From IMG/VR virus record IMGVR_UViG_3300030012_001594, positions 6,257-39,697 of that record: DNA of 33,441 bases. The stretch is one strand, 5' to 3'. The translations under genes were made by a program, and so were the position numbers. How positions within the stretch are numbered: the stretch's first letter is position 1; every line of letters starts with the position of its first letter. Below are positions 1-33,441 of the stretch, in pieces. Source of the DNA: a virus. The notes below the pieces were generated by a model. That model saw only the letters and a list, made by a program, of their open reading frames with translations, was not told the origin of the DNA and ran no database searches.

Positions 1-317
1 TACCTAGAGACATCACTATACACGCAGTTGAAATTAGAACACAGGGAGTGGTATTGAGTGGCTCAACTGCTCAAGTGCTGAGAATATTTGCAAATGGAGA
101 TGCAGGGTCAGGAACACTAACTGATATTTCTTACAATGCGAGTCAATTCACAAGACACAATTCTGAAAATACAAACGCAACTCAGCATTCACTCGTAATC
201 ACAGGAGTAAACGGTTCATACGATGCAGGTGACACATTAGCATGTAGAAGAAATTCAGGTGCAGTTGACATGGGTGATTACATAGTGGATATTTGGTTTA
301 GCATTGATAATGCTTAG
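1..317 (+). CDS. Partial virion structural protein (3' end)
   Basis: The reading frame is open from base 3 leftward out of the window, so this is the C-terminal part (about 104 residues) of a longer protein. An internal GTG at base 48 is not needed as a start. The visible sequence is rich in Ser, Thr, Asn and Gly with alternating hydrophobic residues, as in beta-sandwich tail-fibre or baseplate proteins; there are no membrane segments. It is followed 8 bases later by a tail-assembly-chaperone-like gene, which supports a structural role. I do not recognise the family. Tail fibre, minor capsid or adhesin are all possible. Confidence 0.55.
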   Translation, partial: PRDITIHAVEIRTQGVVLSGSTAQVLRIFANGDAGSGTLTDISYNASQFTRHNSENTNATQHSLVITGVNGSYDAGDTLACRRNSGAVDMGDYIVDIWFSIDNA

Positions 318-325
318 GTGATAAT

Positions 326-640
326 ATGGTTGAAAATGGTGAAGAAGAGCAGGAAAGAAACCCAAATGTGACAGTCCATGAAAACGTAGGGCCGGGTCAT
401 TCAGAATATGATGAAACAGAAAAAGTTGCTTTCGGATGGGACGAACTAAGAGCGAAGAGAAACTTTCGTTTGAAGAAAGTAGATGTGTATCAAGGTGTAT
501 TGCTTTACAACACCTTGACGGAAACAGAACAAACCGAGTTGGCTACATACAGACAGGCACTTTTGGATTTGCCAAGTGACTATGATGACCCATATGAGGC
601 GATGGCAAACCTACCAACAATACCATCTTGGCTAAATTAA
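326..640 (+). CDS. Tail-assembly-chaperone-like protein (Phage_tail_APC type)
   Basis: This 104-residue protein has an acidic N-terminus. Its central and C-terminal part resembles the phage tail assembly chaperone / tail-fibre-adjacent family: a WDELRAKRNFRL segment where the family has an 'R..RN.lL' motif, then TYRQALLDLPSDYDDP (compare 'YRqaLRdlP'), ending in a Pro-rich IPSWLN. Proteins of this family sit next to tail fibre genes in many tailed phages. A GGTGATAAT ribosome-binding site lies directly before the ATG. The gene is co-oriented with the partial structural gene and is the last plus-strand gene seen. Confidence is good for the family and lower for the exact role. Confidence 0.6.
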   Translation: MVENGEEEQERNPNVTVHENVGPGHSEYDETEKVAFGWDELRAKRNFRLKKVDVYQGVLLYNTLTETEQTELATYRQALLDLPSDYDDPYEAMANLPTIPSWLN

Positions 641-747
641 CTCGCAATCCCACCATCGAAAGCGGTTCAATCTGACCTTCTTCAACGGTAAATCCAAAAT
701 GCAACCCCATTGTAAATTAGTTTTCTAGATGACCGTTTTACCCCACC

Positions 748-909
748 CTAGAGAGACTCACTTTTGGCCCACTCCATAGCAAGGTGGTCTAACCTACCCA
801 ACCACGAAATCAAACCGCTTGCGAGTACTACTAGGTAGGGTGTGTAGAAACTCAAGGGTACTTCGATTCTGAAATTATCCAGAAGCCCCATATCCAAAAT
901 CTCAATCAT
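748..909 (-). CDS. Small membrane protein, 53 aa
   Basis: This short gene reads MIEILDMGLLDNF at its start and carries one hydrophobic segment (about residues 18-37, FYTPYLVVLASGLISWLG), then an amphipathic acidic tail ending in WAKSESL. Its ATG overlaps the TGA of the upstream 40-residue gene (ATGA), with GGAG nine bases before. With that gene it forms a pair of tiny membrane proteins next to the tail genes, a position where tailed viruses often keep lysis proteins. A holin or spanin-like role is speculation. I do not recognise a family. Confidence 0.5.
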   Translation of the reverse strand: MIEILDMGLLDNFRIEVPLSFYTPYLVVLASGLISWLGRLDHLAMEWAKSESL

Positions 910-1028
910 TGGTCTTCACTCCTGAAATACTTTGCAATTTCCTTGAACTCATTCACTAGAAGAAACGAAGCACAGAAGAGAAAGAATCCCATCAATATGT
1001 AGACGGGAAGAAATGGACTATAGGTCAT
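906..1028 (-). CDS. Small membrane protein, 40 aa
   Basis: It begins MTYSPFLPVYILMGFFLFC and has one strong membrane segment (residues 6-25), followed by a charged tail NEFKEIAKYFRSEDQ. It overlaps its upstream and downstream neighbours by ATGA four-base junctions, the usual sign of coupled translation in this genome. The function is unknown. Its membrane character and position beside virion genes make a lysis accessory possible, but nothing in the sequence proves it. Confidence 0.5.
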   Translation of the reverse strand: MTYSPFLPVYILMGFFLFCASFLLVNEFKEIAKYFRSEDQ

Positions 1029-1105
1029 GCGACTTGTGCCGCCCAATAGTCCCAATCCCAATCAGGATGTCTCTCCATCAACTTCGCCAAATCGTCCTTA
1101 ACCAT
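1025..1105 (-). CDS. Microprotein, 26 aa, first gene of a three-gene unit
   Basis: The frame reads MVKDDLAKLMERHPDWDWDYWAAQVA, shown here only to mark its Trp- and Asp-rich C-terminal half. It starts 25 bases after a TATA-like box, so its message could be leaderless, and it ends in an ATGA overlap with the next gene. Such a short frame could arise by chance. The chained overlaps with two further microgenes and the promoter placement are the reasons to list it. Confidence 0.4.
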   Translation of the reverse strand: MVKDDLAKLMERHPDWDWDYWAAQVA

Positions 1106-1108
1106 TTG

Positions 1109-1138
1109 GTGTAGAATCTACACTACCTAGTAAATATA
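1109..1138 (-). promoter_or_regulatory. Promoter with palindromic operator for the microgene unit
   Basis: On the minus strand a TATA-like TATATTTA (1131-1138) lies 25 bases before the ATG of the 26-residue gene, which fits archaeal TATA-to-start spacing for a leaderless transcript. Between box and start sits a perfect inverted repeat, GTGTAGA-A-TCTACAC (1109-1123), well placed to be a repressor site covering the transcription start. The box sits just downstream of the terminator of the main array, so the microgenes appear to be a separately controlled unit. Confidence 0.5.
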
Positions 1139-1189
1139 CATTGTTCAACAAGGGCCAATTAACAACAAAAAAAATTGGGTTGAAAAACC

Positions 1190-1235
1190 AAAAAAAAATC
1201 GGGACTTTGGCCGGGTGCTAATCCGACCAAAGCCC
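1190..1235 (-). terminator. Hairpin plus U-tract terminator of the main minus-strand array
   Basis: In minus-strand sense a GGGCTTTGG arm (1227-1235) pairs with CCAAAGTCCC (1201-1210, one bulged base) and is followed at once by a run of T residues (complement of 1190-1198). This is the classic intrinsic terminator shape, and poly-U ends are also used by archaeal RNA polymerase. The 5' arm overlaps the last codons of the zinc-ribbon gene. It is the strongest terminator I see in the window and it closes the long gene array. Confidence 0.7.
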
Positions 1236-1358
1236 TTTACATTCTCTACATTGCCAAATTTTCATTGACTCTGTGGAGCCTACCACTTTGCCTTTGATTC
1301 TACGAGGAATTGTTTTCTTGCCGCAGAACTTACACTTAACGTGAAGGCCCACGTGCAT
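1218..1358 (-). CDS. Zinc-ribbon microprotein, 46 aa
   Basis: The protein has two CxxC knuckles: C9-K-F-C12 near the start and C37-R-E-C40 near the end, separated by a basic stretch KKTIPRRIKGK. This is the layout of a single zinc ribbon. A GAGAGG ribosome-binding site precedes the ATG, and the start overlaps the upstream small membrane gene by 23 bases. Its last codons form one arm of the transcription terminator, so it is the final gene of the main array. Nucleic-acid binding or a protein-protein role is likely; the exact function is unknown. Confidence 0.6.
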   Translation of the reverse strand: MHVGLHVKCKFCGKKTIPRRIKGKVVGSTESMKIWQCRECKGLWSD

Positions 1359-1512
1359 TCCTCTCTTCTTCTATTATCTGGTTCTCAAGGTTCGCCATGT
1401 ACTCATCTATGGAAGACTCGGTGTACTTTGAACCGCCGAAGGCCGCGAAGAAAAGAAGGGACATACCCAAGACAAAAAATATTCCTAAAATCCATTCTAC
1501 TGTTGTTGCCAT
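1336..1512 (-). CDS. Small single-pass membrane protein, 58 aa
   Basis: Starting at the ATG that overlaps the stop of the exonuclease gene (TAATG), the protein begins MATTVEWILGIFFVLGMSLLFFAAF, cited here only for its N-terminal membrane helix (about residues 6-25). A charged tail rich in Glu follows (DEYMANLENQIIEEERN), probably helical. A TTG six bases upstream could extend it by two residues. No family is recognised. Confidence 0.5.
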   Translation of the reverse strand: MATTVEWILGIFFVLGMSLLFFAAFGGSKYTESSIDEYMANLENQIIEEERNARGPSR

Positions 1513-2105
1513 TACCAATCAACCCCTAAATCGAGAAGTTCCTCTTGTTCTAACGAGAAGCCCTTCACTACTTTATTGTTCTGACCATATTTCCACAAAT
1601 CGTACACTAACTCACAGTCCTTTAGACAATAATCAACCACTTCTGTATACTTTCCTGCCTTCCACATAACAGGAGCCTCTGCACTTTCCATCAATTTCTC
1701 CGACTTGAGGGTGTGTTGTACTAGATTATTGAGGGAAAATCGCTCTTTGTATTCCTTGCTCAATATCCTACTTGTGTCAATATATGCCTCATTGTCCAAG
1801 TATTTCTTAATGCAGTAGATATCCATCGCGTTTTTCAACACAGGAAGGTCAAAGGCAACGATGTTGTGTCCAAGTAAAATGCCACCTTTTTCAAAGTGGT
1901 CATCTAAATCATACTTTAAATCAGACAAAGATTTGACGATTGTGTTTGGTTTCTTGTAATCATCTAGTGATTTATCCACATAAACCGCCCCTTTGTCTCC
2001 ATCGTAAGTACATACAGTAGAGACTCGGAACATGTGGGTATTTCCCCACCCTCCTATCTCATGTGCGAAATTCTTGGTTTCAAGGTCAATCGCTAGTACT
2101 GACAC
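1512..2105 (-). CDS. DEDDy-type 3'-5' exonuclease (RNase H-like)
   Basis: This 197-residue protein has the three exonuclease motifs of the DnaQ / family B exonuclease superfamily. AIDLET gives D7 and E9. LGHNIVAFDLPVL gives the middle Asp. DYCLKDCELV supplies the tyrosine and last Asp of the DEDDy class. It should remove nucleotides from DNA or RNA 3' ends with two metal ions. No polymerase domain is attached. It lies immediately after the helicase and a DUF4177-like gene, so a replication-repair or RNA-processing role is likely. The start is a GTG preceded by GGAGTGATA; no ATG fits better. Confidence 0.75.
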   Translation of the reverse strand: MSVLAIDLETKNFAHEIGGWGNTHMFRVSTVCTYDGDKGAVYVDKSLDDYKKPNTIVKSLSDLKYDLDDHFEKGGILLGHNIVAFDLPVLKNAMDIYCIKKYLDNEAYIDTSRILSKEYKERFSLNNLVQHTLKSEKLMESAEAPVMWKAGKYTEVVDYCLKDCELVYDLWKYGQNNKVVKGFSLEQEELLDLGVDW

Positions 2106-2109
2106 ACTA

Positions 2110-2352
2110 TCACTCCTTACCGGAGTCTTCCGCCCATAGTTTGTCTACCTTGTCTGCTTCTGACTTCTTTGGGTCTGGTGCATTAAGTGTGGACTCTCTC
2201 TTTAGGAAGACCACTATCTTATCCTCACCTACAGTTATCATAGAGTGTGCTTCCCAGCCATCATTGCCTTGTGTGTTCAAGGCTTCTATGATTATCTTTG
2301 GACCCTCAGCAACCTGAAAAACCATAAATTTGTTATCGAACATTTTCTTCAT
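2110..2352 (-). CDS. DUF4177-like small protein, 80 aa
   Basis: The core IIEALNTQGNDGWEAHSMI followed by VVFLKRE resembles the DUF4177 family (a conserved 'lN..g..GWE....' then 'flkR'), small alpha-beta proteins common in bacteria, archaea and phages whose role is unknown. The C-terminal third is charged and probably disordered. It overlaps the helicase gene upstream by ATGA and has a GGAGG site before the ATG. Its position between helicase and exonuclease is the only functional hint. Confidence 0.5.
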   Translation of the reverse strand: MKKMFDNKFMVFQVAEGPKIIIEALNTQGNDGWEAHSMITVGEDKIVVFLKRESTLNAPDPKKSEADKVDKLWAEDSGKE

Positions 2353-3827
2353 TGTATTTCCTCCTTAATTTTGGTATAGACGGCTTGACCCTTCTTTGTC
2401 TCATCGAACCTCTGCTCCCCTAATAGTTGTTTATAATGCCTATAGACAGTGGCTTGTCCCTTCTTCAAATGCTTCCTGACATTCTCAAGTAGCATCGTCT
2501 TATGTACATAGCCCTGTGTGTCACCTAGTCCACTGGCAATCATCTTGTCGTATTGCTTCTTGAACTCCTTGATGTTACTTGCATCCAATAGTGCATTGTA
2601 CTCCTGCTTCAAAGACATATCCAACCAAGAAACCAATGACTTGTAGCATTGCTTGATTAGATGTGCGGCTTGGACAACGTGCTTACTCGTAGCGACGAAC
2701 CTCTTGTCCTTGTCCTTGATGGTAGGTGCTTCTGCTATGCAACACAACACTGCCATCTTGCCCATGTTTCCTTGCATCCTAGTAATGAAGTTGTTAGCCA
2801 AATCTAGGACTGCTGGCCTACTGCTCTGAACGAACTGTTCAAACTTCTTTGTCTCGTTAACAACGGCATCAGAGAAGGACTCATGGAATTTGATTGTCGA
2901 TAGTGAGTCGCCATCGACTTCTTCGTATCTCTCCATCAGAGTCTCGTATATCTTGACGAATGCTTTACCGAATTGCTCTATTGGTGCTTTCCTGTCAACC
3001 ACTTTACCGTAAGTCTGAGCCAATCTTTCCCTCAATTCATTCTGAATCTCGATAGGCACTTCACGGATGTACAGAATAGAACGTTGCATTATCCCTGTCT
3101 CAGCGATAACGGAGGTCATCGTCTTCGGGATGTAGGTTGTAGCGAAAATGCTTCGCTGACATCTGCATTCTAGTTCTTCACTGCCCTTTCTCTTCACTGT
3201 TATGACCCAATTCTGTCCGTGAATAGTATTCATAAACGTATTCATGTACATTATCACGTTCTCTTTGTGCATTGATGGTTTGAATACTCCCGAATACTCA
3301 AATTCGTCGTAGCAACACAACCCATCACCCTCCAATGCACCGGGAATCGCTTCCATAACCTCAATCATCCTAACTTGACCGTTCTCATCCTCGACTGGTT
3401 CCTTGTTTTTCTCAAAAGAACCAATCAAAGCGGCATCTGTAATGTCCTTGACGTTGAAAACGTCAAAATTACAACCGTGTTTCTCATTTAACGTGTTAAA
3501 AACGTAATTTGAGATGGGTCCAAAGAAATTGTACATCTCAGACTTGCCTGTTCCTGACGTTTGCATCCAAATCAGTTGGATTCTAGTGTCATCTACCCTT
3601 CTACCGAAGGGAATAGCCACCATATCCTTAGATAACTGACCTAGAAGCACGAAAAAGGTCAAAGCGGCTGGAATTTCGTTGTACATTGAAACTTCTGCCG
3701 CACTATTGACATATTTCTCTACAATATTCGGTAAAATACTGTCTTTCTTCATTGGTACTTCATCAGACAGAGATTCGTAGTACAATCTGTCTAATTCGTC
3801 TTCTTTCATCTTATTTTCGTCATTCAT
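2349..3827 (-). CDS. P-loop replicative helicase candidate (DUF3987-like)
   Basis: This 492-residue protein has a clear Walker A (QTSGTGKS, residues 89-96) and an acidic Walker B (LCCYDEFEYS, D174-E175), then a region with conserved Arg and Thr residues where sensor and arginine-finger motifs would lie. The C-terminal part (about 420-492) looks like a winged-helix domain (YVHKTMLLENVRKHL, then a basic stretch). The overall layout is that of DUF3987-type ATPases that act as replicative helicases in many phages and plasmids. No MCM or DnaB is visible elsewhere in the window, so this is the best candidate for unwinding the viral origin. The P-loop part is certain, the helicase role is inferred. 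Confidence 0.6.
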   Translation of the reverse strand: MNDENKMKEDELDRLYYESLSDEVPMKKDSILPNIVEKYVNSAAEVSMYNEIPAALTFFVLLGQLSKDMVAIPFGRRVDDTRIQLIWMQTSGTGKSEMYNFFGPISNYVFNTLNEKHGCNFDVFNVKDITDAALIGSFEKNKEPVEDENGQVRMIEVMEAIPGALEGDGLCCYDEFEYSGVFKPSMHKENVIMYMNTFMNTIHGQNWVITVKRKGSEELECRCQRSIFATTYIPKTMTSVIAETGIMQRSILYIREVPIEIQNELRERLAQTYGKVVDRKAPIEQFGKAFVKIYETLMERYEEVDGDSLSTIKFHESFSDAVVNETKKFEQFVQSSRPAVLDLANNFITRMQGNMGKMAVLCCIAEAPTIKDKDKRFVATSKHVVQAAHLIKQCYKSLVSWLDMSLKQEYNALLDASNIKEFKKQYDKMIASGLGDTQGYVHKTMLLENVRKHLKKGQATVYRHYKQLLGEQRFDETKKGQAVYTKIKEEIQ

Positions 3828-3829
3828 AT

Positions 3830-4525
3830 TTATATCTCCATATTATTTTCACTGTGCAGAGTGTTTAGAATCCTCTCTGCAAGGATTTTTCCTATGCCAT
3901 CTATTTTGCATAGTTCTTCTACCGATGCTTCGCCTATCTCCATGATAGAACCGAATTCATCGAGTAATTCCTTCGCTTTCTTTGCACTTACTCCTTTAAT
4001 CATACAAAGAACGTCTTTTCTCATGTCAGTTGTGGTGATTCTCTTAACTATTCTAGGAGAATACACCTCTCTGTCATGTGGTTGCATCTTACTCACTGTA
4101 CAGATTATCTCCGAAGCAGTGTTTGCGTCTTTACACCATATTATGTTACAATCCATGTCTAATATGATTCTGCCTAATGCTCCATAGAACCTACGATGCA
4201 GTAGAGTCCTATACGCCTTAACATCCATCTTAGTCTTAGTATGTTGAGCATACTTTCTGAATGCCGCATCAAATGAGCCATAGACAATAACCAAGTTATC
4301 GTCAAATGCCCTATCCATGTTATCCAACTGATTCCATAGTCTCTTCGACATGACAGACTGTAGGAAATCAAATGAGGACTTAGCCTCAAAGCAAACGCCA
4401 TTGAAAACGTAGTCTCCTATCTCAAGCCACTTCTTCTCATGTTGGATGTTCATTGACTGAGCCTTTTCAATAACATACGTCGAGAGTTCAGATTCCTCCC
4501 TGCTATCGATTAGTAGTTTATTCAT
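3830..4525 (-). CDS. XPF/Mus81-type (ERCC4) structure-specific nuclease
   Basis: The N-terminal ERCC4 nuclease domain (about 1-140) shows IDSREES, then WLEIGDYVF and VCFEAKSSFDFLQSV, which match the family's G-D-Y and E-R-K-x3-D core, although the Arg is replaced by Ala. The C-terminal part (about 160-225) holds tandem helix-hairpin-helix motifs (MIKGVSAKKAKELLDEFGS and LCKIDGIGKILAERIL) that bind branched DNA. Archaeal XPF or Hef proteins cut flaps and forks and are stimulated by PCNA. No helicase domain is attached, so it is of the short archaeal type. It sits one base from a zinc-finger microgene and close to the primase, consistent with replication-fork repair. Confidence 0.8.
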   Translation of the reverse strand: MNKLLIDSREESELSTYVIEKAQSMNIQHEKKWLEIGDYVFNGVCFEAKSSFDFLQSVMSKRLWNQLDNMDRAFDDNLVIVYGSFDAAFRKYAQHTKTKMDVKAYRTLLHRRFYGALGRIILDMDCNIIWCKDANTASEIICTVSKMQPHDREVYSPRIVKRITTTDMRKDVLCMIKGVSAKKAKELLDEFGSIMEIGEASVEELCKIDGIGKILAERILNTLHSENNMEI

Positions 4526-4526
4526 C

Positions 4527-4658
4527 TCAATTCCTCTTCAACGTTCTACGCTTCTTACAAATGATACAAATCATATGTGTCTCATTTGGCGGTCCTGCGT
4601 TCTTCATCTCACGCCAATCGTGAGGACATCTGTTATCCTTGAACTCAATCTTCATCAT
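4527..4658 (-). CDS. Zinc-binding microprotein, 43 aa
   Basis: The frame starts with ATGATG behind a good GGAGG site and ends one base before the nuclease start. It contains a CPHDW motif and a C-I-I-C knuckle (ICIICKKRR), giving potential C/H + CxxC metal ligands, and a strongly basic end. The start overlaps the primase stop by 14 bases. It looks like one of the many small zinc-binding proteins of this array. The role is unknown. Confidence 0.5.
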   Translation of the reverse strand: MMKIEFKDNRCPHDWREMKNAGPPNETHMICIICKKRRTLKRN

Positions 4659-5637
4659 TATACCTCCAACATTTTCCAATGCAGTAGCCTTGTGGTATTA
4701 ACACTGACCTACATCCCGGAGCGTTGTACCCTCTACTTACTATGTACTCGACATGGCCTCTAGTCTTTGATTCATCCCAATCCAACCAGACACCATCTAC
4801 ATTGGCTATCTCTCTGAACTCCTCCATTATCTTAGCAATGATTTGATTCTGTGCTTCTAGGGATATCTCCCTCTGCCCTATACTCAGTAAGTCCCTATAC
4901 CATTGTGTTAGGTATACCCTAGCATAGTGGCTTGGATTCTCCACTGTGATAGCATTGTGCATACATGGGAGTATTGGCAGTCTGCCTATAGAATCAGGTA
5001 CATCAATCTCAACACTCGACATGCTGATTGGCTCTACTTCGGGCCATCTTACTAGATTAGAACCATAGACGAAATCATCAGCGACTATGCCATCGGTCAG
5101 ACTCAGGATGTCATCAAGGGATGGCTCTGACTCTATGTTGACTGGTATGCAGAACCTACCTACCTTCATGTTCTCCGTGTTAGGAACCCTACGAAGGCGA
5201 TTGGTTTGGATGCCTGTTCTATCCAACGTATCGTAGTCAGTAGCCAATTTGGAATAATATCTCTGAATGCTTCTGATATCATCAGCCACCTCACCGTAAA
5301 CGATGATGTGAAAACCTTGCCCTGAGAAGTAGGGTCTGAACTTGATGTTCTCCTCTAGATACTTGGTACATACACCAACGAAATCATAGTAGGCATTTAC
5401 CAATGGCTCATCGTGAGCATCGAAATCTAAGAACATCCTGTCTAAGATAACTGAGTTGTCTATCTTGGTATTCTCACCAAACACCTCAAAGTCATAGACA
5501 GTGGTGTAGCAGTTCATCCTACCATTGTAGGCATTGACCCAATCAAGGTACTCCTGCTTATTCTTCACTATCTTTCTCTTCATCTGTGGTGCGTTTCTTA
5601 GATGGCTTCCTGCCCACACTTCCCTTGGGAACTTCAT
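4645..5637 (-). CDS. Archaeo-eukaryotic primase fused to a PriL-like Fe-S domain
   Basis: The N-terminal catalytic half has the AEP metal motif FLDFDAH (D71, D73), the SGQGFH nucleotide-binding motif (105-110) and a TNRLRRVPNT segment. The C-terminal third (about 217-330) resembles the Fe-S domain of the large primase subunit: LPILPCMHNAI with C225, a YARVYLTQWYRDLLSIG helix region, then C309, C319 and C323 near the end. In cellular archaea these functions are on two proteins, PriS and PriL; fused forms are known in some archaea and plasmids. I chose the start at MKFPREVW because GGAGGAG lies just before it; a longer frame adds five residues. The gene overlaps the preceding one by 80 bases. 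Confidence 0.8.
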   Translation of the reverse strand: MKFPREVWAGSHLRNAPQMKRKIVKNKQEYLDWVNAYNGRMNCYTTVYDFEVFGENTKIDNSVILDRMFLDFDAHDEPLVNAYYDFVGVCTKYLEENIKFRPYFSGQGFHIIVYGEVADDIRSIQRYYSKLATDYDTLDRTGIQTNRLRRVPNTENMKVGRFCIPVNIESEPSLDDILSLTDGIVADDFVYGSNLVRWPEVEPISMSSVEIDVPDSIGRLPILPCMHNAITVENPSHYARVYLTQWYRDLLSIGQREISLEAQNQIIAKIMEEFREIANVDGVWLDWDESKTRGHVEYIVSRGYNAPGCRSVLIPQGYCIGKCWRYNDED

Positions 5638-5977
5638 TCTTATCTCCTCCATTAAAATTTACATTAGCATTCAGTAGTTCGTCCTTCAAGTATACTGCAA
5701 CAGTCTCGGATATCGTGTGCTTGACCATCATCTGCATCAGTTCACCAAACGGTCTTTCTGCTGACAAGTATGGTTCTGTATCTGTGTACCATACCAAATC
5801 CATCTTCTGCTTTGGTTCTAGTTCAGTGTATATTGTCTCAGTGAATTCATCCACTATAGACCCCATACTTTGCAGTTGACCGAAAGTCCAATTCCTATCA
5901 CTTAGCAATTCCTTAGTTCTCTTTTCTATCTCTGTTGTAATCATAGTTACATTTCCTAATTTCAATACTCTTGTCAT
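5558..5977 (-). CDS. Hypothetical protein upstream of the primase, 139 aa
   Basis: I do not recognise a family. The protein is mostly helical and acidic-amphipathic (TEIEKRTKELLSDRNWTFG, then FTETIYTELEPKQK) and ends in a basic-acidic disordered tail (GRKPSKKRTTDEEKDSEE). The ATG overlaps the stop of the preceding small gene (ATGA). An internal ATG 33 bases on, after GGAAATG, is an alternative. Its end overlaps the primase start by 80 bases, so the two are probably translated together, and a primase-partner role is conceivable. Confidence 0.5.
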   Translation of the reverse strand: MTRVLKLGNVTMITTEIEKRTKELLSDRNWTFGQLQSMGSIVDEFTETIYTELEPKQKMDLVWYTDTEPYLSAERPFGELMQMMVKHTISETVAVYLKDELLNANVNFNGGDKNEVPKGSVGRKPSKKRTTDEEKDSEE

Positions 5978-6156
5978 TTTTTCACGTTTCCTTGGTTGTT
6001 ATGTGTTATCTTGTTGAAGTATTCCTCTGCTGACATTGGCCTCGTTGCTCGGACTCTTACCCCGTATAGATATGTAGTAATCCAATCACTCTCATTACTC
6101 ATTCCAGTACCACTAGTCTGTCGCCAAATGAAATTGATTCTCTCATCATCACTCAT
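5974..6156 (-). CDS. 60-aa protein copying the helicase P-loop segment without its lysine
   Basis: Residues 3-20 read DDERINFIWRQTSGTGMS. The P-loop helicase of this genome (residues 79-96) reads DDTRIQLIWMQTSGTGKS, so 13 of 18 positions agree, but the catalytic Walker A lysine is Met here. The rest of the small protein does not match the helicase. The codons differ widely between the two copies, so this is not a recent DNA duplication. It starts one base before the stop of the nuclease gene (TGAATG) with GGTGAGTGA upstream. Function unknown. Confidence 0.5.
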   Translation of the reverse strand: MSDDERINFIWRQTSGTGMSNESDWITTYLYGVRVRATRPMSAEEYFNKITHNNQGNVKK

Positions 6157-7026
6157 TCACTCACCCCACCCATACAGGTCTGCCGCATCGCATATACCGA
6201 AGTAACTGCAAGTGGCGCAAGTCCTAGCATTGAATTTGGTCGGGAACATCTCTTGTTCATAAGCATGTATCAGCCTAGCGATTCCCTTCATCACGGCAGT
6301 ATGGCTTGACTTCTTCACTGGCTCAACGGTGATGTGGTTGGATACAGGATAGTACCAACCCCACATCTTCATGTCGTAATCCCTTGATAGACCAACAGTG
6401 TGAAGAAGTTCCTCTGGTGCATTGTCAAACAACAACTTGTAGAAGGCCATCTCCTTACGCATCGATGTTACCTTGTAGTCCTTCCAAGGGCCAGTCTTCA
6501 ACTCCATTGGTATGTACATGTCATTCTCAAAGAACATCCTGTCTATGATGCCCTGCAAGTGAACAACGTAATCTCGTTGTAGGTTAACCTCTGAATAGTC
6601 CTCTGCTCTGATGGTAATCTCTGCATCCAACATGGCCTCATTGACTACTGGTAGGAACGTATCCGATGTCTCATCTGTCAATGCTTGGACAAACCTATCT
6701 GCTTCAAAGACTGCCATAGCATAGTAGATGTCCGTGTAGTCATCTATTGGGTAAAGACTGTAACTGTAATCAACTAGTTCATCGTAATCCATCTCAGCCG
6801 CCTTCTTGATATCAAAGGCATCGAAGAAGTCCTCTCTCGCATTGTGGATTATAGTTCCCTTAGCCATTGCTTCGGTTGTATCCTGCGGAAGTCTCTCGAT
6901 GTAATTATACTGGTACTTCTTGGGACACCATTGAAATGTCCCATTGGAAGATTTAGTTATCTTCAATACTGGCTTAGTCTCATCTTCATATTCGCTTGCG
7001 CTCCATTGGTATGTGTATTCTCTCAT
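6157..7026 (-). CDS. Cas4/RecB-like PD-(D/E)XK nuclease with Fe-S cysteines
   Basis: The protein (289 residues from the chosen ATG) shows the Cas4/AddB-like pattern: an early cysteine in SNGTFQWCPKKYQYNYIERLP, a GTIIHNAREDFF helix with the conserved His, then LQGIIDRMFF and YIPMELKTGPW giving the D and ExK of the nuclease core, and three C-terminal cysteines (CATCSYFGIC). Together these predict a DNA exonuclease with a 4Fe-4S cluster. No CRISPR array or other cas gene is present, so it belongs to viral recombination or end processing. The ATG at 7026 gives an ATGA overlap with the polymerase fragment; a GTG nine bases upstream is less likely. Confidence 0.75.
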   Translation of the reverse strand: MREYTYQWSASEYEDETKPVLKITKSSNGTFQWCPKKYQYNYIERLPQDTTEAMAKGTIIHNAREDFFDAFDIKKAAEMDYDELVDYSYSLYPIDDYTDIYYAMAVFEADRFVQALTDETSDTFLPVVNEAMLDAEITIRAEDYSEVNLQRDYVVHLQGIIDRMFFENDMYIPMELKTGPWKDYKVTSMRKEMAFYKLLFDNAPEELLHTVGLSRDYDMKMWGWYYPVSNHITVEPVKKSSHTAVMKGIARLIHAYEQEMFPTKFNARTCATCSYFGICDAADLYGWGE

Positions 7027-7934
7027 GTAAACCACCCGTCTAGTGTTGTTTGATTTCTATCCCTCTTTATTCTGGTCATGTCCCAACCCATCGCTCGATA
7101 GATTGGTTCAGCCTTCTTGACAACTGACTCTGAATAGAACTGCCAATCTGGTTGGAAGTCAAAGTCGTCAAGTTCCGCCACTGTTGAAACAGAGATGTAA
7201 GATGGTCTTACTATATCTCTGGTCAGTGGATGGATGTAGGTCTTTGCTGGTCTTTGTATTTTCAGGAAGAGATACGAATCCTTCAATTCGTGGTCTGCTA
7301 TGGTATCGTGAAACAGAACTCCCTCGATACCACTACCGACTGTTGGCCTCTTGCCCTCTGTTGTCCTGAAGTCAGGACTGTTGCAACATATCCTCTGCTT
7401 GGTGTTGATACCACTCAGTTCGTGTAGTGTGAATTTGTGATTCCACTTGTTGTCCTTGCAACTCTTGCAAATTACATTGAATCTGGATTCCTTGTATCTG
7501 GTTCTCTTGAGAACCTTCTTAATATCAATGTCACCATTCCTGACCTCATTGAAGATGTCATTGAGGTAATCCGTAATCTCATCTTCGCTCTTATCCTCGA
7601 CCCACATTCGCAATACTGCTATCTGAGTGTCCTTGGCTAGTTGCGTTTCTGATACCCTCTTCGCAGTGAATCCTGTCATTGTGAACTCAAGTTCATCCAA
7701 GTGCTTGTCATCCTTCCAAGAAATCAAACCTGCATTTCTGTTCTTGGTGTATCCAACACCCAATGACTGGAAGTATTTCTCAAACTCAAGTTGAACTGGA
7801 TGCTCTTCCAAGTTGAAGACGTTCGGGAATATCTTCTGAACCTCAGAGTTGACATGCTCGCAAACTTCCTTTGCCTTGTCAATACTGTCACATTCGACAT
7901 AGATTGAATCTGTGTGTCCATAAACTACCTTCAT
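7023..7934 (-). CDS. Family B DNA polymerase, C-terminal part (motif C, thumb, PIP box)
   Basis: The protein begins directly with motif C: KVVYGHTDSIYVE. The usual YGDTDS has His in place of the first Asp; the second Asp (D9), the one that binds both catalytic metals in family B enzymes, is kept. A typical thumb region follows (GLISWKDDKHL, then FTMTGFTAKRV), and CxxC/CC knuckles are present in the middle. The last residues, QTTLDGWF (295-302), form a textbook archaeal PIP box for clamp binding. The N-terminal part of the polymerase is a separate gene about 740 bases upstream. The two chains must assemble to give an active enzyme. Confidence 0.85.
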   Translation of the reverse strand: MKVVYGHTDSIYVECDSIDKAKEVCEHVNSEVQKIFPNVFNLEEHPVQLEFEKYFQSLGVGYTKNRNAGLISWKDDKHLDELEFTMTGFTAKRVSETQLAKDTQIAVLRMWVEDKSEDEITDYLNDIFNEVRNGDIDIKKVLKRTRYKESRFNVICKSCKDNKWNHKFTLHELSGINTKQRICCNSPDFRTTEGKRPTVGSGIEGVLFHDTIADHELKDSYLFLKIQRPAKTYIHPLTRDIVRPSYISVSTVAELDDFDFQPDWQFYSESVVKKAEPIYRAMGWDMTRIKRDRNQTTLDGWFT

Positions 7935-8128
7935 TCACTCTTCCTCCAAGAACCTAAAGTCATATTCTCTTCATCCAAGGAGATGATTCGTCTTAGTAGT
8001 TCATTCTTGATACCAAGGTAGGACTCTAGTTGCTCCTCTGATGCATCTCTCATGTATGTCTCCATCCATCGTAAGAGGGAGTTTAATTCCTCATACCTAG
8101 CAAAATCAATAGCCTCTTTTCTGTTCAT
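7931..8128 (-). CDS. Small helical protein between polymerase halves, 65 aa
   Basis: The sequence is charged and helical (KEAIDFARYEELNSLLRWM, then EEQLESYLGIKNELLRR) with no known domain that I recognise. It overlaps the polymerase C-terminal gene by four bases (ATGA) and its upstream neighbour likewise, so it is locked into one translation chain with both polymerase parts. A role as polymerase assembly factor is speculation from position only. Confidence 0.5.
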   Translation of the reverse strand: MNRKEAIDFARYEELNSLLRWMETYMRDASEEQLESYLGIKNELLRRIISLDEENMTLGSWRKSE

Positions 8129-8358
8129 TCTATCTTCTCCTTGTAATCGTCATGGTCTTTGGGCAACTTGTGTCGCCTTCTATTAATCATGTTTTGAAGA
8201 TACTCGCAGATGTTTTCTGCTCCCTTCCTGAATCTCTTCTCAGCAATCTTGTCTCCTTCTGGTATCATTTTAAGCATCAGTGGGTCTAACCATGCCTTTC
8301 TTCCAAGATGTTGTAATATCTCATACTCTACGTGTGTTACGCTTCTTGCTCTTTTCAT
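8125..8358 (-). CDS. Small basic protein between polymerase halves, 77 aa
   Basis: I do not recognise a family. The chain is basic (pattern VEYEILQHLGRKAWLDPLML, then MINRRRHKLPKDHDD), possibly a winged or plain helix-turn-helix, since the first part could be a short DNA-binding helix pair. Four-base overlaps join it to genes on both sides. Position inside the split polymerase locus suggests a replication role, but nothing more is visible. Confidence 0.45.
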   Translation of the reverse strand: MKRARSVTHVEYEILQHLGRKAWLDPLMLKMIPEGDKIAEKRFRKGAENICEYLQNMINRRRHKLPKDHDDYKEKIE

Positions 8359-8573
8359 TCTTCTTCACTTCCATATAATGCCCATTGGCTTCTTATTCCC
8401 CATTTCTTCAAGTCTTCCTTAGTCCACGGCTCTCTCATTCTCATTACATCACTAACTAACTGATTGATGCAATGTGGACATACAGGGCCATCAGGTGTGA
8501 TGGTTGCTATCGTCAACCTGTTACCATCTCTATCAATATCATTTTCTCTTCTGTGACATACTACACATTTCAT
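8355..8573 (-). CDS. Zinc-finger protein between polymerase halves, 72 aa
   Basis: I start at MKCVVCHRREND because GGAGGAAGAG lies just before that ATG and because this start touches the upstream stop (TGATG). A longer frame adds 11 residues. Two CxxC pairs are present, CVVC near the start and CPHC in the middle (GPVCPHCINQLV), as in treble-clef or HNH-like fingers, but the His-Asn-His catalytic set of HNH nucleases is not evident. The rest is helical with a KEDLKKWG segment. It is probably nucleic-acid or protein binding. Confidence 0.55.
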   Translation of the reverse strand: MKCVVCHRRENDIDRDGNRLTIATITPDGPVCPHCINQLVSDVMRMREPWTKEDLKKWGIRSQWALYGSEEE

Positions 8574-8680
8574 CACTCTTCCTCCTTTACTTGTTTCTCT
8601 ATGCAACTACGACACCACCTGTTACCTACAGGAATAAACTCATCACAAGTCTCACATTTGACAGTGACAATTCCGTTCAT
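8573..8680 (-). CDS. Zinc-ribbon microprotein after polymerase N-part, 35 aa
   Basis: The frame holds two knuckles, CETC and CRSC (VKCETCDEFIP ... NRWCRSCIEK), a minimal zinc ribbon of the kind seen in 'double zinc ribbon' families. Its ATG overlaps the stop of the polymerase N-terminal gene (ATGA), and its stop overlaps the next start. The paired cysteines and both overlaps make it credible despite its size. Role unknown. Confidence 0.5.
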   Translation of the reverse strand: MNGIVTVKCETCDEFIPVGNRWCRSCIEKQVKEEE

Positions 8681-10374
8681 TCTAATTCCCTCACAACAGA
8701 AGCGGCTTCTCTTATTGCCTCTCTCGCACTTGCAGTGATACAAGCGGCTAAGTCAACATCAGCCCATCCGAATCCTTGGAAGGCAATGATGCCATAGAAG
8801 GAAGCCATCAGTCTCTTGACTGCTAGTTGGTTGTTGTTCCATTTGGTGTACTCATCTTCATCAGTGGCTTCCTTCATCTTCTTCTTGTAGTCGTTCCTAA
8901 GTCCTTTCAGATTAATCAAGGCTCTAGGAAGAACGCCTAGTTCATCAGTCTTGAAGTATCTCATATCCTCAACGGACACCTTGCTGAAATCCTTCGGTGT
9001 ACGGAGATTGACTCCTAACTTGGTCGGCTCCTCAGAACGCGATTCCCAAGAGATGTTACGTGCGATAATCATACTCGGATACAGACCCGCGAAGTCAAAT
9101 GCGGCTACACCCAAATGCAGACCATTTGTACCTTCACTGAGCGGGTCATAGACCATTGCCCCATCGTAGGATACCCTATCTCCTCTCTGCCCCGTAGGAG
9201 GCTTCCAGTAGGCATTACGCATGAAGTATATGTTGCCCATCTTACTAGCATGGAAACACGCATCAAAAGGTGCGCGTAGCAATCTCTGCAATGCGACGAT
9301 TGCATCTACTGTGTGGTTCATCTCATCTATCCTAACCAACAACTCAACGTCTTTCTTAGCGTATTTCAGGTATGTATCTGCCTCCTCCAACCATGCTCTA
9401 GCGAAGAAGTCATTCTTGTCAGGGAACTTCTCACTGACTAGTTTCTTGTCACCGAGAACCTCTTCTGAGATGTAGTCTAATGCCATAGATGGTAATGTCC
9501 CTCTTTGAGAATCCATCCACTGTCTCTCAAAGGCCATGTCCAATGGTACGCAAATCCTACCTGCTATTGGTTGATATACCGCAGAGTACGAATTCACCTT
9601 CCTCTTACTATAGGTAACAGCGTCATCCTTCCAGTATACACCACTTACTTCATTGATGGGAGATAGTAGTCTAGCATCTATCTCATTGTGAATCATGCGC
9701 TCAATCAACTTCGGCAAATCGAACTTCCAACCGAACCAAGAGATTAGCATGTCAGGGTCTTTTTCTATCAAATCATTTAGGAAAGCCTGTAACATCTTTT
9801 GCTCAGAAACATATAGGCGGTTAGTAGGAACATCATATCCCTGCTCTAAGAATGTCTCCATTTCTGGTTGCCAGTGATAAGTAACATATCTTCTATCGTA
9901 GTTATCATAAACTACGATGCAGGTTATAGCACCTTCATGCTCTCCAACAGTCATCCACTCCATATCCCAATACCACTTACGCATCTCGTATTCAGGGAAG
10001 TCTGCATTGGAATACCTATCAACGCACCATCTGTGATGTAGCGGTACATCTGCCTCATAGGTGATGTCTCCCCTATTCTCAAAGAAGGAGCGAACGACCT
10101 TACTGAGACTTGGCTTCGATGGAGTCCAAGTTACCTCTTTCAGAGGCTTGCCATCTAGATTGTACCTGTTGCTAAAGTGATTAGCCTCGTAGTTCAACTT
10201 GATTCTGTACTTACCTAGGTTGTCAGTGACTAGCATATCAGCCACTTCCGCCACATCATCTTCGATGTAGAAGCGGGGCTTGTATACGTTGTAAGACTCA
10301 AAGTGAGATTCGACCTCGTTGTTCTTGTTTCTCCACCTGCTTAGTATTCCTTTCTCTGTTGCATTGATTATCAT
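8677..10374 (-). CDS. Family B DNA polymerase, N-terminal part (exonuclease, motifs A and B)
   Basis: This 565-residue chain has the proofreading motifs Exo I (WYWDMEW, D137 and E139), Exo II (WFGWKFDLP, D219) and Exo III (YAKKD, Y338 and D342). It then has polymerase motif A (DFAGLYPSMI, D427) and motif B (KRLMASFYGIIAFQGFG, K520 and Y527). It stops after the helix EAIREAASVVRELE, exactly where motif C should follow; motif C opens the separate gene at 7023-7934. No intein motifs are visible at the break. The ATG is preceded by GGTGA, which contains the clamp gene's stop codon. The split resembles the two-gene PolB of Methanothermobacter. Confidence 0.9.
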   Translation of the reverse strand: MIINATEKGILSRWRNKNNEVESHFESYNVYKPRFYIEDDVAEVADMLVTDNLGKYRIKLNYEANHFSNRYNLDGKPLKEVTWTPSKPSLSKVVRSFFENRGDITYEADVPLHHRWCVDRYSNADFPEYEMRKWYWDMEWMTVGEHEGAITCIVVYDNYDRRYVTYHWQPEMETFLEQGYDVPTNRLYVSEQKMLQAFLNDLIEKDPDMLISWFGWKFDLPKLIERMIHNEIDARLLSPINEVSGVYWKDDAVTYSKRKVNSYSAVYQPIAGRICVPLDMAFERQWMDSQRGTLPSMALDYISEEVLGDKKLVSEKFPDKNDFFARAWLEEADTYLKYAKKDVELLVRIDEMNHTVDAIVALQRLLRAPFDACFHASKMGNIYFMRNAYWKPPTGQRGDRVSYDGAMVYDPLSEGTNGLHLGVAAFDFAGLYPSMIIARNISWESRSEEPTKLGVNLRTPKDFSKVSVEDMRYFKTDELGVLPRALINLKGLRNDYKKKMKEATDEDEYTKWNNNQLAVKRLMASFYGIIAFQGFGWADVDLAACITASAREAIREAASVVRELE

Positions 10375-10378
10375 AATA

Positions 10379-11173
10379 TCACCTTGCTAGATATGGGGCT
10401 TTGACTAGCATGCTATCATCAGTCACTAGAACCAATGGTGATTCGTCTTTGAGGAACATGTGTATCTGCTTGCTCCCGTTGATGAACTTCAAGATGTCTC
10501 CTGTGAACTCCATAGTGGCTTCGCTATCTGGTAACACACAATCACCAATCTCGTAAACGAAGGAGTCAGTTACGCTTCTCTCGGAAGAGACAAGCACCTT
10601 CTCCTCAGTGGCATCAATTTTGTATCTAGCCAAGTCAACCACATCGCATGCTTTCATTGCATCACTCAGAACTCTCTCTGAGATTTGAATGTGGCAGTCA
10701 TACTCCGTTTTGCCGAACGATATTATAGGAGCAATTGCATTCTCATTTTCGTTGAAGTACTTGATGGGGTCAACCACTTTCAGGAACCTACCACTAATCA
10801 GACGAATCATATCGTGTGACGGGTGTTCTGTCACAAGTGGTAACTTGGCTATCTCATCACCATCTGTGATAGTCAGGAAGTCACCAACCAATAGCCTGAC
10901 TTCCCCATCGAACGGCTTTAGGTATGCTCTCGTCTTAGCGATGTCCAAGATGAACGTGGTCATCTGCTCGTCATTGGTTTGCACCTCTGAGCGGAATCCA
11001 CATGCAGTTGTCAAGTCAGCATTGTAGACGAAGAGTACATTCTCTTCGACTAGACAATATGCGTAATTAGACAGGGCTGAGTTCTTCGACTTGTTACCGT
11101 CGTAGTACTTACCCTTCATCTCTGCTTTCTCTAGTATCTCCTCTAGTTTCGTTTTCTCCATTGTTATTTCCAT
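10379..11173 (-). CDS. Sliding clamp (PCNA-like)
   Basis: The 264-residue length and two-fold alternating strand pattern suit a PCNA monomer. The end, IHMFLKDESPLVLVTDDSMLVK followed by APYLAR, matches the last strands of archaeal PCNA (hydrophobic strand, 'P..v', then 'APyl.'). The middle is divergent and I see no strong linker motif, so the assignment also leans on context: it lies between a RecA-like ATPase and a polymerase whose partner chain ends in a PIP box, and a clamp loader is encoded about 3 kb upstream. It should form a trimeric ring that tethers polymerase, ligase and nuclease to DNA. Confidence 0.65.
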   Translation of the reverse strand: MEITMEKTKLEEILEKAEMKGKYYDGNKSKNSALSNYAYCLVEENVLFVYNADLTTACGFRSEVQTNDEQMTTFILDIAKTRAYLKPFDGEVRLLVGDFLTITDGDEIAKLPLVTEHPSHDMIRLISGRFLKVVDPIKYFNENENAIAPIISFGKTEYDCHIQISERVLSDAMKACDVVDLARYKIDATEEKVLVSSERSVTDSFVYEIGDCVLPDSEATMEFTGDILKFINGSKQIHMFLKDESPLVLVTDDSMLVKAPYLAR

Positions 11174-11185
11174 TATTATTCCTCA

Positions 11186-12028
11186 TCATATCTCGCCCTT
11201 CTTTACTTCCTCAAATCCAGACCACTCTATCTTTCCCTTGTTGATGGAAAGCACCTTTCTCCTAGAACCAATTAGTTCAGGCATTCTAGCACTAGCCTCA
11301 ACAATGGCAGTGTAATCAGCACCACCTTGTTTTATCTCACGCTTCATCTTTATCGTAGCAGTGAAGATGTCCTCTGTGCTGTCATGCCAGTTGGCAACTA
11401 CTCCTATTGGATTTGCATTACCAGCATACTTGTCCTTAGAGTGTGCAACCACAATCCTATGACAAGGCAGTTCAAGTATCTCCTTGTGCAGTAGGTTTCT
11501 GTATGGTGTATTTCTATCACCCCATGCAAACGGTGGTTGCTTAATCACAGTGTCAGCATCTAGGTTGTGCTTCTCACGCATCTTAGTCTCACAGACATCA
11601 GTTAGCAACTTGTCAGCACCATCGACAATAACTGCCTTTAGTTTACCTTCATCCAAGTATTCCTTGGTTAGTTCCAAGAATGCTCTTGCGTTGTCCATAG
11701 TCTCATCGAAGTCAGCAAGGCTACCCTGCTTTCTCACTATGGGATTGAAGACAATTAGATTCTCCACATTGCCATAGTGGTTCTGCTTCACATCTATTGC
11801 CCTGTTGTCGAAGTCAAAGACAGTAACGACCTTACCATCCTTGATGTCTTGCTCCGTCAACAAATCCATAGCAGTTGCAGACTTGGCTGATTTAGCCTCG
11901 CCCCAAATACCAAGACACATGAATGCCTTGTTATTATTCTGCTTTTTCTTTATCGATGATAGTATTGCTTTCTTCCTGTCAGCGAAACTCACTTTCTCTT
12001 CCTTAGTCTCAGTCGTACTCCAACTCAT
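11186..12028 (-). CDS. RecA-fold ATPase, Sak4/AAA_24-like recombinase
   Basis: The chain of 280 residues has a Walker A variant CLGIWGEAKSAKSATAM and a Walker B strand LKAVIVDGADKLL, then HRIVVAHSKD after the central sheet. This is the layout of the phage RecA-like Sak4 / AAA_24 proteins, single-strand annealing or RadA-like recombinases that usually sit beside an SSB, as here. It probably loads on single-stranded DNA for recombination-dependent replication. The start at MSWSTTETKEEK has GGTGATTATA before it; a longer frame adds four residues. It overlaps the preceding gene by 20 bases. Confidence 0.65.
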   Translation of the reverse strand: MSWSTTETKEEKVSFADRKKAILSSIKKKQNNNKAFMCLGIWGEAKSAKSATAMDLLTEQDIKDGKVVTVFDFDNRAIDVKQNHYGNVENLIVFNPIVRKQGSLADFDETMDNARAFLELTKEYLDEGKLKAVIVDGADKLLTDVCETKMREKHNLDADTVIKQPPFAWGDRNTPYRNLLHKEILELPCHRIVVAHSKDKYAGNANPIGVVANWHDSTEDIFTATIKMKREIKQGGADYTAIVEASARMPELIGSRRKVLSINKGKIEWSGFEEVKKGEI

Positions 12029-12326
12029 TATAATCACCATATTCGTATTTTACATCTGCATTTCCTATTACCATTAGCAATCTATCTAGCCCTTCACTAC
12101 TACTCTTGACTCTTACTTCCTTACCTGATTTGGTATGGAGTTTGACCCAAAAGAGTCCTGTCTCTACGTTTCTCTTCCAAGTCATAAAGTCGATGTTCTC
12201 GGAATCGATACAGAAGGAACCCCCATGTATAGCATAAGATGTAATATGCCCATACGGTTCTAGGGACTTTTCCATAATTTTTACTTTCGGAGTTATGGAG
12301 AAGGAATCGTAATATCCCTTACCCAT
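12009..12326 (-). CDS. Hypothetical protein sharing a 10-residue block with the clamp loader, 105 aa
   Basis: No family recognised. Residues 16-25 (KIMEKSLEPY) match RFC small subunit residues 213-222 (RIVEKSLEPY), and the DNA beneath is identical over 23 bases. The rest (FMTWKRNVETGLFWVKLHTK, then VRVKSSSEGLDRLL) looks beta-rich. It lies between the RecA-like ATPase and another unknown gene, so a recombination-replication accessory is possible. Confidence 0.5.
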   Translation of the reverse strand: MGKGYYDSFSITPKVKIMEKSLEPYGHITSYAIHGGSFCIDSENIDFMTWKRNVETGLFWVKLHTKSGKEVRVKSSSEGLDRLLMVIGNADVKYEYGDYNELEYD

Positions 12327-12327
12327 A

Positions 12328-12693
12328 TTAGGCTCCCTCCTTCTTCTCTACATAATCATCGTACCAGTCACCCTCGCCCCTTGATTCGATGAATGCTTTC
12401 TTCTCTCCCTCATCATCGAACCACATTAATCCTACAGCATGATTATAGCGGTCCGTATCCAAGTATTGTTCTTTAAACGTCTTAGCCAGTTCCCTATCAT
12501 CCAACATGAATTTGCAGAACTCTTCGACACCTCTGTACTCCTCAGTATCCCACACAGACCCCAAGTGCTTGCAGAATTCAATCATCGTCCGTGCGCCGAT
12601 AAACTCTGATTCTACTGCTTCAACTAGTAACAGTTGATTATTGCCACCTGCGATTAGATATGAGACTTCATAATCATTCAGTATTGCCATCAT
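12328..12693 (-). CDS. Hypothetical acidic protein, 121 aa
   Basis: I do not recognise a domain. It is acidic and aromatic (FDDEGEKKAFIESRGEGDWYDD near the end), with a hydrophobic start (YLIAGGNNQLLLVEAVES). The start could be GTG at 12699 or ATG at 12693 or 12690; GGTGAGT just before favours the ATG pair. It directly follows the SSB-like gene. Acidic proteins of this size next to recombination genes can be inhibitors or DNA mimics, but that is only a possibility here. Confidence 0.45.
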   Translation of the reverse strand: MMAILNDYEVSYLIAGGNNQLLLVEAVESEFIGARTMIEFCKHLGSVWDTEEYRGVEEFCKFMLDDRELAKTFKEQYLDTDRYNHAVGLMWFDDEGEKKAFIESRGEGDWYDDYVEKKEGA

Positions 12694-12699
12694 ACTCAC

Positions 12700-13941
12700 C
12701 TAGAATATCCACTCGTCGTCTTCGGCGGTATCCAGCGTAGCATCAGGACTGCTTCCTCTAGCAGAGGTAACCAGCAGACCAACAGTGTTGATTGACACTT
12801 GCCTTGGGTTTCCATTCTCATCAGTTCCCTGAGAAGTCCTACCAACAACTACCACATTGGAACCAATGCCGAAGTTGATATCCAGACTCTCTGGAATCCA
12901 GCAGGTCGTTCCTGAGTAAGCCTCAGACTCATAGTCGAATCCAGCAGTCAGGTCATCAATCACAATTACCCTGTTTCCATTTGGAGTGACAGTCATGTTG
13001 ATTGAGTTGACAGTTCCATCTGTGAAGACGAACCTATCGTTCCAGTTGTCCTTGGCATCCAGCATGTTGTGATATGCCTCTAGGTTCACCAGTGGACTGT
13101 AGTTGTCACCGGAGAATTCCATCAGCGCATCTTGCATATCAGATGTGGACATTTCCCTCTTCCTTGGGTCATCATTCTCTAGGTCATCGTTGTAAGCAAG
13201 GGTCTTCACAGTGCTGTTCTTAGTACCGTGAATCTTCGTACCGTCGTTCGTATTGAGCATGCACTCAAAGTGAACAAACTCAAACGGCTTGGGGTTGAAG
13301 TCAACACTCTGCTCTCCCCTGAAACCGAAGAAGTACTTACCCATCTTACCGTTTATCTCACCGATGAAGACTCCGTTCCTTCTCCACTCCGATACTGGTA
13401 GTGGCTTACCGTACTTCGCCTTGTTCCAATCAGCGTTGTTGGTATCCAATGGGACGATGTACTGTCCTGCATCTACCTGCACGTTGTTGGTTGGCAGTGT
13501 CTTGACGGTCTTCAAGAGTTCCTCTCCATCCAACATCATCTTACCACTGTAGCCATCATCGCTCTCAGTGAAGATAGCGACCTTACCTAGACTGTAGGTA
13601 GTGTCTGCATCTCTGGTGTACTCACCAACTACCCGCTCTCGCTGGATAGCCATCATGTCTCTCGCATCTTCCAAACCAGCGAAGAAGCCGAATGCCTTCT
13701 TACCGAAGGGACTGTCATTGTCTTCACTCCCTTCTGTTGAAGTTGCCCTGCTCTGCATTGACCTGTTGTTGACGAAGAAAAGCCTCCACAGGCTTCTCGC
13801 CAACTGCAAGGATTCTTCATCCTTGTTTGGGTCAAGTGTGTTCGACTCACATATTGAGTTGAACTTGGCTAGGGCATCCTCTTCAGACATACCCAACTTC
13901 TTTGCGGCCATATTTATCTCATTCATCATTTTTTCTTCCAT
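12700..13941 (-). CDS. Probable single-stranded DNA-binding protein (RPA/SSB-like)
   Basis: The 413-residue protein has an N-terminal helical region, a beta-rich centre, and a C-terminal beta segment INFGIGSNVVVVGRTSQG followed by RQVSINTVGLLV that fits an OB-fold. It ends in an acidic tail with a hydrophobic tip, LDTAEDDEWIF, the same arrangement as the protein-binding tips of bacterial and phage SSBs (DDxIPF). It lies between RFC and RecA-like genes, the expected place for a replication SSB, and no other SSB is visible. It may combine several OB-folds as in archaeal RPA. Confidence 0.5.
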   Translation of the reverse strand: MEEKMMNEINMAAKKLGMSEEDALAKFNSICESNTLDPNKDEESLQLARSLWRLFFVNNRSMQSRATSTEGSEDNDSPFGKKAFGFFAGLEDARDMMAIQRERVVGEYTRDADTTYSLGKVAIFTESDDGYSGKMMLDGEELLKTVKTLPTNNVQVDAGQYIVPLDTNNADWNKAKYGKPLPVSEWRRNGVFIGEINGKMGKYFFGFRGEQSVDFNPKPFEFVHFECMLNTNDGTKIHGTKNSTVKTLAYNDDLENDDPRKREMSTSDMQDALMEFSGDNYSPLVNLEAYHNMLDAKDNWNDRFVFTDGTVNSINMTVTPNGNRVIVIDDLTAGFDYESEAYSGTTCWIPESLDINFGIGSNVVVVGRTSQGTDENGNPRQVSINTVGLLVTSARGSSPDATLDTAEDDEWIF

Positions 13942-13943
13942 TT

Positions 13944-14195
13944 TTATTCACCTTTTCTTTTTGTTTGTAAGATTTCCAATACGGCTTCTGCACTTATGAC
14001 AACACCTGCCAAAATCCAGAACCAATCGGAATCTAATGTCAATATCCCTGCTAACTTTAGCAAGGGAAGTATAGTCAGGAGCAAGCCCCCAACTAAGATT
14101 ATTTCATACCTAAGCAACAAGTGCTTGATATCATCCTTGTCTATTTTCCCATCATCATTAAAATCTAATATTTGTCTTACCATTCTCATCACCAT
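13944..14195 (-). CDS. EF-hand membrane protein, 83 aa
   Basis: Residues 11-22 (DFNDDGKIDKDD) form a near-perfect EF-hand loop: D at 1, N at 3, D at 5, G at 6, I at 8, D at 9 and D at 12. Two membrane segments follow (IILVGGLLLTILPLLKLAGI and WFWILAGVVISAEAVLEIL). A calcium-binding loop fused to two membrane spans suggests a calcium-sensing or ion-linked membrane protein. Three in-frame ATGs lie at the start (14195, 14189, 14183); the last has GGTGATGAG before it. It sits between SSB and RFC genes without an obvious link to them. Confidence 0.55.
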   Translation of the reverse strand: MVMRMVRQILDFNDDGKIDKDDIKHLLLRYEIILVGGLLLTILPLLKLAGILTLDSDWFWILAGVVISAEAVLEILQTKRKGE

Positions 14196-14200
14196 TCATA

Positions 14201-14287
14201 TTAATTCCATCTCCTATTATTGTCGAATATTATCTTATACAATCCTCTCATTATAACAAATGCAAAAAATACCTCTATTCCACTCAT
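14201..14287 (-). CDS. Hydrophobic microprotein, 28 aa
   Basis: The frame (MSGIEVFFAFVIMRG then a basic end) overlaps the stop of the RFC gene by ATGA and carries a short membrane-like stretch. It is close to the limit of what can be called, and the reason to list it is the overlap pattern used throughout the array. Another membrane gene follows directly. Function unknown. Confidence 0.35.
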   Translation of the reverse strand: MSGIEVFFAFVIMRGLYKIIFDNNRRWN

Positions 14288-15198
14288 ATCATCTGTCCTA
14301 TCATCCAACCAGCGAGAACCTTCGGTGTCATATTGGAACTGCGCCACTCTGTTTCACCTATCACCCTCAGAAGTTGAAACTTCCTTGTTGAGTCATAATC
14401 TGACTTCATCACCGCGTCGTGTAAATTTACACTGATGGTCTTCATATCTGTCGAATCATAAATCAATTGATGCACCTTCTGTAGAGAATTATCATAGTTC
14501 TTATCGTATATTAATTTCAATATCTCCGTATACGGTTCTAGGGACTTTTCCACAATTCTTGATAGGGTCGTTCCGCTAAAAACACAAGCCTGTAACTCGC
14601 CTATCGCCCTTCTCATATCTCCATGCATATGATTAATGAAGGTTTCTAACTCATCATCGGAGAACTTCTGAGCATGATTCTCGCTCTCCAATACGTTCTT
14701 TAGAACCACTTTCATATCCTCTGGTTCTAGTCTCCTGAACTGGTAGTTGGCACATCTAGACTGTAAGGGATGGATTATCCTGTGCCTGTCATTGCACGTG
14801 ATTACGAATCTCACGTTGTCGGCATATCTCTCCATCACTCTCTTCAAAGCATTCTGTGCATCCTTGGTCATACCGTCCATCTCATCCAGCAGGATGATTT
14901 TGAAAGGCACATCACCGATGCTCTGTGTTGATGCAATCTCCTTTATCTTGGTTCTAACGGTATCCAACTTCCTGTCATCAGAAGCATTAATCTCAAAGAA
15001 GTTACCTTCTAGATTACCTGCTAGTATCTCGTTGACAAGAGCGATTGATGCCGCCGTCTTGCCAACTCCCGCTATACCGTACAACAGTATATTGGGCATC
15101 TCCTTGTTTACCACCCAATGCTCGGCATCTATCACGAATGCCCTCTGCCCTTGGATGTCTGCTAATTTACTTGGTCTATATTTCTCTGTCCATAACAT
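14284..15198 (-). CDS. rfcS: Clamp loader small subunit (RFC-S)
   Basis: The start LWTEKYRPSKLADIQGQ is the RFC box of archaeal small subunits. Walker A is GIAGVGKT (41-48), Walker B LLDEMDGM (D105, E106; the usual DEAD box reads DEMD), and the SRC arginine-finger motif is S147-R148-C149. At 304 residues it is slightly shorter than cellular RFC-S (about 320). It should form the four-copy core that opens the PCNA ring. The upstream gene at 15825-16688 may be its divergent large-subunit partner. Residues 213-222 repeat a block found in the protein at 12009-12326. Confidence 0.9.
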   Translation of the reverse strand: MLWTEKYRPSKLADIQGQRAFVIDAEHWVVNKEMPNILLYGIAGVGKTAASIALVNEILAGNLEGNFFEINASDDRKLDTVRTKIKEIASTQSIGDVPFKIILLDEMDGMTKDAQNALKRVMERYADNVRFVITCNDRHRIIHPLQSRCANYQFRRLEPEDMKVVLKNVLESENHAQKFSDDELETFINHMHGDMRRAIGELQACVFSGTTLSRIVEKSLEPYTEILKLIYDKNYDNSLQKVHQLIYDSTDMKTISVNLHDAVMKSDYDSTRKFQLLRVIGETEWRSSNMTPKVLAGWMIGQMI

Positions 15199-15202
15199 AT
15201 TC

Positions 15203-15808
15203 TTATTCCTCCTCTTCGTATATTGCGTCTAATTCCTCAGTGATTGCTAGTACATGGTAAAGACGCTTCAATGCCTTTGAGTTCAAGGATATCCTTGTAG
15301 CAGTTGCCTCCTTGAACTTACCAATCCTCAGCATCTTGTCCCAATCATCCAACAGTTCCTCAATCTTCCTATCCACTCTGATAGACCTATTGTGTATTGT
15401 CAGAAGCCTGTCGTTGATTCTGATAATCTCTGGATTTTCTGCCGCGCCAAGAGGGTCTAACTGCTTCACGACTTTCCGAACTTCGCTCCTTAGAACATCT
15501 TCTCTGGTCTTGTCCACCTCTAGGAGTTTAGTCAATCTCTCGACCTGTATCTCCAAATTGGCAATACGATTCTCTGCCTTGGTTTCCTCACGCATCTTCT
15601 TCATAACCCACTCTCTCATTCGGATATTGTTACCCTCTTGAGCATGGATGTTAGTGCTTTTAGTAAGCCCGTCACTAGTGTTTGCACCACGATGTTCCTC
15701 ACACCTTGTTATGCCAACTCCATTTTTACCAACTGCATGTTCAACAGTAAACACACGATTGCACTTGTGTCCATCTTCCATTACAAAATTACATCTTTTT
15801 CTTAACAT
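15203..15808 (-). CDS. Zinc-finger plus coiled-coil protein, 201 aa
   Basis: The N-terminus has cysteines and a His in a finger-like order (KRCNFVMEDGHKCNRVF then TRCEEHRG). Residues about 65-115 form a predicted coiled coil (RIANLEIQVERLTKLLEVDK), and the rest is helical. I do not recognise a family. It lies between the two putative clamp-loader genes with four-base and sixteen-base gaps, so a scaffold or adaptor for the replisome is possible. Confidence 0.5.
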   Translation of the reverse strand: MLRKRCNFVMEDGHKCNRVFTVEHAVGKNGVGITRCEEHRGANTSDGLTKSTNIHAQEGNNIRMREWVMKKMREETKAENRIANLEIQVERLTKLLEVDKTREDVLRSEVRKVVKQLDPLGAAENPEIIRINDRLLTIHNRSIRVDRKIEELLDDWDKMLRIGKFKEATATRISLNSKALKRLYHVLAITEELDAIYEEEE

Positions 15809-15824
15809 ATTATCATCCTTATTC

Positions 15825-16688
15825 TCATAGCCATCTCATCAACTGATTCTCAGGTTTGATGGCATCCATCTTCTTCTTCCTTGTTTTCTTCTTTATCTTT
15901 AGTAGTCGTCTTTCGGTATTGTTGAGTACCGTACTCAAGTAGTCTCTGAAACTCTCATCCTTGATTAGTGACTGCAATAGATAGTTGTCTGATTTCCTCA
16001 ATCCTATCTTCCTGCATATCTTCCACATCTGAGAGTAACTCCCTCTTGTTGGCATCTCCATCTTCTTGTACATCTTACCGTCATGGGAATATGCCAGCAG
16101 TTCCCATAGGTAGTCTGTTGACCAACGGCGTTTCACAGTGTAGTCAACGAATGACAATTTGCCCGGATGTACGTTCGGGGCCAACCAAGATATCATCTGG
16201 ATATCTGGTGGGTTGTTCAACTTCAACAGTGTAGCAACCTCATCCCTGTCTTGGTTCTTTAGATACTCACTGACCAATGGGAAGATGTCCATCTCGTAGT
16301 TTGATGGCTCTTCCGAGTTGGGTGCTATCTCTCTTATCTCTTCCAACAGTTCCTTCTTGATGCTCCTCTTCAATTTGCACATGTTGAATAGTTTCTTCGG
16401 GACATCCTTCTGGTTATCAGAAACCAGAACCACCTGCCCACGGTAAGCAACCATCGCAGTGTAGATGTCATCTGTCTTCGGCTTGTATGTCATGTCCCTG
16501 ATGATGATGCCCTTCTCACTCGGTATGCTGAATATGTCAGGTATGTCAAACTCATTGGCATACTGAATGATAGGCTCATCAGATACAAACGACAATGCCT
16601 TCTTCATCTTGTTAGTGCCGGGTTTACCGACCACAATCAGAGGCTTGGTTTGATTATGCTCATTCACTTTCGCTATCAGGCTCATCAT
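15825..16688 (-). CDS. Divergent clamp-loader-like protein (possible RFC large subunit)
   Basis: An N-terminal strand and loop PLIVVGKPGTNKMKKALSF look like a P-loop whose final T/S is lost. IRDMTYKPKTDDIYTAM and GQVVLVSDNQKDVPKKL could be Walker B and sensor 1. A helical collar follows (STDYLWELLAYSHDGKMYK). The tail is very lysine-rich (LKIKKKTRKKK) and ends in a hydrophobic NQLMRWL, similar in style to archaeal RFC large subunits, which end in a basic stretch and a clamp-binding motif. It lies one gene away from RFC-S. Alternatives are a DNA polymerase accessory subunit. The start with GGGTGA is the ATG at 16688 or 16685. Confidence 0.4.
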   Translation of the reverse strand: MMSLIAKVNEHNQTKPLIVVGKPGTNKMKKALSFVSDEPIIQYANEFDIPDIFSIPSEKGIIIRDMTYKPKTDDIYTAMVAYRGQVVLVSDNQKDVPKKLFNMCKLKRSIKKELLEEIREIAPNSEEPSNYEMDIFPLVSEYLKNQDRDEVATLLKLNNPPDIQMISWLAPNVHPGKLSFVDYTVKRRWSTDYLWELLAYSHDGKMYKKMEMPTRGSYSQMWKICRKIGLRKSDNYLLQSLIKDESFRDYLSTVLNNTERRLLKIKKKTRKKKMDAIKPENQLMRWL

Positions 16689-16917
16689 CTTCACCCTTCA
16701 CTTCTATGACTTCAAACAACTCGTCGTAAACCGCATCGCAGTTTCCACACTGTATTTTTGCCATGTACATGTCGAAATGTATGATGCCATCAGCATGCTC
16801 TTGTGACATGCGCTGAATACCTGCTTCGTAGTAGAAATCCTTCACGAAGCCACATTCTCGACATCCTCTTTCTTCTGCTTGTTTTATGTGCATTTCCATT
16901 CTTTCATTTTCATCCAT
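16660..16917 (-). CDS. Zinc-ribbon protein, 85 aa
   Basis: Two knuckles, CREC (residues 19-22) and CGNC (57-60), flank a segment with conserved aromatic and His residues (FYYEAGIQRMSQEHADGI). The tail is very acidic (KGEDDEPDSESE). It resembles transcription-elongation-style zinc ribbons in spacing but lacks a catalytic acidic hairpin, so I do not name it. It touches the gene upstream by one base and overlaps the next start by 29 bases. Confidence 0.5.
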   Translation of the reverse strand: MDENERMEMHIKQAEERGCRECGFVKDFYYEAGIQRMSQEHADGIIHFDMYMAKIQCGNCDAVYDELFEVIEVKGEDDEPDSESE

Positions 16918-17303
16918 TATTCAATCAACCCCTTTAATATCATTAATTTGTCCATTCCATCTTGAGTAAGGTGTTCTTTGTTCTTGACTATCTCAAGAGC
17001 CTCTACAAAGGTAGCCCATTTGCCAACTTTGAACCAAATCGGACTTTTTCTTTTCATGTAGTCAACTAATGCAATTTGGTCTTTCAATTTTCTAATTGTT
17101 AATTCGTAAGTTGTTCTTGGTTTACTTATCCTAGAGTGGATAGCCTGTTGGTTCAGTTCCCTTTGCAACGCTTCCAACAAATCTATTGACTGGTGTGGTA
17201 TTGTTATCTGGAATCTAGGATAATATCCTGTTTCATATCTGCCATCGTTAAGGATAGACCAATAGGGTCTGCCTTTAGCCAGTATTGCGCCAAGTAGCAT
17301 CAT
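16917..17303 (-). CDS. LAGLIDADG-fold protein with inactive catalytic motif, 128 aa
   Basis: Residues 3-11 read LLGAILAKG, aligning with LAGLIDADG, but the metal-binding acidic residue is Lys. The following YYPRFQITIPHQSIDLLEAL and SRISKPRTTYELTIRK resemble the beta sheet and helix of the LAGLIDADG_2 fold. The length is that of a single-domain homing endonuclease. With the acid lost it should not cut DNA and may act as a DNA- or RNA-binding protein, as some domesticated maturases do. It lies inside the ligase operon (ATGA overlap), not in an intron or intein. Confidence 0.5.
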   Translation of the reverse strand: MMLLGAILAKGRPYWSILNDGRYETGYYPRFQITIPHQSIDLLEALQRELNQQAIHSRISKPRTTYELTIRKLKDQIALVDYMKRKSPIWFKVGKWATFVEALEIVKNKEHLTQDGMDKLMILKGLIE

Positions 17304-18850
17304 ATTACATCACCTATCTCAGTACAATCCATTGGGCTTTTGTCATCCCTGATTCTCAGTACCCTTGGGAACCTGAGTCCATAGCCACCATCGTCGTTCT
17401 GCGTTATAGCATCGGCAGTTACCTCTAGCACGATTCTAGGTAGTAAGTTGAATACACCCTTCTCGTATGTGTCAACAACTCTCTTCAATAGAGTTGTCAA
17501 TCTAACTAGGTCACCATCAGATAGACCAGTACCAACAGAACCCAATGAAATCCATTCTCGGTTCTCATCCAATACCGCTATCTCAAATGAACCAAACACA
17601 TCATGTCTCTTGCCTTCTCCGTACTTGGCCGATATGATGACGGCATCAACCTCCAATCTAGGAGGCTTGTATTTCAGTAGCGCATCAGTGCGCTTTGTTT
17701 GATATGGTGCATCTGCATCCTTCACCATCACACCTTCGTATCCTTTGCTGATGGCTATCGAATAGGCACTTTCAATATCCGATGGGAGACTCTCTGTCAC
17801 ATGGTCAGGCCAAAACTCCTGTGTGATTTTCAGTCTCTCTGAATATGGCCTTTCCATGATTGACTCGTTGTCAGCAACCAACGTATCGAAGAACCTGACA
17901 TCCACAGGACATTCTTCAACGGCCTTCTTGATATCCTTGGAATGTACTCTAGTTCCCATCTTCTGATGGGGTGCTGGACTACCATCTGGATTCATGGGAT
18001 ATATCTCACAATCAAACACATGCACAGAGTAATCGTCAGGTGTTTTGCGAACCAATACTAGTCTCTCAATGTCAGGGAAGCATTTCACTATCTTACCACT
18101 TCTATTGAATATGATACATCCATCCGTGGAGGCATGTATCTGATACCTGTTACCATCATACTTGGTATCGACAATGTAGTTCTCCGGTAATGGTCTGTTC
18201 TCAATGGACTTAGCCAACATTGGTTTGATGTGTCTGCCATACCAACTGATTTTCGGAATCATGTCCATCCAATCAGTATTGGTATCTGCATACATCAAAT
18301 GCTCGTACCTAGGTAACTCGGATGCCTTCCTATGAAGTAGGAACTCCTTCACGCCACTACCATAATGATAGACCATAGCCTTGTTGACTGTTGATTCACT
18401 TACTCCGTTCCTAGGAGTGCGTAGCCAATAGCGAACGAACCACTTCTTCGATAATGCGTCCATGCTATTGAATTGTTCTCGGAACCTAGCGAATGAATCA
18501 CTCTTGATAGAGGAACAGTCCATAGTCAGCAGAGGTAGTAGATGATTGAGTCTTGTGTTCAGTGTTTCGCTATAAGTCTCATCGAAATGATACACTGCTT
18601 CTCCCAAGTCTCCCCATACACCTACCGCAGTTTCTATCTCCTCATCGAAGACGTTGAATGCGGTGGCTATCCAAGTCAAGGCTCTCTTGTTGCCTATGTT
18701 GTTATTTGGATAGTCACCAGACAGTATCTTCAACAGTGCCTCCTTGTCCTTGAAGGAGGATAGTGACTCCGCTATCTTCTGTGCCTTCTCATTACCACTT
18801 GTAGTATTCTCTAGTGCTTCACTCAGTCTTGCTAATTTTACCATTGTCAT
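17300..18850 (-). CDS. lig: ATP-dependent DNA ligase (archaeal Lig1 type)
   Basis: The adenylation motif is DTKYDGNRYQIH with K230 as the AMP-binding lysine. Other ligase motifs follow: VFDCEIYP (motif III region), GYEGVMVKDADAPYQ (motif IV), LLKYKPPRLEVDAVIISAKYGEGKR (motif V area) and a C-terminal OB-fold ending in FPRVLRIRDDKSP (motif VI). An N-terminal helical DNA-binding domain of about 200 residues is present with the ARFREQFNSMDALSKKWFVR helix. At 516 residues it is a little shorter than cellular archaeal ligases (about 550-600). It joins nicks and Okazaki fragments, presumably with the viral clamp. Start ATG has GTGA before it. Confidence 0.9.
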   Translation of the reverse strand: MTMVKLARLSEALENTTSGNEKAQKIAESLSSFKDKEALLKILSGDYPNNNIGNKRALTWIATAFNVFDEEIETAVGVWGDLGEAVYHFDETYSETLNTRLNHLLPLLTMDCSSIKSDSFARFREQFNSMDALSKKWFVRYWLRTPRNGVSESTVNKAMVYHYGSGVKEFLLHRKASELPRYEHLMYADTNTDWMDMIPKISWYGRHIKPMLAKSIENRPLPENYIVDTKYDGNRYQIHASTDGCIIFNRSGKIVKCFPDIERLVLVRKTPDDYSVHVFDCEIYPMNPDGSPAPHQKMGTRVHSKDIKKAVEECPVDVRFFDTLVADNESIMERPYSERLKITQEFWPDHVTESLPSDIESAYSIAISKGYEGVMVKDADAPYQTKRTDALLKYKPPRLEVDAVIISAKYGEGKRHDVFGSFEIAVLDENREWISLGSVGTGLSDGDLVRLTTLLKRVVDTYEKGVFNLLPRIVLEVTADAITQNDDGGYGLRFPRVLRIRDDKSPMDCTEIGDVI

Positions 18851-19061
18851 TTTTATTCACATCTATTATTTTCTTGATTGCCTTCATTACAATCTCTGCT
18901 TCTTCTAAATTCATTCTTATTCCTTTCTTGGTTGGCTTTCCATCAGAGTACCATCTTACATCCAGCACATCTATGTTCCAATAGTTGCCTTTCTTAATCA
19001 ACATCTCCGATGTTGCGTTCCTAGGAACCCTAGCAACTACCTCAAACTTATCATCACTCAT
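18819..19061 (-). CDS. PC4/p15-like single-stranded DNA-binding protein, 80 aa
   Basis: The segment NIDVLDVRWYSDGKPTKKGI then RMNLEEAEIVMKAIKKI closely follows the PC4 pattern ('idiR.wy...g...PtkKGI.l..ee...l...i'). PC4 proteins are dimers that bind single-stranded or melted DNA and affect transcription and replication. The start is the ATG with GGAGG eight bases before; a TTG codon one position earlier is an alternative. It overlaps the ligase start by 32 bases and could act in replication or, with the viral TFB, in transcription. Confidence 0.6.
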   Translation of the reverse strand: MSDDKFEVVARVPRNATSEMLIKKGNYWNIDVLDVRWYSDGKPTKKGIRMNLEEAEIVMKAIKKIIDVNKNDNGKISKTE

Positions 19062-19452
19062 CAATCATTCCTCCTTTCCATTCCATCATCGAGTTGTATG
19101 ACTTGAAGTATCTAGGACTCTCAAGTTCATCAACTCTATTCGCTACCCACATTACACCACCTAGACTGCTTATCTTCACAATCTCATAGGTAGCCTCTCC
19201 CCTGTTGAACATATCCTCTGTCTGCACATCAGGAGTTAATCCATAGTGCTTAGATAGTTCAAAGGAGATGTCCTGTATGTTATCCGCTATGTACTTGACA
19301 ATCAAGTGCCTCTGGATTGGAACTTTGGCATCCACTGTCAGTTTTATCTTACCACCCATATCGCAGACTCGGCATTTGTTTCCTTCGCATATCGGACACA
19401 CTATCTCCGCAGGTAGCGGAGCAGGGAACCTGACAGTGACGGCTTGTTTCAT
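19054..19452 (-). CDS. Zinc-finger protein with CxxC pairs, 132 aa
   Basis: Two close knuckles, IVCPICEGNKCRVCDMGGKI, resemble half of a DnaJ-type zinc finger (CxxC-x4-CxxC with Gly). The remainder contains a helix-strand pattern (HLIVKYIADNIQDISFELSK) with no named domain. It overlaps the Nmad1-like gene upstream by ATGA. Function unknown. Confidence 0.5.
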   Translation of the reverse strand: MKQAVTVRFPAPLPAEIVCPICEGNKCRVCDMGGKIKLTVDAKVPIQRHLIVKYIADNIQDISFELSKHYGLTPDVQTEDMFNRGEATYEIVKISSLGGVMWVANRVDELESPRYFKSYNSMMEWKGGMIDE

Positions 19453-19853
19453 TCGTAATACCTACTATGAACCAATAGCAGTATGAGATACCCAATCAAA
19501 TCCTTGAGGATATCATCATCCTTCTCCAAGTTATCCGTTCCCATGACCAGCCTGTTAATCTTATCATCAATCCTGACTTTGATTTGCTCGGCAGTATCGG
19601 CTTGGGAGAATATCCTGTTAGGCTCTAGAGCAGAGTCACCATACTGGTCATTCTTCTCTAGCAAGAAGTCGATAATCATCTCACCAGTTTCCTTGATTCT
19701 CTTCTGACTCTCAGGCAGAGAAGTCACTTTACTATACGTCTGATGCTTAAATGGATGCGACCATTCTTTGGCTCTATATTCCGAACCCTTTACTGTGACA
19801 GTCTTTTCTTCATTGCTCTTCGTATCGCTTGGTTTCTTACCCCATTCACTCAT
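19449..19853 (-). CDS. DUF1599 / nucleotide-modification-associated domain protein
   Basis: Residues about 50-134 match the DUF1599 (Nmad1) pattern: LLEKNDQYGDSALEPNRIFS followed by AEQIKVRIDDKINRLVMG and DILKDLIGYLILL. In phages this family is found beside genes for modified bases or nucleotide metabolism; its biochemistry is not settled. The first 45 residues are polar and probably disordered. The ATG overlaps the lipoprotein stop (ATGA); a GTG nine bases upstream is less likely. A nucleotide-pool or DNA-modification role in this virus is inference. Confidence 0.7.
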   Translation of the reverse strand: MSEWGKKPSDTKSNEEKTVTVKGSEYRAKEWSHPFKHQTYSKVTSLPESQKRIKETGEMIIDFLLEKNDQYGDSALEPNRIFSQADTAEQIKVRIDDKINRLVMGTDNLEKDDDILKDLIGYLILLLVHSRYYE

Positions 19854-20233
19854 AGTTCCCACATCCTGTAAACAACTGTGCAGTTGTAATCATATCCTCT
19901 CAGTTCTATCAGGCTCAATGTAACTTCACCCATAGTAGGCGCATGACCCTGTTGGAAGGATATATTATCCACCGTGAAATACGGCTTCATATCAACAGTC
20001 AAGTTGACTGTCTCGTTGTACAGTATCGCACTAGCAGAGAATATCTCCACTAACGTACCATTGTCACCGAACGTGATGACTGGCATTGTGCTGTTGTTGG
20101 TATCCTCATACGTGAAGTTGTGATACTCCGTAGTCCAGATGGGGTCATTCCCCTCAACTGGTGGGTCAGGTATCATCTCAGCGCAACCTGCTAGTGCAGG
20201 GCTGACTAGTAGAAGCACTAGCAACATCCGCAT
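19850..20233 (-). CDS. Secreted lipoprotein with many N-glycosylation sequons
   Basis: The N-terminus MRMLLVLLLVSPALAGC is a lipoprotein signal peptide with lipobox LAGC (Cys17). The mature 110 residues contain at least seven Asn-x-Ser/Thr sites (NFT, NST, NGT, NET, NLT, NIS, NCT) and look beta-rich, so the product should be anchored outside the host membrane and glycosylated. AGGAGGTG before the ATG is one of the strongest ribosome sites in the window. Surface lipoproteins of proviruses often block superinfection, which is one possible role; a virion-envelope or receptor function is another. No homologue is recognised. Confidence 0.65.
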   Translation of the reverse strand: MRMLLVLLLVSPALAGCAEMIPDPPVEGNDPIWTTEYHNFTYEDTNNSTMPVITFGDNGTLVEIFSASAILYNETVNLTVDMKPYFTVDNISFQQGHAPTMGEVTLSLIELRGYDYNCTVVYRMWEL

Positions 20234-20319
20234 TGAGACACCTCCTGTGGAGCGAACAGGAAGACAAAACCGAAGTCTTCCAGTATCGTTTGTATTACGG
20301 CATCAGCAGTGTATCTCAT
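20218..20319 (-). CDS. Possible microprotein, 33 aa
   Basis: The frame overlaps the upstream stop by ATGA and the lipoprotein start by 16 bases. It has a hydrophobic centre (ILEDFGFVFLFAP) and ends in CGCC. Overlap architecture supports it; the composition does not decide. It may simply be a leader that couples translation to the lipoprotein. Confidence 0.3.
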   Translation of the reverse strand: MRYTADAVIQTILEDFGFVFLFAPQEVSQCGCC

Positions 20320-20543
20320 TCTATGGCCCCCATCTCTCTCACTTCCTCTTGATGCCTAGTGTCCATCAATATATCATATGCTCGTTGCATCTTCTTGTCC
20401 TTCAAATCAGAAGTCTCCAATGCGTAATCGTACTTGATTAGCATATCCCTACAGTAGCATAGGAGGTCTAGATACTCCTTATGCTCCTTCTCCATTGTCT
20501 TTACGTCTTTCATCATCTCTTTCATCATATTACTTATTTTCAT
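20316..20543 (-). CDS. Helical hypothetical protein, 75 aa
   Basis: This is a charged, Met-rich helical protein (MMKEMMKDVKTMEKEHKEYL then MQRAYDILMDTRHQEEVREM), probably a short coiled coil. ATGA overlaps join it to the JAMM gene upstream and the microprotein downstream. It is the nearest neighbour of the JAMM peptidase, so it could be a partner, but no motif supports a specific function. Confidence 0.45.
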   Translation of the reverse strand: MKISNMMKEMMKDVKTMEKEHKEYLDLLCYCRDMLIKYDYALETSDLKDKKMQRAYDILMDTRHQEEVREMGAIE

Positions 20544-21115
20544 TCTTCTTCCTCCTTTGTTTCCTTTCCTTTCAATTTTCCATACTTCACCATCTTGCAG
20601 ATGTCTCTCTTTACGTCATAGGCCCAAAACTCGTTGTTGCCTAGTACGATTGCTGACTCCAATATCGTATTCCAAGTGTTCAGCGTCTTCCAATCGGTAG
20701 AACTGAAAAACGCACTTCCCATTGGGTGTGTGTGTATCCAACACATGATAGGTAGTGTCAATCCTACCGGGTCAAACGAGAATTCAACATAGCCGGGTGT
20801 TCCGACATCCATGAATATCTTACCATCAGCATCTATCACAATCTGTATCTCTCTTGGAATGTCAAATGCCTGTGTGGACATTTCCCATATTACTGATAGA
20901 GGCCCAACCTCTAATGAGGTATCTGGATTTGTGAATGTGTGAATACCATACTCCTTCACTGTCTCAATGAACGGTTGAAGCGACTCCTCGATTTGAGACT
21001 TCCAATCATCTATGTGAACAATAGGCTCCTTCGTGGTATCTCTGAACTTCTCACCATCCCATATCTCTATCTTCTCTTCTTGTATCTCTATGTGCTTGTC
21101 ACTCATCTTTCCCAT
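20540..21115 (-). CDS. JAMM/MPN+ metallopeptidase (JAB domain)
   Basis: The signature HTHPMGSAFFSSTD is a complete JAMM motif: H128, H130, P131, S138 and D141 in the H-x-H-P-x6-S-x2-D spacing, with an upstream Glu (around residues 78-89) as the likely base. Such enzymes hydrolyse isopeptide bonds or trim residues after Gly-Gly in ubiquitin-like proteins. No NlpC/P60 domain is fused, unlike tail protein K of lambda. The genome also encodes an E1-like protein about 440 bases upstream and a Gly-Gly-Ser-Leu beta-grasp protein, natural partners for it. It is cytosolic, with no signal peptide. A second in-frame ATG three codons in is an alternative start. Confidence 0.8.
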   Translation of the reverse strand: MGKMSDKHIEIQEEKIEIWDGEKFRDTTKEPIVHIDDWKSQIEESLQPFIETVKEYGIHTFTNPDTSLEVGPLSVIWEMSTQAFDIPREIQIVIDADGKIFMDVGTPGYVEFSFDPVGLTLPIMCWIHTHPMGSAFFSSTDWKTLNTWNTILESAIVLGNNEFWAYDVKRDICKMVKYGKLKGKETKEEEE

Positions 21116-21117
21116 AC

Positions 21118-21357
21118 TTATTGTCCTCCCATGCTTGTTATTATCAAGTCTGCTTGGTTCTCAAACTCATGGAATGCCCTGTGACCTGCAATGAATCCAC
21201 CTGCATGTCTCTTCGTTCCCATGAACTGCTCACCACAAACTGGACAAGTCACCTTGACTATCTCAGCCTGTTGGTAGAAGCCATCTGTGGTAAGAACATC
21301 AATTATCTTACCTAGGTCTTCTTCGCTTAAGTCATCTATTCCACTATTGTCTTCCAT
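21118..21357 (-). CDS. C2H2-like zinc-finger protein, 79 aa
   Basis: VTCPVCGEQFMGTKRHAGGF then IAGHRAFHEF gives CxxC followed by HxxxH after 17 residues, a C2H2-type finger. The N-terminal part is acidic and helical. I start at the ATG with GGAG nine bases before it; an ATG three codons earlier is possible, and a longer frame would run through the whole upstream gene. The last residues are Gly-Gly-Gln. It lies between the E1-like and JAMM genes, so a link to that set is possible but unproven. Confidence 0.55.
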   Translation of the reverse strand: MEDNSGIDDLSEEDLGKIIDVLTTDGFYQQAEIVKVTCPVCGEQFMGTKRHAGGFIAGHRAFHEFENQADLIITSMGGQ

Positions 21358-21358
21358 A

Positions 21359-21556
21359 TTACTCATCTCCGTTTTTGGCCCTCTGATACTTACTGTACTT
21401 GGGCCATCTGTACTTCTTTCTGATATAGTTCCTGAAATCTTCATCTTTCGGAAATCTCTTCTTGAAGTCAGCCTTCCATTTATCATACCTTATTTTATCT
21501 CTCCTGATTCTCTCAGGCGTTTCATCTTCATGTCTCTTATTCCAACTGTTTCCCAT
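21359..21556 (-). CDS. Basic hypothetical protein, 65 aa
   Basis: The sequence is strongly basic with many Arg, Lys, Asp and aromatic residues (RIRRDKIRYDKWKADFKKRF, then KKYRWPKYSKYQRAKNGDE). It has no cysteines and no membrane segment and is probably helical and nucleic-acid binding. It shares one base with the E1-like gene upstream and is two bases from the zinc-finger gene downstream. No family is recognised. Confidence 0.5.
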   Translation of the reverse strand: MGNSWNKRHEDETPERIRRDKIRYDKWKADFKKRFPKDEDFRNYIRKKYRWPKYSKYQRAKNGDE

Positions 21557-22167
21557 TATATATTCACCATCATCTTATCTGCAACGTTCTCTTCTCCACC
21601 TTCAAACCATCTTTGAATCCATTGGCTCGCCATACCAGCAATTGCGATATGTGTCAGGTTGATTCCCTCCGGGGAACCATCCCAATTCTCCCCTTGACAG
21701 GAGAAAGAGCCTTCCGGCCCCGCCAACAGCGATGTCATTAGTTTCTCTTCAATCATGTACGAGATTACTGCTCCGTTTCTACCCTGTGAGCGTAAATCTA
21801 GCCACTTGTTTCGACAATCCGCACCGAACCCCTGTCGATATACCAAACGGCGTATACCGAGGTTATCTGCACAACAAACAATCAGGTCATATCCTTGAAG
21901 TTGCTTCTCAACTAACACTGGAAATGGCTCTCTTGTAACAGTACCATCATCAGTTGCCAGTAAGATAGAGTCAACCTTCTTCTCGCCAACTGCTCCTTCG
22001 CAGAAGTTCTGCGTAGTCTCGTTCTTCCTCTCCACGTTATCATCATCATACACAGTGATATCATAGATACCAACTCTGTTTAGGAAGGAGACTAGGTAAC
22101 TGCCTATTCCTCCCGCGCCGATGACCATCACGCTTCTTCTTATCTCTGGTTTTCCATTTTCATTCAT
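21556..22167 (-). CDS. ThiF/E1-like adenylating enzyme
   Basis: The Rossmann motif VMVIGAGGIGSYLVSFLNRVG (Gly-x-Gly-x-x-Gly at residues 17-22), acidic strand end VYDDDNVERKNETTQNF, K63/K64 in GEKKVD, and DLIVCCADNLGIRR (D101, R106) are the core motifs of MoeB/ThiF/E1 enzymes. These activate the C-terminal glycine of a ubiquitin-like protein with ATP. The usual 'N..RQ' is NETTQ, so the arginine is changed. C157 in GSFSCQGEN is a candidate thioester or sulfur-relay cysteine. At 203 residues it is a minimal single domain. Its likely substrate is the Gly-Gly protein at 26840-27043, its likely counter-enzyme the JAMM peptidase. Confidence 0.8.
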   Translation of the reverse strand: MNENGKPEIRRSVMVIGAGGIGSYLVSFLNRVGIYDITVYDDDNVERKNETTQNFCEGAVGEKKVDSILLATDDGTVTREPFPVLVEKQLQGYDLIVCCADNLGIRRLVYRQGFGADCRNKWLDLRSQGRNGAVISYMIEEKLMTSLLAGPEGSFSCQGENWDGSPEGINLTHIAIAGMASQWIQRWFEGGEENVADKMMVNI

Positions 22168-22169
22168 AT

Positions 22170-23048
22170 TTACACCCTTATTCCTTTTACTATATCCTCA
22201 ACATCATAGTTGTGGATGTTACTCTTGTCAATATTCAGGATTTGACACATATCCCTTGTGGCCTTTCTAAGACCATATTCAGATGCCGACCAATTCTCAA
22301 CGATAGTCTGTTGAGGTATTGTATCATCTATCATAGCAGTTGCTAACCAAATGCAACCTGCTAATACGTTGTTACTCATCATCAAGTCTAAGTCATCATA
22401 AATCCTCGACATATACTCGATAAACAAAAGAGAGGTTTCTCTCTGCTCATTTGTTACACTTGGTATTCTTCCAAGTAAAGAATCACCTAATCTAATTGGG
22501 TCTTGTGTCGTAAAGACATAAGACTTACCATAAAATCGTGCAATCTTTTTCGCGTATCTAGAAATGAGCGAAGTTGATTCTGCTGAAACCCTCGCTACAT
22601 CTCTGAGTTTTATCACTATGTTCTGCTCTCTCATGGCGTAATACACTACACTAGCCGCTCTACTCTCGGATGCTAGATTGTCGAAGACGCGATTTCTCTT
22701 CAATGTGTAGTAGTATCCCTCACATATGCCTATCAGTGAATTGGCTGACAGGGAGGATAGGTACATGGACATCAGATTGACTGCCCTCAAATCAACTTCC
22801 GTCTTCTTCACATCTCCCTGTCTGTACATATCAATGAGGTTCTGTCCTCTATTGCCAACTATCTGCCTGACATTCTTACTGTAGAGCGTAGAGCCTAGAT
22901 GACTATTCTCATACTGCTCATCCAATGTTATCGATATGCTCTCTTCCAAGGCATTAGCCAATAGCACCAATCCACAGTCATCACAGACTGTTTCACCTAA
23001 TGCCTCAGAGAAGGAAGAGGAGTGTCCGTTACATTCCGGACATCTCAT
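22170..23048 (-). CDS. tfb: Transcription initiation factor B (TFB-like)
   Basis: The N-terminal zinc ribbon CPEC ... CDDC (C3, C6, C22, C25, ending CDDCGLVLL) and two helical cyclin-like repeats (about 90-190 and 200-290) give the TFB layout. The B-finger/linker between them is short and divergent. In archaea TFB recruits RNA polymerase to TATA-TBP. A viral copy can redirect host polymerase to viral promoters or act on the timing of viral genes. The gene overlaps the next start by four bases. At 292 residues it is near cellular length (about 300). Confidence 0.8.
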   Translation of the reverse strand: MRCPECNGHSSSFSEALGETVCDDCGLVLLANALEESISITLDEQYENSHLGSTLYSKNVRQIVGNRGQNLIDMYRQGDVKKTEVDLRAVNLMSMYLSSLSANSLIGICEGYYYTLKRNRVFDNLASESRAASVVYYAMREQNIVIKLRDVARVSAESTSLISRYAKKIARFYGKSYVFTTQDPIRLGDSLLGRIPSVTNEQRETSLLFIEYMSRIYDDLDLMMSNNVLAGCIWLATAMIDDTIPQQTIVENWSASEYGLRKATRDMCQILNIDKSNIHNYDVEDIVKGIRV

Positions 23049-24562
23049 CTTACTTCCCTCGCTAACTTCCTAAGTAACTTGTCAGATACCCTAGCCTTAT
23101 ACTGCCATTCGTGGTCATTCTCTGCTTCTTCCAATAAATTACTCAGAGTGTATATCATACTCTTAGCGGCCTTGTCATTCAGAAGCACCATAGCCCTAGC
23201 CGCAAGTTGGTCATTGGCAGTAGAGTTGTTGTGCAGATTGTCAATGCAGATACTATGACTCAGCGTATGATTGTGGAAGAGATTGCTACCGGGAATAGTC
23301 TCCTGAGTGTATTCCTTACCAATCCTATATGTCGATACATCCTGATGCCCTCTCTTCATACCTCTGTTAGCAGAGACAATCCAATCACATACCTTTCCTC
23401 TGATGTGCAGAGCATTGGTTTCCTCATTGGGCCAATGCATGAAGGTAATCTGTGGATACTCGTTGTCCAAGTCTATCAGTAGTTTCTCTGCTCTCTGCTC
23501 GACAATCTTCTCCGTTCGGTTCTGAGAGAGCCAAGCCAACATCATCTTCTCCTGTGAGGAAGTAGGTGTTTCTTCCAGTAGTGTCTTCCAAAGATTCCTA
23601 GGTGAAATCTGAACCCACTTCTTGGCTCGCTTCCTTCCGTGTCTATAGTAAGAGATGAACCTGTTCAGTTCGGTGACTGACATAGCGGCCCAAATACCGT
23701 CTGATATCTGCAAGGCTACTTCCGTGTTGGAAATCAACTTGGTATCAATCTTGACTTCCTTCCTCTCACCATAGTCATAGTAGTGATATGGAGTCCTGTT
23801 CTCCAATGCATAGAGAACGTTGTATGGAATAGTGGTAACCTTCTCCACATAATCCATCAGCACCTCCTCACTTCTGACGTATATAGCACGAAGGATAATC
23901 TTCGCCAGTGCGGAAACAACATCCTCCTTGACCATCTTGATTCCGTCGATGTAGAAACCAGATGCCTTACGCGCTAACGATATAGTAGCATCGCCATCAG
24001 TGTACCTGAATGTGATATCCCACTTCACTAGGTTATCTCCGAAATCCCCCTTAGCAGTTCTAAGTGGAATTAGAAACTGTTCCACCTGACCTCTTAGAAG
24101 TTCAAAGAGAGGGTCTTCCTTGTGTCTCTGACCGATAGACGGTCTTGGACAATGTATTTCTCTTTCACCTCGACTGTTGAGGCCATTGGTTCGATATGAA
24201 TGCACATCGAACACATTATCCTTGAAAGGATGAAACAACTGCCTTCTCTGTTGTTTGGTAAGATAGCCATGTGGCACTACCTCAGATAGAGGCCCGGTGT
24301 AGAAGTTGGCATATTGATATTCAACTATACTTCGATGTATGTTAGATGCCTTGAAATCATCTGGTGCATTCCTCAACCAGTCATTCAACTTACTTCTATA
24401 CATTTTAGTTGTGACTCCACCGTGGCCGTGGTAAAGTATGGTTGAATTCCTACGATATAGTTTAGGAAACATCCACTTCTTGTTTGTCTTGAATAGGAAG
24501 GATACGCTATTGTACCTTGCTTCTCTGTCCGATAGAATCGGTATGTTGTATTTTATTTTCAT
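23045..24562 (-). CDS. Hypothetical protein, 505 aa, with a faint E2-like C-terminal motif
   Basis: I do not recognise a family. The N-terminal half is mixed helix and strand with many Arg and Tyr; the middle contains TDGDATISLARKASGFYIDG and a YYDYGERKEVKIDT stretch. Near the end FHNHTLSHSICIDNLHN (cysteine C439) recalls the H...ICLD.L active-site segment of ubiquitin-conjugating enzymes, followed by helices. With E1-, JAMM- and ubiquitin-like genes nearby this is worth a structural check, but the match is short and could be chance. The gene overlaps TFB by four bases; GAGAAG lies before the ATG. Confidence 0.45.
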   Translation of the reverse strand: MKIKYNIPILSDREARYNSVSFLFKTNKKWMFPKLYRRNSTILYHGHGGVTTKMYRSKLNDWLRNAPDDFKASNIHRSIVEYQYANFYTGPLSEVVPHGYLTKQQRRQLFHPFKDNVFDVHSYRTNGLNSRGEREIHCPRPSIGQRHKEDPLFELLRGQVEQFLIPLRTAKGDFGDNLVKWDITFRYTDGDATISLARKASGFYIDGIKMVKEDVVSALAKIILRAIYVRSEEVLMDYVEKVTTIPYNVLYALENRTPYHYYDYGERKEVKIDTKLISNTEVALQISDGIWAAMSVTELNRFISYYRHGRKRAKKWVQISPRNLWKTLLEETPTSSQEKMMLAWLSQNRTEKIVEQRAEKLLIDLDNEYPQITFMHWPNEETNALHIRGKVCDWIVSANRGMKRGHQDVSTYRIGKEYTQETIPGSNLFHNHTLSHSICIDNLHNNSTANDQLAARAMVLLNDKAAKSMIYTLSNLLEEAENDHEWQYKARVSDKLLRKLAREVR

Positions 24563-24800
24563 AATAATCTTCTCCGTAATTTTTATTGTAATATTGCTTT
24601 CTTTCTTTCAGTTCCCTGATATCAGAGAACGTCTTGTCTGTGTGGTTGAACAATGCCCGCCTGATGAACTTGGTGAAATACCTCACACCAATCTCACCAT
24701 TCTCCAAACAGTGGTATGTTTGGGATACGGCGGGTTTGACCGACGCAGGAAAGAGAGCGGTAACTTCGCTCTCAATCAAAAGAAAGTCTTCCTTGTTCAT
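24507..24800 (-). CDS. Hypothetical protein after the ribonucleotide reductase, 97 aa
   Basis: From the ATG that overlaps the reductase stop (ATGA) the protein reads MNKEDFLLIESEVTALFPAS. It has a central helical region (YFTKFIRRALFNHTDKTF) and a basic end. No family is recognised. Translation coupling to the reductase suggests a shared expression level. It overlaps the next gene by 56 bases, unusually long for this array, so one of the two starts may be different. Confidence 0.45.
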   Translation of the reverse strand: MNKEDFLLIESEVTALFPASVKPAVSQTYHCLENGEIGVRYFTKFIRRALFNHTDKTFSDIRELKERKQYYNKNYGEDYYENKIQHTDSIGQRSKVQ

Positions 24801-26686
24801 ATCTCGCAAACACCACCTGCACAAGCAAGTTCTCCTTGCAAGTCGGTGTTGTCTTCTGTTTCCTTCAACTCCCTGAAATCGATGTTCTTCAAGAACTTCT
24901 TGTATTTCAGGAATGTCTCCTCATCAATAGCAGTCAATGGTGATTGCATTGAGATTCCATCCTCTACATCCATGTAGAATCTAGTGAAGGATAATCCGTT
25001 GTAGCAATGTCTGTTGACCCATAGCCAATCTCTAACCAAGTCCCACTCCTCATCGCGTATGTTGCAAGTAGCAGATACGTTGTGTGTGTTCAAGCCATCA
25101 ATATGACCCTGACCAACCCAATCCTCACTGACTCTCTTGACTCTCTCAAGGAAGTCTATTGCAGTCTCGTCCCTAGTCATCGCTCCTTCGGGAGCCTTCT
25201 GTGGTAGGAAGACCACACTGCCATTCGGGTCTTCCTTGTTTTCCTCTACCAACTCAGGCACTCGCTCTTTCATAAATGGAACAATCGCCTCCATGTTGTT
25301 GTAGCGAACTGTTCGCATGAAGTACTCTGAATGCCAAGGATGGATTCCAGAGGCAGTACCTAGAACCAAACTGGATGTACCTGCTGGTTTTACGCAAGTG
25401 ATTCTTGCGGCACTGTTGATTCCTAGTTCCTCTGCCCAAGCACTGTTTGTCATCTTAGCGACATCAGCCGCTTCTGTCAAATCCAACTCCTCTACGGCCC
25501 CACTAGCGAAACCAGTCATCGATACACCTAGTAGAGCATCCTTCTCTGTTGTCTCCTTCCAGATGTCCCTGATGTAATGGAAGTCTGTGTAAGTTGCCTG
25601 TAGCGTTCCGAGGAAAGTAGCGGCCTCTACTCTGTTGTTCAAGTCCTCTTGAGATTCAACATCGCTGATGTTGCATTCTGAGAGATTACAGAACTGATAG
25701 GGACGTAATCCAATTTCTGCACAAGGATTTGTTCCCCAATCCTTGTCATTGCTGAAGTACATGCCCGGTTCCGAACCGCCATTCTCCTTAATCATGGAGA
25801 AGAACTCATTGAAGAACTTCTTCGTTATTCTATTCCTAAGTAGGACTGCTGAATTGTTTGCCCTTTGCCTCCAAGGATGAGTAATCCAATACTCACCAGT
25901 CTTCGACGTAAGCATCTCCTTGTCATCAGCACTGAATAGTGAAATCATTGCTGACCTTCTGATACCACCAGATATCACTGCATCTGCAATTCGACATTGC
26001 ATATCGTGAACCTCGATAGGTTTCATCTGATGATAGTTAGGCATGTCAATCAACATACCCTCTATGATAGTCAGGCAGTTCCTCAATGGTGTTGGGCCGG
26101 GAGCCTTACCACCACTAGTCTTCAATGGACTTCCCTTTGGTCTAATGTCCGAGTAGTCGAATCTAGGAGTAGTAGTTCTCATTCCAGTGTAAGACTCAAA
26201 CAGAACTCTCACTGCTTCTGCCCATCCCTCTTGTGAATCACCAATCAGATGTCGGTAAGTCCTGTTGGGATTCGGCTTGACTATCTGTGGCAATTTAGCC
26301 ACGTGATGTCTCTGCACTGAATAACCCACACCAGTCCCACCGAGCAGTAGGAACATTGTCTCGCTAAATGCGCGTACATCCTCTATTGGCATGTAGGCAC
26401 AATTGTATATCCTATTAGGCGACCTCTCTATTGCTACTCCTCCAAATTGAAGTGAGCGCATAGAAGGCACTACCTTCTTAGGAAGAACATAGTTCTTGTA
26501 GACATCCTTAATCTTGGCAACGACCTTCTTGTTACCTTTGAATTTGTTCAAATGCATCTGCATGTTTCTCTCGATTATCTCTTTCCAAACTTCTCTTCTT
26601 CCAAGTTTCTCATCATATTGAGCATACTTGGTGTTTGTAATCATATCACTCATTATTTCTTGTTCATATTGTATTTCTGCTTTCAT
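24797..26686 (-). CDS. nrdJ: Adenosylcobalamin-dependent (class II) ribonucleotide reductase
   Basis: Key cysteines follow the monomeric class II enzyme of Lactobacillus: NRIYNCAYMP (the C119-type redox cysteine), NPCAEI (thiyl cysteine plus Glu two on) and CNLSE exactly 11 residues later (second redox cysteine). LLGGTGVGYSVQ is also typical, and the C-terminal ACAGGVCEI pair reloads the active site. At 629 residues it is shorter than the 739-residue RTPR. It makes deoxyribonucleotides for viral DNA synthesis and needs vitamin B12 from the host. The mRNA leader before it is rich in hairpins. No small subunit gene is present, as expected for class II. Confidence 0.9.
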   Translation of the reverse strand: MKAEIQYEQEIMSDMITNTKYAQYDEKLGRREVWKEIIERNMQMHLNKFKGNKKVVAKIKDVYKNYVLPKKVVPSMRSLQFGGVAIERSPNRIYNCAYMPIEDVRAFSETMFLLLGGTGVGYSVQRHHVAKLPQIVKPNPNRTYRHLIGDSQEGWAEAVRVLFESYTGMRTTTPRFDYSDIRPKGSPLKTSGGKAPGPTPLRNCLTIIEGMLIDMPNYHQMKPIEVHDMQCRIADAVISGGIRRSAMISLFSADDKEMLTSKTGEYWITHPWRQRANNSAVLLRNRITKKFFNEFFSMIKENGGSEPGMYFSNDKDWGTNPCAEIGLRPYQFCNLSECNISDVESQEDLNNRVEAATFLGTLQATYTDFHYIRDIWKETTEKDALLGVSMTGFASGAVEELDLTEAADVAKMTNSAWAEELGINSAARITCVKPAGTSSLVLGTASGIHPWHSEYFMRTVRYNNMEAIVPFMKERVPELVEENKEDPNGSVVFLPQKAPEGAMTRDETAIDFLERVKRVSEDWVGQGHIDGLNTHNVSATCNIRDEEWDLVRDWLWVNRHCYNGLSFTRFYMDVEDGISMQSPLTAIDEETFLKYKKFLKNIDFRELKETEDNTDLQGELACAGGVCEI

Positions 26687-26839
26687 ATAAATACCCCAAT
26701 TGAAGTGGGCTTTTCACCCACTTGGCAGTTAACCCATGCTTGGGATACTAGGCATCGAGAATCGATACTTAGTAGTTACCGAAATAACACACTTGGCATT
26801 ATAACGGCTTGCGTAAATCTGTCACTGTGATGGGTCTAT
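26687..26839 (-). ncRNA. Structured leader upstream of the ribonucleotide reductase
   Basis: This is the largest intergenic gap in the array. In it are three consecutive hairpins: AAGTGGG/CCCACTT (arms 26703-26709 and 26717-26723), CCCA/TGGG (26733-26744), and a 13-base near-perfect pair TACTA...TAGTA with a TTC loop on the minus strand (26746-26774). The motif TGCCAAGTG occurs twice on the minus strand. The first hairpin ends 16 bases before the reductase ATG. I do not find the conserved cobalamin riboswitch core. A regulatory RNA, attenuator or processing signal is possible. Confidence 0.4.
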
Positions 26840-27043
26840 CTAAAGACTGCCACCGACAACGGCTGGTACTAGTTGTACTGAGTCAACATCGTCCCAAGCA
26901 AATGTGTTTACCTCTTCCCTGCTGACCATCTCTCCGTCAGCGAAAACCCAGTGGGTGGGATGGTCCGTTATCTGCTCGATAAGTTCCATGTTGGTTACTT
27001 CTAGTTCAGTATGTCCGGTTTCGTTCATAATTCGTAGTTTCAT
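26840..27043 (-). CDS. Ubiquitin-like beta-grasp protein ending in Gly-Gly-Ser-Leu
   Basis: This 67-residue protein starts MKLRIMNETGHTELEV, an edge beta-hairpin, has one helix region (MELIEQITDHP), and ends DSVQLVPAVVGGSL. The last strand is close to the MoaD/ThiS signature ('v.lvPpv.GG'), with G64-G65 followed by two extra residues. A precursor with residues after Gly-Gly needs trimming, which JAMM peptidases do for QbsE-type proteins (GGCF end). The genome encodes such a peptidase and an E1-like enzyme. It could be a protein modifier or a sulfur carrier. GGTGA lies six bases before the ATG. Confidence 0.65.
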   Translation of the reverse strand: MKLRIMNETGHTELEVTNMELIEQITDHPTHWVFADGEMVSREEVNTFAWDDVDSVQLVPAVVGGSL

Positions 27044-27100
27044 ATTTATTCACCTATTTTCTTACTATTCATTGTTATCGGTATATCCGCCGATGCCGGG

Positions 27101-27343
27101 TCACTCGGACTGTAGTTGGTTCTGTAGCGAAGCGACTGTCTGCTTCAACTCCTGAACTCTACCAGTTAGCACATTGATGGTCTGCTCGTAGTGCGAGCAA
27201 AGAGCCATGTACTGTTGCATCTGGTTAGCCAAGTTCTGTGCAGTTCCCTGCAACTGCTGATTGTTCAGTTGCATCTGTGCCATCGCTTGTTCCAACTCAT
27301 TTTCCTGTGGTTCTTCTTCTTTCTTCTCATTTTTCTTCGCCAT
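27101..27343 (-). CDS. Gln-rich coiled-coil protein, 80 aa
   Basis: The chain starts MAKKNEKKEEEPQENE, then shows a heptad-like Gln/Leu pattern (QAMAQMQLNNQQLQGTAQNL and VLTGRVQELKQTVASLQNQL). It is probably a homo-oligomeric coiled coil. It lies 57 bases upstream of the ubiquitin-like gene and 9 bases downstream of the 410-residue gene. The region between it and the ubiquitin-like gene holds no clear gene. Function unknown. Confidence 0.55.
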   Translation of the reverse strand: MAKKNEKKEEEPQENELEQAMAQMQLNNQQLQGTAQNLANQMQQYMALCSHYEQTINVLTGRVQELKQTVASLQNQLQSE

Positions 27344-27352
27344 GTTGCTTCC

Positions 27353-28585
27353 TCATGCTTCGGGGGCTGTTTCCAGTTCTTTAGCCTTCGCCTTGAACCA
27401 AGAATTCATCGTTGCTAATTCATCAAGAATAGCCTGTTTTGTGTACGCGGGTGACTTATGTGCTTCTATCAGAAGAGAACATTCCCGCATTGTCATGTTC
27501 CTATCTTTAGGATAGTCATCGGTTAGCCTACCTAAAAGGCGCATTTGTGATTCGCTCGCTTTTACCGTAGTTCCCCACTTCATGTCCAGTAAATCACGCA
27601 ATGCCTGAGATTGGGCCGAAGTGAAAACTCGACCCTCTTGACCATCCACCATGTACAGGATTTTTTGTCTATCTCTCCGAAGCCTCGCTCTCTCGTTACT
27701 GGTATACAGTGTTGATTTCACATCGAACGAAGGAATACCCAACCTGTTGCAGTTATGTTTGAACAAACCCTCGTTGTAACTTGAATTGTATGCCTCAACA
27801 ATCTTGTCCTTCTCATACAAGTCCAGTCTCTTGAGATACTTCTTCCTGTCTTCCTCTTCGGCATCCATCTCTTTTGCCTGTTCCAAATAGTCCTCTAGGA
27901 ACAAGTCGAACTGAGTCAGGTCATGTAGCAACTTCTTGTTGGGATATCCTCTTGTGTTAATCTGAGCCTTCGGGTTGTCAGGATGATTCCATCTCCAAAC
28001 AAGAGATGCCATCTTCTTACCATCAGCCTTCTTTCTCAGGAAGGTTATTGGTCGATTCATCCTAAGAGTCTCATCCCAATACTCCGAACCTGTTGTCCTG
28101 ACATTGATTCTCAAATCCATCTCCTTACAGGCATCGAACATCTCGGTGAATTCCTCACCTTCCTCTTCCCACCATGCTTCTTTCATCATGGACTTGACTC
28201 TAACATCAATCCATTCCTGAATCATTGCTTCTGTGATGTTCTCCTCCTTGATTCCAGTTGACATTGCTATCTCCTTTAGAATCAGATAGGAGTTGATGTG
28301 GTCAGAGCCGACAATATCCCTGTGGCCTGTAACCGTGTTCTCTATCTCAAAGTGGTATACGATAGTATGACCACAGAGACACTTGCCTCCATGACCAGTA
28401 TCAGTCACCCAAGAAGGTGCTTCTCTATCTGCATGTCTTCTCCACCAGCAACGTCCTGTTGCCTTCCACTCATGCTTGGCATCATCATAGTTATCTGCCT
28501 GTGAGAACTCAACCATTCTCTCCTTGAGTTTGCGGTCCCACTTACCATTACCCAACGCTCTCTTTGCTGTTACTTCTTCTTGCAT
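27353..28585 (-). CDS. Hypothetical protein with zinc-binding N-terminal domain, 410 aa
   Basis: Near the start a segment KCLCGHTIVYHFEIENTVTG with VGSDHINSY resembles a treble-clef-like domain seen in several phage and bacterial proteins ('C.CG..i.....i.n..tg....vGs..i'). It has no established function that I can name. The middle is helical and charged (EEDRKKYLKRLDLYEKDKI). The end contains two similar helical segments (FTSAQSQALRDLLDMK and KASESQMRLLGRLTDDY), perhaps small DNA-binding helices. No catalytic motif is visible. Position between small genes and the ubiquitin-like protein gives no clear link. Confidence 0.5.
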   Translation of the reverse strand: MQEEVTAKRALGNGKWDRKLKERMVEFSQADNYDDAKHEWKATGRCWWRRHADREAPSWVTDTGHGGKCLCGHTIVYHFEIENTVTGHRDIVGSDHINSYLILKEIAMSTGIKEENITEAMIQEWIDVRVKSMMKEAWWEEEGEEFTEMFDACKEMDLRINVRTTGSEYWDETLRMNRPITFLRKKADGKKMASLVWRWNHPDNPKAQINTRGYPNKKLLHDLTQFDLFLEDYLEQAKEMDAEEEDRKKYLKRLDLYEKDKIVEAYNSSYNEGLFKHNCNRLGIPSFDVKSTLYTSNERARLRRDRQKILYMVDGQEGRVFTSAQSQALRDLLDMKWGTTVKASESQMRLLGRLTDDYPKDRNMTMRECSLLIEAHKSPAYTKQAILDELATMNSWFKAKAKELETAPEA

Positions 28586-28589
28586 ATAA

Positions 28590-28691
28590 TCACCCTAGAG
28601 CAAATGGAAACACTATCAATATAGGTAGTAGTGCGATACCCACGATTACCATTACTGTTATTCTTATTGCGTCAACTATCAATCCAATCAT
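28590..28691 (-). CDS. Single-pass membrane microprotein, 33 aa
   Basis: Almost the whole frame is hydrophobic (IVDAIRITVMVIVGIALLPI then LIVFPFALG). The ATG overlaps the upstream stop (ATGA), and the stop lies five bases before the next start. The high hydrophobicity is unlikely to be random in this array, where shadow frames are rarely uniformly apolar. Role unknown. Confidence 0.45.
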   Translation of the reverse strand: MIGLIVDAIRITVMVIVGIALLPILIVFPFALG

Positions 28692-28894
28692 TCCATACCC
28701 TCCATCGATTCTTGCCACTCACAGAACTGTTCATACATTTCTTCATGTGACTTAAGAGCATCAGGATTCTCTCGAAATTCTAAACCGAGCCAAATCAGAA
28801 ACTCAACTACTGTGTCAAAGGACACATTCCATTGAGTCGCCCAATCTTCAATGTGGGGTATCATGTGTTTAGGTATCTCTATCTCAAAACTCAT
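28688..28894 (-). CDS. Ribbon-helix-helix-like protein, 68 aa
   Basis: The N-terminal SFEIEIPKHMIPHIEDWATQ then WNVSFDTVVEFLIWLGLEF matches the strand-helix-helix order of Arc/CopG-type DNA-binding proteins, though key basic residues on the strand are few. It has an acidic tail. If correct it would be a small transcription regulator, and no other clear repressor is visible in the window. It is joined to neighbours by ATGA overlaps. Confidence 0.45.
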   Translation of the reverse strand: MSFEIEIPKHMIPHIEDWATQWNVSFDTVVEFLIWLGLEFRENPDALKSHEEMYEQFCEWQESMEGME

Positions 28895-29154
28895 TCCTCT
28901 TCCTCCTTGTACTTGACATAATCTTCCAATGTCCTTCTCTCCTTAATCACCAATCTGAAAGAATCCAGATTGCCTGTTAAGTCACACTTAAGGGACTTGG
29001 CTAGGTTGTAAGCATCCTGAAAGTCCCTGAGATTGTCATAGTAGTAATGAGTGTAGAAGGCAATACCAATTGTCTCATAGACAGTGTTTCCCCACTTGAA
29101 CTCTACCTTGTTTGCTTTCTCTCCTAATTCCATTATCTTATCTGCATAAATCAT
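28891..29154 (-). CDS. Hypothetical protein, 87 aa
   Basis: I do not recognise a family. The chain is alpha-beta in character (KVEFKWGNTVYETIGIAFYT, YYDNLRDFQDAYNLAKSLKC, then FRLVIKERRTLEDYVKYKE) with an acidic end. It is linked by ATGA overlaps to the genes on both sides, so it is certainly part of the transcription unit. Confidence 0.45.
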   Translation of the reverse strand: MIYADKIMELGEKANKVEFKWGNTVYETIGIAFYTHYYYDNLRDFQDAYNLAKSLKCDLTGNLDSFRLVIKERRTLEDYVKYKEEEE

Positions 29155-29399
29155 TCCATCACCTCGTTGTTTCTCTGTTCTGCTAGGAAGGCAGTAAGCA
29201 TGTCATCTATCTTACTGAAGAGTGCCTCTGCACTTCCGGCTATCTTCTTCCTGTGAAGCATTAGCCATATCTGATGATTTGCGTTTATTACGCACTTTAC
29301 GTCATCAACGTCATTCATTGTTATTACTATTGGCGGCAGTTCATCATCGTGAACTAACCTAAACTCTACATTTGTTTCATTCATATTATTCATCTCCAT
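29151..29399 (-). CDS. Hypothetical protein, 82 aa
   Basis: Unrecognised. Short strands (NVEFRLVHDDELPPIVITMN, then VKCVINANHQIWLMLHRKK) are followed by an amphipathic helix (AEALFSKIDDMLTAFLAEQ). Two in-frame ATGs lie near the start (29399 and 29387). The longer form overlaps the next gene by 14 bases. It could be a small dimeric regulator, but no motif decides. Confidence 0.45.
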   Translation of the reverse strand: MEMNNMNETNVEFRLVHDDELPPIVITMNDVDDVKCVINANHQIWLMLHRKKIAGSAEALFSKIDDMLTAFLAEQRNNEVME

Positions 29400-29889
29400 A
29401 CCATTCTGGTTTACTTGTCTTCCAATCCGCTATGTGGGCCTTGTCATGGATGTAGTACTGTCGATACTTATCGACTGCTGACATCTCATCAAAGCCATCT
29501 ATCTGCCTACAGTTCATGTGGTCAGATATCGCAATAGCGAAAGGAGTCAATCCGTTGTCTGGTAGAATCTCGTTCTCCATCTTTGCCCACGTATCCGTGA
29601 ACGTATCTAGAATCCACTCTACCTTGTGTTGCTTGTTGTACCTTACAGTGAACTCCTCGCACAATGCCTGAGCATGTTCGCGTAGCCACTGGAAGTTCTG
29701 TCTGCTCTCTCTTGCCCAAATAGTACATGGGTGATTCAACATCACTGGCAAGAAGGGAGCGGGTTGTTCGTGATACGACAGAATAGTGGACATCATCTGC
29801 ATACTCTCTGTTGGCATCTTCACAACATGCTTGTCATTCATCATCTGTGCTGACGTAACTGGACTCTCATCTAACACGAATATGTTCAT
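29386..29889 (-). CDS. Conserved phage protein of unknown function, 167 aa
   Basis: The start MNIFVLDESPVTSAQMMNDK then HVVKMPTESMQMMSTIL, and the later NHPCTIWARESRQNFQWL plus ALCEEFTVRYNKQHK, match a family common in marine phages ('MNIFvlD.dP..aA....dKHvvKM..E..Qml', 'HP...W.r.s..N..Wl'). Its biochemical role is not established to my knowledge; invariant Asp, Lys, His and Glu suggest an enzyme. It overlaps the DnaJ-like zinc microprotein by ATGA. The family is a sign of a marine virus. Confidence 0.6.
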   Translation of the reverse strand: MNIFVLDESPVTSAQMMNDKHVVKMPTESMQMMSTILSYHEQPAPFLPVMLNHPCTIWARESRQNFQWLREHAQALCEEFTVRYNKQHKVEWILDTFTDTWAKMENEILPDNGLTPFAIAISDHMNCRQIDGFDEMSAVDKYRQYYIHDKAHIADWKTSKPEWYGDE

Positions 29890-30053
29890 TCATCATCACC
29901 TGTCGAATCTTCAATCCCATGTATGTCTAGGAAGCAATCGCAAGGGATGACATCAGGCTCGCATGAGCCATCAGTCAATTGCCTTACAATCTCCAACATT
30001 CCAGTTCCGTCGCATAATTTGCATTCATTCATTTCTATTAACATTCTATCCAT
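29886..30053 (-). CDS. DnaJ-type zinc-binding microprotein, 55 aa
   Basis: The motif CKLCDGTGMLEI, then a Gly-Ser-Cys turn and IPCDCFLDIHG, follows the CxxCxGxG repeat of DnaJ zinc-finger domains, giving four or five cysteine ligands. The remainder is acidic (EDSTGDDE). A GAGG site with an AT-rich TTTAAATA stretch precedes the ATG, so an internal promoter is conceivable there. Such microproteins often bind folded partners or act as adaptors. No function is known. Confidence 0.55.
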   Translation of the reverse strand: MDRMLIEMNECKLCDGTGMLEIVRQLTDGSCEPDVIPCDCFLDIHGIEDSTGDDE

Positions 30054-30089
30054 ATTTAAACCTCGTAAAATTCAGCAAAGGCAATGTGG

Positions 30090-30383
30090 TCAGTGACCCC
30101 ATGTGTGCCTTGCTTCCTTCCTCTTCTTAATCACGAAATCGTGACAAGAAGGACATAACCAACGCCACTCTCCTAGACACTTGGTCTTCATCCATCCCTT
30201 GGGACCAAGTTTAGTCCGGAGAGTATCGTCGGATATCCCTTGTAGTTTCCACGTAGCAAGTTCGATTATCTGGTACACACTACATCTCTTTCGCGCAAGT
30301 CCAGTGTTCTTCACTGTAGGTGCGCCAGCACAGTTTACCCGTACTGATGCTTCAATCTGTTCTCTTATCTTTTCTCTTGTCAT
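30090..30383 (-). CDS. Zinc-binding hypothetical protein, 97 aa
   Basis: The C-terminal part KCLGEWRWLCPSCHDFVIKK contains CxxC and further Cys/His that could bind zinc. The centre CSVYQIIELATWKLQGISDD is helical, and the N-terminus is basic (MTREKIREQIEASVRVN). The gene starts 41 bases after the helicase stop and has GAGG upstream. Family unknown; nucleic-acid binding is plausible from the charge. Confidence 0.5.
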   Translation of the reverse strand: MTREKIREQIEASVRVNCAGAPTVKNTGLARKRCSVYQIIELATWKLQGISDDTLRTKLGPKGWMKTKCLGEWRWLCPSCHDFVIKKRKEARHTWGH

Positions 30384-30424
30384 TCTTATTCCTCATTTCT
30401 ATTATGTTATCGAGACTATATGAA

Positions 30425-31873
30425 CTACCCAACTGGGCCACCCACATATCTCAGCGTTTTCATCGCTCTCGTTACTGCCACGTAGCAGAGGTTCTTCTCT
30501 TGCTCCCTAGCAGATGGAGTCTTAGCCATTGGATGTGGCATCTTGTCAGGAGATATTATCCAGACATTCTCTGCCTCAAGTCCCTTGGCCTTGTGTACTG
30601 TTGAGAACACAACACCGGAGTTCCTACCTTGCTCACCAAAGATTTCCTTGATGTTGTCATGTAGTCCAGCAACAGTACTAGTCCTACCAGATAGTGCGAT
30701 GATACAATCGTACTTGTCCTGTAGGCTCTGAATCTGATTCTCCTTTTCCGCTCTCTTCAATACCTGCATTCTCTTGTTGACATAATCATCAAGAGTAGCC
30801 AAGAAGTCCTCGATGGGCATCTCCCCATCCTTTGTGACTTTCTTGATTAGTACCTCAAGACTGTATCCGATATCCCTACCAAGGACATAAGCCGCCTTGC
30901 CTTCTGCAATCATTGCGAAGCACTCTGAAACCAGAGGGGCATTCACACGGCAGAGAACCAAGTCACCAGCACTTGGGTCTAGTGCAACATGGCTCTCAAC
31001 AAGACCATCTTCGGCATCCTCTCTAGCAGAGTAGTCAGGGAAGAATCTGTTTGCCTGTTCGACAACAGACTTCGGGCATCTCCAAGTAACTGATAGTGTG
31101 AAGTTCTGCACACCTCTTGGTGACTGCTCCAACTCTGACTTGAATATGTCCATGCTTGATGAATCGGCTCCCCTGAAACCATAGATGGCTTGCTTCGGGT
31201 CACCAACAACAATCATCCTTCCACCATTGCATGCCTTTAGTATAAGTCTCCTCTGAGCCTCATTGAAATCCTGAGCCTCATCAACAAATACCACATCATA
31301 GTGCTTGACTGGAAGACCTAATACCACAGGTAGCCAAATCATATCGTCAAAATCAACGGTACTGACATCCTTGCACATCTTCTCTATCACAGGTAGAACT
31401 GCTATTGCATTTCTCTCCTCTGAAAGTCCATCGAACTCTATCTCGTACTGGTCAATGATTGCATTGATATCAGCCTCATCGTTCCAGTTAGCCATTGATG
31501 ACTTCAACAGAGATACGAGTTTGTTCAGTGCTGGTGCGGATTTGTACTCCTTACCTAGAACATCGTTGATGATGCCATACACTTTCTTGTTGTCAACTCT
31601 CGCTCCCCTGTTGTGCATCTTGATAGATGCTAGACCTAGACTGTGGAAAGTCATGGCCTCACAATCAAGTGGCAGTTTCTTACCGAGTTCAGTAGCGATT
31701 GACTTGTTGAATGCCAAGAATCCCTTCTTGCCATTTACATGCTTCGCGCCCTCTACGATAGTGAAGGTCTTGCCAGTGCCAGCACCAGCGTAAACCATCA
31801 TGTGGCTATCGCCTGTTTTCATTTCGTTCCATATTGCTTCTTGTTCTTCTGTTCCTACTATTTTCATTTTCAT
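30425..31873 (-). CDS. SF1 (UvrD/Rep-like) DNA helicase
   Basis: From the ATG preceded by AAAGGAGACA the protein is 482 residues. Motif I is VYAGAGTGKTFTI (residues 28-40), motif II VVFVDEAQDFNEAQ, motif III GDPKQAIYGFRGAD, then a TWRCPKSV segment, and motif VI CYVAVTRAMKTLRY near the end. These define a 3'-5' superfamily 1A helicase. It is shorter than cellular UvrD (about 720), with small 1B and 2B subdomains, like many phage SF1 enzymes. It is the first gene of the main array, next to the putative origin. A longer frame in the same phase runs 62 codons upstream but lacks an archaeal start signal. Confidence 0.85.
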   Translation of the reverse strand: MKMKIVGTEEQEAIWNEMKTGDSHMMVYAGAGTGKTFTIVEGAKHVNGKKGFLAFNKSIATELGKKLPLDCEAMTFHSLGLASIKMHNRGARVDNKKVYGIINDVLGKEYKSAPALNKLVSLLKSSMANWNDEADINAIIDQYEIEFDGLSEERNAIAVLPVIEKMCKDVSTVDFDDMIWLPVVLGLPVKHYDVVFVDEAQDFNEAQRRLILKACNGGRMIVVGDPKQAIYGFRGADSSSMDIFKSELEQSPRGVQNFTLSVTWRCPKSVVEQANRFFPDYSAREDAEDGLVESHVALDPSAGDLVLCRVNAPLVSECFAMIAEGKAAYVLGRDIGYSLEVLIKKVTKDGEMPIEDFLATLDDYVNKRMQVLKRAEKENQIQSLQDKYDCIIALSGRTSTVAGLHDNIKEIFGEQGRNSGVVFSTVHKAKGLEAENVWIISPDKMPHPMAKTPSAREQEKNLCYVAVTRAMKTLRYVGGPVG

Positions 31874-31915
31874 TGTCTCCTTTGGAGTATAATATTGCAT
31901 TTGCGTAACGGGACT

Positions 31916-31928
31916 ACTTAAAGTTCCG
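31916..31928 (-). promoter_or_regulatory. Promoter of the main minus-strand array (BRE/TATA-like)
   Basis: Minus-strand CGGAACTTTAAGT resembles a BRE followed by a TATA-like TTTAAG, 44 bases before the helicase ATG. That places transcription start about 19 bases before the ATG and leaves room for the GGAG ribosome site. It is the only good promoter-like signal I see before the array. Confidence 0.45.
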
Positions 31929-31929
31929 A

Positions 31930-32500
31930 AAATCGAATGTGAGTGTGAGAGAGAAAGACGATGTTCTATGCCAATACTACTAGAGGCTTGAGGGTTCATT
32001 GCGATGAAGGTGCGTTTGTCGCAATCGATGTCTGTTTTACTGCTATCCAAGACTGCCAATTGTCGCTACCCACCTGCCGAAGCAGATGGACGACTTATTA
32101 TTCCGGTTGGCGGCTTAAGGGAACCATCCTTAATCCATTGGAGCCGTATCAGGCCAACCCGCCCGAATAGTACAAAGGTCGCAACCCCTTACCTCATCCT
32201 TCCGCTAAGTCGGATGGTCATTCTTCTTTATTGTCCATCAACGGGCATACCTCAGTATCTTCCGTCTAATCCAAACTTTCGTTTGTCTTCGTAGTCAACT
32301 CTCTCAGTTTCAAAGTTCGTTGGCTCCACAAGCCCCATCCCGCGAGGGATTCGTCAAACCTGCTTGTCTAGACCAACAACAGAGAACTCGACAACCCCGC
32401 TAAGGGTTGCTTCGCTCTCAACATGTTGGCCTAATTCTGAACCGCTAGATTCTCGCGGCCTACCACTAGGATGCACGGCTTGCTTCGTTTCTGCACCGAA
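31930..32500. other. Non-coding, hairpin-rich region between helicase gene and repeat elements
   Basis: No convincing gene lies in this 570-base stretch on either strand; frames are short or lack start signals. Instead it has nested inverted repeats: GGTTGGC (32105-32111) with GCCAACC (32153-32159) enclosing TTAAGG/CCTTAA (32115-32133); ATCCC-GCGA-GGGAT (32337-32350) with a GNRA tetraloop if the plus strand is transcribed; and CAACCC/GGGTTG (32392-32409). It is richer in G and C than the following AT-rich segment. It could encode a structured RNA. No tRNA, RNase P or SRP RNA signature was found. Confidence 0.4.
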
Positions 32501-32504
32501 CTGT

Positions 32505-32556
32505 GAATGTGATTAGGGAGGAGCAACCAATGGCAATGGTTACTCCCCCCGTAAAA
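32505..32556. repeat. Hairpin element C with the shared prefix GTGATTAG
   Basis: The prefix GAATGTGATTAG is the same as in the two later elements. It is followed by GGGAGGAG (32516-32523) and AACCA (32525-32529), then a seven-base loop, TGGTT (32537-32541) and CTCCCCCC (32543-32550), forming a long hairpin with one A-C mismatch and one central mismatch. CGTAAAA follows, as CGTT follows the other elements. It appears to be a shorter relative of elements A and B. Confidence 0.5.
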
Positions 32557-32584
32557 TGGGCAATGAACTTACCCGGAGTGAAAT

Positions 32585-32600
32585 GGATACATATGTATCC
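32585..32600. promoter_or_regulatory. Perfect 16-base palindrome
   Basis: GGATACATATGTATCC is a perfect inverted repeat with no spacer, placed directly before stem-loop element A. Perfect palindromes this long in non-coding DNA are usually binding sites for dimeric proteins. Its position between the array promoter and the origin-like segment suggests a control or replication-protein site. Confidence 0.5.
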
Positions 32601-32602
32601 TT

Positions 32603-32710
32603 GAGTGTGATTAGTAAGAGAAATGACTTGAGATATTGACTATGTTTCCCAAAACAACTAGTGATGGAGGTCTTCGTCATTTTTTATTCGTTGTAAAACT
32701 CTTACTCGTT
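32603..32710. repeat. Tandem stem-loop element A
   Basis: The element starts GAGTGTGATT. It has an outer stem AGTAAGAG (32613-32620) with CTCTTACT (32699-32706) and an inner stem AAATGAC (32621-32627) with GTCATTT (32676-32682). A 16-base linker TTTATTCGTTGTAAAA lies between the 3' arms, and CGTT ends the unit. Element B repeats this design with compensatory base changes in both stems. Confidence 0.7.
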
Positions 32711-32711
32711 A

Positions 32712-32831
32712 GAGTGTGATTAGCAAGAGAAAGGTAGAGAGAAAGAACGAAAGAACCCTCTGTAACTATGTCAGAACCTAGTAGACTGATAGCGATTACC
32801 TTTTTTATTCGTTACAAAACTCTTGCTCGTT
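32712..32831. repeat. Tandem stem-loop element B
   Basis: It has the same prefix GAGTGTGATT and the same end CGTT as element A. The outer stem is AGCAAGAG (32722-32729) with CTCTTGCT (32820-32827). The inner stem is AAAGGTA (32730-32736) with TACCTTT (32797-32803). The linker TTTATTCGTTACAAAA keeps length and nearly all bases. The loop sequences of A and B are unrelated, so only the paired arms, linker and ends are conserved. Confidence 0.7.
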
Positions 32832-32854
32832 GTCGGACTCAAACCGACTTGAGT
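32832..32854. other. Two mutually exclusive hairpins
   Basis: GTCGG (32832-32836) pairs with CCGAC (32844-32848). The loop ACTCAA (32837-32842) can instead pair with TTGAGT (32849-32854). Both cannot form at once because no linker bases remain, so this is a possible two-state switch. A further prefix-like GAGTGTAATT begins at 32851, perhaps the start of a degenerate fourth element with GGGAG near 32864 and CTCCC near 32970. Confidence 0.4.
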
Positions 32855-32869
32855 GTAATTGTTGGGAGA

Positions 32870-33010
32870 GGGCGTGAGGTAAAATAAACACCAAAAAAAC
32901 CCCACTGTGCTAGGAAGGCAGTTGAACACGACCATGCAGTAGAAACTTTGCCCCTTGTTATCACACAACTCCCGTTTTCCTACAATCGGGGGTAGGAGAT
33001 TAACTTATTC
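32870..33010. other. Non-coding spacer before the origin-like segment
   Basis: I see no gene with a start signal here. Runs of A and C are present, and a CTCCCGTTTTCC that resembles the end of the stem-loop elements lies near 32968-32980. Nothing else stands out. Confidence 0.4.
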
Positions 33011-33016
33011 TCACAG

Positions 33017-33238
33017 TTTATCATCACGTGAGAAAAAGGAAGTGATGTCTGTGCAGAGCAAACCTAGGTTTACTCGCACTTTCTCATTTTATCATTATTA
33101 TCACGTGTCATAGGGAGAAGAAGAAGAGAGAGAGAGAGAGAGTAGTAGTAATGATAATTATGATAATATGATAATATTATCTAAAAACTACGTTTTCTCC
33201 CATTCCTCCCCCTTTCCTTTTTCTCATCACGTGATAAA
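33017..33238. other. Candidate replication origin: inverted repeats, purine tract and AT-rich core
   Basis: Two 23-base arms at 33017-33039 and 33216-33238 are inverted relative to each other and share TTTATCA and AGAAAAAGG around a TCACGTGA-type centre; a third TCACGTG lies at 33101. Between them are a 31-base all-purine tract (33112-33142, mostly GA repeats) and three direct copies of ATGATAAT (33151, 33160, 33168) leading into a very AT-rich stretch. Repeated protein-binding sites beside an easily melted segment are the usual form of archaeal and viral origins. The helicase gene starts about 1.1 kb away. No initiator protein is identified. Confidence 0.5.
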
Positions 33239-33441
33239 GAGTGATAAAAAGAGAAATCGAGGGTGCGACCTACTAATACTCATTATACAATACTGTATAT
33301 TATACTGAAATATTCCATATAATATATCATATAATAAGAGACAACAGTTGTTGACCCTTGACAAGCACCAGTTATTTACGTGGTCGAAAGAAGGTCGTAC
33401 TATCTGACTCTGATTAAGTAGGGTCTAGATAGTAGACGCAT
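33239..33441. other. AT-rich non-coding right edge
   Basis: The first 110 bases are highly AT-rich with TATA-like repeats (TATATTATACTG, ATATAATATATCATATAAT), and CAACA-GT-TGTTG forms a small inverted repeat near 33342. No gene start is evident before the window ends. It may belong to the origin region or hold promoters for genes to the right. Confidence 0.35.

Follow-up and report, generated by a model that had tools for sequence, protein, structure and literature searches.

A ubiquitin-like protein, an E1-like enzyme and a JAMM peptidase conserved together in magrovirus-like archaeal viruses suggest a virus-encoded protein-modification system

The analysed window, a stretch of 33,441 nucleotides from IMG/VR record IMGVR_UViG_3300030012_001594 (positions 6,257 to 39,697), carries on its minus strand, within a single same-strand gene array, three open reading frames for a JAMM/MPN+ metallopeptidase of 191 aa (20540..21115), an E1-like adenylating enzyme of the ThiF/MoeB fold with 203 aa (21556..22167) and a ubiquitin-like beta-grasp protein (Ubl) of 67 aa (26840..27043), all as listed in the preliminary description. 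The Ubl gene is located 4.7 kb upstream of the E1 gene; the interval holds genes for a class II ribonucleotide reductase, for a conserved protein of 505 aa and for a TFB-like protein, and the genes surrounding the set serve replication and transcription (TFB, RFC, ligase, PolB and helicase). The order SF1 helicase, TFB, RFC-S, PolB (N- and C-terminal pieces) and nuclease corresponds to the Magrovirales pattern, an assignment based on comparison of gene order with the ICTV profile (PMC10768690); the clamp gene of this pattern had no Pfam match. Judged by its genes, the virus appears to be magrovirus-like, i.e., to belong to the tailed viruses of marine archaea with Poseidoniales hosts, in agreement with the archaeal virus proposed earlier. 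When the E1 was compared with the genomes of bacterial and archaeal species, there were 2 matches, both on contigs of bacterial metagenome-assembled genomes, which we read as mis-binned viral contigs because they carry the same viral genes. ThiF, JAB and ubiquitin are not mentioned in the magrovirus literature surveyed, and individual genes may have been annotated before.

The Ubl terminates in VQLVPAVVGGSL, the last residues being VVGGSL. Its AlphaFold2 model (pLDDT 89.8), with elements in the order E2-7, E10-15, H18-27, E31-35, E38-40 and E55-60, was matched by Foldseek to ubiquitin, ISG15, SUMO, MoaD and the sulfurtransferase chain 5ztb_E in the PDB (best E-value of 5e-3, probability up to 0.99), so that the beta-grasp initially suspected is indeed the predicted fold. 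Sequence comparisons with the PDB, phage and PHROG sequences yielded nothing informative. Matches in a viral structure library included giant-virus ubiquitin-like proteins and the phage tail (tip attachment) protein J. The resemblance to domains of the latter, together with the JAB and Ub-like pairs known in tail modules (PMC1779556), raises the possibility that the set processes proteins during virion or tail assembly, as do lambda TAPI (Ub-like) and TAPK (JAB plus NlpC/P60). We regard this as very improbable, given that the set resides among replication and transcription genes, that its JAMM is a stand-alone protein devoid of NlpC/P60 and that the tail sets lack an E1. Even harder to credit is that the small protein is a PinA-type protease inhibitor unrelated to E1 and JAMM, a reading prompted by weak matches of 9 of 33 Ubl members to Pfam PinA over approximately 46 residues (at best 1.4e-4 and 22.2 bits, with the cut-off at 27): every such match falls under the cut-off, and this reading would leave the ubiquitin-like fold, the invariance of the C-terminal Gly-Gly and the strict association with E1 and JAMM unexplained.

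Among relatives retrieved from IMG/VR (a first and then an enlarged set), all 132 distinct Ubls end with Gly-Gly, here Gly64-Gly65 (26849..26854, minus strand), followed by 0 to 9 variable residues. The Ser-Leu tail (26843..26848, minus strand) is replaced in relatives by tails that differ in both length and sequence (Y, C, SL, Q, NC, NY and others), and 17 of the 132 Ubls have none, ending exactly at Gly-Gly.

The E1 is recognized by Pfam ThiF with an E-value of 1.5e-16 (60.7 bits, cut-off 28.1), bearing out the ThiF/E1 assignment with its ATP motifs, and contains neither zinc CxxC pairs nor a rhodanese domain. Gly17, Gly19, Gly20, Gly22, Asp41, Asp43, Lys64 and Asp101, which make up the GxGxxG nucleotide loop, the DxD motif and the ATP-site Lys and Asp, are present in 139/139 sequences of the first set. 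So is Cys157 (21697..21699, minus strand; SFSCQ), the candidate thioester cysteine, with SCQ retained in all 178 distinct sequences of the enlarged set; it aligns with the SC motif of PRTRC ThiF and not clearly with the canonical E1 cysteine. Among the sets compared, the best full-length match was to the ThiF family of PRTRC plasmids (hhalign probability 99.3, E-value of 2.8e-20, 171 columns), a homology seen by profile comparison, although the score against the family model was 39.4 bits for a cut-off of 144.75. The arginine of the N-x-x-R-Q/H motif found in PRTRC and CBASS E1s is missing here and replaced by Tyr or Thr, and crAss-like E1s likewise lack the N-x-x-R-Q arginine. Against NCBIfam UbaA the protein, which is shorter, scored 46.9 bits for a cut-off of 450 and is not a UbaA orthologue; it matches neither the SAMP-activating UbaA nor ThiF closely.

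For the peptidase, the match to Prok-JAB (3.2e-4, 21 bits) remains under the 25-bit cut-off, but 35 of 36 diverse relatives match this family. The AlphaFold2 model (pLDDT 85) has as top Foldseek matches AMSH and 6fnn_A, an Rpn11 homologue from Caldiarchaeum in complex with ubiquitin; a profile search of the PDB retrieved AMSH-LP (6.3e-6), and comparison with phage records gave no match. The motif HTHPMGSAFFSSTD, with His128-x-His130-x7-Ser138-x2-Asp141 (20693..20734, minus strand), was described from the outset as intact. All 151 JAMMs of the first set retain these 4 residues together with the catalytic Glu89 (20849..20851, minus strand), which in the model stands at the start of the first MPN-core strand, and HxHx7SxxD is kept in 189/189 JAMMs of the enlarged set. 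An intact JAMM also accompanies the tail-less Ubls wherever the gene is visible, suggesting that it is more than a precursor trimmer. Thus, the proposed removal of the residues following Gly-Gly is possible where a tail exists, but cannot be the whole role of the enzyme, given the 17 of 132 Ubls without one.

The 3 genes are strictly associated in related viral genomes. The Ubl was found in 86/86 groups with more than 7.6 kb upstream of E1, the JAMM in 112/112 groups with more than 2.6 kb downstream of E1, and both E1 and JAMM in 92/92 groups with more than 9.5 kb downstream of the Ubl, always on the same strand and in the same order where coverage suffices. In 34 records retrieved by way of their clamp-loader gene, each missing member is consistent with a contig end. 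The dN/dS ratio is approximately 0.1 for each gene, indicating purifying selection. The signatures are not due to chance, considering this ratio, the invariance of Gly-Gly despite a variable tail and the retention of the E1 and JAMM residues, and the 3 genes very probably constitute one system. However, because gene order is conserved within one viral lineage, the co-occurrence is not independent proof of joint function. None of the outcomes named in the preliminary description as contrary to its proposal (a fold other than beta-grasp, loss of Gly-Gly or JAMM residues, and lack of co-occurrence) was observed.

Between the E1 and JAMM genes lies a gene for a C2H2 zinc-finger protein (21118..21486, minus strand), with Cys81, Cys84, His102 and His106 present in 57/57 sequences; its true start is probably near 21366, as relatives are approximately 80 aa long. 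Of the 81 groups that are complete in the first set, 31 have this protein, and its link to the Ubl-E1-JAMM set is uncertain. We do not regard this Gly-Gly-ending protein as a second modifier in general, because its Gly-Gly is missing from one clade.

Since Ubl-, E1- and JAMM-type genes are found in every readable genome, the viruses probably bring their own reversible tagging system. We favor, with moderate confidence, a virus-encoded, reversible ubiquitin-like modification system whose output is protein conjugation. Where a tail is present, the JAMM would trim the Ubl and expose Gly-Gly; the E1 would then adenylate the terminal glycine and, judging from its motifs, probably hold the Ubl as a thioester on Cys157. 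Attachment of the Ubl to lysines on host or viral proteins may then proceed with no recognisable E2, in the manner of the archaeal SAMP/UbaA or the Urm1 systems, and the JAMM, given its AMSH/Rpn11-like fold and its presence where trimming is needless, might reverse the bond. Such a cycle has precedents: E1 and JAB pairs without rhodanese were argued to carry out Ub-like transfer to lysines (Iyer et al. 2006, PMC1779556), and in Haloferax, sampylation is performed by UbaA and desampylation by HvJAMM1 (PMC4895103). The missing arginine in N-x-x-R-Q/H and the lack of a detected E2 count against this reading. Three E2 families, among them Prok-E2_D (the PRTRC E2-like protein B), had 0 hits in 39 records, though the control genomes gave no hit either; Pfam scans of the window proteins revealed no E2, and the 505-aa neighbour, when compared by profile with crAss proteins and with PRTRC proteins B, E and F, matched none of them.

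The principal alternative is a sulfur carrier, in which the E1 would convert the trimmed Ubl into a thiocarboxylate donating sulfur to tRNA, a nucleotide, cysteine or a cofactor, with the JAMM trimming or recycling it, as in QbsE/QbsD and CysO/Mec+. ThiS, the sole known Ubl family weakly linked to this Ubl in Pfam (E = 0.02, alignment reaching the last profile position), points in this direction, as does the 65-aa sulfurtransferase-complex chain 5ztb_E, which has the top PDB TM-score among the matches listed (0.61-0.63), and there are known cases of Ubl, E1 and JAMM acting together in sulfur assimilation (PMC1779556). Yet rhodanese (PF00581), cysteine-desulfurase-type (Aminotran_5, PF00266) and TtuA-type (ATP_bind_3, PF01171) proteins were detected in 0/39 long records, with controls positive in 13-14 of 14 genomes; the E1 lacks the rhodanese domain and zinc CxxC pairs, none of the genes near the set was recognized as a metabolic acceptor, and the JAMM is retained where trimming is needless. 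The absence of sulfur-donor genes leads us to favor protein conjugation, although host enzymes could supply the sulfur; the sulfur-carrier option of the preliminary description is thus weakened, and we consider it unlikely. More doubtful still is interference with a SAMP-like system of the host, with the Ubl as a decoy, the JAMM as a desampylase and the E1 rerouting or sequestering host conjugation. The AMSH/Rpn11 likeness of the JAMM would suit such a role, and archaeal Borg elements carry many predicted deSAMPylases, proposed to act against host tagging (PMC12660748). However, the viruses' own complete set, the invariant Gly-Gly and the conserved E1 motifs suggest use of the modifier by the viruses and not only blockade.

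Among known systems, the viral set resembles SAMP/UbaA/HvJAMM1 of Haloferax in combining an archaeal Gly-Gly Ubl, a single E1 and a JAMM deconjugase with no dedicated E2 described, but it is virus-encoded in one gene array and the Ubl of most relatives has a short tail past Gly-Gly. PRTRC plasmid operons, to which row 6d of Iyer et al. (2006) appears to correspond, share the full-length E1 alignment, the WLDL and SC motifs, the association with a mobile element and the presence of a Ubl and a JAB-type protein; they differ in having an E2 (Prok-E2_D) as well as proteins E and F, which were not detected in the viruses, and PRTRC_C ends with GAKG and has no profile similarity to the viral Ubl. 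In crAss001, gp76 and gp77 are an adjoining, virus-borne E1 and JAMM (HSHx7SGTD) near a B12-dependent ribonucleotide reductase, and the crAss-like JAMM profile matches the JAMM studied here (probability 80, E-value of 1.4e-5), but the proteins are larger, the hosts are bacterial and no Ubl was seen in the stretch read. CBASS Cap2/Cap3 and Bil likewise use E1 and JAB for protein tagging in virus-host conflict, but as host defence with a fused E1-E2, and similarity is confined to the N-terminal part of the E1 (PADLOC E1-E2). Lambda and T1 TAPI and TAPK pair a virus-borne Ub-like domain, in which a Gly is conserved, with a JAB peptidase (PMC1779556), in a tail module, without an E1 and with the JAB fused to NlpC/P60. 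Borg elements carry multicopy JAMM/AMSH-like deSAMPylases read as counter-defence, and Borg Lilac also a SAMP, but the consulted sections of that report do not describe a conserved Ubl-E1-JAMM set (PMC12660748). Prokaryotic Ubl systems are known from host metabolism, host regulation and antivirus defence, and viruses and archaeal elements were previously known with pieces only (tail TAPI/JAB, crAss E1 and JAMM, Borg deSAMPylases). We hold it to be an evenly balanced proposition that a self-contained, E2-less conjugation system, a viral counterpart of SAMP that tags and untags host or viral proteins in the course of infection, belongs to the core genes of a whole abundant lineage of archaeal viruses. 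If so, these viruses would make, and not only remove, ubiquitin-like tags, and the 3 proteins would offer both a compact system for asking how E1 can work without E2 and a defined candidate for the means by which the viruses remodel their uncultured marine Poseidoniales hosts.

Three ORFs claimed in the preliminary description were found where it had placed them, all on the minus strand of the window, the source record of which, an IMG/VR virus, totals 39,697 bases. They encode a small ubiquitin-like protein (Ubl; 26840-27043; Pfam ThiS match at 0.02), a ThiF/E1-type enzyme (E1; 21556-22167; Pfam ThiF, 1.5e-16) and a putative metallopeptidase (JAMM; 20540-21115; Pfam Prok-JAB, 3.2e-4, below the cut-off). 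Ubl and E1 are separated by genes for a class II ribonucleotide reductase (PHROG 367, 1e-118), a 505-aa protein and a TFIIB zinc-ribbon protein (TFB). The 505-aa protein (23045-24562, minus strand) has no family match and carries an invariant Cys-Ile-Asp motif, and its gene lies between Ubl and the TFB gene in all 7 viruses compared. JAMM adjoins a C2H2 zinc-finger protein (21118-21486, minus strand). In one clade this protein terminates in [MLV]-Gly-Gly with a single further residue (I, A, V, Q, T or L), in another in G[ML]xA; it may serve the set as a substrate or adaptor. A further minus-strand product (18819-19064), conserved among relatives, weakly matches the PC4 transcriptional coactivator (2.8e-4, below the cut-off).

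The replication and transcription genes encode an SF1 helicase, TFB, a clamp loader, a split family-B DNA polymerase, an ATP ligase and a PD-(D/E)XK nuclease. The helicase-to-nuclease order agrees with the one in published descriptions of Aoguangviridae, a family in the order Magrovirales that is associated with marine Poseidoniales (PMC10768690, PMC12999244), in line with the archaeal virus proposed initially. Two E1 matches outside virus records, in Altibacter (NZTP01000016.1) and Maricaulis (NZMJ01000073.1) MAGs, the latter contig also having the viral JAMM, probably represent mis-binned viral DNA.

Scanning IMG/VR with each protein yielded 337 E1, 206 Ubl and 230 JAMM relatives, from which the best 80 of each were taken (first set) and later enlarged. 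The expected co-occurrence in related viruses was observed, with no partner missing where coverage suffices (Ubl, 86/86; JAMM, 112/112; E1 and JAMM, 92/92). Among 34 records picked by the clamp loader, an unrelated gene, each missing partner is compatible with a contig end; Ubl is present in 38 of the 39 records of 86-103 kb, and the remaining one has E1 3.6 kb from its contig end. In the first set, each of the 81 groups with the full trio has the genes in the order Ubl, E1, JAMM on one strand; spacings in the enlarged set are 2.3-8.3 kb (Ubl to E1) and −9 to 1746 bases (E1 to JAMM). Since the groups are related by descent and share this order, the co-occurrence marks a core set of genes and not an association that arose independently several times. 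One relative, IMGVR_UViG_3300021958_000021 (184,733 bases), is approximately twice the usual genome size and perhaps a duplicated assembly.

Neither Gly-Gly nor the JAMM residues are lost in relatives. All 132 distinct Ubls (122 sequence groups) end in Gly-Gly followed by 0-9 freely varying residues (Y, C, SL, Q, NC, NY and others), Gly-Gly being the very end in 17, and HxHx7SxxD is present in 189/189 JAMMs. SCQ occurs in all distinct E1s (178/178). In the first set, JAMM Glu89, His128, His130, Ser138 and Asp141 (151/151) and E1 Asp41, Asp43, Asn49, Lys64, Asp101 and Cys157 (139/139) are invariant. Median dN/dS is 0.10 for both Ubl and JAMM and 0.13 for E1. Nine of 33 Ubl family members weakly match Pfam PinA, a Lon inhibitor (best 1.4e-4, below the cut-off).

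The beta-grasp fold anticipated for 26840-27043 is borne out by the AlphaFold2 model (six-sequence alignment; mean pLDDT 89.8), predicted to be beta-beta-alpha-beta-beta-beta with disordered C-terminal residues. Foldseek matches in the PDB include ubiquitin, SUMO, ISG15, MoaD and a 65-residue sulfurtransferase-complex chain (TM 0.61-0.63); the small size of the protein keeps the E-values modest (best 5e-3). A viral structure library returned ubiquitin-like proteins of giant viruses and the tip attachment protein J of phages. The JAMM model (36 sequences; pLDDT 85) has an MPN core in which Glu89 opens strand 1, while HTH-Ser-Asp falls on strand 3 and the helix after it. Its top matches are the ubiquitin-bound Caldiarchaeum Rpn11 homologue and AMSH, at low TM-scores (0.30-0.38); AMSH-type deubiquitinases also rank first in a PDB sequence profile search.

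JAMM had been presented as the remover of the Ubl tail. Maturation is a probable role, but not the sole one, since JAMM is kept in groups whose Ubl requires no trimming, which points to deconjugation in addition. Rhodanese (PF00581), cysteine-desulfurase-type (PF00266) and TtuA-type (PF01171) proteins were all undetected in the 39 long records, with positive controls. Together, these observations make reversible, E2-independent conjugation the best reading and a fairly probable one, with sulfur transfer from host donors as the less likely alternative: in conjugation, Ubl would be joined to proteins without an E2, and JAMM would undo the bond. E2 families had no match in the 39 long records, but none in the control genomes either, so that the missing match is no evidence of absence. 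Speculatively, transcription factors could be one target, given the nearby viral TFB and the reported sampylation of Haloferax TBP2. It has been proposed that an E1 with a JAB and without rhodanese places its Ubl onto lysines, the JAB reversing this (Iyer et al. 2006; PMC1779556), and in Haloferax sampylation and desampylation are performed by UbaA and HvJAMM1 (PMC4895103).

Viral combinations of a ubiquitin-like protein with JAB (tail assembly) and of E1 with JAMM (crAss) are already known, as are deSAMPylases of archaeal elements (Borgs; PMC12660748); no report of the complete set in archaeal viruses was found in the literature searched, primary magrovirus papers aside. In crAss-like phages, E1 adjoins a JAMM-type protein with HSHx7SGTD (crAss001 gp77 and gp76, locus L325, 3256-5654; also loci L327, L406 and L407), a B12-dependent ribonucleotide reductase is nearby, and no Ubl was recognised there. 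By profile comparison, crAss001 gp77 resembles the viral JAMM (prob 80, E 1.4e-5), and the crAss-phage E1 aligns with the viral E1 over the N-terminal half; the N-x-x-R-Q arginine is missing from both the viral and crAss-like E1s. Many NCBIfam E1 families match the viral E1 weakly, none past its cut-off, including UbaA (46.9 of 450 bits) and PRTRC ThiF (39.4 of 144.75 bits). No sequence link was found between PRTRC_C and the viral Ubl. PRTRC ThiF aligns with the viral E1 along its length (prob 99.3, E 2.8e-20, profile comparison) and shares with it WLDL and a single SC motif.
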